49,387 bases of DNA from IMG/VR virus record IMGVR_UViG_3300046520_000036, positions 1 through 49,387 of that record, one strand, 5' to 3'. Below the pieces are notes generated by a model. It saw nothing but the letters and a program-made list of their open reading frames with translations. It was not told the origin of the DNA and did no database searches. Both the position numbers and the translations under genes were made by a program. Numbering within the stretch: position 1 is the stretch's first letter; every line of letters starts with the position of its first letter. Origin of the DNA: a virus. Of this stretch, positions 1 to 49,387 are shown piece by piece.

Positions 1-127
1 AATTAATAGATTGAGACAGTATCAGGTGAACAAATGAGCAACCTTGGAACCATCACGTACACGACGAACATAGAGACGGCTCAGCTTGTTTCGAGTACGA
101 AGGTTGCAGACAAGCAGCTTGACGGAC
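1..127. repeat. Terminal exact repeat, left copy
   Basis: These 127 bases are identical to 49261-49387. The copy holds the 3' end of the tail-chaperone gene and the start of the tape measure gene, so the sequence reads through without a break when circularised. A length of 127 matches a common assembly k-mer, so this is most likely an overlap left by assembling a circular or circularly permuted molecule rather than a true phage terminal repeat. Confidence 0.95.
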
Positions 128-3100
128 TACAGCAGTCATTCGACAAGACCGACAAGGCATCACAGCAGTTAGGCGGCGGCTTAAACAAGCTTGCGACCTC
201 TATTGCTGGCGTCCTGTCTGTCGCTGCTGTGGTCAACGAATTCAAGAAAGCCATTGCTGTGACGATGGAGTTCAACGCGACAATCTCTAATCTGTCGGCT
301 CTGACTGGCGCGGTCGGCAAAGACCTTGCTGTCTTCCGTCAAGCTGCTATCGACATTGGCGGTTCAACATCCCTAAGCGCTACGCAAGCCGCAGAAGCAA
401 TGAAGCTGATCGGCTCTGCGTCTCCTGACTTGCTGAAGTCTGCCGACGCTCTCAAGTCGGTTACGCAGCAAGCTGTTACTCTCGCCGAGGCTGCTGGCAG
501 TACGCTACCAGAAGCGGCAGCAGCAGTTACTGGCGCGCTGAACCAGTTCCAGCTTGGTGCCGATCAGGCTGGACGAGTGATTAACGTTTTGGCGGCTGGC
601 GCAAAAGAAGGTGCATCGGAAATTACCGATACTGTAGCAGCCATGAAAGAGGCTGGCGTAGTAGCAGCACAGAGCGGAGTTCGCTTCGAGCAGTTCAACG
701 GCGCCATTCAGGCTCTAGCTCAGGGTCAGATTAAGGCAAGCGAAGCGGGAACAGGCCTGCGTAACATCCTAACTATTCTCAACACCCAGGCCAAGAACGA
801 ATTCAAGCCGTCCGTAGTCGGGTTGTCGGCAGCCCTCGCCAATCTTCAAAAGGCGGGCCTTGACGACACTCAGATGGTCAAGCTGTTTGGCCGCGAGAAC
901 ATCACCGCCGCCAAGGTGCTTTTGCAATTCCGTGGAACGATGGATACGGTAACGACTGCAATTACCGGAACATCGGAGGCATATAAGCAGGCCCGCATCA
1001 ATCAGGACAACTTGAAAGGCGACGTTGCAAACCTGTCTAGCGCCTTTGAAACACTGCAAATTGCGGTAGGCGACCTGTCTGACAACACTCTGCGCGACCT
1101 AACCAAGCAGTTGACTGAAGTTCTGTCGTCATTTGGCAGCAACAAGGACGCGCTCTCAACGTTCTTTAATGTTGCCGGAGATGCCGCCCTATCGTTTGCG
1201 GCAGTGATCACAGGTCGCGTTGTCACCGGTCTTGTTGGTTACGCCTCGGCTCAAGCAGCGGCAGTCAAGGCAACATTTGACCAGATAGCCGCAGCTCAGT
1301 CAGCGGCTGGCGCAAACCTGATGCTTGCAAAGTCAGAGGATGCAGCGGCACAGGCGGCGCTCGCCAAGGTCAAGGCGCTTCAGTCAGCCAACCTTGGCCT
1401 TAAGACCAGTACGGTACAAGCTGATCAATTGGCGGCAGCCGAGGCGCGCGCAGCAGCAGCCACGACTGGGCTTAATGCTGCCATGGCGGCGAGCTCTGGA
1501 GTTGCTACCAAGTCAGCAGCGGCAATCGGAATTCTCAGCAAGGCAACCAGCTTCCTTGGTGGCCCTCTTGGCGTCTTCCTGTTGGCTGCTACTGCTGTAT
1601 CCATCTTTAGCAAGGAGTCGGCAAAGGCTCGCGTAGAGGTTGACGCGCTAAATGGCTCGCTTGAAACCCTGTCCTTTAACCAGTTGTCGCGATCCGCGCA
1701 GGAGGTGCAGGGTCAGATAGCTGATCTTAACGGACAGTTGGGAGAGGCGCGCAACAACTTTAACAGCCTATCAAGCGACAAGGCTGTCATGTCGGCCGAC
1801 GCTTTCGCCAAGAAGCAAGTAGAAGTTAAGGCGGCCCTTGACGACGTAGCCAAGGCAATTGATCTTCGTAAAAAGAGACTAGAGGAAATTGCTACCGCTC
1901 AAGACAAAATCACCAACAAGGCACCAGCTCCTGCAAAAGACCCCGAAATCAAGAAGGTTGTCTCGACTACATCTGAGGACGGCCAGAAAGAACTTGCAAC
2001 CCTGAGGGAACAGCTTGCTCTTGCAAAACTTACCGGCGAGGCAAAAGCCAAACTCCAGGCTATTCAGAAGCTAGGCTCTGCCGCAACAGAGCAGGAGAAG
2101 AATGAAGCCGCTGCTCTCGGTGCCGAAATCTACAAGCTAGAGACGGCAACCAAGACTCTTGCTGCTACCAACAAAAAGCAAAAGACTGATGCTGAGCAAC
2201 TTGCAAAGCGCGCAGCACAAGAAGAAAAGAAAGGCATTGAAAGCAACCTTGAAGCCTTTACTAAGCTAGGCGCTGAACTTGCAAGCGTCGGTCAGTCAGC
2301 CCGCGAGCTTGCGCAGGATCAGGCCCAGTTAACGCTTAACAAGTACGCGACACCTGAACAGATTCAGTCTATTCGCGACATTGCCGGCGCATTCTATGAC
2401 GCCAAGACTGCAAAGGATACGCTTGCTCGTGTAGACCCAGCAGCAAACGCTACACAAGGTTTTCAGCAGCAGCTAAAAGACCTTCAAACCGTCAATGACA
2501 TGAAGTTGTTGAGTGACACTGATTATCTGGCGCTAAAAGAGCAAGCCGAGATAGATTACAACGCCAGAATGACCGAGATTGAAATTCAGCGGTTTGCTGC
2601 CCAGTCTGCTGGCAATGCCGCAATGGTCGCAGGGTTTGATGCGCTGGCATCTTCTGGCACTCAGGCGCTTGGCGGGTTGCTATCTGGAACAGTGAGCCTT
2701 CAAGACGCGATGGGCAATATCGCCAACACGGTGCTGAACGCTGTAATTGGTTCGTTTGTGCAGGCTGGTGTTGAGTGGGTCAAGCAGCAGGTCATGATGC
2801 AGGCGGCAACCCAGGCAACCAAAGCCGCAGAGGTTGGCGGGATTGCAGCAGTTACGGCGGCGCAAGTCACCGCTACTGGCACCATAGCAGCAACCACTAC
2901 AACCGCAGCAGCAACCACTGGCGGAGCTGTAGCTGCTTCTATGGCCCCTGCTGCCGGCTTGTCGTCTATCGCCTCGTTTGGCGGCGCTGCTGTGATCGGT
3001 GGCGCTGCTCTGTTAGCGACCATGGCTCTAGCTAAAACTTTCGGCGGCAAGGCGCTCGGCGGCCCTGTACAGGCTAACGGCATGTACCGCGTAAACGAAA

Positions 3101-3381
3101 CTGGCAAGCCTGAAATCTTCAACGCTGCAAACGGTCGCCAGTACATGATGCCTAACAGTCGCGGCGAAGTCGTCAGCAACAAGGACGCAACCTCTGGAGG
3201 CTCAAGTGGCGGCAGCGCTATCGTCAACATCCACAACTACAGCGGCGCACAAGTCAGTCAATCGCAAAAGACCATGGACCGCCAGCAAGTTATTGACATT
3301 GTAATCGGAGACATCATGGGCGATGGTAAAATTGGGCGCGCAGTTAATCAGACTACTGGCACTCGGAGGCAGGGAACTTGA
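34..3381 (+). CDS. Tail tape measure protein
   Basis: This 1115-residue protein fixes tail length and fills the tail tube lumen before injection. It is the longest gene in the genome and follows the tail chaperone gene, the canonical position. Residues about 60-350 resemble the TP901-type tape measure core. Hydrophobic Ala/Gly-rich stretches lie near 380-420, 495-525 and 935-1010. Charged Lys/Glu/Ala helical segments, likely coiled coil, cover about 540-830. At the usual 1.5 Angstrom per residue a tail of about 165 nm is expected. The start ATG overlaps the stop of the upstream gene (49297 on the right-hand copy) as ATGA, and the stop overlaps the next gene's TTG start. A TGGTAAAAT string at 3324-3332 might be an internal promoter but also simply encodes Asp-Gly-Lys-Ile. 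Confidence 0.95.
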   Translation: MSNLGTITYTTNIETAQLVSSTKVADKQLDGLQQSFDKTDKASQQLGGGLNKLATSIAGVLSVAAVVNEFKKAIAVTMEFNATISNLSALTGAVGKDLAVFRQAAIDIGGSTSLSATQAAEAMKLIGSASPDLLKSADALKSVTQQAVTLAEAAGSTLPEAAAAVTGALNQFQLGADQAGRVINVLAAGAKEGASEITDTVAAMKEAGVVAAQSGVRFEQFNGAIQALAQGQIKASEAGTGLRNILTILNTQAKNEFKPSVVGLSAALANLQKAGLDDTQMVKLFGRENITAAKVLLQFRGTMDTVTTAITGTSEAYKQARINQDNLKGDVANLSSAFETLQIAVGDLSDNTLRDLTKQLTEVLSSFGSNKDALSTFFNVAGDAALSFAAVITGRVVTGLVGYASAQAAAVKATFDQIAAAQSAAGANLMLAKSEDAAAQAALAKVKALQSANLGLKTSTVQADQLAAAEARAAAATTGLNAAMAASSGVATKSAAAIGILSKATSFLGGPLGVFLLAATAVSIFSKESAKARVEVDALNGSLETLSFNQLSRSAQEVQGQIADLNGQLGEARNNFNSLSSDKAVMSADAFAKKQVEVKAALDDVAKAIDLRKKRLEEIATAQDKITNKAPAPAKDPEIKKVVSTTSEDGQKELATLREQLALAKLTGEAKAKLQAIQKLGSAATEQEKNEAAALGAEIYKLETATKTLAATNKKQKTDAEQLAKRAAQEEKKGIESNLEAFTKLGAELASVGQSARELAQDQAQLTLNKYATPEQIQSIRDIAGAFYDAKTAKDTLARVDPAANATQGFQQQLKDLQTVNDMKLLSDTDYLALKEQAEIDYNARMTEIEIQRFAAQSAGNAAMVAGFDALASSGTQALGGLLSGTVSLQDAMGNIANTVLNAVIGSFVQAGVEWVKQQVMMQAATQATKAAEVGGIAAVTAAQVTATGTIAATTTTAAATTGGAVAASMAPAAGLSSIASFGGAAVIGGAALLATMALAKTFGGKALGGPVQANGMYRVNETGKPEIFNAANGRQYMMPNSRGEVVSNKDATSGGSSGGSAIVNIHNYSGAQVSQSQKTMDRQQVIDIVIGDIMGDGKIGRAVNQTTGTRRQGT

Positions 3382-3866
3382 GCACTCTAATTGAGCGCGT
3401 TTATGCATCGGCAGGCTCTGAGGTAATTATTGATACTATTGAGCTTGCCTGTGATGCATGGGCCGAATCGCTATACATCGTCAAAGGTTTCGAAGACATG
3501 ACATTAGGCCTTGATGGTGCCGCATTCAGGACATTCATGGCGGCTCCTATCTCCATAGCTCTACCGAAGAAAAACAATCAAGGGAGTCAGTCGTTAAACT
3601 TCGCAATTGATAACGTGACGGGGCAGGCGCAACGCCTGATTGATACAGCAATTGAAAGCGAGAAAAGAATTCGTCTGACTTTCCGGCGATATTTGAATAC
3701 GGATCTAACTCAGCCGTCCGAGAATCCGTTCTATGCGACAGTTCTTGGTGGGAATGTTAGCGGTACGACTGTACAGATTGAGGCGGGGTTTCAGGATTTA
3801 CTTAACTACGCGTGGCCTAGAAAGTTGTACACGACTGATTTTGCCCCAGGCCTCAAGTATCTTTAA
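3378..3866 (+). CDS. DUF1833-type tail protein
   Basis: The 162-residue product resembles the DUF1833 family, which lies between the tape measure and the NlpC/P60-like protein in many siphophages and is thought to be a distal tail or tail-tip component. The start is taken as TTG at 3378: it overlaps the tape measure stop (TTGA) and a GGAGG ribosome site lies 8 bases upstream at about 3365-3369. The stop overlaps the next ATG. No catalytic motif is visible. Family assignment is by pattern and position; the exact role is inferred. Confidence 0.75.
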   Translation: MSTLIERVYASAGSEVIIDTIELACDAWAESLYIVKGFEDMTLGLDGAAFRTFMAAPISIALPKKNNQGSQSLNFAIDNVTGQAQRLIDTAIESEKRIRLTFRRYLNTDLTQPSENPFYATVLGGNVSGTTVQIEAGFQDLLNYAWPRKLYTTDFAPGLKYL

Positions 3867-4258
3867 TGCAGTGGATCAATAGATTTCTCGCTGCTACATA
3901 TGAGGATGGTGCACGCGGCCCCGATAAGTGGGACTGCTTCGGGATGACAAGATATGTTCGCCATCATCATTGCGGAAAGCGCCTTCTCCCATCGTTCGGC
4001 GCAATCCGCAACACTCAACCAAAAGAATTTACCCGCGCCTATCAACAAGAAGCAGCCGGCATGGAAGAGTGCGTGCCAGAAGACGGCGCTATTGCTGCCG
4101 TATTCCGTGGCCCGCTGTGCATCCATGTCGCTGTTATAATTGAACTAGAGAATGGACTGCACGCGCTTGAAATAAACCCAAAGAAGGGGGCCCGCCTGCT
4201 TAGAGTCCACGATTTTGAATACCAATACCTAAGAGTGATTTATTACCGTGACCGTTAG
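3866..4258 (+). CDS. NlpC/P60-like tail-tip protein
   Basis: The 130-residue product has the layout of a small phage-tail NlpC/P60-type cysteine peptidase or amidase. A candidate nucleophile Cys24 sits in WDCFG and a candidate His87 in CIHVAV, about 60 residues later, as in the papain-like NlpC fold. Such proteins sit in the tail tip and may cut cell-wall peptide cross-links during DNA entry. It lies between the DUF1833 gene and the TipJ gene, the usual position. The family often contains inactive members, so activity is inferred. Its 3' end overlaps the next gene by 11 bases. Confidence 0.75.
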   Translation: MQWINRFLAATYEDGARGPDKWDCFGMTRYVRHHHCGKRLLPSFGAIRNTQPKEFTRAYQQEAAGMEECVPEDGAIAAVFRGPLCIHVAVIIELENGLHALEINPKKGARLLRVHDFEYQYLRVIYYRDR

Positions 4259-6890
4259 AGTATTCGGATCGAAGTTGAACGATGAGCCATGCGAAGAATA
4301 TGCGGCTTGCGGAATTTCTGTGCGTGAATGGCTGACAGAGAATGTTCCGAACTATTCGGACATGGACGCTCACCCGATCAGCGTTTCTCTTAACGGCGTA
4401 ATTGTTGAGCCCTGCGATTGGGCGCTTACCGTTTTCGCAGAAAAAGACACGATTGATATCGTTATCGAGCCAAAAGGAACGGAATTGTTCTTTGGGGCAC
4501 TTTTCTTGGTCGCCATTAAGCTGATGACGCCAAAGATCCCAAAGGTAAACACTACCAGCCAGAACGGCGAAGGGATCAACGAGGCGTCGATTAAGGGTAA
4601 CAAGGTAAAGATCAACTCTCCTATTCGGGAGATTGCAGGCCGTCGCAAGGTTTATCCTGACTACCTATTACCTCCGCGCAGATACTTCGCAAGCCCACGA
4701 GAACAGCGCGTGGAAATGCTTCTGTGCATCGGTATTGGCGATCACGACGTTCCAGCAGACAAGATCCTGATTGGCGATACTCCTGCAATTTCTCTTGGGG
4801 GTGATGTCGTATACAACATTTATGAGCCGGGCGCAAACATCGCAGCAGACCCTGCGCATTTCTGGTGGAACGATGTAACAGAGGTTGGCTCCAGCTCTAA
4901 CGGATCTTCTGGTCTTGAGCTTACAATTGCTAATCCTCTTACACCAAGCTTTGTTGCCTCATCGATACAATTCAACGCGTTCAATATCAATATCCCGACT
5001 GGCCAGGGAGCTTTCCCGTCTGATTGGTCGGCGGGGTTAATTATTCGCGCAGTGGTCCCGTATCAATATGAGTTCATTGATGGCGGGGCTGGCAGGGACA
5101 TTATCCGCGGGGTCGCACTGGAAATGCTTGATCCATCAATCGGAGACAGCATTGAGATTGCGGGCATCAACGGCGGGCTGTATGTAGTAAATAGCTATAC
5201 GCCTGCGTCTGGTCCCACGCCGCCAGAGATGACGCTCGACTTTGTTGGGGGCTCTCCAGTCACAGCCCTAACGCTTGGGACTATTGCTACATGCATAGGC
5301 CCGGTTGGCCTGCGATACAGGATTTCTGTGTTTAGCACGCCTCAATTAACAGTTGAGCGCCTAACATCTTCAGGGTCTACAGATTCTGGATTTGCTGGCT
5401 TCACATTCCTCTCGACTACGTCCGCATCGATCTCGCTTGATCAATCAAGCATGCAGGGCGGATATCGAGGTCCTTTTGCCGTTTGCCCATCTGGAGAGAA
5501 GGCCTACGCAATCGAGTGGGATGTTTTTTTCCCTGGAGGTCTTATTGGGCTTGGCGCGAAGGACGGCTATAGGTACACAGTTCCTGCAACGCACTATTTT
5601 GAATGGCGTGACATCGATGTTCCCGGTGCCTGGACAGTAGAGGAAAGAACGGTAACTAACGTGTCGCTTGACGCAGTTGGCTACACGTTCAAAATTTTTC
5701 TTCCCTATCCTATGCGCGCTGAGGTTCGGATACGCAGAAGCCCAGTAGTTTCTACTGAATGGCAGGACTCGGCAGTTTGGTATGGGTGCCGCTCCCTTCT
5801 TGCGTCGCCTACATCTTACGACGGGGTGACCGTGATGTCATTTAACGCTAGGGGTGGCGATAGACTATCCGCTCAATCTGAATCACTTATATCGGTAGAA
5901 GCCACACGAAAACTACCAGTACGAGTAGGCGGCATATGGCAGGCGGCCCAGCCAACAAGAGACATAGCGCCATTTTTTGCATACGTCGCAAAAACTGTAG
6001 GATACGTTGATTCTGAGATCGATTATGCCGAACTTGATAGACTTGATACGGTCTGGAGAGCAAGAGGCGATCATTACGACCAGGCAACAAACGCTAACGG
6101 AACAGCCAAGGGCGTTATAAACGACGCTCTCGGTTGCGGATTCTCAGAACTTACCGTCGACAAGGGTTTGTTGCGACCGGTCCGTGACGAGCCTCGTATT
6201 GCATTTGAGAGTATGTATACGCCGCAGAACATGACCGAATCACTTGAACGAGACTTCACGGCAGTCCGCCCCGATGATTATGACGGTGTTGATGTTGAGT
6301 ACACCGACGGCATCACTTGGCAGGTAGAAACTGTTGAGTGCAGGCTTCCGGGCGATCTTGGTTTGCGCGCGCAAAAGGTAAAAGCAGAGGGCTGCACCAA
6401 CCGAACTAAGGCATGGCGGATTGGCATGCGTCAACGTCGCGCGCTTAAATATCGTCGCTGGGAATATCGATGGTCTACAGAGCTTGACGCCCTAAATAGT
6501 CGCTACCTTAGCTATGTCCAAGTTGCTGATGACGTGCCTGGATATGCGCAATCTTCTTGCATGATTTCGTATAACGCCGGGATTATAGAAGCGTCAGAGG
6601 CTTTCGATTGGTCAGACTCCGGCCCGCATTATGTTTATGTTCGTAGGCAGGATGGCTCAAGCGCAGGACCTTATGTAGCAACACGTATTGATGACTTCCA
6701 TCTTTCTATTTCCGGGCTGGACTTTCCACCGGATACCTCGCTTGATCGTGAGCCGCCACACCTTCTATTCGGCATCGGCTATAAGGTTCTGATTACGTCG
6801 ATATCTCCAAACGGTACTGACTCAGCTAACGTAGAGGCGATGGCGTATAATGAATTGGTCTACGAAGATGATAATGGCAGCCCTCCATGA
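4248..6890 (+). CDS. Tail tip host-specificity protein (TipJ family)
   Basis: This 880-residue protein is the lambda gpJ-like central tail tip that organises the baseplate hub and contacts the receptor. The N-terminal about 250 residues resemble the TipJ family: a ubiquitin-like start, a hydrophobic segment near residue 83-95, then an IREIAGRRKVYPDYL-type conserved block near 124-145. The C-terminal half holds a fibronectin-like region near 780-870. The start is GTG at 4248, inside the end of the previous gene; no better in-frame ATG lies nearby. It ends with an ATGA overlap to the next gene. Receptor contacts are expected in the C-terminal third. Confidence 0.85.
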   Translation: MTVRVFGSKLNDEPCEEYAACGISVREWLTENVPNYSDMDAHPISVSLNGVIVEPCDWALTVFAEKDTIDIVIEPKGTELFFGALFLVAIKLMTPKIPKVNTTSQNGEGINEASIKGNKVKINSPIREIAGRRKVYPDYLLPPRRYFASPREQRVEMLLCIGIGDHDVPADKILIGDTPAISLGGDVVYNIYEPGANIAADPAHFWWNDVTEVGSSSNGSSGLELTIANPLTPSFVASSIQFNAFNINIPTGQGAFPSDWSAGLIIRAVVPYQYEFIDGGAGRDIIRGVALEMLDPSIGDSIEIAGINGGLYVVNSYTPASGPTPPEMTLDFVGGSPVTALTLGTIATCIGPVGLRYRISVFSTPQLTVERLTSSGSTDSGFAGFTFLSTTSASISLDQSSMQGGYRGPFAVCPSGEKAYAIEWDVFFPGGLIGLGAKDGYRYTVPATHYFEWRDIDVPGAWTVEERTVTNVSLDAVGYTFKIFLPYPMRAEVRIRRSPVVSTEWQDSAVWYGCRSLLASPTSYDGVTVMSFNARGGDRLSAQSESLISVEATRKLPVRVGGIWQAAQPTRDIAPFFAYVAKTVGYVDSEIDYAELDRLDTVWRARGDHYDQATNANGTAKGVINDALGCGFSELTVDKGLLRPVRDEPRIAFESMYTPQNMTESLERDFTAVRPDDYDGVDVEYTDGITWQVETVECRLPGDLGLRAQKVKAEGCTNRTKAWRIGMRQRRALKYRRWEYRWSTELDALNSRYLSYVQVADDVPGYAQSSCMISYNAGIIEASEAFDWSDSGPHYVYVRRQDGSSAGPYVATRIDDFHLSISGLDFPPDTSLDREPPHLLFGIGYKVLITSISPNGTDSANVEAMAYNELVYEDDNGSPP

Positions 6891-7399
6891 TTAACTACCC
6901 AGCAGGATTGCCAAGAGGATTGCATAATGGGCGAACCTACCAAACAGTAAGCCCGTTAAAGAGGTCAGAACTATCTAGCGGGCGCTCTCGTCAACGCAGG
7001 AATTTCACCAGCGTTCCAACGATGGCGCAGATCAGCTGGATATTCAGCTCTATTCAAGCTCAAGCTTTTGAAGCCTGGTGGCGTGACCAATTGCTAGATG
7101 GATCTCAATGGTTTGAGTGCCCGCTAGAAACTCCAGTTGGGTATCAGGATTACACGGCCAGATTCACTGATATATACCAAGGCCCGTCTAGGGTTGGCCC
7201 GATGATTTGGTCGTTTTCAGCAGAACTTGAATTAAGAGAGCGTCCATTGTTAGATCCCGGATGGGGTGAATTCCCTGAATTCATTCTTGATCAATCTATT
7301 TTCGATTTTGCAATGAATCGCGAATGGCCTTTAAACCCTTGGCAGATTTACGCAGACGCCATGGATACCGCAATCAATGAGGATTGGCCGCAGCCATGA
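6887..7399 (+). CDS. Small tail-tip-associated protein
   Basis: The 170-residue product follows the TipJ gene with an ATGA overlap and precedes the fibre genes. It is rich in Trp and Phe, with WWRDQLLDGSQWFECPL near residue 63-79, a block often seen in proteins at this locus in other phages. The C-terminus (about 120-170) carries three short repeated elements of the type xDxxxxxEWPxxP (MNREWPLNPW, INEDWPQP). No enzyme motif is visible. I take it to be a virion tail component linking the tip and fibres; this is inference from position. Confidence 0.6.
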   Translation: MINYPAGLPRGLHNGRTYQTVSPLKRSELSSGRSRQRRNFTSVPTMAQISWIFSSIQAQAFEAWWRDQLLDGSQWFECPLETPVGYQDYTARFTDIYQGPSRVGPMIWSFSAELELRERPLLDPGWGEFPEFILDQSIFDFAMNREWPLNPWQIYADAMDTAINEDWPQP

Positions 7400-8517
7400 G
7401 CGACTACAACACAGGCAACTCCGTACCCTCGGTAGATCCGAGAGACCTGGACGACAACGCCACCGTGCTCGACCTGTTGATGAATTCTACTGCATCAAGC
7501 GTGTCTGATCGAACGGGCGTTGATCGGAAGACTTGGTATCAAATTGAAATCGACGCCTCGGCGCTTGTGAGCCCGAACGTCTCAGCGCTTGCCGGTTTGA
7601 CTGGATCCAACAACCTCGGCCTGTACTTCACGGGTTCCGGCGCGATGGCTACTTATGCATTCACCCCGTTTATGCGAGCGCTTGAGGGGAGCATCGACGG
7701 TCCAGCAGTGCGAACCGGAATCGGTGCAATCTCGGCAAGCGACAACATCACAGGCAGTGCTGCGAAGCTAACCACTGCGCGCTCGATTGCAGCTACGGGT
7801 GACGGCGCGTGGTCAGTTAGTTTCGATGGAAGTGCTAGTGCTACTGCGGCGCTAACCCTGGCCGCTACGGGGGTGACGGCAGGCACATATGGTTCGGTCA
7901 CCGTAAATACCAAGGGTCTTGTCACAGCGGCTACTGTTGCTACGCCCATCGCGAACGGTGGCACAGGTCAGACTACGCAATCCGCAGCGCTGACGGCATT
8001 GCTAAGTACGTCGGCGGTACCCTTGGCCAATGGAGGGACAGGTGCTACGACGGCAACCGCTGCGGGTGCCAACTTAGGCACGTCCGTCGTAGGCACCAAC
8101 ACGGATCAGCTCGCTAAGTCGTCAATGATCCAGGCTGAAATTGCGAACAAACGAACGTGGACCAGCTACACGCCAACAGTGACCGCAGCCTCAGGTACGT
8201 TTACAACGGTTTCAGCCACCGGTCGTCATATGGTTGCATTTGGTATATGCCACTACGAAGTTGTAATTACTGTAACCACGAAAGGGACAGGGGCAAACCC
8301 AACATTCACTCTGCCGTTCGCCGCCCTGACCGGGACCTCCGTCGGAATGCCGTGCGCGTTTGCGCGTGAGGGTGCAGTGAACGGCAACATGGGCATCGCC
8401 GTAATAGCCACAGGGCTGGCTTCATCCACGGTTTTCAGCTATGCGGGCCCAACCGGTGATCTTGCCTCCGGCAACGGTGCCGTAATCAGTATCAAAGGCT
8501 CTTACCCAATTGCATAA
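7396..8517 (+). CDS. Tail fibre protein 1
   Basis: The start is set at ATG 7396, which overlaps the upstream stop as ATGA. The 373-residue product opens with a block (YNTGNSVPSVDPRDLDDNA) that recurs at the start of the next gene and is probably the virion anchor. The middle is Gly/Thr/Ala-rich with fibre-like repeats (NTKGLVTAAT, ANGGTGQTT, ANGGTGATT), typical of trimeric phage fibre shafts. The C-terminal about 100 residues form a separate Thr/Gly-rich beta domain, probably the tip. It is likely an accessory receptor-binding fibre. Confidence 0.8.
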   Translation: MSDYNTGNSVPSVDPRDLDDNATVLDLLMNSTASSVSDRTGVDRKTWYQIEIDASALVSPNVSALAGLTGSNNLGLYFTGSGAMATYAFTPFMRALEGSIDGPAVRTGIGAISASDNITGSAAKLTTARSIAATGDGAWSVSFDGSASATAALTLAATGVTAGTYGSVTVNTKGLVTAATVATPIANGGTGQTTQSAALTALLSTSAVPLANGGTGATTATAAGANLGTSVVGTNTDQLAKSSMIQAEIANKRTWTSYTPTVTAASGTFTTVSATGRHMVAFGICHYEVVITVTTKGTGANPTFTLPFAALTGTSVGMPCAFAREGAVNGNMGIAVIATGLASSTVFSYAGPTGDLASGNGAVISIKGSYPIA

Positions 8518-8526
8518 GGACTGACG

Positions 8527-10722
8527 ATGACAACCACCTACAACACCGGTAATCCAATCGGCTCAACCTCGCCGAAGGATCTTTATGATAACGCCTCAAA
8601 CCTCGATGATCTGTTGTTGGGGCCGTCTCCGTCATACCCAGATCGTTTGGGCCAGCGTCGCCAATCGTGGGCGGGCATGGAGCAATCGATTCGCGACGCA
8701 GTTGTTGCTGCCGGATACGAGTATGTCGGGGACTATGACGACGGTCCGATCACCATCGTCAGGGCTAACCAGATATTCAGCAAAGACGGGGAATTCTGGA
8801 AGCCTGCGGCATCACTGTCTCTGCCGTATACGACTGTCGAAGATTGGGTAGTTGATCAGCCTAAATTTGTATCTGTCGGCGACGCAGCGTTACGGCAGGA
8901 TCTTGCCTCATCTTCCGGCACGACAATGGTTGGGCGCGGCGCTGAAACATTAGAGGACAGTCTCGACGGTATCGAATCTGACATTTTATCGATAAACAGT
9001 GCAGGCTTCCTGAAGCGTCAGAATGAATACGTGCTCTCGTCGACCATGGACGATATGGGCAACGTAGATATGCTGAATGCCGGTATCGATAGCGGTGTTG
9101 TGCGGATCACCGTTGTAGGGGATTCCATAGCGCAAGGCGACAGTCAGAGCACCTACGAAGACTCGATGGTAGGCGTGGTTCGTCGGGCGCTGGTGAAGCA
9201 GAATCCGGGGTTAACCTTCGCGATAGTAAACTTGAGCCTTGCCGGCCGAGGAATTGGGGCGTTCTCAGATCCAAACTTCAAAGGTATAGTCGGCCCGGTT
9301 GACAACCCAGCGTTAGGTTACTACCGCGCTCCAGGTAGCGCTTCAGATAATCAGTGGCCGTCAGGCTCTACTGTGGGCCAATCATGGCTGGACGCGGTAA
9401 AGGCAACTACTCCAGATCTAGTAGTGGTAGCGCTCGGAGCAAACGACAACTCGGGCAGCGGCCCTGCGTTTGCTATCGCCATGAAATCGGCTCTGGCGCA
9501 AATGGCAGCGTGGCCAAAACCGCCATCCATCGCACTGGTCGCGACTACGATCCCCTCGCGCATTACCGCGCCAACGTTTCAAGACGCCATCCAGACCTGC
9601 GCTGATGTTACCCGAGGAATCGCCCGCGAGCTTAACCACAGCCTGTTCGACGCTAACCGGTATCAGCTGCTGTTGCGGGATGCTGTCGATATTGCGAACA
9701 AGAAATATGCGATTGACTCTGGATTCGCCGGGTTCCCTACTGGCTGGACCCCGGCAGTAGGTTCGACTATGTCTCTTAGCGGTGGAGACATTTCCGGCAC
9801 CGGCTTAGTAACGCGCGATCTTACTACTGAAGATTTACATATCTCGGCTACCTTCACGATCCCTAACTGGGCAGTGCAGACGGCCAATATTTTCTACCGC
9901 GCCACCAGCGGTGGCCTAGCGTATACCGTACAGCTTGCACCGGGCGGTGGACTGTTTTTGTACTACAACTTAAGCATTATTGCCTCTATCGTAATCTCGC
10001 CGCCAGCCGACGGGGTGCCAGTCACTATAGAGGCTATTGTCGAGGGAGCGTATCACAAGATCTATGTAAACGGTGCACTAGCCCTTACGGCATGGAATTA
10101 CGAACAGCTTCGCGCGGGCAAACACGGGTTCAACGTGACGGGTGGTTCCGGCACTATAAGCAATTACACAGGGCGCCTCGGGAGTCGATACGCGGTTGGC
10201 ATTGCTGAAATGACCGACACCGATATTTTTGGCGTGTACCCAGACGACTGGAACACTAACCCAGATTCGGCTGGCGGCAACGGCATCAACCACCTGACTA
10301 AGCGCGGCAGCACGGTTATAAACGCGCAAAGCTGGACCCCGCTTCTCCATCACTTCAAGCGCTACGCCGGATCGCGTCGAGTAAACATAGTGCGCGGCTC
10401 GAATGCAGACCTGACTAGTGCATTTGACTCCAATCCGGGGCAGCAGCTGTCCATTAAGATTGATGCAGTTTCAGGACCTCCGAGCGCTGTCATGGTGATT
10501 GCGACCGGCGTCACCGCCACTGGATTTGCACATAGCTCTGCGCGGGTTTCAGGCGGGCGCACAGTGGTGTGTTCTATATTCCTTAGCGCCATAGGTGACA
10601 TCTTGCCGGTTGCGTTGGCGCTCGGGCCAGGTTGGTGGACAATCGTTGCGCGCGGCTCACTGTCGCGCAATTCAAGCGGCTATGCGAACTCATTACTGGT
10701 CGAGGCCTATAGCACGCCATAA
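8527..10722 (+). CDS. Tailspike with SGNH/GDSL esterase domain
   Basis: The 731-residue product shares its N-terminal anchor (YNTGNPIGSTSPKDLYDNA) with the upstream fibre. Residues about 193-600 carry an SGNH hydrolase: VVGDSIAQG with Ser200, VVALGANDNSG with Asn306, and GINHLTKRG with His589. A jelly-roll-like segment of about 155 residues (roughly 395-550) lies between the Asn block and the His block and looks like a concanavalin/laminin-G type insertion. The usual DxxH aspartate, three residues before the His, is Gly586 here. The expected job is deacetylation of surface polysaccharide during adsorption. A terminator follows directly. Confidence 0.82.
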   Translation: MTTTYNTGNPIGSTSPKDLYDNASNLDDLLLGPSPSYPDRLGQRRQSWAGMEQSIRDAVVAAGYEYVGDYDDGPITIVRANQIFSKDGEFWKPAASLSLPYTTVEDWVVDQPKFVSVGDAALRQDLASSSGTTMVGRGAETLEDSLDGIESDILSINSAGFLKRQNEYVLSSTMDDMGNVDMLNAGIDSGVVRITVVGDSIAQGDSQSTYEDSMVGVVRRALVKQNPGLTFAIVNLSLAGRGIGAFSDPNFKGIVGPVDNPALGYYRAPGSASDNQWPSGSTVGQSWLDAVKATTPDLVVVALGANDNSGSGPAFAIAMKSALAQMAAWPKPPSIALVATTIPSRITAPTFQDAIQTCADVTRGIARELNHSLFDANRYQLLLRDAVDIANKKYAIDSGFAGFPTGWTPAVGSTMSLSGGDISGTGLVTRDLTTEDLHISATFTIPNWAVQTANIFYRATSGGLAYTVQLAPGGGLFLYYNLSIIASIVISPPADGVPVTIEAIVEGAYHKIYVNGALALTAWNYEQLRAGKHGFNVTGGSGTISNYTGRLGSRYAVGIAEMTDTDIFGVYPDDWNTNPDSAGGNGINHLTKRGSTVINAQSWTPLLHHFKRYAGSRRVNIVRGSNADLTSAFDSNPGQQLSIKIDAVSGPPSAVMVIATGVTATGFAHSSARVSGGRTVVCSIFLSAIGDILPVALALGPGWWTIVARGSLSRNSSGYANSLLVEAYSTP

Positions 10723-10727
10723 ACAAA

Positions 10728-10757
10728 AACCCCGCCTAATAAGCGGGGGTTCTTTTA
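10728..10757 (+). terminator. Rho-independent terminator after tail fibre operon
   Basis: AACCCCGC at 10728-10735 pairs with GCGGGGGTT at 10743-10751 around the loop CTAATAA, followed by TCTTTT. It separates the rightward tail genes from the converging leftward operon. Confidence 0.85.
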
Positions 10758-10949
10758 GTGCAAAGTAGGTGGTTTCGATAGTAGTTCCGGTTCTTCTCCT
10801 TCATGCGCAAGTTCGGCAATCATTACATAATGATCCGTATCCTTGCATGGCTCCATCTGGATATTGAATCCATGCCCCGCCAGTTCGCAGACTAGATCCG
10901 CGACCATGTCCGGAAACGGGAAGAATTTTAGTTTGATTCGTTGACTCAT
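10755..10949 (-). CDS. Small protein of unknown function
   Basis: I do not recognise this 64-residue product. The start ATG at 10949 overlaps the stop of the upstream gene as ATGA and has an AAGGAAG ribosome site. The sequence is a mixed alpha/beta pattern with a DMVADLVCEL segment and an acidic C-terminus, without membrane segments. It is the last gene of the leftward operon that starts near 13080, and its stop touches the convergent terminator. Confidence 0.65.
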   Translation of the reverse strand: MSQRIKLKFFPFPDMVADLVCELAGHGFNIQMEPCKDTDHYVMIAELAHEGEEPELLSKPPTLH

Positions 10950-11152
10950 TTGATTGGCTTCCTTATTGGCTGGGTTCCAGTGCATTCATTGCAGTAAAGA
11001 ATCCCTAGACTCTGAAAAAAGATCGCCCCGCTACCGCCGATCTCGTGACTGCATTCGCAAACTTTCTGCGAGAACTCTAAGTTCTTCTCGCATCTCGACC
11101 TGACCAGCAATCCACATTCCTTTCTCTGCTCCTGATTGATAAGGGCATTCAT
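10946..11152 (-). CDS. Small Cys-rich protein, probable zinc binder
   Basis: The 68-residue product has CECSH near residues 32-36 and YCNEC near 54-58, which could form a small zinc ribbon. ATG at 11152 has a GGAG site 8 bases upstream, and the stop forms ATGA with the next gene, both good signs of translation. It overlaps the upstream 62-residue gene by 122 bases in another frame, which is unusual. A shorter internal start is possible. Confidence 0.5.
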   Translation of the reverse strand: MNALINQEQRKECGLLVRSRCEKNLEFSQKVCECSHEIGGSGAIFFQSLGILYCNECTGTQPIRKPIK

Positions 11153-11219
11153 GCTTATTCTCCAGATACGCTACCTTGCCCTCAAGGTAAAACGGGTTGC
11201 TCAAAACTTTATGCTGCAT
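11031..11219 (-). CDS. Small Rmf-like phage protein
   Basis: The 62-residue product contains NPFYLEGKVAYLENKHECPY followed by W and G residues. This resembles the short family of phage proteins related in pattern to ribosome modulation factor (an AF.AG....CPY...W..G layout). Resemblance is by eye only. It starts at ATG 11219 after a GGGAAG site, three bases from the upstream stop. The C-terminal half is highly charged (MREELRVLAESLRMQSRDRR) and overlaps the next gene in a different frame. Confidence 0.55.
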   Translation of the reverse strand: MQHKVLSNPFYLEGKVAYLENKHECPYQSGAEKGMWIAGQVEMREELRVLAESLRMQSRDRR

Positions 11220-11221
11220 AA

Positions 11222-11434
11222 CTACTTCCCTAAAGCCTTCAATGCTGCGCTCAGTCTTGGCGTTTGTGTCGCCTCCTGAGCAGCCGCAATCAATTCCAAT
11301 ATTGCTGCACGATTGGCGGCATGTCTAACTTTGTTCTGTTCGCTATGGCACTTGATACAGGCCCTGTTCGGCAAGTAACGACGACCGGCGATCTCAGGAT
11401 GCTTGGCGCACTCTTCGCCGTAGAAGGCTCTCAT
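11222..11434 (-). CDS. Small zinc-finger-like phage protein
   Basis: The 70-residue product has the layout FYGxxCxxH...RRYLPNRACIKCHSEQN, a short zinc-binding pattern seen in many small phage proteins that resemble the recombination endonuclease VII fold or its remnants. The C-terminal half is an Ala-rich helix. The start overlaps the stop of the upstream gene as ATGA. Function is unknown; nucleic-acid binding is plausible. Confidence 0.65.
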   Translation of the reverse strand: MRAFYGEECAKHPEIAGRRYLPNRACIKCHSEQNKVRHAANRAAILELIAAAQEATQTPRLSAALKALGK

Positions 11435-12054
11435 TTAGCTAACTCTCTTAGATCGACAGAGAGACAAAAATCATCTAATTCAAGCTTGGCCGAAATTACT
11501 TCGATTCCAGTCTTCATCCGCTCAATCTCCAACTTCAGCTGACGGACTTTGCGAAACTCCTTGTCGTACAGGGCCTGAAGTCTTTCAACTTCAGCCATAT
11601 CATCATCAATGCCAGATTTCAGCCGAGTATTTTGATCGGTAAGCTGCACGATGGTGGCTTGCAGTTCGGCGAGTTCGGGCGGGGCGGTGTAGAGAGGGGA
11701 TTCTTCATAGAATCCGTCAGGCAGCACAATCCACTTCTTACGGCTGAACAAGGGTTGATACTCATATCCGTCTTCGGATCGCTCTAGGTACATCCACGCG
11801 AAAGGCTGGCGCTCGACGACAGGGGCGGCGAACTCTACCAGCGTTGTGCTGCCTTCTTCCGGATACTCGGCGGTCGCCAGATGCAGACCATAGACCTCTT
11901 TCCCGTCATCGTCAGTTACGGTGCCTACCCACAGCAGCCCGTCTGAATGCTCGCCGAAGTTATCCCCGCCGTCTCCGCAGTGAAAGTTGATTGCGCCGAT
12001 TGTTTCTCTGTCCAGCAGCATTGATGCCGGGACTAAAACCATTTTACTGCTCAT
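11431..12054 (-). CDS. Phage protein of unknown function with C-terminal coiled coil
   Basis: The start is placed at ATG 12054, which overlaps the upstream stop (ATGA), giving 207 residues; a longer reading frame upstream lies inside the neighbour. Residues about 5-70 form a beta-rich acidic domain (CGDGGDNFGEHSDGLLWVG), 75-125 include an FAWMYLERSEDG segment, and about 125-195 form a heptad-rich coiled coil (ELQATIVQLTDQN onward). The modular layout is common in accessory proteins of Pseudomonas phages. Role unknown. Confidence 0.65.
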   Translation of the reverse strand: MSSKMVLVPASMLLDRETIGAINFHCGDGGDNFGEHSDGLLWVGTVTDDDGKEVYGLHLATAEYPEEGSTTLVEFAAPVVERQPFAWMYLERSEDGYEYQPLFSRKKWIVLPDGFYEESPLYTAPPELAELQATIVQLTDQNTRLKSGIDDDMAEVERLQALYDKEFRKVRQLKLEIERMKTGIEVISAKLELDDFCLSVDLRELAK

Positions 12055-12545
12055 TCGATTGCTCCCGATTCGGTGGGTTGGTGAAATAACGCGGCCTCGA
12101 TTTCGGCCTGAACGTTTCCGGCCAGTGCGTAATCGCACAGATGGTCCTGTCGCCCTACCATTCGAATGGCTTGGAGCGCTCGACCAAGCAATGCAAGTTG
12201 GTCCGCATTCCGCTGCTCGGCGGCTGCCAGGCGCTCTTTGATTCTGCCGTTCTGGCGCATAAGCTTAAAGTGCTCTGACTCTGCGTTCAGCGGTAGTTCA
12301 TGCTCCGAAGCAACATACGGCCGGCCAGCAAGAACAAGTTCGCAGCGCTTGCCTATCCAGCGTAAGCGACGGGTCACGGTGCGCGACTGGCCGCATGTCT
12401 TCTCGATGTGCTCCAGGGTTTCCCGCAGCGCAGCCAGTTCACGATCATGCTCGTCCGCGCGAACCATCAGCACTTCACATTCGTGCAGATTGCCGCCGAT
12501 ACACAACGCGGTTTCAATGACCGCATAACGCATTACTTTACTCAT
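12051..12545 (-). CDS. Phage protein of unknown function, helical
   Basis: I do not recognise this 164-residue product. ATG 12545 is chosen because GGAGG lies 7 bases upstream; a GTG one codon earlier is the alternative. Most of the sequence is predicted helix with charged heptads (ADEHDRELAALRETLEHIEK; RIKERLAAAEQRNADQ), suggesting a coiled coil or a small oligomer. Both ends overlap neighbouring genes, so it is translated as part of the operon. Confidence 0.65.
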   Translation of the reverse strand: MSKVMRYAVIETALCIGGNLHECEVLMVRADEHDRELAALRETLEHIEKTCGQSRTVTRRLRWIGKRCELVLAGRPYVASEHELPLNAESEHFKLMRQNGRIKERLAAAEQRNADQLALLGRALQAIRMVGRQDHLCDYALAGNVQAEIEAALFHQPTESGAIE

Positions 12546-12622
12546 CACAAATCCTCCGATAGTCCGTTATGAAACAGGCGGCACGTCAGCGCCAGAAAGA
12601 CGAGATAACTAGCAATCCACAT
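12545..12622 (-). CDS. 25-residue membrane micro-protein
   Basis: A short gene (start ATG 12622 within TGATG of the upstream stop; stop overlapping the next start) encodes MWIASYLVFLALTCRLFHNG and five more residues, a single hydrophobic helix. The tight overlaps on both sides are the main evidence; the length alone would not support it. It could be a small membrane effector or simply a coupling cistron. Confidence 0.45.
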   Translation of the reverse strand: MWIASYLVFLALTCRLFHNGLSEDL

Positions 12623-12795
12623 CACGACTTGCACACCTTTTCAAAGTAGCCGTCTACGTTCGGCCACGTCTTCTCGGCGATCATCAAGCAGCGAAACGCC
12701 TGATCATCAAGGCCGTCATTATAGCTCATGCGGTTTGAGATAACGAAACCGGCCGACAGCAGAATTACGATTCCGATTGTTGTAATTGTTTTCAT
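12622..12795 (-). CDS. 57-residue secreted or membrane-anchored protein
   Basis: ATG 12795 follows a clear GGAGG site. The first about 20 residues (MKTITTIGIVILLSAGFVIS) form a signal anchor or signal peptide; the remaining 37 are polar with two Cys (FRCLMIAEK and VCKS) that could form a disulfide in the periplasm. It lies directly upstream of the 25-residue membrane protein. I do not recognise it; a role at the envelope is inferred. Confidence 0.6.
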   Translation of the reverse strand: MKTITTIGIVILLSAGFVISNRMSYNDGLDDQAFRCLMIAEKTWPNVDGYFEKVCKS

Positions 12796-12797
12796 GA

Positions 12798-13052
12798 TTA
12801 ATCCTCCATATTCAATTCAGACTGCGACGGATCTTCCATGTCTACAGCATCAGAGTCGAATTTGCACTCCCATACGTGACTGTAGAGAGACGAATAGAGT
12901 TCGTAGCTGATGCCGCCAACGAGTAGGGCCCCACGCAGCATGCCGAAGATATGCTTGTACTCGCTGGTACGGGAACGCTGAAATTTGTCGTCTGCGTACG
13001 AGATGGCTTTATGTATGGTTTTTACGAATTCTGCTTGGTTGCCTGCGTGCAT
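12798..13052 (-). CDS. First gene of leftward accessory operon, unknown function
   Basis: The start is placed at ATG 13052 (AGGAG 9 bases upstream), giving 84 residues, because the leftward promoter at 13081-13110 would not transcribe the longer upstream frame. The N-terminal half is helical and basic; a LRGALLVGGISYELY stretch is weakly hydrophobic; the C-terminus is acidic (SDAVDMEDPSQSELNMED). Function unknown. Confidence 0.6.
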   Translation of the reverse strand: MHAGNQAEFVKTIHKAISYADDKFQRSRTSEYKHIFGMLRGALLVGGISYELYSSLYSHVWECKFDSDAVDMEDPSQSELNMED

Positions 13053-13080
13053 TAGGTACTGCTCCTGTTGGCTTGATCGA

Positions 13081-13110
13081 ATTGTATTCCTTTGCTGGCG
13101 ATTTGCGCAA
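13081..13110 (-). promoter_or_regulatory. Leftward sigma70-like promoter
   Basis: On the minus strand TTGCGC (13110-13105), an 18-base spacer and TACAAT (13086-13081) precede the 12798-13052 gene by about 30 bases. It lies back to back with a rightward late-type -10 element at 13120. Confidence 0.65.
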
Positions 13111-13119
13111 TCTATTTTT

Positions 13120-13128
13120 TGGTAAACT
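13120..13128 (+). promoter_or_regulatory. Extended -10 (late-type) promoter for lysis genes
   Basis: TGGTAAACT matches the TGNTAAAAT motif seen upstream of structural genes and has no good -35 at the right distance. It lies 28 bases before the endolysin start. Confidence 0.5.
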
Positions 13129-13155
13129 GTGGATATATTTTCAGATGGTGATGTC

Positions 13156-13602
13156 ATGAAAACTTCGCAGGCCGGTATCGACCTAATCCACAGCTTTGAG
13201 ACGCTGCGGCTGAAGGCTTATCCAGATCCAGGTAGCAAGGATGGGAAGCCGTGGACTGTCGGATGGGGATCGACCGGTATGGATATCGGATCAGGTACGG
13301 TTTGGACCAAGGAACAGGCTGATGCTCGTTTCGCTAAGGAGCTGGCCAAGGTTGAACTCGGCGTGTCTCAGGCTGTAACCGTACCGCTCACACAGGGTCA
13401 GTTCGATGCGCTGGTGTCGTTCGCTTACAACCTAGGGCTCGGAAGTCTTCGTAGCTCTACGCTGCTGAAGATGCTCAACGAAGGCTATTACTCGAACGCA
13501 GGGCTTCAGCTACTTCGCTGGGACAAGAACGACGGAAAGGTTATGCCTGGCCTGACTCGCCGCCGCAAAGCTGAACTGAAAATGTTCTCCGGAGAACACT
13601 AA
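13156..13602 (+). CDS. Endolysin, lysozyme family GH24
   Basis: The 148-residue enzyme cleaves the glycan strands of peptidoglycan at lysis. The T4/P21-type catalytic set is visible: Glu15 in HSFE, Asp24 in AYPDPG (spacing of 8, as in the family), and Thr34 in WTVGWG. FDALVSFAYNLG and the C-terminal RRRKAEL block are family hallmarks. The N-terminus lacks a signal or signal-anchor sequence, so export should need a canonical holin. ATG 13156 gives the normal family start; a GTG at 13129 is possible but adds nine atypical residues. Its last codons contain the 16-bp perfect palindrome at 13583-13598. Confidence 0.92.
   Translation: MKTSQAGIDLIHSFETLRLKAYPDPGSKDGKPWTVGWGSTGMDIGSGTVWTKEQADARFAKELAKVELGVSQAVTVPLTQGQFDALVSFAYNLGLGSLRSSTLLKMLNEGYYSNAGLQLLRWDKNDGKVMPGLTRRRKAELKMFSGEH
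13584..13597. repeat. Dispersed palindrome, copy 1
   Basis: GTTCTCCGGAGAAC is a perfect inverted repeat (16 bp perfect with flanking T/A). It spans the end of the endolysin gene just ahead of the Rz start. Family consensus GTTYTCYGGAGAAC. Confidence 0.75.
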
Positions 13603-14042
13603 TGCCAATCTGGCTAACCGCGCTACCCTGGCGATTCCTCTCAGGGCTAGCGTGTGGCGCGTTCGTGGTTTTCCTTTGGCATGATGCGAGCGTGTCGAGA
13701 ATCGAGCTTAAACAAGCTCAGGAGAAGGCGCAGGCTACACTAGAGCAGTCAATCGTTGTAACTCAAGCTGACGCAAAGGCCAGCAAGGAATTATCAGATG
13801 CAAAGGCTGTTACAGATGATCTTTCTAGGAGGCTTGCTGCTGGCTCTACAAGCCTGCGTGTCGGCGCCTCCTGTGTGCCAGTTGCCAGTGGTGCCGGCAT
13901 GGCTTCTAGAACAACTGCCGTCCTCGACCGAGAGTCTGAATCTGCTTATCTCGCCCACCGAGAACTCATCCAGCGAAAAGATGCCCAAATAAAAGGTTTG
14001 CAGGGGATTATCCGTGGGCTTGCTGCCGGCTCAAATCAATAG
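13602..14042 (+). CDS. Rz: Inner-membrane spanin (Rz-like)
   Basis: The 146-residue protein has an N-terminal transmembrane anchor (about residues 9-26) followed by a long Gln/Ala/Lys-rich coiled coil facing the periplasm, the standard i-spanin plan. Together with Rz1 it would fuse inner and outer membranes in the last step of lysis. The start overlaps the endolysin stop (TAATG). An out-of-frame Rz1 gene is nested in its second half. Its 3' end overlaps the convergent leftward gene by 35 bases. Confidence 0.85.
   Translation: MPIWLTALPWRFLSGLACGAFVVFLWHDASVSRIELKQAQEKAQATLEQSIVVTQADAKASKELSDAKAVTDDLSRRLAAGSTSLRVGASCVPVASGAGMASRTTAVLDRESESAYLAHRELIQRKDAQIKGLQGIIRGLAAGSNQ
13798..13992 (+). CDS. 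Rz1: Outer-membrane spanin lipoprotein (Rz1-like), nested in Rz
   Basis: The 64-residue product lies in another frame entirely inside Rz, as in lambda. A signal peptide ends in the lipobox LQAC with Cys20 as the lipidation site, followed by a Pro-rich segment (SAPPVCQLPVVPAW). AAGGA 8 bases before ATG supports the start. It should be an outer-membrane lipoprotein that binds the C-terminus of Rz. Confidence 0.85.
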   Translation: MQRLLQMIFLGGLLLALQACVSAPPVCQLPVVPAWLLEQLPSSTESLNLLISPTENSSSEKMPK

Positions 14043-14520
14043 ACCTCCAAGGATTATGCCTTGGAGGAACTGGTTTATGCTTTTTAAACTCAACCTCGTA
14101 ACCGCGAAGAGATAACCAGCTCGTGACGCATGTAGCGTCTCTCCATCCGAAGAAGGAGGCAACCTCCGTCTTGGTGCTATAAGGGGCCATCTCACGAATA
14201 ACGTCAATTGCTGGAATTCCTGTTATGCGCGTGTACTCGCCAGCGGCGCTATTGTCCTTCGCCAGTTTTGCCGCTGATATATTTTTTCTTTCCTGGTCTG
14301 ATTTCTTGGGATTGTATGCAAGATCAGGCGAGCGAACCCTGTGAGAAATGTAATTGCCTATATTCTCAACCGTTCGCTTAGACACTTCGAACTTCTTAGC
14401 GATAGCCTCATAGCTAGCGATTGAGTTAATTCTCTCAATCTCTTCTTTCTTCCAGTCGATTAGCTGACGAATCTGCTCTACATCTTCCTCAGTTAACTTG
14501 GAATTCGGATGGTTTTTCAT
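14008..14520 (-). CDS. HTH protein with N-terminal domain shared with its neighbour
   Basis: The start is set at ATG 14520, giving 170 residues. Residues 4-50 (NSKLTEEDVEQIRQL, then AKKFEVSKRTVENI) form a helix-turn-helix of the kind found in phage regulators and at the C-termini of HNH homing endonucleases. The adjacent 61-residue gene carries the same domain. A second HTH-like stretch lies near 115-140 (KTEVASFFGWRDATCVTSWL). No nuclease motif is visible. A DNA-binding role is likely; the target is unknown. The 3' end overlaps Rz. Confidence 0.6.
   Translation of the reverse strand: MKNHPNSKLTEEDVEQIRQLIDWKKEEIERINSIASYEAIAKKFEVSKRTVENIGNYISHRVRSPDLAYNPKKSDQERKNISAAKLAKDNSAAGEYTRITGIPAIDVIREMAPYSTKTEVASFFGWRDATCVTSWLSLRGYEVEFKKHKPVPPRHNPWRSIDLSRQQAHG
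14044..14067. other. Inverted repeat at the lysis/early-operon junction
   Basis: CCTCCAAGG at 14044-14052 and CCTTGGAGG at 14059-14067 form a 9-bp perfect stem with loop ATTATG just after the Rz stop and within the end of the convergent gene. No U-run follows on either strand, so it is a weak terminator candidate at best. Confidence 0.4.
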
Positions 14521-14525
14521 GCTGC

Positions 14526-14711
14526 CTACCAAGTCTTATAGTGAACAATCTGCTGAATGCAAGTCTGTGACACGCCGAACTTTTCAGCCAATGCTCGATT
14601 TCCGGCAGTATCTCGAATGCGCTGAATCTCGGAATCCTTCCACTCATTAAGCTGGCGGATCATCTCAACATCTTCGTGGGTCAGCTTGGCGTTGCTGTTT
14701 ACTCTGCGCAT
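14526..14711 (-). CDS. Small HTH protein, paralogue of downstream neighbour
   Basis: The 61-residue product (NAKLTHEDVEMIRQL, then AEKFGVSQTCIQQIVHYKTW) is a single helix-turn-helix domain of the type found in many phage HNH proteins, here free-standing. It aligns with residues 4-50 of the 14008-14520 product and lies 5 bases upstream, so a tandem duplication followed by divergence is the simplest history. It probably binds DNA. Confidence 0.6.
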   Translation of the reverse strand: MRRVNSNAKLTHEDVEMIRQLNEWKDSEIQRIRDTAGNRALAEKFGVSQTCIQQIVHYKTW

Positions 14712-14741
14712 AAGGTTTCACTTTCTGTAACTTTGTGAATT

Positions 14742-14760
14742 GCCCCGTGGTTAGCGGGGC
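14742..14760 (-). terminator. GC hairpin after ssb operon
   Basis: On the minus strand GCCCCG, loop CTAACCA and CGGGGC form a strong hairpin between the ssb stop and the small HTH gene. There is no U-run, so termination may be partial. The CUAA loop appears on the same strand as the upstream gene, as in other terminators of this genome. Confidence 0.5.
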
Positions 14761-14769
14761 TTTGTTAGA

Positions 14770-15165
14770 TCAAAATGGGATCTGGCTATCCAGATCGTCA
14801 TCAAAGCCGGGAGATGCTTGGTTTGGCGCTGGACGAGATTGATGCTGAGGCGCAGGGCTAGCATTGCCGTCCTTCTTTCCGCCAACCAAGTCAATCGAGT
14901 TGACTCGAAGTGTTAGATATAGTTTGTCCTCGTGAGTGCGCGTGCCAAGCTCGCCAGAAACTGCAACCTGCTGACCCTTGACAAGGTAGTCAGCCAATTT
15001 TGATTCAGCTTGCCGGCCAAACAAGGCGCAGTCAATCCACAGCGTCTGCTCCTTCGTGCCGAAGCCTGACTTGACTCCAATGCTGAAATTTACTACTGCC
15101 GTATCGCCAGCCATGCCTTTACGGCAGTCTTTTCCCAAATTTCCAGTAAAATTACACGAGTTCAT
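14770..15165 (-). CDS. ssb: Single-stranded DNA-binding protein
   Basis: The 131-residue product has the OB-fold SSB core in residues 1-95 (MNSCNFTGNLGKD, FSIGVKSGFG, LWIDCALFGRQAE, GQQVAVSGELGTR), then a Gln/Pro/Ala linker and the acidic tip DDLDSQIPF, which recruits replication and repair partners. It coats single strands during phage replication and recombination. Its start overlaps the stop of the HNH gene as ATGA, and the recE-like gene lies upstream in the same direction. Confidence 0.92.
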   Translation of the reverse strand: MNSCNFTGNLGKDCRKGMAGDTAVVNFSIGVKSGFGTKEQTLWIDCALFGRQAESKLADYLVKGQQVAVSGELGTRTHEDKLYLTLRVNSIDLVGGKKDGNASPAPQHQSRPAPNQASPGFDDDLDSQIPF

Positions 15166-15677
15166 GCGTATTGTCCTTTTTCGTTTCTGGTGCGATTTTC
15201 GTTATTTTCAATCGCGTGAAGACTTGCGTGTTCTGATCTTGTCATAAGCTGTAGGTTTTCTAGGCGATTATCAGATCGGTCGTGATTGATGTGATGAACA
15301 CACTCGTTTGCCATCAACCTCCTTCCTATAACTGCTTCAATCGCAACAATGTGAGCTGATCTCCCTTTATGTTCGCCGAATGTGTATTCGATATAGCCGT
15401 GAGACGTAACTCTGAATCCGCGACCTTTTCCTGCCTTTGCTTCAGATTGCTTGCGCCTTGTCTCTTCGCTAATAGGGGCACGCTTTAGGTCTGGATCTCT
15501 GCCTGCTGTGAACCGGCCTCGCTCAACAGAAATCTGAATTGATTTCTTCTTACCTCTTAACGCGCCAGCATCCCTGAGCCGTCTCCATGTTGTGGAGTAG
15601 GACATCCCTGCTATCCCGGCGATTTCAGTAACCATCATCCCTGTCTCGTATAGCCGTGCTATTTCATCGATGTGCAT
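15162..15677 (-). CDS. HNH homing endonuclease
   Basis: The 171-residue product has an N-terminal HTH (ARLYETGMMVTEIAGIAGMS, about 7-30) and a C-terminal HNH nuclease with the core VHHINHDRSDNRLENLQLM (about 126-145), the layout of free-standing phage HNH homing nucleases. It lies between ssb and the 192-residue recombination-linked gene and has ATGA coupling to ssb, so it is probably an inserted selfish gene that kept operon continuity. An extended -10 promoter lies just upstream. Confidence 0.85.
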   Translation of the reverse strand: MHIDEIARLYETGMMVTEIAGIAGMSYSTTWRRLRDAGALRGKKKSIQISVERGRFTAGRDPDLKRAPISEETRRKQSEAKAGKGRGFRVTSHGYIEYTFGEHKGRSAHIVAIEAVIGRRLMANECVHHINHDRSDNRLENLQLMTRSEHASLHAIENNENRTRNEKGQYA

Positions 15678-15702
15678 GTGTTATTTCTCTGTGAAAAAAC
15701 AC

Positions 15703-15711
15703 ATGATAGCA
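15703..15711 (-). promoter_or_regulatory. Possible leftward extended -10 promoter for HNH-ssb
   Basis: On the minus strand TGCTATCAT is a TGN-TATCAT extended -10 element about 26 bases before the HNH start, in the only spacer (15678-15737) of this part of the operon. No good -35 is seen. Confidence 0.35.
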
Positions 15712-15737
15712 CGGCCTACCGATTAACTAGAGATAAT

Positions 15738-16316
15738 TCATTGTGCCGCCTCTTGTGGAGTTTTGATTTTCGCGATCTGTTCGTCGGTCAATTTACCAGA
15801 TTGCTGAACTTTTGCAATAATTTGCTCGGCTGTTGTTGGGCCTTTGAGAATTGCTGCGTGCCAGGCTGGTAGGTTGGTATTGAAGCGCTCAACAGGATAC
15901 ATAACCTCTTCCAGCGGAGAAATCACGTAGTCAATCCGCACGCCGCGCCGCTCAGTGATCTTGGTCGAATACGGCGCCGTAATATGGCTGATATGGGAAA
16001 TCCGGATTCCGCCCAACTCCTTTCCAGCATAGACAACGGTCGGCTCGCCAAACAGGCGGACCTTTCGACCTATCCATTCCGAGAACTCAGACTCACCCCA
16101 ACCTTCCGGGTTAGACAGACACTTGACCATACCCTTCGGCACCCAATACGGAGTCGCCTCGCGACCTTCAAAGATCATCAGCAGTCGCACGTTACCCTGA
16201 TCAACCTTCCGGCCTAGCTTGGCAATCGTGAAGTCCTGAGAGCCCATTATGAAGTCCTCAAAGTTGAGCCTGTCACTTTTGATCTTGACAAACTCACGAA
16301 TATTCATCTCTTCCAT
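15738..16316 (-). CDS. Recombination-linked protein of unknown function
   Basis: The 192-residue product starts at ATG 16316 with GGAGG upstream and abuts the RecE-like gene, so the two are probably co-translated. Residues 1-135 are a mixed alpha/beta domain (FIMGSQDFTIAKLGRKVDQG, then WGESEFSEWIGRKVRLFGEP); the C-terminus is a small helical tail (AEQIIAKVQQSGKLTDEQIA). I do not recognise a Red-beta, RecT, ERF or Sak motif. Its position next to a RecE-like exonuclease makes it a candidate annealase, nuclease partner or modulator; this is inference. Confidence 0.6.
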   Translation of the reverse strand: MEEMNIREFVKIKSDRLNFEDFIMGSQDFTIAKLGRKVDQGNVRLLMIFEGREATPYWVPKGMVKCLSNPEGWGESEFSEWIGRKVRLFGEPTVVYAGKELGGIRISHISHITAPYSTKITERRGVRIDYVISPLEEVMYPVERFNTNLPAWHAAILKGPTTAEQIIAKVQQSGKLTDEQIAKIKTPQEAAQ

Positions 16317-17207
16317 TTACATATCCTCCAGGCCGCTTAGGTCTAGCTCGTCGTCTAGATCGAGCGCGTAGTTAGGTATTTCAATTTCGTCGTCGCCATC
16401 CGAAGGATACGCAGGAAATTCATTGCGATCAATACAAATCGCTAATGTCGTCAACGCTTCCCGAAAAAGCGCATCACCTTTCTTGCGCGACTCTGGGCCG
16501 AGCTTCCAGCGATTGGAAGCATGGGGCTTCTGTTCCTCCACTGCACCGAAGTAGAATTCCTTCAAATCCTCGCCAGTAGCACAGCGGTAAACGAAGCGAT
16601 AGAAAGCATCCTGCATGTGGTACATGTAGGTGTTGATCGACTGAGAGAACTTGTACATCCGTGCGTCTTGCGTTTTTTTAACGTCCAGGCATACGCCGCA
16701 ATCTGTCAGCCAGTCAAACTTGCACTTGATGGTCAATCCAGTTTCTGGATCGACTGCAAAATACGCAACCTCTGCCTTGCCTGGAAGCTCGATAATCTCG
16801 AGCAGCTTCGGATTCCGGTACACGCCAGCAGTCATCCCCTTGACCGTCTCAGCCTCGCCCAAGGTAAGTACTTGCGCGGACGGATGATCCTTGCAAGCTT
16901 GCTTGTACAGCGTAGACGTGCGGGCGTCACACTCAACGATTCGATAGTCACGCTTGAACAGTTCAGGCTCTAGCGTGCTGCTGTGGAACGCTGAACCGAT
17001 CTCCATGTTGCGGGTTGACTTCCACTTTCCACGAGCTGTGGCGTGCGCAGGAGAGCGCAGCACGGCAGTCAGGAAGCTGTTGCTGTAGCCTTCGCTGGAA
17101 TGGTATGCGTCATTTTCGATTCCTTCGTGGCGGCCTACCGAGAACTTTTGGCGCTCTGGCTTTGCTGGAGATTCTTGTGGCGTGATCCATGATTCGATTG
17201 CAGTCAT
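16317..17207 (-). CDS. RecE-like PD-(D/E)XK exonuclease
   Basis: The 296-residue product matches the phage exodeoxyribonuclease VIII-like family (DUF3799/PDDEXK). Visible elements are IGSAFHSSTLEP (about 71-82), the catalytic KCKFDWLTDCGVCLDVKKTQ (Asp of FDW and Asp-x-Lys of LDVKK, about 159-178) and the helix QSINTYMYHMQDAFY. It degrades one strand of duplex ends to feed annealing recombination. It overlaps the upstream gene as ATGA. The C-terminus is very acidic (LDLDDELDLSGLEDM). Confidence 0.82.
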   Translation of the reverse strand: MTAIESWITPQESPAKPERQKFSVGRHEGIENDAYHSSEGYSNSFLTAVLRSPAHATARGKWKSTRNMEIGSAFHSSTLEPELFKRDYRIVECDARTSTLYKQACKDHPSAQVLTLGEAETVKGMTAGVYRNPKLLEIIELPGKAEVAYFAVDPETGLTIKCKFDWLTDCGVCLDVKKTQDARMYKFSQSINTYMYHMQDAFYRFVYRCATGEDLKEFYFGAVEEQKPHASNRWKLGPESRKKGDALFREALTTLAICIDRNEFPAYPSDGDDEIEIPNYALDLDDELDLSGLEDM

Positions 17208-17389
17208 TTAGCTTGCTCCTGCTTGGCGATCCACTTGATGCAGTTCTTACAAGTCACTTCCGACTTGAATCGCGCTGAATTCCACTCGTCAGCATCGCGA
17301 TCACCACGACCAACCCCGCAAGCCGAGTAGTGTTCATCGTCATTGCCGTCATGGTCGTACTCGATATGTGCGCTCCAGTGGATTTTCAC
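17204..17389 (-). CDS. Small Cys/His protein, probable zinc binder
   Basis: The 61-residue product starts at GTG 17389, which overlaps the upstream stop (GTGA) and follows GAGGG. HYSACG and TCKNCIKW give a short two-cysteine-pair pattern found in many small phage proteins. Function unknown. Confidence 0.6.
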   Translation of the reverse strand: MKIHWSAHIEYDHDGNDDEHYSACGVGRGDRDADEWNSARFKSEVTCKNCIKWIAKQEQAK

Positions 17390-17514
17390 TTCGTCGCCCT
17401 CGACCAGTAAACCGTCAGCTTCATGTATTTCTTCCGCTTAGCCTTCGTTATCCGATGCCCAAACTTATCAGCCTCGCCGATGATTGCTGTCCAGAGTGCG
17501 TCGCGGTAGGTCAT
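17386..17514 (-). CDS. 42-residue basic micro-protein
   Basis: ATG 17514 overlaps the upstream stop as ATGA, and the stop overlaps the next GTG start, so it sits exactly in the operon chain. The product begins MTYRDALWTAIIGEADKFGH and ends in a Lys/Arg-rich tail (KAKRKKYMKLTVYWSRATK). A nucleic-acid-binding role is possible but not shown. Confidence 0.55.
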   Translation of the reverse strand: MTYRDALWTAIIGEADKFGHRITKAKRKKYMKLTVYWSRATK

Positions 17515-17825
17515 TGCTCGATTACTCCCTTGCGAACAATAGTTCCTTCCTCGTCATCGTCAACCCATTCACCGTCAGACTTCAACAGCGCCGCGCAATC
17601 GGTGCAGATGTTGTGCAGATGATCATCGCTATCTACCATATAGGTCAGATGATCGGGGCAGAAGTATTTCTCGCAGCTAACCTCATCTTGCCCGTGCATA
17701 CCGCCGCAAGCATAAGACAGGCCGCGATCAATCTCAATATCGCAGCCTGGATGATCGCAGGTAGCAGAATGCGCATAGCCGATCAGCCTTCCATTTGAGT
17801 CTGTGCCACAATGACTCCAGCTCAT
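17511..17825 (-). CDS. Zinc-ribbon-like phage protein
   Basis: The 104-residue product carries several Cys/His pairs: CDHPGC, SYACGGMH, CEKYFCPDH and NICTDC, enough for two zinc sites. It ends in an acidic stretch (EWVDDDEEG). Similar proteins are common in early operons of Pseudomonas phages and are uncharacterised. It overlaps both neighbours as ATGA. Confidence 0.65.
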   Translation of the reverse strand: MSWSHCGTDSNGRLIGYAHSATCDHPGCDIEIDRGLSYACGGMHGQDEVSCEKYFCPDHLTYMVDSDDHLHNICTDCAALLKSDGEWVDDDEEGTIVRKGVIEQ

Positions 17826-18193
17826 GCCGCCACCTTCATTTTCGATTGATAAACCGCCGCCTTCCGCGCCTTCTTAGCCTTCCGAAACGCCTTAAGCTTG
17901 TCAATCGCCCGCTGCCGATGATCGTCCGAGACTGGGCCGTATACCGAGCCGTCCAGGTTGTAGCGGCATGGCGTGCGAGCCAGAGCGCGATGGTAGTTCG
18001 GACTGGCAATCCACGAGTTCATTGCGGCTCGCTGGATTGATAGCGGGATATTCAGAATTCCAGCGCGTCGCATCTTGGCTAGTTGCAGCGTCGTGCCAAT
18101 TGCTAGCGGCTTAGGCTGGTTACGGTTGAAAATCTTGGGGAATGCCTTTTGCAGTGCTTCGAGGCCGGCGGTTACTTTTTCTTTGTGGTTCAT
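17822..18193 (-). CDS. ProQ/FinO-family RNA chaperone
   Basis: The 123-residue product matches the FinO/ProQ domain: AFPKIFNRNQPKPLAIGTTLQL (about 18-38), LSIQRAAMNSWIASPNYHRAL (about 51-71), RYNLDGSVYGPVSDDH (about 77-92) and a Lys/Arg-rich tail. This family binds structured RNAs with 3' U-tails such as terminators of small RNAs. It is as short as FinO-type minimal proteins. It lies in the leftward early operon. Likely targets are host or phage small RNAs; a structured RNA candidate lies at 30992-31109. Confidence 0.82.
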   Translation of the reverse strand: MNHKEKVTAGLEALQKAFPKIFNRNQPKPLAIGTTLQLAKMRRAGILNIPLSIQRAAMNSWIASPNYHRALARTPCRYNLDGSVYGPVSDDHRQRAIDKLKAFRKAKKARKAAVYQSKMKVAA

Positions 18194-18435
18194 CAGAATG
18201 CGCGCTCCGTGAATGCTTCACCGCAGAACATGCAGAACTTGCCGAGTGCGTTGATCACTTTCTTCTGCTTGATGACCTTTCCTTTTGCCGTAGTCCGCGC
18301 ACCAACCACTTCGCATTCCAGATACTGGAAGCCTGACGGGATAATCATGTAGCCGGATAGCGTTGCCTTTCCGTTTTCAATTTCTGGATAATGCGCTGCC
18401 GCCTTTGCTTCGAATTCTTTTCTGCAATCACACAT
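18193..18435 (-). CDS. First gene of leftward early operon, Cys-rich small protein
   Basis: The 80-residue product has MCDC at the N-terminus and FCMFCGEAF near residues 67-75, so N- and C-terminal Cys pairs could jointly bind zinc. It begins about 29 bases after the -10 of the leftward promoter at 18464-18492 with GGAGG just upstream. Function unknown. Confidence 0.65.
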   Translation of the reverse strand: MCDCRKEFEAKAAAHYPEIENGKATLSGYMIIPSGFQYLECEVVGARTTAKGKVIKQKKVINALGKFCMFCGEAFTERAF

Positions 18436-18463
18436 CTTGTCGCCCTCCTATTCGTGTTCCTTC

Positions 18464-18492
18464 ACTCTAGCCGCACACTTAATCGCCGTCAA
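18464..18492 (-). promoter_or_regulatory. Leftward sigma70-like early promoter
   Basis: On the minus strand TTGACG (18492-18487), a 17-base spacer and TAGAGT (18469-18464) drive the ProQ-RecE-SSB operon. The same -35 and -10 sequences recur at 43143-43115. Confidence 0.75.
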
Positions 18493-18493
18493 C

Positions 18494-18524
18494 AAAAAAG
18501 GCCAACTATTTCTAGCTGGCCTTT
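18494..18524 (-). terminator. Rho-independent terminator downstream of the 184-residue gene
   Basis: On the minus strand AAAGGCCAGCTA, loop GAAA and TAGTTGGCCTTTTTT form a strong stem with a U-run. It isolates the 18543-19097 gene from the following promoter and operon. Confidence 0.85.
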
Positions 18525-18526
18525 CT

Positions 18527-18540
18527 GTTCTCCGCAGAAC
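18527..18540. repeat. Dispersed palindrome, copy 2
   Basis: GTTCTCCGCAGAAC is one base off the perfect palindrome. It lies between the 3' end of the 184-residue gene and its terminator, about 35 bases upstream of the leftward promoter -35. Confidence 0.6.
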
Positions 18541-18542
18541 CA

Positions 18543-19097
18543 TTAAGCGGCTTTCGGCTTCCTGATCTCTTTCGGCACCTTGGACTGAAATCGCATGACG
18601 AGCTTCCGTAGGCGCTGCTCGAAGTCATCCTTGTCTTCCTCGTTCAGGTTCTCGATGACGACGATTGCGTCATGCCATAGGGCGCCGTTCATGTGGCCCG
18701 TGGACCGCAGCAGGACACCTTTAAGCTCGGGGTCTGCGATCTTTACTGGAGGCGTGGCAAGCAGTCGGCGCGCTTCCACAACCGCATCAACCATCTGCCG
18801 AACAGTATCAAACTCCAGCACCTTCAGCTCCAGCTTGAACGCAGCCCGGAACATCGATACGTATTGCTTAACCGCCCGAGGTGCTGTGCCTAGCGTCGAT
18901 CCACCTCTAGGGCCGACCTGACTAGACCAGCCGTTTTCCTCGTACGCCGTCGCAATCCAAGGGTTGAATTTTTCCAGGTTATCAATCATGTCTTCCTTGA
19001 CTAGCTTCATAAAACCAACCGCAACATTGTCCAGCTTGTCACCTTGGGCGGCAATTTCGCTGAAGACCATAGCCAGTTTGCTTTTTTGAGAAGTCAT
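18543..19097 (-). CDS. Unrecognised protein at the divergent control region
   Basis: The 184-residue product is alpha-rich and soluble. Residues 1-60 include MKLVKEDMIDNLEKFNPWIA; 60-75 form a Gly-rich loop (GPRGGSTLGTAPRAVKQYVS); 140-175 are charged (NEEDKDDFEQRLRKLVMRF). No HTH or enzyme motif is obvious. It is transcribed alone, divergent from the replication operon and bounded by its own terminator, a position where regulators often sit; a regulatory role is inference only. Confidence 0.65.
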   Translation of the reverse strand: MTSQKSKLAMVFSEIAAQGDKLDNVAVGFMKLVKEDMIDNLEKFNPWIATAYEENGWSSQVGPRGGSTLGTAPRAVKQYVSMFRAAFKLELKVLEFDTVRQMVDAVVEARRLLATPPVKIADPELKGVLLRSTGHMNGALWHDAIVVIENLNEEDKDDFEQRLRKLVMRFQSKVPKEIRKPKAA

Positions 19098-19332
19098 GTC
19101 AGTAGCCTCGATAGATAGTCCCTTACAGTAATCACAGACAGGGGGCGCCGGGGCCGGCGGTTGTTCCTGCCTGTATGTAAGGCTAGCTGGGGTCTGGACG
19201 GTGTCAAAGACGGATTGGTTATAAGCGACAGACGGTTTATGCGGAAGAAAGACTAATGGTTTTCCGGAGAACTATTATTTATTTATGGTATGCTTGCCAT
19301 CCGAATGCAAAATGCTGACAAAGGGCTCAAAG
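19098..19332. promoter_or_regulatory. Divergent early control region
   Basis: This 235-base spacer separates the leftward 184-residue gene from the rightward replication operon. It holds palindrome copy 3 (19259-19272), a minus-strand TTGACA at 19207-19202 with a weak TAGCCT 16 bases on, a GC-rich block at 19141-19160, and A/T-rich sequence (TATTAT at 19273-19278, TATGGT at 19284-19289) where the rightward start is probably located. The rightward -35 is not clear to me. Confidence 0.5.
19259..19272. repeat. Dispersed palindrome, copy 3
   Basis: GTTTTCCGGAGAAC; the symmetry extends to 22 bp (19255-19276, AATGGTTTTCC against AATAGTTCTCC). It lies about 60 bases upstream of the Cro-like gene and abuts the probable rightward promoter, so it is the best candidate operator. 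Confidence 0.7.
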
Positions 19333-19503
19333 ATGCTGACGCTTGAAATGATCCGATCTCTCCTGCAAGACCGCCGCGTTCCTTTGGTGGCTGAGGCCAC
19401 GGGGCTTCACTACAACACCATCCGCCAGATCCGCGACACACCAGAGGCAAACCCTACCTATAAGGTTGTTAAGGCCCTAAGCGATTACCTCGAGGGCAAA
19501 TAA
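19333..19503 (+). CDS. Small Cro/CI-type HTH protein
   Basis: The 56-residue product (start ATG 19333, AAGGG upstream; the longer frame from 19285 would add 16 atypical residues) is almost entirely a helix-turn-helix domain: RVPLVAEATGLHYNTIRQIR with the typical continuation NPTYKVVKALSDYLEGK. It is the first gene of the replication operon and lies directly downstream of a palindrome that recurs at operon borders, so it could be a Cro-like autoregulator that binds these sites. The binding link is inferred. Confidence 0.75.
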   Translation: MLTLEMIRSLLQDRRVPLVAEATGLHYNTIRQIRDTPEANPTYKVVKALSDYLEGK

Positions 19504-20219
19504 TGGCCAATCCATGGTTTCGGATGTATTCCGAATTCGCCACAGACCCAAAGGTTCAGATGCTTTCTGAGGCCAGTCAGAGAAGGTACGTGATGCTTCT
19601 TTGTCTGCGTTGCAGTAACGACGATGTAACGTTACAAGAAACGGAGATAGCGTTTCAGCTAAGGATTAGCACAGAGGAATGGCTAGTCACGAAGACGGAA
19701 TTGATGTCAAAAGGAATGATCGATGACTATTCAAGACCATGCGCATGGGATAAGCGCCAATACATCTCAGACTCAAGCACGTCAAGGGTTGCAGCCTACC
19801 GAGAGAGAAAGAAACAGGAAGGAAACGTTACAGTAACGCCACCAGATACAGATACAGATACAGATACAGATGATAAAAAGCCTTTGGTCAAGCAGGTGAT
19901 CAAGACGGATTACTTCGACAGGTTCTGGACGTTGTACCCAAAAAAGAAGTCAAAGGCAGATGCTGAAAAGGCGTGGTCAAAGCTGAAGCTGAACGATGAG
20001 TTCTTCGCAGGCATCCTCGCTGCCCTGTCCGCTCAATGCTTGAGCCAAGACTGGACGAAAGAGAGCGGCAAGTACGTACCGCTAGCAGGAACCTGGATTC
20101 GCGGCAAGCGGTGGGAAGACGAAGTGTCACCAGCAGCACAACAAAAACACAATGGGTTCGCCCAAGCCGATTACACAGCAGGAGTAAATTTTGATGAGAG
20201 CGGAAATGTCATCCTCTAA
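19503..20219 (+). CDS. Replication initiator-like protein
   Basis: The 238-residue product resembles phage replication proteins that pair with a DnaC-like loader: residues about 1-75 are a winged-helix-like domain (FATDPKVQMLSEASQRRYVM, ISTEEWLVTKTEL), followed by a basic linker, an Asp-Thr repeat (about 115-123) and a C-terminal domain (FDRFWTLYPKKKSKADAEKAW, about 139-159) common in such proteins. It probably recognises the phage origin. A GATACA tandem repeat in the linker DNA might be part of the origin. It starts with a TAATG overlap. Confidence 0.72.
   Translation: MANPWFRMYSEFATDPKVQMLSEASQRRYVMLLCLRCSNDDVTLQETEIAFQLRISTEEWLVTKTELMSKGMIDDYSRPCAWDKRQYISDSSTSRVAAYRERKKQEGNVTVTPPDTDTDTDTDDKKPLVKQVIKTDYFDRFWTLYPKKKSKADAEKAWSKLKLNDEFFAGILAALSAQCLSQDWTKESGKYVPLAGTWIRGKRWEDEVSPAAQQKHNGFAQADYTAGVNFDESGNVIL
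19845..19868 (+). repeat. Four tandem GATACA hexamers
   Basis: Four exact GATACA copies encode Asp-Thr repeats in the linker of the initiator-like protein. The position, inside the initiator gene, recalls lambda-type origins nested in gene O, though the unit is far shorter than normal iterons. Confidence 0.6.
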
Positions 20220-21000
20220 AAAACCATTCAGCTTCGAACAATTCGCGGCTCAGTTCGTCCGTCGTGAATTCCATTGCGAAATTCACGGTGAAAGCGAACA
20301 AGCATCAAAGGACAGCGGAAAGACTTACGGAGAATGCGTCAAATGCGAATCTGAAGCCACCGCAAAGGCCGAGAAAGAAAAATTAGATGCAGAGGTAGCG
20401 GCAAAGGAATTGCGCGATCTACGCGAGCGCACAGAGGCTTGCATGATTCCGCGACGGTTCTCGGACAAGACCTTCGAAAACTATGCTAAGGACACGGAAT
20501 CGAGGGGGCGCAATTTCCAGGCTTGCAAGGACTACGCGGATAATTTCAAAGACCACTTCCGAGCTGGTCGCTGCATGATCATGTCCGGCAGTGTTGGCAC
20601 TGGAAAGACGCACCTTGCGATAGCAATTGCCAAGCAAGTGCTTGCCGATCTTGGCGCAACCGTCCGCTATACAACCGTCAGCAACCTGCTAGCCGAGATG
20701 AAAGCCACCTATGGTGGTGACTCCAAGCGCACTGATCAGCACGTCATGGACGAAATGACCGATCCGAACCTGCTCATTCTTGACGAGGTTGGCACGACCA
20801 AGCAATCCGAGTTCGAGATGTCAACCATCTTCAGCCTGATCAATACTCGCTATGAATGCATGTTCCCGACCATTGTTATCTCAAACCTTGGTCTTAGTCA
20901 GATTTCTGACGCTATTGGCGAGCGATGCTATGACCGGCTACGCGAGGATGGCGGGATCGGACTGATTTTCATGGGGGAGTCGAACAGGAAAAAGAAATAG
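20194..21000 (+). CDS. DnaC-like helicase loader ATPase
   Basis: The 268-residue product is an AAA+ helicase loader. It has an N-terminal Cys/His cluster (CEIH near 28-31 and CVKC near 48-51) that may bind zinc, Walker A GSVGTGKT at about 132-139, and Walker B LLILDEVG. It should place the DnaB-like helicase on the phage origin. ATG 20194 has AGGAG 9 bases upstream; the start overlaps the previous gene by 26 bases. Confidence 0.85.
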   Translation: MRAEMSSSKKPFSFEQFAAQFVRREFHCEIHGESEQASKDSGKTYGECVKCESEATAKAEKEKLDAEVAAKELRDLRERTEACMIPRRFSDKTFENYAKDTESRGRNFQACKDYADNFKDHFRAGRCMIMSGSVGTGKTHLAIAIAKQVLADLGATVRYTTVSNLLAEMKATYGGDSKRTDQHVMDEMTDPNLLILDEVGTTKQSEFEMSTIFSLINTRYECMFPTIVISNLGLSQISDAIGERCYDRLREDGGIGLIFMGESNRKKK

Positions 21001-21057
21001 ATTGCCATTGGATCTTTCGGCCAATACCATTGGAAAATAATTACACGGAGCGGAACA

Positions 21058-22422
21058 ATGAGAGATCCTTTTAGTCTTGAGGCAGAACAGAGCGTCTTGG
21101 GGGCCATGATGATGGCTCCTGAGATGATCGACCTGCTGGCAGCAGACCTTGAGGCGAAGGACTTCTACTGGCAGGACAATGCCGATGTTTTTACCGCAAT
21201 CATCGAACTCAACTCGCTTAACCGCAAGATTGACTTTCTGACTGTTGGCGAGCACATCGGTACGCTGGAGAGCGGTGAGCCTGCATTTGCCTACACTGCG
21301 CAGATTCAGAACGGTACGCCTAGCGTTGCCAACTCGGAGCAATACTCTCGTATCGTCCGTGAGCGCTCTCTTGATCGCTGCCTGATCGCCGCTGCGCAAG
21401 AGATTCATCAGATCGCGCACAGCACAATGGATACTCCGGACAAGATTGCAGCGGCGCAGTCTGAGATTCTGGCTATAGATGGTGAGTCTGCTACGGCCGA
21501 AACCGTGGATGCGTTCGATGTTCTTGTTGAGCACATGGATCTCCTTGAAAAGCGCATGAGCCAGGGCAATTCGATCTCCGGAATTCGAACCGGCCTTCAA
21601 GAGTTTGATGAGCACACTGGTGGATTGCAGCCAGAACAGCTTGTGATCATCGCAGGACGCCCAAAGATGGGAAAGACGACTCTAGCTATGGATATCGTCA
21701 GAAACGCTGCTATACGAGAAAAGAAGGAGGTTTTGGTAATAAGTCTAGAAATGAGCAATCGCCAGCTTATGGATCGACTCATTGCTGCCGAAGGCGAGAT
21801 CCCGCTGGATGCCATGAAGGACGGATCGGCATGCAGCGATCACACAACAGGTCTAACGCTTGCAGCGGCCAGAATCAAAGATGCACGCATGACGCTTTCT
21901 GATCGGCCAGGTCTGACCATGCGTCGTATTAGGTCGATGTGTCGTCGACACAAACGCAAGCACGGACTCGACATGGTGATGATTGATCACCTTGGCCTGC
22001 TCGACTCAGACGATCCTAAAGCTAACCAAGTGGCAAAGGTTACGGAGATCTCCCGTCAAGCTAAGTTGTTGGCTAAAGAGATGAAAATCCCTGTGATCCT
22101 GCTGTCTCAGCTAAACCGCGCCCTTGAACAGCGACCGAACAAGAGACCAGTCCCGTCAGACCTTCGTGACTCCGGATCTATTGAGCAGGATTGTGATATG
22201 GCGATCTTTGTCTACCGCGACGAGGTCTACAACCCAGATAGCGACCGCAAGGGGATTGCAGAGATCATCCTTTCCATATCTCGCGAGAGTGAGGCGAAGA
22301 CTTTCTACGCAATGTTCCAGGGTCGATACGCACGGTTCGCACCACTTGAGGCTGGAGCATACATTCCTGAAGAAAAGGACACACCGAGGCAAACAGAAAA
22401 AGTTCGCGGTATGACCTTCTAA
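21058..22422 (+). CDS. dnaB: DnaB-like replicative helicase
   Basis: The 454-residue product has the full DnaB plan: an N-terminal domain (DPFSLEAEQSVLGAMM, residues 3-18), a linker helix, and a RecA-like domain with Walker A GRPKMGKT (200-207), Walker B DMVMIDHLGLLD (Asp310), ILLSQLNRALEQR and the SGSIEQDCDMAIFVYR block near the arginine finger. It unwinds DNA at the fork as a hexamer. GGAGCGG upstream of ATG supports the start. It is slightly short of bacterial DnaB, as usual for phage forms. Confidence 0.93.
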   Translation: MRDPFSLEAEQSVLGAMMMAPEMIDLLAADLEAKDFYWQDNADVFTAIIELNSLNRKIDFLTVGEHIGTLESGEPAFAYTAQIQNGTPSVANSEQYSRIVRERSLDRCLIAAAQEIHQIAHSTMDTPDKIAAAQSEILAIDGESATAETVDAFDVLVEHMDLLEKRMSQGNSISGIRTGLQEFDEHTGGLQPEQLVIIAGRPKMGKTTLAMDIVRNAAIREKKEVLVISLEMSNRQLMDRLIAAEGEIPLDAMKDGSACSDHTTGLTLAAARIKDARMTLSDRPGLTMRRIRSMCRRHKRKHGLDMVMIDHLGLLDSDDPKANQVAKVTEISRQAKLLAKEMKIPVILLSQLNRALEQRPNKRPVPSDLRDSGSIEQDCDMAIFVYRDEVYNPDSDRKGIAEIILSISRESEAKTFYAMFQGRYARFAPLEAGAYIPEEKDTPRQTEKVRGMTF

Positions 22423-22434
22423 TGGAGACCCAAG

Positions 22435-22689
22435 ATGACTTCATATGCGGAACATGCTTCGTCACACAACTTGGCGATCCTGTCAATTGCCGAGATCGAA
22501 GCCATAGAGAGCCACAAAGCGGACTGTCTCCAGAGATGGAAGCTAGCTCGGGACCATGCCAGCGCGATCTATTTGGGGTTGAAGTCGAATCGCGGTAGAG
22601 TCTGGGCTGAGCGCGAGTTGAAGGCTAAGCCTGACATCGAAGCTGAAACCCGGCGCCAATTGAACTTATTGCTTAAGGTGAAGAAATGA
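22435..22689 (+). CDS. Small helical protein of unknown function
   Basis: The 84-residue product is charged and mainly helical (LSIAEIEAIESHKADCLQRW; AERELKAKPDIEAETRRQL). It follows the helicase gene by 12 bases and overlaps the next gene as ATGA. Not recognised. Confidence 0.6.
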   Translation: MTSYAEHASSHNLAILSIAEIEAIESHKADCLQRWKLARDHASAIYLGLKSNRGRVWAERELKAKPDIEAETRRQLNLLLKVKK

Positions 22690-22946
22690 TCGAAAGACAA
22701 CAGGCAATCGTTTACTATTCGACGACTAAAGGTAAGCGATTCATGACGAAGGCCGGCGCGATCAACGCTGAGGCTCGCGCAATCATCAAAAAACACATAC
22801 CTGATGAGCCAGGCGGCGGCTGGTACGGCGGCGGTGATTCGATGGATTACGATCCTGGCTGGAGCCTTGAGATTGATCAGCCGGAGCGATATGCGCGTTA
22901 CTTCGAGAAGCTTAAGCGCGCACTCAGGAATCGATTCAATGCTTGA
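22686..22946 (+). CDS. Small phage protein of unknown function
   Basis: The 86-residue product has a basic N-terminus (YYSTTKGKRFMTKAGAINAE), a Gly-rich middle (PGGGWYGGGDSMDYDPGW) and a charged helical C-terminus. Proteins of this layout occur in several phage early operons. The start overlaps the upstream stop; its end overlaps the RusA gene by 8 bases. Confidence 0.6.
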   Translation: MIERQQAIVYYSTTKGKRFMTKAGAINAEARAIIKKHIPDEPGGGWYGGGDSMDYDPGWSLEIDQPERYARYFEKLKRALRNRFNA

Positions 22947-23289
22947 GATAACCGTCCCCTATCCGCCAAAAGAGCTAAACCCTAACACCAAACTACATTG
23001 GGCCGCAAAGATGGGCTACATCAAAATGTATCGCGGCACCTGCAAGGCCATAGCAGGCGAATCTAGCCACGTTATCCCTGATGGCGACCTCGTGCTAGAC
23101 CTTGAGTTCTTTCCGCCTGACAATCGACGTAGAGACGACGACAACATGATCTCCAGCTTCAAGGCAGGTAGAGATGGTATAGCCGAAGCGCTGGAGCTTG
23201 ACGATGTGCGGTTTCAGCTTAGGGTGCGTACTCGCGACAAATTCCAAGGAGGAAAGGTCGTGGTGAAAATCTATGAGGACATCGAATGA
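22939..23289 (+). CDS. rusA: RusA-type Holliday junction resolvase
   Basis: The start is set at ATG 22939, giving 116 residues, the normal RusA length. The family signature is clear: VPYPPKELNPN at the N-terminus, then LDLEFFPPDNRRRDDDNMIS with the DDDN catalytic acids, SFKAGRDGIAEALELDDVRF. It cuts branched DNA made during replication and recombination before packaging. It is coupled to both neighbours by overlap. Confidence 0.9.
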   Translation: MLEITVPYPPKELNPNTKLHWAAKMGYIKMYRGTCKAIAGESSHVIPDGDLVLDLEFFPPDNRRRDDDNMISSFKAGRDGIAEALELDDVRFQLRVRTRDKFQGGKVVVKIYEDIE

Positions 23290-23630
23290 AATTCATCATA
23301 TGCGGCGGACGTGATTACGCAGACCGAGACCGACTCAATCAGGTACTCGACGGCGTACACAAGAAATGCACCATTCACGCGATCATTGAAGGTGGCGCTA
23401 ATGGCGCTGATCGAATGGCTCGCGAATGGGCGCTAGAGAAAGGCGTGCAGGTGTTTACGGCGATTGCTAACTGGAAGCTGTACGGGAATGGCGCAGGACC
23501 GAAACGAAACGCTGCCATGCTCGCTCTGGAGCCGGATGGGGTTATTGCGTTTCCTGGTGGCAGTGGTACGCGAGACATGACGCGCATTGCCGAACTTTCC
23601 GACGTAAAAGTCATGCACATTCTCTTCTGA
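23286..23630 (+). CDS. DUF2493/SLOG-fold protein
   Basis: The 114-residue product matches the YspA/DUF2493-type SLOG fold: MKFIICGGRDYADRD at the start, IIEGGANGADRMAREWA in the middle, and GVIAFPGGSGTRDMTRIAE near the end. SLOG domains bind nucleotides or nucleotide derivatives (the GG and PGGSGT loops are the binding sites). Phage members are common in early operons and lack a defined function. It overlaps RusA as ATGA. Confidence 0.8.
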   Translation: MKFIICGGRDYADRDRLNQVLDGVHKKCTIHAIIEGGANGADRMAREWALEKGVQVFTAIANWKLYGNGAGPKRNAAMLALEPDGVIAFPGGSGTRDMTRIAELSDVKVMHILF

Positions 23631-23637
23631 ATAAAGC

Positions 23638-23666
23638 TTGACTCCAACCCCGCACCACCGTAAATT
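23638..23666 (+). promoter_or_regulatory. Rightward sigma70-like promoter
   Basis: TTGACT (23638-23643), a 17-base spacer and TAAATT (23661-23666) precede the 23701 gene. Palindrome copy 4 begins one base after the -10, so it covers the expected transcription start. Confidence 0.75.
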
Positions 23667-23680
23667 GTTTTCCAGAGAAC
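23667..23680. repeat. Dispersed palindrome, copy 4
   Basis: GTTTTCCAGAGAAC, directly downstream of a -10 box; a bound regulator here would block RNA polymerase. Confidence 0.7.
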
Positions 23681-23700
23681 AGTTAAATAAGGGGAATGTG

Positions 23701-24051
23701 ATGGGAGATTTTCAGAGCGACGAGATTATTTTTTCAAGGAAACGGCATAAGTGCTGCGAGTGTTCTGGCGTAATTGAGAAGGGTCGTCAGTACAAGCGGT
23801 ACTTCGGCGCATGGGATGGAGATTTTTCGTCCTACAAAATGTGCATGCCCTGCGCTAATACTTTCGAATGGCTTGATGCGTCACTGCGAGAAGGCGAATT
23901 CGGGATATTGCAAGATGAAGGAATCTGCTTTACTCAGCTTCAGGACGAGCTAGCCAATTGGTGCCACGATTCAAAAAACCAAGACGAAGAAGCATGCGCA
24001 CGATTGCAAGCCATGAAAGATCGACGCGAATTTGCTAAGGATACCAAATGA
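23701..24051 (+). CDS. Cys-rich protein, probable zinc binder
   Basis: The start is ATG 23701, because the promoter at 23638-23666 lies inside any longer frame. The 116-residue product has RHKCCECSGVIEKGRQYKRY and MCMPCAN, a two-part Cys motif like the LIM/zinc-ribbon layout found in several phage proteins. Function unknown. First gene of a long run of small overlapped genes. Confidence 0.65.
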   Translation: MGDFQSDEIIFSRKRHKCCECSGVIEKGRQYKRYFGAWDGDFSSYKMCMPCANTFEWLDASLREGEFGILQDEGICFTQLQDELANWCHDSKNQDEEACARLQAMKDRREFAKDTK

Positions 24052-24221
24052 CCCTAACCGACCTAATCCCCCTCCTAATCGCCGTCTACGAGAAACACGG
24101 GGACTTACCATTGGCTACAGGCTTCGACGACCACAAGCCTATTGTGGGTGCGCTGGTGTCGGAGTTTGAAGCTACGTCAGAGATTGGCAAGAAAGGCGAG
24201 AAGTTTGTGGATTTTTACTGA
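24048..24221 (+). CDS. 57-residue protein of unknown function
   Basis: ATG 24048 overlaps the upstream stop as ATGA. The product begins MTLTDLIPLLIAVYEKHGDL and ends GEKFVDFY; this short pattern (LI.LL...Y..HGDLP....D) is common in small phage proteins. No function known. It is below the usual length cut-off but fills an otherwise empty gap. Confidence 0.6.
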   Translation: MTLTDLIPLLIAVYEKHGDLPLATGFDDHKPIVGALVSEFEATSEIGKKGEKFVDFY

Positions 24222-24231
24222 GGAATAACGC

Positions 24232-24483
24232 ATGAGCCGCGAAACGATGCCGATCATGAGCAGCAAGCATCTTAAGAGTATGCCTATGGTGATGCTCGAC
24301 GAAAGACAGGCTATGAGAAATCACGGGCAATCACTGAAGCGACTAGCTGAGCGAGGTGGTATCTGTCCAGCCGAGGCACTTGCAATCATGGATGGGCTTA
24401 AGTGGGGCGCCGTCAAAGTCTGCGAAGAGAATGACGTCTTGCTCTCTCGGCGGGTTAAGCGATTTGAGGATGAGCAACAATGA
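24232..24483 (+). CDS. Small protein of unknown function
   Basis: The 83-residue product has a basic, Met-rich N-terminus and a helical GGICPAEALAIMDGLKWGAV segment. GAGGAATAACGC precedes ATG. It overlaps the next gene as ATGA. Not recognised. Confidence 0.6.
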   Translation: MSRETMPIMSSKHLKSMPMVMLDERQAMRNHGQSLKRLAERGGICPAEALAIMDGLKWGAVKVCEENDVLLSRRVKRFEDEQQ

Positions 24484-24686
24484 GCATCGTTACCTTCGAT
24501 CTTGTAGGCGCCATCCACGGTCGTGAATACACAGAGCGTGGCGAGTACGTTGCGGCTGATGACTACCGCGCGGCGATATCCGCCCTCATCGCCATAACCA
24601 ACTCCGGCCCCGACGCAATACCGATCAAGGAGGCGTTTGAGATGGCGCATAGGGCGATTGAGCGGGCTATGGGAGGTGACGTGTGA
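24480..24686 (+). CDS. Small protein with FDLVGxIHGREY module
   Basis: The 68-residue product starts with TFDLVGAIHGREY and GEYVAADDY, a module that recurs at the start of the 26697-27014 product. The remaining helical part (AISALIAITNSG, AFEMAHRAIERAMGG) differs. The shared N-terminus suggests domain shuffling within this gene cluster. Function unknown. Confidence 0.6.
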   Translation: MSIVTFDLVGAIHGREYTERGEYVAADDYRAAISALIAITNSGPDAIPIKEAFEMAHRAIERAMGGDV

Positions 24687-25000
24687 GTAAGCGCGACGAT
24701 ATAAAAATGAAGACGCTGGATCGAATCGTGCAAGGCTGGAATACTGCTAACGTAAACGCCAAGGATTTGCTTGATCTGATTTGCGAGAACGAATACCTTG
24801 AGCGCCGAAATGATGAGCTTATCGCTTCGAAACCAGAGATGCTTGCTGCGCTACAGGCTTTGCTTGAAGAGGCAGAAGGTCTGATTTGCGCATATCACGG
24901 CGCCTATGGAAGTACACCGGATGATGATTGCGTGATCAATGAGATTAAAGCTCTTGAATACGCACGGCTAGCAATAGCAAAAGCAACGAAAAATCAATAA
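24683..25000 (+). CDS. Helical protein of unknown function
   Basis: The 105-residue product starts at GTG 24683, overlapping the upstream stop (GTGTGA), with GGGAGG ten bases upstream. It is mostly helical with a probable coiled-coil segment (ENEYLERRNDELIASKPEML, residues about 35-54) and a C-terminal helix (NEIKALEYARLAIAKAT). Confidence 0.6.
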   Translation: MSKRDDIKMKTLDRIVQGWNTANVNAKDLLDLICENEYLERRNDELIASKPEMLAALQALLEEAEGLICAYHGAYGSTPDDDCVINEIKALEYARLAIAKATKNQ

Positions 25001-25048
25001 CTTGATTGATAAAACTAATCGATAAGTCGCCTTTCATAGGTAAATAAT

Positions 25049-25342
25049 ATGAAATCAGTTAGAGAGCAGTTTGAAGAGATTTGGCCTGTGCCTGCAACCA
25101 TTGAATGGTCTAGCATCATTGGGGCGTACAAGCCTTTACGATGCACTATGGAGGCGCTTGAGACGGCGCTTATCTATGACGCCCGCCTCGACACCTTCAC
25201 CCGCTGCCAGGAGACGATGTTCAGCAAGGAAGAGTTGAATCTGTTCCGGCAATGGTTCAACGCGGTGGAAGACTTAAGTCCTGCATACCTTGAGAAGTCT
25301 GACTGCGATCTGTATAGGAAAGTCATGGAGGCACTGAAATGA
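25049..25342 (+). CDS. Phage protein of unknown function
   Basis: The 97-residue product begins MKSVREQFEEIWPVPATIEW and has FTRCQETMFSKEELNLFRQWF; similar short proteins with a W-P-VP..I.W start occur in many Pseudomonas phages. No function known. It follows a 48-base A/T-rich spacer (25001-25048) with only a weak ribosome site. Confidence 0.6.
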   Translation: MKSVREQFEEIWPVPATIEWSSIIGAYKPLRCTMEALETALIYDARLDTFTRCQETMFSKEELNLFRQWFNAVEDLSPAYLEKSDCDLYRKVMEALK

Positions 25343-25569
25343 ACGCACTACCCGGACAGATGGAATTGGCGACCGTGATTGATCATCGCCCTATGACCGT
25401 TCTGCGCGGAGAGTGCAAAACCGCGTGCATCCCATCGCATCTGCTTGCTAGTGACACCCACACTCCACCAGGAATCCGCCTAGCCAAGATGCTGAGTCGT
25501 TATGAGGATTCTCCTAGTTCGCAGCTTTGGAGTGAGATACAGAGTCTTGCGCGGGAGATCTTGAGGTGA
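25339..25569 (+). CDS. Small protein of unknown function
   Basis: The 76-residue product overlaps both neighbours (ATGA at the start, GTGA at the end). N-terminal part beta-like (ELATVIDHRPMTVLRGECKT), C-terminal part helical (WSEIQSLAREILR). Not recognised. Confidence 0.55.
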   Translation: MNALPGQMELATVIDHRPMTVLRGECKTACIPSHLLASDTHTPPGIRLAKMLSRYEDSPSSQLWSEIQSLAREILR

Positions 25570-25763
25570 GCGAACATTCAGACGCTTACAACGCACTGCC
25601 ATACGAACAACGCGTAATGCTCAACGCCTTGATGATTGAGGCGGAAATCAGATTCGTTGAGCTTGAAAAGAAACGAATCGTCAGTGAGTCACGGAAAGCA
25701 ATCACCGAACACAACAATCGGCTATTTCGAATGCGAAAACAGCTTGAAGAAATCACAAAATAA
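25566..25763 (+). CDS. Small helical protein of unknown function
   Basis: The 65-residue product starts at GTG 25566 inside the upstream stop. It is one long charged helical stretch (ALMIEAEIRFVELEKKRIVS, ITEHNNRLFRMRKQLEEITK), likely coiled coil. A terminator follows. Confidence 0.55.
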   Translation: MSEHSDAYNALPYEQRVMLNALMIEAEIRFVELEKKRIVSESRKAITEHNNRLFRMRKQLEEITK

Positions 25764-25780
25764 TCCTTGCAAAATCACCA

Positions 25781-25809
25781 AAAGGCTCCTAATGTGAGCC
25801 TTTCTTTTT
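25781..25809 (+). terminator. Rho-independent terminator within the small-gene cluster
   Basis: AAAGGCTC, loop CTAATGT and GAGCCTTT are followed by CTTTTT. Transcription must partly read through or restart for the downstream genes. Confidence 0.85.
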
Positions 25810-25833
25810 GGATTATTTTTGGAGGGGTTTAAA

Positions 25834-26067
25834 ATGAGCATGATTTGCGGAAACTGCAATACGATTGGAATTCACTGGGTTGGCCCATATGGAAATCTTA
25901 TAGGCACAAAATGTCCGAATTGCGGCGGTGAGAATTGCCAGCGACAGGACGAGCCAGAAGAAGACGAGCCATTGCTTAGGTGTGGCTGTGGAGAATTTGG
26001 CGAGGCTAACTATTTCGCTGATGACGAGCCTAGATTCGTTTGTGGCGGCAGATGGTGCATGCCATGA
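25834..26067 (+). CDS. Zinc-ribbon protein
   Basis: The start is ATG 25834 (GGAGGGG nine bases upstream), giving 77 residues. CGNCNTIG, CPNCGGENC, RCGCGEFG and FVCGGRWC provide four Cys pairs, compatible with two zinc ribbons separated by an acidic stretch (EPEEDEP). Probably binds nucleic acid or protein; function unknown. Overlaps the next gene as ATGA. Confidence 0.65.
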   Translation: MSMICGNCNTIGIHWVGPYGNLIGTKCPNCGGENCQRQDEPEEDEPLLRCGCGEFGEANYFADDEPRFVCGGRWCMP

Positions 26068-26402
26068 CCATCTCAACCACAACCCTAAAAAACGCAGCCC
26101 GAGCGATTGAGCATGACCTGTGGACTGACTCGGATGGCGCGAACTACCTGGTTAAGGATGGGGCTATTCTTCGGCGGTGGGAGCCTGAGACGTCGAGCGC
26201 TGATTCGTTTGAGCTTGCCGTAAAGCTCAGTATTGCTCTATATCAGTGGGATTCTGGTGGTGGATGTTCAGCCTCGCATATTGAGCAGGGAGTTTTCGAA
26301 GAGGTTTACTGTGGCCGTCATGAGGATAGTGTTTATTGCGAGCTAGCCGCAAGTAGATTGGCAGTTCTCCGAGCCGCATCTGCAATCGGTGAATCCCTAT
26401 GA
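26064..26402 (+). CDS. Phage protein of unknown function
   Basis: The start is ATG 26064, overlapping the upstream stop, giving 112 residues. It contains a DGANYLVKDGAILRRWEPET stretch and a helical C-terminus (ELAASRLAVLRAASAIGES). Not recognised. Confidence 0.6.
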   Translation: MTISTTTLKNAARAIEHDLWTDSDGANYLVKDGAILRRWEPETSSADSFELAVKLSIALYQWDSGGGCSASHIEQGVFEEVYCGRHEDSVYCELAASRLAVLRAASAIGESL

Positions 26403-26479
26403 TCGCCTTGACATGGTTCACGCTTGTCTATGTAATGCCTGCCGTTAAGGTGAAAATTAGTTATTGGAGGGGTGTATGA
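26399..26479 (+). CDS. 26-residue membrane micro-protein
   Basis: ATG 26399 overlaps the upstream stop and its own stop overlaps the next start, both as ATGA. The product (MIALTWFTLVYVMPAVKVKI and six more residues) is a short hydrophobic helix with a basic end. Both overlaps fall exactly in phase, which is the main support. Confidence 0.45.
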   Translation: MIALTWFTLVYVMPAVKVKISYWRGV

Positions 26480-26697
26480 GCGTCAGAGATTTGATCGAAG
26501 CGTCTAGAAATCCAGACATGATTGATCGGATTAGGCAAAAAATGGGAATGAAGCCGCTATATCGCAATGATGCTGGAGAACTACCTATAAGCCGAGAGAT
26601 AGTAAGCGGCGATGACAAAGCAAAGAAATGGCTTGTTAAGTACGATTTTCGCATTACTGGCGGATACGAGACGCATCACGTATGGGAGGACATGTAA
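26476..26697 (+). CDS. Small protein of unknown function
   Basis: The 73-residue product (start ATG 26476, GGAGGGG nearby) opens with MSVRDLIEASRNPDMIDRIR, helical, followed by a short beta-like region ending in HHVWEDM. It overlaps the next gene as TAATG. Confidence 0.6.
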   Translation: MSVRDLIEASRNPDMIDRIRQKMGMKPLYRNDAGELPISREIVSGDDKAKKWLVKYDFRITGGYETHHVWEDM

Positions 26698-27014
26698 TGA
26701 TGAGATCCTTTGATCTTGTGGGCACCATCCACGGCAGGGAATATAGCGACTATGGTAAATACGTAACAGCAGATGATTATTACGATCTACAGCTATACAG
26801 CGAGGCCGTGGCTAGGTTGAAGCTTGGCATGGAGACAGATCTAGAAAATCTCAAGAATGAAAACGAATCTCTGCGCGCCGATGCTGAGCGGTATCGGTGG
26901 CTGCGAGGCGCGAAACACTTTGATTCGCCACAGCATCGAGCGTTCTGCGAGTTTTATGCGGACGGACTTGATTTAGCCATCGACGCCGCTATCAGTTCTC
27001 TGGAGAACCATTAA
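26697..27014 (+). CDS. Protein with FDLVGxIHGREY module and C-terminal ERYRWLR domain
   Basis: The 105-residue product joins two modules: residues 3-27 (SFDLVGTIHGREY, GKYVTADDYYDL), shared with the 24480-24686 product, and a C-terminal helical module (NENESLRADAERYRWLRGAK, then DLAIDAAIS) seen at the end of many small phage proteins. Palindrome copy 5 is encoded in its last codons. Function unknown. Confidence 0.65.
   Translation: MMRSFDLVGTIHGREYSDYGKYVTADDYYDLQLYSEAVARLKLGMETDLENLKNENESLRADAERYRWLRGAKHFDSPQHRAFCEFYADGLDLAIDAAISSLENH
26995..27008. repeat. Dispersed palindrome, copy 5
   Basis: GTTCTCTGGAGAAC, spanning the end of the 26697 gene just upstream of the next start. Confidence 0.65.
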
Positions 27015-27238
27015 TGCCCACTCTGAGCCTCTACGGACTCACTCTAGAGGCCGATATCACCTACGCCGAGTCAGAGCCATCAACGCAGTACAAAAGCGGC
27101 TACAGCGAGCTTGAGTGGGCTCTACTCGAAGGCACAGACGAAATAGGCGAAACAATTCATCGAAAAGAGCTTGACTTAATATCAATCCAGTTCCAAAGTG
27201 ACATCGAACGCGCTATTTGGGCGCAGATAGGGAGATAG
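27014..27238 (+). CDS. Small protein of unknown function
   Basis: The 74-residue product starts with TAATG overlap to the upstream gene. Acidic, with a PTLSLYGLTLEADITY beta-like start and an amphipathic C-terminal helix. Not recognised. Confidence 0.55.
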   Translation: MPTLSLYGLTLEADITYAESEPSTQYKSGYSELEWALLEGTDEIGETIHRKELDLISIQFQSDIERAIWAQIGR

Positions 27239-27242
27239 GGAA

Positions 27243-27443
27243 ATGGCTAAGCCGGAGTGGGAAAATGCGCCAGAATGGGCCAACTACATCGCGCAAGACG
27301 GTGATGGCACATGGTGCATGTACGAAGAAATTCCGCACAGAATTAAGACAGGCTGGATTCAGGATCACGATACGGAATGCCAAGACGGCGATACTGACGA
27401 GCCAAATGAAAACTGGTTGCAAACACTGGAGCAACGACCATGA
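27243..27443 (+). CDS. Small acidic protein of unknown function
   Basis: The 66-residue product is acidic and Trp-rich (KPEWENAPEWANYIAQDGDG; DTECQDGDTDEPNENW). The layout WENAPEWANYIAQD...W..YE..P recurs in small phage proteins of unknown role. Overlaps the next gene as ATGA. Confidence 0.6.
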   Translation: MAKPEWENAPEWANYIAQDGDGTWCMYEEIPHRIKTGWIQDHDTECQDGDTDEPNENWLQTLEQRP

Positions 27444-27667
27444 GCATTACAGTTACCGAAGCACGTCTCGCACTCGAAGCAGCGCACGTCGCTTTCATTT
27501 GCGCAGACATCGAACACCCGACCGCCACCAGCCTCGCAAAAGAAGCGCTTACGAACGCTCGCCACGAATACTGGAATGCCTGCGCCGAATTCTGCACCAA
27601 GCTAGAATTCGCCACCGATCTGGCTGAGGTGCATGAATCGCTGGTTGCTCAGGGGCTTTGGACATGA
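27440..27667 (+). CDS. Small helical protein of unknown function
   Basis: The 75-residue product is mainly helical and Ala-rich (TEARLALEAAHVAFICADIE; SLAKEALTNARHEYWNACAE). ATGA overlaps on both sides. Not recognised. Confidence 0.55.
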   Translation: MSITVTEARLALEAAHVAFICADIEHPTATSLAKEALTNARHEYWNACAEFCTKLEFATDLAEVHESLVAQGLWT

Positions 27668-27918
27668 GCGAGTTGCAGCCTGGGATGTTGGCGTTGATCG
27701 TAGGCTCCCGTTACGACGGCACTCAGATCAATATAGGCAAGATGGTTGAGGTAATATCCATTGAGCCAGACAACCAAGCGTTGGTTAAAGGCGACTCAAT
27801 CACGGATCAGTACGGCAGCACGGTAGATCAGGCTCTCTGCTTGAAGACTCATCTCCTACCGATTAAGCCTGAATGTGATCCGCTCGACGTAACCCATAAG
27901 GAAGAACTGCATGCATGA
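27664..27918 (+). CDS. Small beta-domain protein
   Basis: The start is ATG 27664 (ATGA overlap), giving 84 residues. LQPGMLALIVGSRYDG followed by IGKMVEVISIEPD looks like an SH3-type small beta barrel, common in small phage proteins. Function unknown. Overlaps the next gene by 8 bases. Confidence 0.6.
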   Translation: MSELQPGMLALIVGSRYDGTQINIGKMVEVISIEPDNQALVKGDSITDQYGSTVDQALCLKTHLLPIKPECDPLDVTHKEELHA

Positions 27919-28099
27919 AGTTATCAAGGAGATGATTAGCCATGGTTGGACCTATCCAATCATCGCGCTAAGGACGGGCATCTCGGAAAACCGTCTGCGT
28001 GACTGCAATCTAGGCGTACGCGAAGAACGCAAGCTTTACGAAATCGCGACAAACGAAGCAAAGATTGACATCGACTCATTGGGGGCAGACGAAGAATGA
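27911..28099 (+). CDS. Small HTH-like protein
   Basis: The 62-residue product contains WTYPIIALRTGISENRLRDC, which reads as a helix-turn-helix, followed by a helical acidic tail. It may bind DNA. Overlaps the next gene as ATGA. Confidence 0.6.
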   Translation: MHEVIKEMISHGWTYPIIALRTGISENRLRDCNLGVREERKLYEIATNEAKIDIDSLGADEE

Positions 28100-28641
28100 A
28101 ATCCACCGAATTCCTACAAGCAGCAATCGACGTTCAGGCTGAGCGCGGCAAGCAATACGACAAGCCGACTGGCGAGAGGTCTATGGCTGCTACCGTGAGT
28201 GCGTTCAACTGCATCACTGGCAGCATGCTGGAAGAGTCGGACGGCTGGATGTTCCTAGGACTCCTGAAGCTCGTCAGGCAGTCGCAAAACCCTGAGCAAT
28301 ACCATCATGACTCAGCGCTTGACTTCGTGGCGTATGCGTCGCTGTACGCTGAATCAGCTAGTGAGCAGTGTGGCCAATTGGAAGCCACACAAGAAGAGCC
28401 TTCACATATTATTTCGGATATTCCTATCGATCTTAGCGAGTGGCAAGAGTGGAAGAAGGGCGATATCGTCGAGTCAATGGAGGGTGGTGACGGCATTACT
28501 AACGGGGATAGCTATATCCTGACCGCTGACCCTGAGCAAGAAAGTGGCGATATCCGATTCTACGATGATGAGGGTTGCGCAAGAATCCGCGACGCCGACA
28601 AATACCGCTTCGTATTCCGCCCAGCAAGGACCGCAAAATGA
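28096..28641 (+). CDS. DUF6378-like protein with C-terminal beta module
   Basis: The 181-residue product has an N-terminal helical domain (FLQAAIDVQAERGKQYDKPT to DSALDFVAYASLYAE, about 5-90) that resembles the phage DUF6378 family, related in pattern to small MazG-like helical folds. The C-terminal about 70 residues (EWQEWKKGDIVESMEGGDG to KYRFVFRP) form a beta module that recurs at the end of the 36846-37691 product. Function unknown. Confidence 0.65.
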   Translation: MKSTEFLQAAIDVQAERGKQYDKPTGERSMAATVSAFNCITGSMLEESDGWMFLGLLKLVRQSQNPEQYHHDSALDFVAYASLYAESASEQCGQLEATQEEPSHIISDIPIDLSEWQEWKKGDIVESMEGGDGITNGDSYILTADPEQESGDIRFYDDEGCARIRDADKYRFVFRPARTAK

Positions 28642-29759
28642 CCGAATACAACGAAAGCCGCGTAAAGGAAGCGATTGATTCTGGATGGACTAACGCGATG
28701 ATGGCCGAACAGCTAGGCGTCTCGGAAAGGACTATGCGGCGGTGGAAGGCTAAGTTGGCAAGCGTTGGATATGCGCCTGAGGCCGACATGACCCGCCAAT
28801 GTCCAGATGGCTTTCGCGTAAAAGGCGTATCTAGCCTGTACAACAAGGAAGGCGTCCTATCGGCTCAATGGGTGAAGACGACGACGGATGATGATCGCCG
28901 CCTTGCCTTGCTAATGGAAACCGTCTCAACCCTAAAGGAAGAGATCCCGGCGGTTCGCGCAGTCGTCCCGCCAGTGGCAAAGAACGCCAACCTGCTCAAC
29001 GTCTACACGATTTCCGACTACCACTTCGGCATGCTCGCCTGGAAGCCGGAGACTGGCGACGACTGGGATACCGACATTGCCGAGCAGATGCTTATCAACT
29101 GGTTTGCTCAGTCGATCTATCAGGCTCCTGACGCAGACTCGTGCGTATTCGCTCAGCTTGGCGATTTCATGCACTTTGACGGCCTAGAGAGCATCACGCC
29201 GAGCAGCGGGCACAACCTTGATGCAGACACCCGCTTCAGTCGTCTTGTGCGCGTAGTGATCCGTACAGTGGCTCGCATCGTGGACATGCTGCTGGCGAAA
29301 TACCCTCGCGTTTATATTTTAATGGCGGAGGGTAATCACGACCTAGCGTCGTCTGTATGGCTTCGTGAACTGTTCGCCGCACGCTACATGGATGAGCCGC
29401 GTATCACTGTTGAGACGCGCCCAGATCCGTACTACTGCTATGAACACGGCCTAACCAGCCTGTTCTGGCACCACTCTCACAAGCACCGGATGGCTGGCAT
29501 CGATTCTGTATTCGTCGCCAAGTTCCGCGAAGTGTTTGGGCGTACACGCTTTTCGTACGCACACACGGGCCACCTGCACCATCGGGATCTGAAGGAAACA
29601 AGCCTGATGATCGTTGAGCAGCATCGCACCCTGGCCGGCGCAGACGCATACGCGAGCCGTGGTGGCTGGATGAGTGGCCGCAGCTCTACGGTTATTACGT
29701 ATCACAAGCAGTATGGCGAGGTTAGCCGCATTACCGTATCGCCTGAGATGCTGCATTAA
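28638..29759 (+). CDS. Metallophosphoesterase with N-terminal HTH
   Basis: The start is ATG 28638 (ATGA overlap), giving 373 residues. Residues about 5-38 form an HTH (MMAEQLGVSERTMRRWKAKL). The rest is a calcineurin-like phosphoesterase with ISDYHFGM, QLGDFMHFDG, MAEGNHDLASS and AHTGHLHHRD, which together give the two-metal site. This fusion is frequent in phages and probably acts on nucleotides or DNA ends; the substrate is unknown. It is the largest gene of the small-gene cluster. Confidence 0.82.
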   Translation: MTEYNESRVKEAIDSGWTNAMMAEQLGVSERTMRRWKAKLASVGYAPEADMTRQCPDGFRVKGVSSLYNKEGVLSAQWVKTTTDDDRRLALLMETVSTLKEEIPAVRAVVPPVAKNANLLNVYTISDYHFGMLAWKPETGDDWDTDIAEQMLINWFAQSIYQAPDADSCVFAQLGDFMHFDGLESITPSSGHNLDADTRFSRLVRVVIRTVARIVDMLLAKYPRVYILMAEGNHDLASSVWLRELFAARYMDEPRITVETRPDPYYCYEHGLTSLFWHHSHKHRMAGIDSVFVAKFREVFGRTRFSYAHTGHLHHRDLKETSLMIVEQHRTLAGADAYASRGGWMSGRSSTVITYHKQYGEVSRITVSPEMLH

Positions 29760-29774
29760 TTACATTTAGGGATT

Positions 29775-29795
29775 GACCGCGCTAACCACGCGGTC
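29775..29795 (+). terminator. Hairpin after the phosphoesterase gene
   Basis: GACCGCG, loop CTAACCA and CGCGGTC form a perfect 7-bp stem 15 bases after the stop. No U-run follows, so it may act as an attenuator or RNA-stability element. Confidence 0.45.
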
Positions 29796-29827
29796 TAACA
29801 TCTGGATTCGATTGATTGGAGGTGGTT

Positions 29828-29968
29828 ATGGTTCTTTGGATTCTGAGTGCGATCATCAATTCGGCAGCAGTCATCATGTCGATTGAACTGAATTCGTTTG
29901 ACTGGTTATCGTATTGCAATCTTGGCTTCGTTGCGCTTTCATTCTTCTACATTGGAGAAAAGGCATGA
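29828..29968 (+). CDS. 46-residue two-helix membrane protein
   Basis: ATG 29828 follows GGAGGTGG, one of the best ribosome sites in the region, and the stop overlaps the next start as ATGA. The product (MVLWILSAIINSAAVIMSIE, a short polar loop, then a second hydrophobic helix to FFYIGEKA) looks like a small integral membrane protein. Role unknown. Confidence 0.6.
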   Translation: MVLWILSAIINSAAVIMSIELNSFDWLSYCNLGFVALSFFYIGEKA

Positions 29969-30183
29969 TCAACGTAGTCACAAAATGGAAATCCGGCCCA
30001 CCAGAAACCTTCCAAGCCGGCCAATTCCTACTCTACGAATCCGGCGCGTATGAGCTTGTTGGGAGTCGCACGGCTATGAGTACGACACAGAAGATCGTGA
30101 AGCATACGGTGTTAATTGAGATGCATGAGCTGGAGTGGTTGCAGTCGATGGGTGTTGAGCGGAGTTTGGGGGTAGTGAAATGA
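29965..30183 (+). CDS. Small protein of unknown function
   Basis: The start is ATG 29965 (ATGA overlap), giving 72 residues, beta-rich in the first half (FQAGQFLLYESGAYELVGSR) and helical at the end. Not recognised. Confidence 0.55.
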   Translation: MINVVTKWKSGPPETFQAGQFLLYESGAYELVGSRTAMSTTQKIVKHTVLIEMHELEWLQSMGVERSLGVVK

Positions 30184-30374
30184 CATCAGTAATCGTGTTG
30201 TATTTGATGCTTGGACTGCTTAGCTACTGGCCGACCCTATATTTCTGGAAGTCATACGACGAATCAGAAGGTATCCGCTGGTATCACTGGGGCATGGCAT
30301 GGGCTATGTGGTGTGTGTGCTGGCCAGTTCGTATTGCGCAAGACGCTTGGTATTGGTGGAGAGCCAAGAAATGA
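30180..30374 (+). CDS. Small membrane protein, Trp-rich
   Basis: The 64-residue product has an N-terminal transmembrane helix (VIVLYLMLGLLSYWPTLYF), a polar loop and a second Trp-rich hydrophobic stretch (WGMAWAMWCVCWPVRI), ending in a basic tail. It could be an inner-membrane effector. ATGA overlaps on both sides. Not recognised. Confidence 0.6.
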   Translation: MTSVIVLYLMLGLLSYWPTLYFWKSYDESEGIRWYHWGMAWAMWCVCWPVRIAQDAWYWWRAKK

Positions 30375-30619
30375 GCCAATTCACTAAGGTGGCTGCGATC
30401 ATTCAGAGCTGCAACACTGAGGCTCAATTGAAGGTCGCGGAGAAGGTTGTTGCGCTATTCATGGCTAAGACAAACAGAGAATTAATGCATGGCAAGATAT
30501 CGCTAAGCAGAGCGTATGAGCAGCTAAGTGACTACGGAGTTCTGCTTGCGTACCACGGTGACAGGCTTATCGACATCATTGGCGCACCTCAGCGCTGGAA
30601 GATTGGAGTAAGACCATGA
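30371..30619 (+). CDS. Small helical protein of unknown function
   Basis: The start is ATG 30371 (ATGA overlap), giving 82 residues, helical (AAIIQSCNTEAQLKVAEKVV; KISLSRAYEQLSDYGVLL). Not recognised. Confidence 0.55.
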   Translation: MSQFTKVAAIIQSCNTEAQLKVAEKVVALFMAKTNRELMHGKISLSRAYEQLSDYGVLLAYHGDRLIDIIGAPQRWKIGVRP

Positions 30620-37777: not shown

Positions 37778-39094
37778 GTGAAAAAAACGCGTGTTAATAT
37801 CCTGTCGGCGGTTAACGCTGACTCGATCAAGATTGAGCGCACTGATGTAGCTGGCGAGAAGTACGCCGTTATCAAGAACGTAAAATGGATGACCGATAAC
37901 ATTGTGCTCAATGACGGCCTGTATTCGTCGTCTGAGAACGCCAAAGGTTATGCCTCGATGGATGGCCGCGTGATGCCTTTTGGTCATCCAGAGGTTAACG
38001 GTCAGTACGTCGCTATCAGCTCGCTAGACAGCGCAGATGTTGCGGTGGCACTAGGCAAGCACTACGGAGGCGTTCACGCTCAGAACGTGCGGCAGGACGG
38101 CCAAGACTACTTCGCAGACGTAATGATCAACGAGCGCGTGGCTAAGTCGCATCCAGATGGCGAAATGCTGCTGAGCTGGGTTGGCAAGGCTGAAGATTAC
38201 AAGGTCAATGGTGCGGCTAAGCCAGAGCCAATCCAGATGTCTACTGGCCTTATGACTTCCAGAGTCAACGCTAAAGGCGAATCTCGTGGCAAGCCTTATA
38301 GCTGGATCGCCACCCAACAGTCCTACGATCACCTGGCAATCTTGTTTCACGAGCAAGGTGCCGGTGGTGACGAGGTGGCTATTGCCGTTAACTGCGAGTC
38401 GGTTATTAACTCTGTGCTGCCTGCCTTCAATGACGATGTTCTTGAAGACTCGTACAGCGATAAGATGTCTATTCTCGGCGCGGCAGTGAAAGAGCGTTTC
38501 GCCACCTCCGACTCTTACGCCTATGTCGAAGACTTCGATGATCGCGCACTGGTCTACTGCACGCCAGAAGGCACTTACACTATCGACTATCACTATGAAG
38601 GTGATAACCCGATTCTAACTGGCGAGTCGAAAGCCGTAGTAGTTGAAACGTCGTACAAGGTGAAAACCAACACCGTCATGGCGCACTTAAAGGCTGTGGT
38701 AAAATATTTCAGTACCAAAACTGAACAGCCAGTTGTGGCTAATGTTATCGAGGATTTAGAGATGGACAAAGTTGAACTTCAAGCGATGCTTGATGCTCAG
38801 GCTGAGAAACTTAGCGGTGCGTTCAACGCTCAGCTGGAAGCTCAATCTGTGACCATCAATGCATTGCAGGAATCGCTGAAGGCTAATGCCGAAGCCGGCC
38901 TGAAAGACAAGCGCGCCGCAGTAGCTGCCAAGCACGGCGAAGTTGTTGCCAATGCCTTGAGCGGTGAAGCTCTGGACGCAATGTTCGCTAGCGTGCAAAC
39001 CGCTGCCGGCCTGTTGTCTGGTTCGCCAGCAACCAATAAAGAAGATGAGTTCGCTGGCTACAGCCTGAACTCCGCTGATCAGGAGGCCAAATAA
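37778..39094 (+). CDS. DUF2213-type prohead protease-scaffold protein
   Basis: The start is GTG 37778 with GGAGGG upstream; the promoter at 37741 rules out a longer frame. The 438-residue product resembles DUF2213 proteins found directly upstream of capsid genes. Residues about 1-230 are the compact domain, with VMPFGHPEVNGQYVAI and MLLSWVGKAEDYKVNG; the C-terminal about 110 residues (from Met329, MDKVELQAMLDAQAEKLSGA) are a helical Ala/Glu-rich coiled coil typical of scaffolds. I infer a maturation protease fused to scaffold. An internal ribosome site and promoter precede Met329. Confidence 0.78.
   Translation: MKKTRVNILSAVNADSIKIERTDVAGEKYAVIKNVKWMTDNIVLNDGLYSSSENAKGYASMDGRVMPFGHPEVNGQYVAISSLDSADVAVALGKHYGGVHAQNVRQDGQDYFADVMINERVAKSHPDGEMLLSWVGKAEDYKVNGAAKPEPIQMSTGLMTSRVNAKGESRGKPYSWIATQQSYDHLAILFHEQGAGGDEVAIAVNCESVINSVLPAFNDDVLEDSYSDKMSILGAAVKERFATSDSYAYVEDFDDRALVYCTPEGTYTIDYHYEGDNPILTGESKAVVVETSYKVKTNTVMAHLKAVVKYFSTKTEQPVVANVIEDLEMDKVELQAMLDAQAEKLSGAFNAQLEAQSVTINALQESLKANAEAGLKDKRAAVAAKHGEVVANALSGEALDAMFASVQTAAGLLSGSPATNKEDEFAGYSLNSADQEAK
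38697..38705 (+). promoter_or_regulatory. Internal late-type promoter before the scaffold segment
   Basis: TGGTAAAAT inside the protease-scaffold gene matches the late motif exactly and lies 57 bases before the internal ATG at 38762. Confidence 0.4.
38762..39094 (+). CDS. Possible separately translated scaffold (internal in-frame start)
   Basis: ATG 38762 is in frame with the protease-scaffold gene and preceded by GAGGA at the proper distance. It would yield a 110-residue coiled-coil protein (QLEAQSVTINALQESLKANA), the size and composition of a scaffold core. Lambda Nu3 and other phage scaffolds are made this way from the protease gene. Not proven here. Confidence 0.45.
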   Translation: MDKVELQAMLDAQAEKLSGAFNAQLEAQSVTINALQESLKANAEAGLKDKRAAVAAKHGEVVANALSGEALDAMFASVQTAAGLLSGSPATNKEDEFAGYSLNSADQEAK

Positions 39095-39525
39095 TGGCTA
39101 ACGTTATCTGGCGTGGTCCTGTGCATCTTGCACAGCCTGATTCGCGCACCGCAAAGACTGGCGCAAGTATTCTGCCGGGTTTGGCTGTTACCTTGACTGC
39201 CGGTGTTTGGCAGTTGGCGGCAACCTCGAAGGTTGACTTCTTCATCATGCACAACCGCGCGTACATCGGCGAAACCGTGGATACCGCTGTACCGTCTGGC
39301 GAAACTGGCGAAGCATTCAAGCCTGTTCCTCAGTACGAGTTCAACGTGCGCTTTGCAGCTGCCACCTACGCACCAGGCGCAGTCCTGAGTGTTGCTGCCG
39401 GCCAGTTCAAGGCAGCCGCAACCGGTGAAGTCGCTGTAGCCGTGTTCGACGAGGCAGCCTCCCGCGCAATCGGCGCCAACGGTTTCGGCGACGTCCGAAT
39501 CATCGCTAACTCCTACGTGGTGTAA
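39094..39525 (+). CDS. Capsid decoration/cement protein (DUF2190-like)
   Basis: The 143-residue product is beta- and Ala/Gly-rich with AKTGASILPGLAVTLTAGVW, VPQYEFNVRFAAATYAPGAV and GEVAVAVFDEAA, resembling DUF2190/cement proteins that lie between protease and capsid genes. It probably trims the capsid surface. GGAGG precedes ATG and the start overlaps the upstream stop (TAATG). Confidence 0.75.
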   Translation: MANVIWRGPVHLAQPDSRTAKTGASILPGLAVTLTAGVWQLAATSKVDFFIMHNRAYIGETVDTAVPSGETGEAFKPVPQYEFNVRFAAATYAPGAVLSVAAGQFKAAATGEVAVAVFDEAASRAIGANGFGDVRIIANSYVV

Positions 39526-39530
39526 TTGAC

Positions 39531-40544
39531 ATGCCAGCAGAAATTTTGAAGTTCAGTAAAGAGCAGGAGGCTGCCGTAATTGGCAAGCGCCGCGCTCACA
39601 ACTCCCGTCAAGACCGCCTCGCGAAAGACAGCGAAGGCGAGCTGATCGGTAACGCCTATACCATCCCCCGCGATGCTTGGGCTACCTATGACCAAGACCT
39701 GATCACCTTGCAGCGTGCTGCGTTGGGCGTGTTCACTGACTTGGCTAGCCTGCAACGTAACGTGCCAATCGGCAAAGTGCTGAACTACTTCTCCAAGGTT
39801 TCCGACCAGGGCGAAGTGAACAGCTCGGTTGACGGTCGTAGCCGTGCCAAGGCAGACGCGCCGATCATCGACTACGAAGGTACTCCGGTTCCTATCTACG
39901 ACACCACCTTCACCTTCGGCTGGCGCGATGTAGAAGCCGCTCGTCAAGACGGTGGTTGGCAGTATCTGGACGCCGCTACTCGCGACAACGGCAACCGCCG
40001 TATCGTTGAGAAGATGGAAGATCTGGTGATCAACGGTGACACCAAGTTCAACGTTGCCGGCAACCAAGTCTTCGGCCTGCGTACCGCACCTGGTCGCGCT
40101 ACCGGCCTGTTCGGTAACTTCGATCTCGTGACCGCTACCGGCGCTCAGTGGGTTTCTGCATTGACCAAAGTGTTGCTCGGCTTCCAAGCGAACAACTACT
40201 ACGGCGGCGCTACGATCTACCTGAACTACGGTGACTGGTTTGCTGCATCGGTTAACGACTACGTGACCGCCGCTCCTCAGAACACCATCCTGTCTCGCCT
40301 GATGTCGATTCCGGGTATCGTGTCCATCGTTCCATCGACCGCTGTTCCAGCAAACGAAATCCTCGGCGTAGTGAAAGAGCGCCGTGTGCTGGAGATCCTG
40401 ACTGCGATGCCTGTTACCACCATGCCGATTGAACGTAAAAACTTCACCGACGAGTACAGCTTCCAGATCATGACCGCAGTAGCACCTCAGTTCAAGAGGG
40501 ATTACAGTGGCAAGGGCGGGACCGCGCACTTCACTAAGGGTTAA
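39531..40544 (+). CDS. Major capsid protein
   Basis: The 337-residue product is the HK97-fold shell subunit. Position, size and sequence (FTFGWRDVEAARQDGGWQYL, KMEDLVINGDTKFNVAGNQV, FGLRTAPGRATG, EYSFQIMTAVAPQFKRD) resemble the encapsulin-like or DUF2184/DUF6260 group of phage capsids; I am unsure which. Codon use is more strongly biased towards C-ending codons than the neighbours, as expected for the most expressed late gene. A terminator follows 16 bases after the stop. Confidence 0.88.
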   Translation: MPAEILKFSKEQEAAVIGKRRAHNSRQDRLAKDSEGELIGNAYTIPRDAWATYDQDLITLQRAALGVFTDLASLQRNVPIGKVLNYFSKVSDQGEVNSSVDGRSRAKADAPIIDYEGTPVPIYDTTFTFGWRDVEAARQDGGWQYLDAATRDNGNRRIVEKMEDLVINGDTKFNVAGNQVFGLRTAPGRATGLFGNFDLVTATGAQWVSALTKVLLGFQANNYYGGATIYLNYGDWFAASVNDYVTAAPQNTILSRLMSIPGIVSIVPSTAVPANEILGVVKERRVLEILTAMPVTTMPIERKNFTDEYSFQIMTAVAPQFKRDYSGKGGTAHFTKG

Positions 40545-40560
40545 TCCTTTGGTTTAAAAT

Positions 40561-40586
40561 AGGGGCCTTCGCGGGCCCCTTTTTAT
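40561..40586 (+). terminator. Terminator after major capsid gene
   Basis: AGGGGCC, loop TTCGCG and GGCCCCT followed by TTTTATT. Confidence 0.85.
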
Positions 40587-40598
40587 TCAGGTGGGAAA

Positions 40599-40790
40599 AT
40601 GAAAGAATTTCAGATCACGCAACCGGGTGTGCTAATTGATGGCGTAGAGCTTGAGATTGGTACGCGAGTCAAGCATGAGTCATTGCCGCCGACTTTGGTT
40701 AACAAGGCTGTCGAGGTTGAGCCAGAGCGGACTCTGGAGGTCGCGACTCCGCGACGTGGAAGGCCGCCGAAAGATCAATCGGCAGAATGA
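40599..40790 (+). CDS. Small protein with AT-hook-like tail
   Basis: The 63-residue product begins MKEFQITQPGVLIDGVELEI, a small beta-like start seen in phage head-tail genes, and ends PRRGRPPKDQSAE, an AT-hook-type basic motif. It could contact DNA at the head interior or be a small head-completion protein. GGTGGG precedes ATG. Function unknown. Confidence 0.6.
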   Translation: MKEFQITQPGVLIDGVELEIGTRVKHESLPPTLVNKAVEVEPERTLEVATPRRGRPPKDQSAE

Positions 40791-40792
40791 AA

Positions 40793-40820
40793 AAAGCCCT
40801 CTAAGTGAGGGCTTTGTTTT
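40793..40820. terminator. Bidirectional terminator
   Basis: AAAGCCCT, loop CTAAGTG and AGGGCTTT with T-rich tail on the plus strand and a run of A before it, so it serves both the 40599 gene and the convergent leftward gene. Confidence 0.85.
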
Positions 40821-40995
40821 AGCTATGAAAGTCGAACGTAACCATGAATCTCTCATGATTTCCCCACATCATGACGCCAGCATCAAACCCACAAGCAATT
40901 AGTTCTGCACATTGCTTGTGCGCAGTCCAAGCGTCGTCGTAAAAGTAGCAGAACGGCATTTTCATTAGATCAGTACAAGCAGAACAATGAGCCAT
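40819..40995 (-). CDS. 58-residue Cys-rich protein in leftward insert unit
   Basis: A minus-strand reading frame from ATG 40995 encodes MAHCSACTDLMKMPFCYFYD and on to MVTFDFHS, with five Cys. A GAGG ribosome site lies 13 bases upstream, rather far; an overlapping 11-codon hydrophobic frame has better spacing and might act as a leader. The gene follows the 48-residue gene in the same unit. Function unknown. Confidence 0.5.
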   Translation of the reverse strand: MAHCSACTDLMKMPFCYFYDDAWTAHKQCAELIACGFDAGVMMWGNHERFMVTFDFHS

Positions 40996-41030
40996 AACAT
41001 GGTCGTATCCTCGGCTGGTGATTGGGCTGA

Positions 41031-41177
41031 CTAGAGAAAGCTCAGGACTCGTTCGTATTCGTCGTTAAGGCGTTTTGCTTCTTCCTGTGCCTCTGCTTCG
41101 TCGTCAAAGCTGTCGATCAGCATCTTGTCGCTCACGATGTCGAATCGGCCAGCTTGTTGTTTTACGGTGAAGTTCAT
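41031..41177 (-). CDS. 48-residue acidic protein in leftward insert unit
   Basis: ATG 41177 with GGAG 8 bases upstream encodes MNFTVKQQAGRFDIVSDKML followed by an acidic helical tail (SFDDEAEAQEEAKRLNDEYE). It lies 35 bases after the -10 of a good leftward promoter. The pattern of a beta hairpin plus charged helix occurs in small phage proteins. Function unknown. Confidence 0.6.
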   Translation of the reverse strand: MNFTVKQQAGRFDIVSDKMLIDSFDDEAEAQEEAKRLNDEYERVLSFL

Positions 41178-41211
41178 TTGTTGCTCCATTGGTTTGCCTT
41201 GCTTGAAATGA

Positions 41212-41240
41212 ACATTAGGTCACATCGGATCCAACGTCAA
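41212..41240 (-). promoter_or_regulatory. Leftward sigma70-like promoter of insert unit
   Basis: On the minus strand TTGACG (41240-41235), 17 bases, TAATGT (41217-41212). Confidence 0.7.
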
Positions 41241-41248
41241 GCACCCCA

Positions 41249-41257
41249 TGCTAAAAT
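41249..41257 (+). promoter_or_regulatory. Late-type extended -10 promoter
   Basis: TGCTAAAAT, 29 bases upstream of the 41287 gene and back to back with the leftward promoter. Confidence 0.55.
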
Positions 41258-41286
41258 AGTGGTTAAACCTATGTGAGCGCCGACGA

Positions 41287-42150
41287 ATGGCAATGATCTA
41301 CGAAATTCCTCGCGGCAGTCTCGAATCGGGACCGATGAGTCTGGATTATGACTCTGGGCTGGCGACGATCCAGTATTACAATGCTGGAGGGGTTGAGATT
41401 ACGCCGACTGGGGTTGCGACGATCTCGGTTAGTCCGACGCTCACGGGGGAGAATTTCAAAGCCATTTATCCGTCTGCGCTGGGTCAGTGGTCGTTCGATG
41501 GCCCGTGTGCGCGCCTACGTGTGTCTCTGGCTGGCACGAACGCCGTAACTGCCTATCTGCGCGTATGGCGTGGCGACGATGCAGGCTCTGGCATTCCTTC
41601 TGGCGCGTTCGGCGGCACCAGGGCGCTGACGGTTCAATTTTACCCGGAAGCGAACGTAAAGAACGGGCTTCAGTTCAACCTGCGCGCCGTGTGGCCTATT
41701 GCCGATCCTATCGCTATCGGTACGTCTCGAAAGGTTTGGTTCAAGACAAACGCCAAGCCTGTGATCATCAAGATCCGCGATTTCCAGTACATCGCTGAAG
41801 AGCTGAAGCTTGAGCTGTTCACAGGCCCGACTGGTGTGTCTGGCGGCACTGATCTACTGATCCACAACTACAACGGCGTGAACCCTGTAGCGACCACCGT
41901 GGCAGCAAAGAAGAACGTAACGATCACCAGCAACGGCACCCAGTTCGATCATAGCGACCCTGAATACTTCTTTGGCAGCGCGAACGACCCGCAGCGTCAG
42001 TCGGCTACGGCATTCCCGATTGGTCGCGAACGTATCTTGCCGGCAAACACTGAGTTCGCCGTGGTGATCAGCAACACCGGCACAGGCAGCGCTCGGGTTC
42101 AGTATTACCTCGACTTTTTCGAAGGCGGGACGGACTTCCCGCTTCCATAA
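41287..42150 (+). CDS. Putative virion structural protein
   Basis: The 287-residue product is beta-rich, with Gly/Thr/Asn-rich segments (SVSPTLTGENFKAIYPSALG; GPCARLRVSLAGTNAVTAYL; FAVVISNTGTGSARVQYYLD) and no enzymatic motif. Its location between capsid and head-completion genes and its beta-sandwich character suggest a head fibre, decoration or minor capsid protein. ATG 41287 or 41293 could be the start. Confidence 0.55.
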   Translation: MAMIYEIPRGSLESGPMSLDYDSGLATIQYYNAGGVEITPTGVATISVSPTLTGENFKAIYPSALGQWSFDGPCARLRVSLAGTNAVTAYLRVWRGDDAGSGIPSGAFGGTRALTVQFYPEANVKNGLQFNLRAVWPIADPIAIGTSRKVWFKTNAKPVIIKIRDFQYIAEELKLELFTGPTGVSGGTDLLIHNYNGVNPVATTVAAKKNVTITSNGTQFDHSDPEYFFGSANDPQRQSATAFPIGRERILPANTEFAVVISNTGTGSARVQYYLDFFEGGTDFPLP

Positions 42151-42161
42151 CAAACCAAACT

Positions 42162-42196
42162 TGCGGATGTCTAATCTAGACGATTAAGCATCCGCA
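42162..42196 (+). other. Strong intergenic hairpin upstream of a ribosome site
   Basis: TGCGGATG (42162-42169) pairs with CATCCGCA (42189-42196), and inside it TAATC pairs with GATTA around loop TAGAC. The stem ends at the AGGTG ribosome site of the 42205 gene. There is no U-run. It may tune translation or protect the downstream mRNA. Confidence 0.6.
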
Positions 42197-42204
42197 GGTG
42201 ACTC

Positions 42205-42471
42205 ATGAGCCCCGATATATCCCTTCCAGCAGGCGTATGGAGTAACGTCTATACCGCGTCAGGTATCACGCCAGGAACGCCAATCCTAGTTATCAACAAA
42301 GGCGGCAGTATGGCCTTTCTATGGGAAGGACCAACACCACCAGCAAACTCTGCATGGGATGGTGCTACGTTCTTCGCTGATCCTTGGGTAGCTGATCAGG
42401 CGGGGATCTCTGGCTGCTGGGTAAAGAGTAATGGTCCTGTGGTCATTAACGTGCAGGTGTATACCCTATGA
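42205..42471 (+). CDS. Small putative virion protein
   Basis: The 88-residue product is beta-rich (LPAGVWSNVYTASGITPGTP; GSMAFLWEGPTPPANSAWDG; PVVINVQVYTL), compatible with a small fibre or decoration domain. It overlaps the next gene as ATGA and is expressed with the 41287 gene. Not recognised. Confidence 0.55.
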   Translation: MSPDISLPAGVWSNVYTASGITPGTPILVINKGGSMAFLWEGPTPPANSAWDGATFFADPWVADQAGISGCWVKSNGPVVINVQVYTL

Positions 42472-42779
42472 TTTATCCGAGGAAGTTGCGCGGGGCTAGA
42501 GGTATCACTAAGCGAATCGAACCATACACCGGCACAACCGACGCAAACGGATTGTATACAGTAACGTATCCAATCGCATTCTCGGCAATCCCAAACGTCC
42601 AGCCAGAACCACCAACAGTCGCCAACTACACATGGATCAAGGTAACTAGCACGACAACTGGTTTCAGTCTCAGGCTGATTCAGCGTGCATCGTTGACGGT
42701 GCTTGGGCTTGAGTTGCTGGCCGCTCAATTCACCAACGTAGCAGGCGCTGCTGCTCGGGTTTTGGTTGTGGAATCATAG
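42468..42779 (+). CDS. Fibre-tip-like virion protein
   Basis: The 103-residue product contains YTGTTDANGLYTVTYPIAFS, AIPNVQPEPP, and TTTGFSLRLIQRASLTVLGL, a pattern that is common at the C-terminal tip of phage fibres (predicted value compared with expected; the AFSAIPNVQ block). It is probably a small structural or head-fibre tip protein. A terminator follows. Confidence 0.6.
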   Translation: MIYPRKLRGARGITKRIEPYTGTTDANGLYTVTYPIAFSAIPNVQPEPPTVANYTWIKVTSTTTGFSLRLIQRASLTVLGLELLAAQFTNVAGAAARVLVVES

Positions 42780-42785
42780 GTAATA

Positions 42786-42809
42786 AAAAGCCCTCCGGAG
42801 AGGGCTTTT
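42786..42809. terminator. Bidirectional terminator
   Basis: AAAAGCCCTC, loop CGGA and GAGGGCTTTT, with runs on both sides; it serves the rightward structural genes and the convergent 42812-43084 gene. Confidence 0.88.
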
Positions 42810-42811
42810 GC

Positions 42812-43084
42812 TTACGAGATATTTGGACTTAGCCAGACCTTCGCGTCAATTCCTGTTAGCAGCTTGAATCTCTGCTTAAGAGAATCAACCTCGGACTGAT
42901 CCCAACTAACTTCGCATGGCGAATAATCTGGACTCAGCGCGTAATGAAATCCTACAAGACCATCGCTACCACCATCGTAATATGGCGGGCAAACCTCAAG
43001 CTCGTCCTCGTCGATCAGTTGTTCAAAATCACCGTCGTCTCGTGGAAGACCAACAAAAATAGATGCTGCTGAATCAATGCCCAT
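42812..43084 (-). CDS. Acidic protein in second leftward insert unit
   Basis: The 90-residue product is strongly acidic (GLPRDDGDFEQLIDEDELEV; PPYYDGGSDGLVGF), compact, with two Cys and no membrane segment. It stands alone between head genes, antisense to them, with its own promoter (43115-43143) and terminator, the arrangement of a moron. Acidic small proteins in such units include inhibitors of host defences, but no family is recognised here. Confidence 0.65.
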   Translation of the reverse strand: MGIDSAASIFVGLPRDDGDFEQLIDEDELEVCPPYYDGGSDGLVGFHYALSPDYSPCEVSWDQSEVDSLKQRFKLLTGIDAKVWLSPNIS

Positions 43085-43114
43085 TTGTGCAATCCTCTGC
43101 TGTAGAGCAGTCGA

Positions 43115-43143
43115 ACTCTATAGCCGCAACGATTTCACGTCAA
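43115..43143 (-). promoter_or_regulatory. Leftward sigma70-like promoter of insert unit
   Basis: On the minus strand TTGACG (43143-43138), 17 bases, TAGAGT (43120-43115), the same boxes as the early promoter at 18464-18492. Confidence 0.75.
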
Positions 43144-43150
43144 GCAAAAA

Positions 43151-43159
43151 TGCTAAAAT
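43151..43159 (+). promoter_or_regulatory. Late-type extended -10 promoter
   Basis: TGCTAAAAT, 27 bases upstream of the 43187 gene. Confidence 0.55.
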
Positions 43160-43186
43160 AGGCCAAACTATTTTCAGGTGGCGAAA

Positions 43187-43576
43187 ATGCCGACGCTAGA
43201 CCAGCTCAAGCAGTACCTTACGTCTATCGGTGTGCCACTGCCTCCGGACTTCATTTTGCAGGCATGGCTTGATACCGTCTCTGTCATTCAGCCGTGCCTT
43301 GATGGCGCTGGCTATCCTGCATCTACTCAATTGCTGATCTATCTGTACACGCTGAGCCTGTACGGCATCGTGGCTGGCGACAAGTACATCTCAAGCCAAA
43401 CCGCACCCTCTGGCGCATCTCAATCCTTCCGCTACAACAACCTGCAAGACAAGTATCGCGGCATGCTGAACTCGCTCAACATGCTCGACACCAGCGGCTG
43501 CACTGATTCCGTTATCCCCGCGATTCCTGGCGCATCTGCCGGCCTATGGGTTTCTACTGGCGGGAAGTGCTGCTAA
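43187..43576 (+). CDS. Head-tail adaptor-like protein
   Basis: The start is ATG 43187 (AGGTGG 7 bases upstream), giving 129 residues. The first half (LDQLKQYLTSIGVPLPPDFI, LQAWLDTVSVIQPCLDGAGY) is helical, like gp6/gp15-type head-tail connectors; the sequence also has LLIYLYTLSLYGIVAGDKYI and a Gly/Ser-rich tail. It probably forms a ring below the portal. Confidence 0.65.
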   Translation: MPTLDQLKQYLTSIGVPLPPDFILQAWLDTVSVIQPCLDGAGYPASTQLLIYLYTLSLYGIVAGDKYISSQTAPSGASQSFRYNNLQDKYRGMLNSLNMLDTSGCTDSVIPAIPGASAGLWVSTGGKCC

Positions 43577-43761
43577 TGGTTAGAGAAGTGTGGACTAAGT
43601 ACGGATACAGAGACATGAGCGAAGAGGATTATGCCGCTTTCGTGGCTAATCCTCCTGAAACCACAGCGCCTTGCAGATCCCACGACATGTCAGATATTCC
43701 ACTTTTCTTCCTGCTGATGATCTTCATGGCGGCAGGGTTCTTTGTGGGGTATTCGCTCTAA
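43576..43761 (+). CDS. Small single-span membrane protein
   Basis: ATG 43576 overlaps the upstream stop (TAATG), giving 61 residues: a soluble N-terminal part (VREVWTKYGYRDMSEEDYAA) and a C-terminal transmembrane helix (IPLFFLLMIFMAAGFFVGYS). A membrane protein inside the head-completion genes is odd; it may be an inserted accessory gene. It overlaps the next gene. Confidence 0.6.
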   Translation: MVREVWTKYGYRDMSEEDYAAFVANPPETTAPCRSHDMSDIPLFFLLMIFMAAGFFVGYSL

Positions 43762-44105
43762 TGGCATTCATGTCCGCATGGTACTTCACCGAGATCGCCA
43801 CAGTCTACCCAAGGCTCTCAGAGAGCGACTGGGGAGGCGGAATCACCTACGGAGCCCCATACACCATCATGTGCGGCTTCGAAGGCGTATCGCGGCAATC
43901 ACTAGATCAGGAAGGCGCCGAGTTCGTCACCAAAGACATCTATTACACGGGTGACGAGCGCCCTGCATATCTAGACCGCATCGCATTCGGCGATACATCT
44001 GGCAGCGCATGGGACACAGTATCAGCTAGCGAAATCCGGAAGAGAGCACGTCACGGAATGAGCGCATTTGGCTACGATGATGAATTTGACTTGGAAACTG
44101 CATAA
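43761..44105 (+). CDS. Head-completion/connector-like protein
   Basis: The start is placed at ATG 43761, overlapping the upstream stop, giving 114 residues. Mixed alpha/beta: FTEIATVYPRLSESDWGGGI, YTIMCGFEGVSRQSLDQEGA, DRIAFGDTSGSAWDTVSASE. Position after the adaptor gene suggests a head-tail joining protein. Not recognised. Confidence 0.6.
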   Translation: MAFMSAWYFTEIATVYPRLSESDWGGGITYGAPYTIMCGFEGVSRQSLDQEGAEFVTKDIYYTGDERPAYLDRIAFGDTSGSAWDTVSASEIRKRARHGMSAFGYDDEFDLETA

Positions 44106-46333
44106 TGATCTTGCATGGAACACTGCTAAACCCTCTTGGCGCTCCATATGCGAACTCCTCTGTTCGGCTGGTGTCGGTGCAGACGTCGCCTCAAGTGCTC
44201 GCCTCTGCATTTTCAAGCTTCACGACTGACGAGGATGGCGAGTATTCGTTTGATTGCCCTATTGGTCGATATCGCGTTCAGATTGCCGGCCTACTTGGTG
44301 TTCGCGATATTGGCATTATTACCGTTACATCCACAACTACATTCGATAACATCAATGATCTATTGATACTTGAAGCTACAACGATCCCTCGCGACCCTCT
44401 GCTTGACCAGATGATGGTTGTTGCTGGCGAGGCTCAGGCTTCTGCTGATCTTGCCGCAAGCCTTCTCTCTACAAAAGTTAGCGTCGTTGATTTGGCTGAT
44501 GATTCCGATCCGTTAAAGGGGGCGGGAGCTGTCGGGACGGTTCGCGAGCCAATGGTCGACTTCACTCAAGGGACAGTCGCAGCGGCACTTGGAACAACAT
44601 GGGTGAATGTCTGGGAATTCAGACACCTGATCACGGTGAAGCCTGACCCACAAAGTCCGTCAACGTGGGACTGGACTCCAGCCATCGCAGGAGCGCAGGC
44701 CAAGGCCGTAGAGCTGGCCAGTGTTTCCTACGGCGGTTATGGCGTAGAGTTTCCAGCCGGCGTTTATCCGGTGACTCGGGTATTCCACTACAGCGGTATC
44801 TCTCTGCGCGGCATGGGGTCGCGCAATACCTTCTTGACGGCGCTGGTCTTCGATCCGGCTGACGGTCGCCCCTACGGGATGCTTGAGCTGGCACCAGGCG
44901 CAATACAGGGCGCACACATCACCGGGCTGAACTTCTGCGGTTCTGCCGCTGCTGTATATGGTGCCGCTGCGGCCAACGCCGATCAGTGGGGCTTCTACTG
45001 CCACGCCCAATATAACGAAGCTTTGACGCAGGGTGGCTTTTGGCACTCTAACGTGCTGGACGTTTGTTTTTGGAGCTTCAACAAAGGTATCTGGTCCCGA
45101 GGCGGATACACGCATGCCAACTCCAGGCGACCGCACCAGTGGATCGACTGGGCTGGAGTGCAGGTGGTTGTGCAGGACGGCGGCGAAGCGTGGCTGTTCA
45201 CCGGCCAGCACGGTCAGATTGTGGTGCGCGGCGGTCATGGGGAAGGCATCAGCGCTGCAACGCCAAAGCGAGCGTTGTACAGCGTCAAGATTGCCGTAGA
45301 CCCTGACCCATCGACAACCGCATATAACGGCATCAACGGCGAAAGCACTTCAGATGTGACTGGCGTAGGCAATGCCAATAGGGCGGGGCACAGCATCAGC
45401 TTCACTGATGGCTATTCGTTCCAGCGTTCTGCTAGAGGCCTATGGTCAACCGGCCCCGCCAGAAACGTCGCTGCCGAAAAGTGCTGGTTCGAAACCTTGG
45501 CCTATGCCGTGACAAAGGAAGGCGACGGCAATATCAGCCTGACAAACAACCACTTTGCCAATGCCGGGATAGGTACAACTGGCGGCGGTGTAGCGGGCAG
45601 CGGTTACATTCTCTCTCTTGGCGCAACCGGTCAGATTGATTGGGGTATCGGCAACGTCGTCGAGGGCTCCTACGACCACCTCGTTGCGCCTACGTCGTCT
45701 GGTGCCAATGAGTGCAATGGATTCAACTTCACCGGCAGCCTCAGGATTGCGGCGAACGGCACAACAATTATCCCTACACTCGCGCAAAAATCCCCGGCGA
45801 TGGACGCATCAGGTGTGATCGATATGGGGCATCACAGGTTCGGCACAGTTGCCCCAAATGCCGATCCGTCAGTGCGACTTTCAACGATTATCAGCAACTT
45901 GCTGCCAGGGCAGACCATTGTCCTGCGCGCGTCATCGGGCCCGGTGACGATTAAAAACTCTGCTGGCGGGAACATCGTTACAGGCAGTGGGAAGGACATC
46001 ACCATCCCGGTTGGCGGCATAGCAACTTTCTTGCGCATCCTGCCATATGTGGCGGGCACTGAATTCCTGCTGCAATCCGTTTCGACGCATTACGCTGCCG
46101 CCGCGCCTACGGATGGGTATTACTACGCTCAGGGTCACATCGTAGAAAACAGCACGCCATCGGCAAGCACGCCAGTCAGATGGGAATGCGCAACGGCTGG
46201 GCTTGCAGGATCAACAGCAGTATTCGGCGCAAGCTTTGTCGGTGGTCAAATCCCTTCCCTTCGACGCAAATCCCTTCATCTGACCCGAACACCCTGGACG
46301 ACTACGAGGAAAACAATTTCACGCCAACCCTGA
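44105..46333 (+). CDS. Beta-helix tailspike, main frame (frameshifted near 46255)
   Basis: The 742-residue frame encodes an N-terminal Ig/carboxypeptidase-regulatory-like domain (TLLNPLGAPYANSSVRLVSV to CPIGRYRVQIAGL, about 4-62), a linker with coiled-coil potential (about 100-125) and a large right-handed beta-helix (about 190-560: VEFPAGVYPVTRVFHYSGIS, LRGMG), the plan of polysaccharide-degrading tailspikes. After Pro at 46253-46255 the frame continues into an unrelated basic tail (SLRRKSLHLTRTPWTTTRKT). The neighbouring frame there gives FPSTQIPSSDPNTLDDYEEN, the expected continuation, so a single T is missing in this sequence. Confidence 0.78.
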   Translation: MILHGTLLNPLGAPYANSSVRLVSVQTSPQVLASAFSSFTTDEDGEYSFDCPIGRYRVQIAGLLGVRDIGIITVTSTTTFDNINDLLILEATTIPRDPLLDQMMVVAGEAQASADLAASLLSTKVSVVDLADDSDPLKGAGAVGTVREPMVDFTQGTVAAALGTTWVNVWEFRHLITVKPDPQSPSTWDWTPAIAGAQAKAVELASVSYGGYGVEFPAGVYPVTRVFHYSGISLRGMGSRNTFLTALVFDPADGRPYGMLELAPGAIQGAHITGLNFCGSAAAVYGAAAANADQWGFYCHAQYNEALTQGGFWHSNVLDVCFWSFNKGIWSRGGYTHANSRRPHQWIDWAGVQVVVQDGGEAWLFTGQHGQIVVRGGHGEGISAATPKRALYSVKIAVDPDPSTTAYNGINGESTSDVTGVGNANRAGHSISFTDGYSFQRSARGLWSTGPARNVAAEKCWFETLAYAVTKEGDGNISLTNNHFANAGIGTTGGGVAGSGYILSLGATGQIDWGIGNVVEGSYDHLVAPTSSGANECNGFNFTGSLRIAANGTTIIPTLAQKSPAMDASGVIDMGHHRFGTVAPNADPSVRLSTIISNLLPGQTIVLRASSGPVTIKNSAGGNIVTGSGKDITIPVGGIATFLRILPYVAGTEFLLQSVSTHYAAAAPTDGYYYAQGHIVENSTPSASTPVRWECATAGLAGSTAVFGASFVGGQIPSLRRKSLHLTRTPWTTTRKTISRQP

Positions 46334-46701
46334 CGTTCAGCACCCCTGGTAATTTGGCGGTCACGTACAGTGCTCAGACCGGTCGGTATACTAAGATAGG
46401 CAGGAGTGTCAATGCGGAGATTCGCCTAGACACTTCAGCTTTCACACATACCACTGCTGCCGGAACACTTACGATTACTGGGTTGCCGTTTGCGCCGGCA
46501 GTTACCTCTATCGGAGTGGTTAGATTCGGCGGAATCAATAAGGCAGGCTACACGCAGGCGGTGTTTCAGATAGCTGGTGGTGCGACCACCGCAACGCTGG
46601 CTGCATCTGGTATGGGTGTAGCGCCGGCAGACGTTGTAGTTGCTGATGTGCCATCAGGTGGCGCTGTTACAGTTCGGGCAAGCATCACTTATGATGTGTA
46701 A
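46180..46701 (+). CDS. Beta-helix tailspike, C-terminal domain in shifted frame
   Basis: The open frame is 173 residues, but only from about 46252 on does it look real: FPSTQIPSSDPNTLDDYEEN, FTPTLTFSTPGNLAVTYSAQ, TGRYTKIGRSVNAEIRL and ITGLPFAPA, a beta-rich domain found at the C-termini of many phage fibre and spike proteins. Together with the upstream frame it would make a spike of about 864 residues (44105-46701). Restoring one T at CCTTCCC (46253-46259) joins the two. An independent start is unlikely because the first 24 residues are shadow sequence. Confidence 0.7.
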   Translation: MGMRNGWACRINSSIRRKLCRWSNPFPSTQIPSSDPNTLDDYEENNFTPTLTFSTPGNLAVTYSAQTGRYTKIGRSVNAEIRLDTSAFTHTTAAGTLTITGLPFAPAVTSIGVVRFGGINKAGYTQAVFQIAGGATTATLAASGMGVAPADVVVADVPSGGAVTVRASITYDV

Positions 46702-46727
46702 TGCTTGCGCAATAGAGAGTAACCATA

Positions 46728-47144
46728 ATGCCAGTCAAAGGCCTAAAAGAAGTTCGGCAAAGCCTGCATAAGCTAATCGGGCAAATTAGCGGGCCAATGG
46801 CTGAGAAGGCGTTGACAGAGGTCATGATCGTTGCTGGCGGTTATGCAGCAACGATGACGCCGATTGATACCAGCAACTTGATTAATAGCCAGTTCCGCCA
46901 TATTGGCAAATCGTCTAATGGCGTTACCGCAATGCTTGGCTACACGGCAGCATACGCAGCAGCTGTACATGACAAGAAAGGCACGACTCTCGGCAAGAAT
47001 ATTCCGCGATCTAAGGCTGACCCGTCTCGCGGCAACTTTTGGGATCCTGATGCAGAGCCTGGATTCCTGAAAAAAGCATTTGAAGAGCCTGACGCAAGGG
47101 CTGATATTGACGCAGTAGTTGAAAGGTACATGAAACTACCATGA
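46728..47144 (+). CDS. Tail completion protein (HK97 gp10-like)
   Basis: The 138-residue product has an HK97-gp10-like pattern: LKEVRQSLHKLIGQI, then MTPIDTSNLINSQFRHIG, YTAAYAAAVHDKKGTTLGKN, and FLKKAFEEPDARADIDAVVE. This family closes the head-tail joint. It overlaps the next gene as ATGA. Confidence 0.78.
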   Translation: MPVKGLKEVRQSLHKLIGQISGPMAEKALTEVMIVAGGYAATMTPIDTSNLINSQFRHIGKSSNGVTAMLGYTAAYAAAVHDKKGTTLGKNIPRSKADPSRGNFWDPDAEPGFLKKAFEEPDARADIDAVVERYMKLP

Positions 47145-47527
47145 GCCACACACCGATAAACCTATTCCGCGACTGGCTAGAGCTATATGTCTCGACGACT
47201 GGCTACACAATCAGTCGCGGCATGTGGGAAGAGACTAATAACTCGGCTAAGAAGTTCGTGGCCGTTTGGTCTGACTCTGGCCGTACACCTAATGGTGAAA
47301 TCCAGTATCCGCATATTCGCGTGATCGTAACCGGTCGCGCAAATGGTCGAGCGCTAGGTGATACAGAAGGCGCTGAATTATTCGCAGAGTCGCTATTTGA
47401 TGCGGCGCTCGCTAACTTTGAAACTAGCTGCATGATGCAAATTAGACCGATAGGTAGCGTACAGGGACCGTATTACACCGAGACGTCAAGGCCTTGGGTA
47501 GAAATTAACTTCGAATTGACGTGTTAA
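47141..47527 (+). CDS. Tail terminator-like protein
   Basis: The 128-residue product has the plan of tail terminators (gpU/gp11-like): INLFRDWLELYVSTTGYTIS, YPHIRVIVTGRANGRALGDT, AELFAESLFDAALANFETSC, WVEINFELTC. It precedes the tail tube gene, the canonical place. The late-type element TGTTAAACT lies across its stop codon. Confidence 0.65.
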   Translation: MSHTPINLFRDWLELYVSTTGYTISRGMWEETNNSAKKFVAVWSDSGRTPNGEIQYPHIRVIVTGRANGRALGDTEGAELFAESLFDAALANFETSCMMQIRPIGSVQGPYYTETSRPWVEINFELTC

Positions 47528-47530
47528 ACT
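47522..47530 (+). promoter_or_regulatory. Late-type extended -10 promoter for tail tube gene
   Basis: TGTTAAACT overlaps the stop of the upstream gene and lies 54 bases before the tail tube start. Confidence 0.45.
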
Positions 47531-47584
47531 ATCTGCATCTGCTCGTTTTGGGCGATACAAAATCAACCTTGAAGGTAAATTGAA

Positions 47585-48313
47585 ATGGCTTTGAACTGCG
47601 CCTCGGACAAGTTCGTAGGTAAGAGCGTTCTCGCTGAGTTCGCGCTTGCTTGCGGTGATGTAGACCCGCTGACTTTGACGTGGCTGCCACTTGGCGCAGC
47701 TCGTAACAAGTCTAAAACCATGTCGGCTGATACCGTTGATGCTACCGCTGATGACTCGGTAGGCAGCTTTCGCGATACGCTGATCACCTACAAGACTTTT
47801 GAAGTCTCGATTGATGGCGTTACCAAGCGCGACGACGGCACCACTTCGAACCAACAATTGCTGGCTAACCACTTCGAAACCGATCCGCAGCCGTATGTAT
47901 GGATCCGTCTGACCGGCCCGATCAACTCGACTACCGCTTTCTGCGTACTGACCGAGTTCAGCGAAGAATACCCGTATGACGACGTAGCTACCTACTCGAT
48001 GACCGCAAGTGCTACTTCGCGCCCTGGTGGCTTGGCTAGCGTTATCACCGCGCCTACTCCTATCGCCGTGACCTCGGTTACAGTTTCGCCAGCCACTGCA
48101 ACCGTAGCTGTCGGCCTGACTACCAACCTGATTTCGCACGTACTGCCGAATGCTGCGCTGCAAAGCGTGACTTGGAGTTCTGCAACTCCGGCGAAGGCTA
48201 CAGTAAACTCTTCCGGCGTGGTTACTGGCGTTTCTGCTGGTACTTCCGTGGTCACTGCGACATCTGTCAGCGATCCTACGAAATCGGCAAGCTGCACCGT
48301 TACAGTCGCATAA
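47585..48313 (+). CDS. Major tail tube protein with C-terminal Ig-like (BIG2) domain
   Basis: The 242-residue product has a tube core in residues 1-155 (DPLTLTWLPLGAARNKSKTM, DTLITYKTFEVSIDGVTKRD, CVLTEFSEEYPYDDVATYSM) followed by a bacterial Ig-like domain of the BIG2 type (VTSVTVSPATATVAVGLTTN, SATPAKATVNSSGVVTGVSA, SASCTVTV). Such surface domains on tail tubes are thought to help weak binding to cell-surface sugars. Codon bias is like the major capsid gene. A terminator follows. Confidence 0.88.
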   Translation: MALNCASDKFVGKSVLAEFALACGDVDPLTLTWLPLGAARNKSKTMSADTVDATADDSVGSFRDTLITYKTFEVSIDGVTKRDDGTTSNQQLLANHFETDPQPYVWIRLTGPINSTTAFCVLTEFSEEYPYDDVATYSMTASATSRPGGLASVITAPTPIAVTSVTVSPATATVAVGLTTNLISHVLPNAALQSVTWSSATPAKATVNSSGVVTGVSAGTSVVTATSVSDPTKSASCTVTVA

Positions 48314-48330
48314 CTGTGGCAGATATACAG

Positions 48331-48354
48331 AGCCTCCTTCGGGGGGCTTTTTAT
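48331..48354 (+). terminator. Terminator after tail tube gene
   Basis: AGCCTCC, loop TTCG and GGGGGCT followed by TTTTATT. Its far side also meets the convergent leftward gene ending at 48358. Confidence 0.85.
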
Positions 48355-48357
48355 TGC

Positions 48358-48567
48358 CTACAATTCTCTAGCTGAAAGATATCGATATTTCTCTGGCGAC
48401 ATGCACGAGAATCGCGGATCTTGATTGTTCTTAGCGTTCTCGCGGTTTGCAAAATTAGCAATTTGCACGCACTCATAATCGCTTGTTATTTTGAATTTCT
48501 CTGTCACTTCCATGTAGATGCATCCTATATCTACGCAAAGACCAGCTACAAGCACTAAGGTAAGCAT
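48358..48567 (-). CDS. Small secreted or membrane-anchored protein in third leftward unit
   Basis: ATG 48567 with CAGGAG upstream gives 69 residues; the longer frame upstream lacks a ribosome site and runs across the promoter. A hydrophobic N-terminus (MLTLVLVAGLCVDIGCIYME) suggests a signal peptide or anchor, followed by a soluble part with two Cys (YECVQIANFANREN, RFSCMSPEKY) that could form a disulfide in the periplasm. Standing alone among tail genes with its own promoter, it looks like a moron that alters the host envelope, possibly in superinfection exclusion; no family recognised. Confidence 0.6.
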   Translation of the reverse strand: MLTLVLVAGLCVDIGCIYMEVTEKFKITSDYECVQIANFANRENAKNNQDPRFSCMSPEKYRYLSAREL

Positions 48568-48599
48568 TTTGTTCTCCTGAATCTCGTGTGTGTCCGCTG

Positions 48600-48627
48600 A
48601 GTATATCCATAGCCTGATTGCCGTCAA
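48600..48627 (-). promoter_or_regulatory. Leftward sigma70-like promoter of insert unit
   Basis: On the minus strand TTGACG (48627-48622), 16 bases, TATACT (48605-48600). Confidence 0.7.
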
Positions 48628-48635
48628 GCTAAGAA

Positions 48636-48644
48636 TGGTAAAAT
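48636..48644 (+). promoter_or_regulatory. Late-type extended -10 promoter before tail chaperone
   Basis: TGGTAAAAT, 26 bases upstream of ATG 48671. Confidence 0.55.
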
Positions 48645-48670
48645 ACTTGATATTTCTATGGACGCAAAAA

Positions 48671-49297
48671 ATGCGCAGCCCTATCACGTCGATTGGAGAG
48701 ATTGGCGCCTACGTTGGCGACAAGGAGTATCTCTTCAGGCCATCACTCGCTGCCATGGATTCCCTTGGATCTCCTGCTGAGATCGTGGAGAAGTTCGCGC
48801 TTATTTTTTCTTCGCCGACCATAAATCCGATATGGCCGATCCGGTCTTACAGGGCTTGGGAGCGCGAGGTTATGTCTACGGCATATGACGTGCTGGTCGC
48901 TTGCTGCGAGGATGACGTGACGCCTCTGCTTGGTCATATGGGCAGTAAGTGGGGATCGTTCGTCCCTGGCGCTATGCCAGCCATCGACATGATCTACCTG
49001 GCTCGGTCGCTGATGAGTGACGGAATAATCGGGCTAAAGCCAGAGGGGCGCCCAGTAGAGAAGTCGAAAAACGAATACACCGCCAAATTTGAGGCTCGTG
49101 ATTTTGTCGCTCAGGCTGTCGCGCACTTGGGCATGTCGAGTGCTGATGCTTGGAACCTGACCATGACCGAATTTTCAGGCGCTATGCAGTCGAAATTCGG
49201 CAAGCCGGAAACACTCCCTAGCCTAGACGAACACGATGAAGCGATGTCCCGTCTCGCAGAAATTAATAGATTGAGACAGTATCAGGTGAACAAATGA
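48671..49297 (+). CDS. Tail assembly chaperone-like protein (DUF6246-like)
   Basis: The start is ATG 48671 because the late promoter at 48636 lies inside the longer frame, giving 208 residues. It lies between tail tube and tape measure genes, the standard place of tail chaperones that coat the tape measure before tube assembly, and is helical (LAAMDSLGSPAEIVEKFALI; ARDFVAQAVAHLGMSSADAW). I see no second overlapping frame and the stop overlaps the tape measure start as ATGA, so the usual G/GT frameshift product seems absent. Confidence 0.7.
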   Translation: MRSPITSIGEIGAYVGDKEYLFRPSLAAMDSLGSPAEIVEKFALIFSSPTINPIWPIRSYRAWEREVMSTAYDVLVACCEDDVTPLLGHMGSKWGSFVPGAMPAIDMIYLARSLMSDGIIGLKPEGRPVEKSKNEYTAKFEARDFVAQAVAHLGMSSADAWNLTMTEFSGAMQSKFGKPETLPSLDEHDEAMSRLAEINRLRQYQVNK

Positions 49298-49387
49298 GCA
49301 ACCTTGGAACCATCACGTACACGACGAACATAGAGACGGCTCAGCTTGTTTCGAGTACGAAGGTTGCAGACAAGCAGCTTGACGGAC
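49261..49387. repeat. Terminal exact repeat, right copy (with start of tape measure gene)
   Basis: Identical to bases 1-127. The tape measure gene starts again at 49294 and is cut by the window end; it is the same gene as 34-3381. Confidence 0.95.

Follow-up and report, generated by a model that had tools for sequence, protein, structure and literature searches.

Putative antisense moron-like cassettes with overlapping divergent promoters in the structural region of a siphophage group

Within a 49,387-base IMG/VR virus record (the window, i.e., the whole stretch analysed), three sites in a region that gene content suggests is late are likely to hold antisense moron-like cassettes with overlapping promoters, whose cargo is exchanged at sites 1 and 2. 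As read from the sequence, each cassette would comprise, in order, a shared terminator, one or more leftward cargo genes, a leader with a ribosome site, and a sigma70-like leftward promoter, the TTGACG −35 of which appears to sit within the extended −10 promoter (TGNTARAAT) from which the next structural gene would be read rightward. This layout would keep structural transcription intact past the terminator while the opposite strand expresses the cargo. Site 3 appears to have the same promoter design with a core gene inside it.

Profile searches identify the window as a siphophage with terminase, portal, head-morphogenesis, major tail, tape-measure, DnaB/DnaC, and exonuclease genes. Both window ends join in the tape-measure gene, since the gene after w48590 in relatives is a homolog of the first gene of the window. 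The nearest cultured relatives of its capsid protein (Citrobacter phage K1M, Klebsiella phage KpV2811, and Mannheimia phages) are below 50% identity, and other structural genes match ES18 and the Pseudomonas phages DDSR119 and Torfinnsbu. A capsid search retrieved 36 IMG/VR relatives, mostly 85–94% identical, and two further searches enlarged the set; the comparison drew on ~58 related IMG/VR fragments, many of them incomplete contigs and some near-identical to each other. Searching the phage collection for near-identical matches to the late region of the window gave none. The group is plant- and soil-associated, probably with Pseudomonas as host, and its members are probably virulent, ES18-like siphophages. 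No phage integrase (PF00589) was found in the 17 records searched, with a control search positive in all 14 genomes (14/14), and a seeded search of 84,980 genomes for the bacterial host found no relative of the capsid protein. A virulent life style is likely, and given these two results the cargo probably acts during lytic infection. We therefore use "moron" as a term of architecture, not of lysogenic conversion: a gene that a prophage expresses to its lysogen's benefit does not fit a phage group with neither integrase nor capsid match.

The three sites are joined by a motif, CGTCAAGC-N-ATGSTAAAATA, with copies at 41235, 43138, and 48622. The sequence-only reading had placed it at these positions; it occurs nowhere else in the window and in none of 100 dinucleotide shuffles (expectation 0). 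That reading took the motif for one shared promoter module. Divergent promoters do recur at all three sites, but they are better described as two overlapping promoters than as one element. Read on the minus strand, TTGACG would serve as the −35 of a sigma70-like promoter directed leftward, with TAATGT, TAGAGT, or TATACT as the −10 at a distance of 16–17 nt. The plus strand has TGCTAAAAT or TGGTAAAAT, an extended −10 without a −35; the rightward promoter of the structural gene would use TGNTARAAT as its extended −10, and across relatives these rightward promoters have no conserved −35.

In unit 1, the leftward −35 (41235–41240, minus strand; CGTCAA on the plus strand), which relatives have where they have a leftward gene, and a −10 TAATGT (41212–41217, minus strand; spacer 17) oppose the extended −10 TGCTAAAAT (41249–41257, plus strand) of gene 41287–42150. 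They are followed leftward by a 48-aa cargo gene (41031–41177, minus strand; 27 members) that precedes phaZ in many relatives, then by a hydrophobic micro-ORF, and by a second 48-aa ORF (MKMPFCYF..., 40819–40965, minus strand) found in this window only. The latter had been listed as a 58-residue ORF at 40819–40995; the start at 40965 is likelier, being coupled through TAATG to the micro-ORF, which was not listed. Unit 2 has its −35 TTGACG at 43138–43143 and −10 TAGAGT at 43115–43120 (both minus strand; spacer 17), facing TGCTAAAAT (43151–43159, plus strand) of gene 43178–43576 (phrog_786), and encodes a 90-aa acidic cargo protein of no known family (42812–43084, minus strand). In unit 3, the −35 TTGACG (48622–48627) and −10 TATACT (48600–48605; both minus strand, spacer 16) face TGGTAAAAT (48636–48644, plus strand) of gene 48671–49297 (phrog_791), and the product is a 69-aa core protein with four conserved Cys (48358–48567, minus strand). 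A dicodon gene finder trained on relatives scored 41031–41177, 42812–43084, and 48358–48567 at 27, 31, and 13, in agreement with their proposed coding status, and the first and last show purifying selection (median dN/dS 0.13 and 0.10). The terminators proposed to end the units were also recovered: AAAGCCCTCTAAGTGAGGGCTTT at 40793–40815, a bidirectional hairpin with T-tracts; AAAAGCCCTCCGGAGAGGGCTTTT at 42786–42809, a hairpin with a T-tract; and a hairpin with a T-tract at 48330–48351, at the junction of the major tail protein gene and unit 3. Across relatives, convergent junctions have a hairpin at 95 of 102 and T-tracts on both strands at 55, so that the units appear to be closed by shared, often bidirectional terminators. 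At the level of sequence, each unit thus has the promoter and terminator of its own expected of a moron.

To relate the two promoters to each other, we compiled, across relatives, 120 extended −10 sites that point rightward and precede a structural gene. TTGACG is nearly confined to sites having a leftward gene: GTCAA and a predicted leftward gene occurred together at 78 sites, neither at 23, and one without the other at 8 + 11 (Fisher p = 3e-10, a descriptive value as the sites are related). Three of the eight sites with GTCAA and no predicted gene are contig ends (L053, L056, and L072), and three have a micro-ORF only (L013, L035, and L045); in L026 the promoter module is present and a convincing leftward gene is absent. 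The 11 sites with a leftward gene and no GTCAA include six whose −35 is of the TTGCA type and four at which endonuclease x1 is encoded. At least four of the six TATAAT bases, at a spacing of 15–18, are present in 81% of the 74 unique leftward promoters, compared to 17% of shuffled sequences. The motif as a single rightward element was rejected on this association and on the leftward −10s.

An alternative account makes CGTCAAGC part of the rightward promoter, such as a late-activator site, with no leftward promoter and with leftward ORFs that are read otherwise or never. The distance from GTCAA to the rightward −10 (TANAAT) is near-fixed, at 10–11 nt in 83 of 86 cases, as such a site would predict, and GTCAA also lies beside extended −10 sites in the distant phage K1M. 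However, this distance can be 3–5 nt in K1M and at an inverted overlap that relatives such as L012 have by the portal gene (CGTCAATGGTAGAAT). GTCAA is moreover missing from 23 structural promoters without a leftward gene, and neither the well-placed leftward −10s nor the purifying selection on leftward genes would be expected, which makes this account improbable. The near-constant distance itself could also be explained by common descent or by an unknown bound protein.

Another possibility is that these are ordinary core genes on the other strand, general phage mosaicism having been mistaken for cargo exchange. Rightward genes near sites 1 and 2 vary as well (the w41287 set or x4-x5-x6), and the idea of a kept promoter module with swapped cargo fails at site 3, where the family of the 69-aa protein occupies 33 of 39 loci, with five promoter-proximal families in all. 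The sequence-only reading had itself named the same gene in relatives as the result that would count against exchange, and such a gene is found here. Sites 1 and 2 behave as that idea proposed. The 20 loci at site 1 have 12 promoter-proximal families, and the 32 at site 2, counting the merged site where intervening genes are missing, have 17; the 90-aa protein of the window recurs once, in L049, at the same site. At sites 1 and 2, then, relatives lack the extra genes or carry others in their place, which is not so at site 3. Families also move: x9 is found at site 2, at site 1, and beside the head-morphogenesis gene, and x40, x42, x44, the 41031 family, and endonuclease x1 each occupy more than one site. 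Unrelated genes share leaders. The x9 gene of L047 (site 2) and x130 of L104 (site 1) are preceded by an identical 35 nt from the −10 through the ribosome site, and the unrelated x80 and x94 have a common leader through ATGAAC and diverge thereafter; some leader families were defined by single-linkage clustering. Such leaders point to exchange with joints at the promoter, leader, or start codon. When one of the leaders was scanned for, no phage outside this group was added. The many alternative families, the recurrence of families at several sites and in several orientations, and the identical leaders before unrelated genes refute the core-gene account for sites 1 and 2; as an account of the whole it is improbable, and it is the best account of site 3.

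A leftward operon at 10755–13052 had been grouped with these units. Its TTGCGC promoter was recovered (TTGCGC-18-TACAAT, facing TGGTAAACT), without the shared motif. In the 10 relatives sharing that endolysin, its two promoter-proximal genes are present in 10/10, in line with core genes and not with exchanged cargo, and its distal genes vary. The 69-aa protein had been described as envelope-targeted, on which the structure prediction casts doubt: AlphaFold2, using 28 relatives, models a compact beta-beta-alpha-beta-alpha fold (pLDDT 93) in which the hydrophobic N terminus (residues 5–12) is a strand, which supports neither an N-terminal signal nor a membrane helix. Foldseek gave no match for it at E ≤ 0.001.

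For the cargo of the window itself, searches of PADLOC, Pfam, PHROGs, and NCBIfam gave no support for anti-defense or superinfection-exclusion roles. Identifiable cargo in relatives includes the polyhydroxyalkanoate (PHA) depolymerase PhaZ, TerB, RNA ligase, an SPFH lipoprotein, and GIY-YIG-type endonucleases (CapR-T5orf172). PhaZ is cargo in 17 relatives, behind the 48-aa gene in most of these loci, and is not among the cargo of the window. It scores 402.8 and 413.1 bits against TIGR02240, above the equivalog cut-off of 250.6, and its nearest bacterial relatives are Pseudomonas proteins at 65–69% identity. In an alignment with Pseudomonas proteins the catalytic Ser-Asp-His is kept (S111 in GxSWG, D231, and H258 are invariant), and the median dN/dS of phaZ is 0.08. 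The phage collection contained no PhaZ at ≥60% identity, the best distant alpha/beta hydrolase matches being ~30%. Our literature search found no direct precedent for a phage PHA depolymerase, nor for moron cassettes with overlapping divergent promoters.

Unit 1 also contains a newly found micro-ORF of 11 codons, all hydrophobic (MLWLIVLLVLI, 40965–41000, minus strand), with a GAGGA Shine-Dalgarno sequence seven bases 5′ of its ATG and a TAATG overlap coupling the next ORF. Of the 43 relatives whose site 1 is complete, 29 have counterparts (MLWLLLLILI, MLWLILLILI, MLWLIVLLILI, and MLTAALILLLLF), and L045 has one at site 3. In L013, L035, L016, and L045 the micro-ORF is the sole ORF behind the promoter, with no other leftward gene predicted. 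Such ORFs number 34 in 823 kb, compared to 0.017 expected per 49 kb under a first-order Markov model, and a collection-wide pattern scan returned 22 stretches, 21 in the known contigs of the group and one in an additional contig, L191; none was seen in the distant or cultured phages compared. The product would presumably be a membrane-active peptide of 10–12 residues. Type I toxins of the Ibs/Ldr kind are likewise very short and almost wholly hydrophobic, but have 18 or more residues, and a search of 40400–49387 against Rfam gave no match at the gathering cut-off, including none to a known antitoxin RNA family. The micro-ORF might instead be an RNA or attenuation element working with the adjacent terminator, the peptide being irrelevant: in most relatives it lies directly 5′ of the terminator, 1–12 nt away, and Leu-rich short ORFs ahead of terminators resemble leader peptides. 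In the window, however, one gene separates the two. Extra states at codon positions 1, 2, and 3 number 12, 0, and 21, hydrophobicity is kept in 10-, 11-, and 12-codon versions, the Shine-Dalgarno site is conserved, and the flanks are less conserved than the micro-ORF. We consider a purely RNA-level role rather unlikely.

In several respects the cassettes resemble the morons of lambdoid phages, including genes annotated as possible morons in ES18: in both, additional genes with a promoter and terminator of their own are inserted among the structural genes of a related head-tail module. Two of the latter genes in ES18, gp22 and gp25 (Enterobacteria phage ES18), are also leftward. Unlike lambdoid morons, the cassettes have a repeated module, a promoter overlapping that of a structural gene, cargo swapped among sites, and, by our integrase search, no lysogeny gene. 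Citrobacter phage vB_CfrS_K1M has leftward blocks at matching places in its late region, e.g., at the junction of the major tail protein and DUF6246 genes, and a TTGAC/TGNTANAAT overlap at other spacings. It differs in its capsid protein (49% identical), in a variable element spacing, and in cargo, annotated as DNA polymerase III beta subunit, ParB, DUF551, and DUF2591. Torfinnsbu, with host P. poae and nearest isolate DDSR119 (PMC11780129), has a similar gene order, leftward portal and head-morphogenesis genes, and extended −10 sites past terminators, but no annotated leftward unit at sites 1–3. Overlapping divergent promoters form a switch on the conjugative plasmid pLS20 (PMC4207663), which relies on a regulator and DNA looping; we identified no regulator here.

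The proposed promoters share ~30 bp, so two polymerases cannot occupy both together, and the leftward cargo and the structural operon probably compete. Host polymerase would read the cargo early and later be displaced. The common leaders before unrelated genes suggest that recombination swaps the cargo, one joint falling at the conserved module, the leader, or the start codon and the other at the terminator. PhaZ, RNA ligase, and TerB in relatives suggest that cargo probably helps lytic infection, and in most relatives unit 1 would also yield the hydrophobic 10–12-residue peptide. Tentatively, and with rather less confidence than for the cassettes themselves, we picture a cargo-exchange platform of virulent phages in which an exclusive promoter pair times the cargo, the microprotein is the most persistent product of unit 1, and PhaZ, in those phages that have it, may open a carbon store of the host during infection.

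TTGAC overlapping TGNTARAAT and facing a terminator provides a sequence signature by which accessory genes within phage structural regions could be found, including many too short for gene callers. Cargo exchange is here documented in phages without detectable lysogeny, PHA storage is indicated as a phage target in pseudomonads, and the micro-ORF is a conserved phage ORF of very small size with a directly testable product.

The promoter overlap, in which a sigma70-like promoter overlaps the extended -10 of a structural gene, is present in inverted orientation in the region of the portal and head-morphogenesis genes (leftward, at 34398-36846 in the window) in relatives including L012. There, the cargo position is occupied by gene 36846-37691, whose identity between relatives is 29-49%. 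The head-morphogenesis gene of another relative (L035:3528-5378; 616 aa) has an intein-like insertion. In the leftward operon that faces the lysis genes (10755-13052), both promoter-proximal genes are kept in 10/10 endolysin-bearing relatives, and the distal genes vary. Site 1 holds an all-hydrophobic micro-ORF of 11 codons (40965-41000, minus strand), too short for the length limit of the ORF lists; counterparts of 10-12 codons occur in 29 of 43 relatives.

Cargo gene x121 (L042:10915-11145) has its final ~10 codons in common with the family of the window's 48-aa leftward gene (41031-41177), and the remainder is unlike. Because only these last codons match, the sequence suggests that x121 is a chimera formed by recombination close to the 3' end. 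The CapR and T5orf172/MUG113 endonuclease genes grouped as x1 (in L029, L032, L034, L037, L047, and others) lie at numerous sites on both strands and are probably free-standing homing endonucleases.

Both ends of the window (positions 1 and 49387) fall inside the tape-measure gene, which identifies the record as either a permuted circle or a terminally redundant genome. Phages of this group encode a polyhydroxyalkanoate depolymerase, PhaZ (L023:7061-7894, L024:2094-2927, and about 15 further loci), which retains its catalytic residues. These phage phaZ genes are under strong purifying selection.
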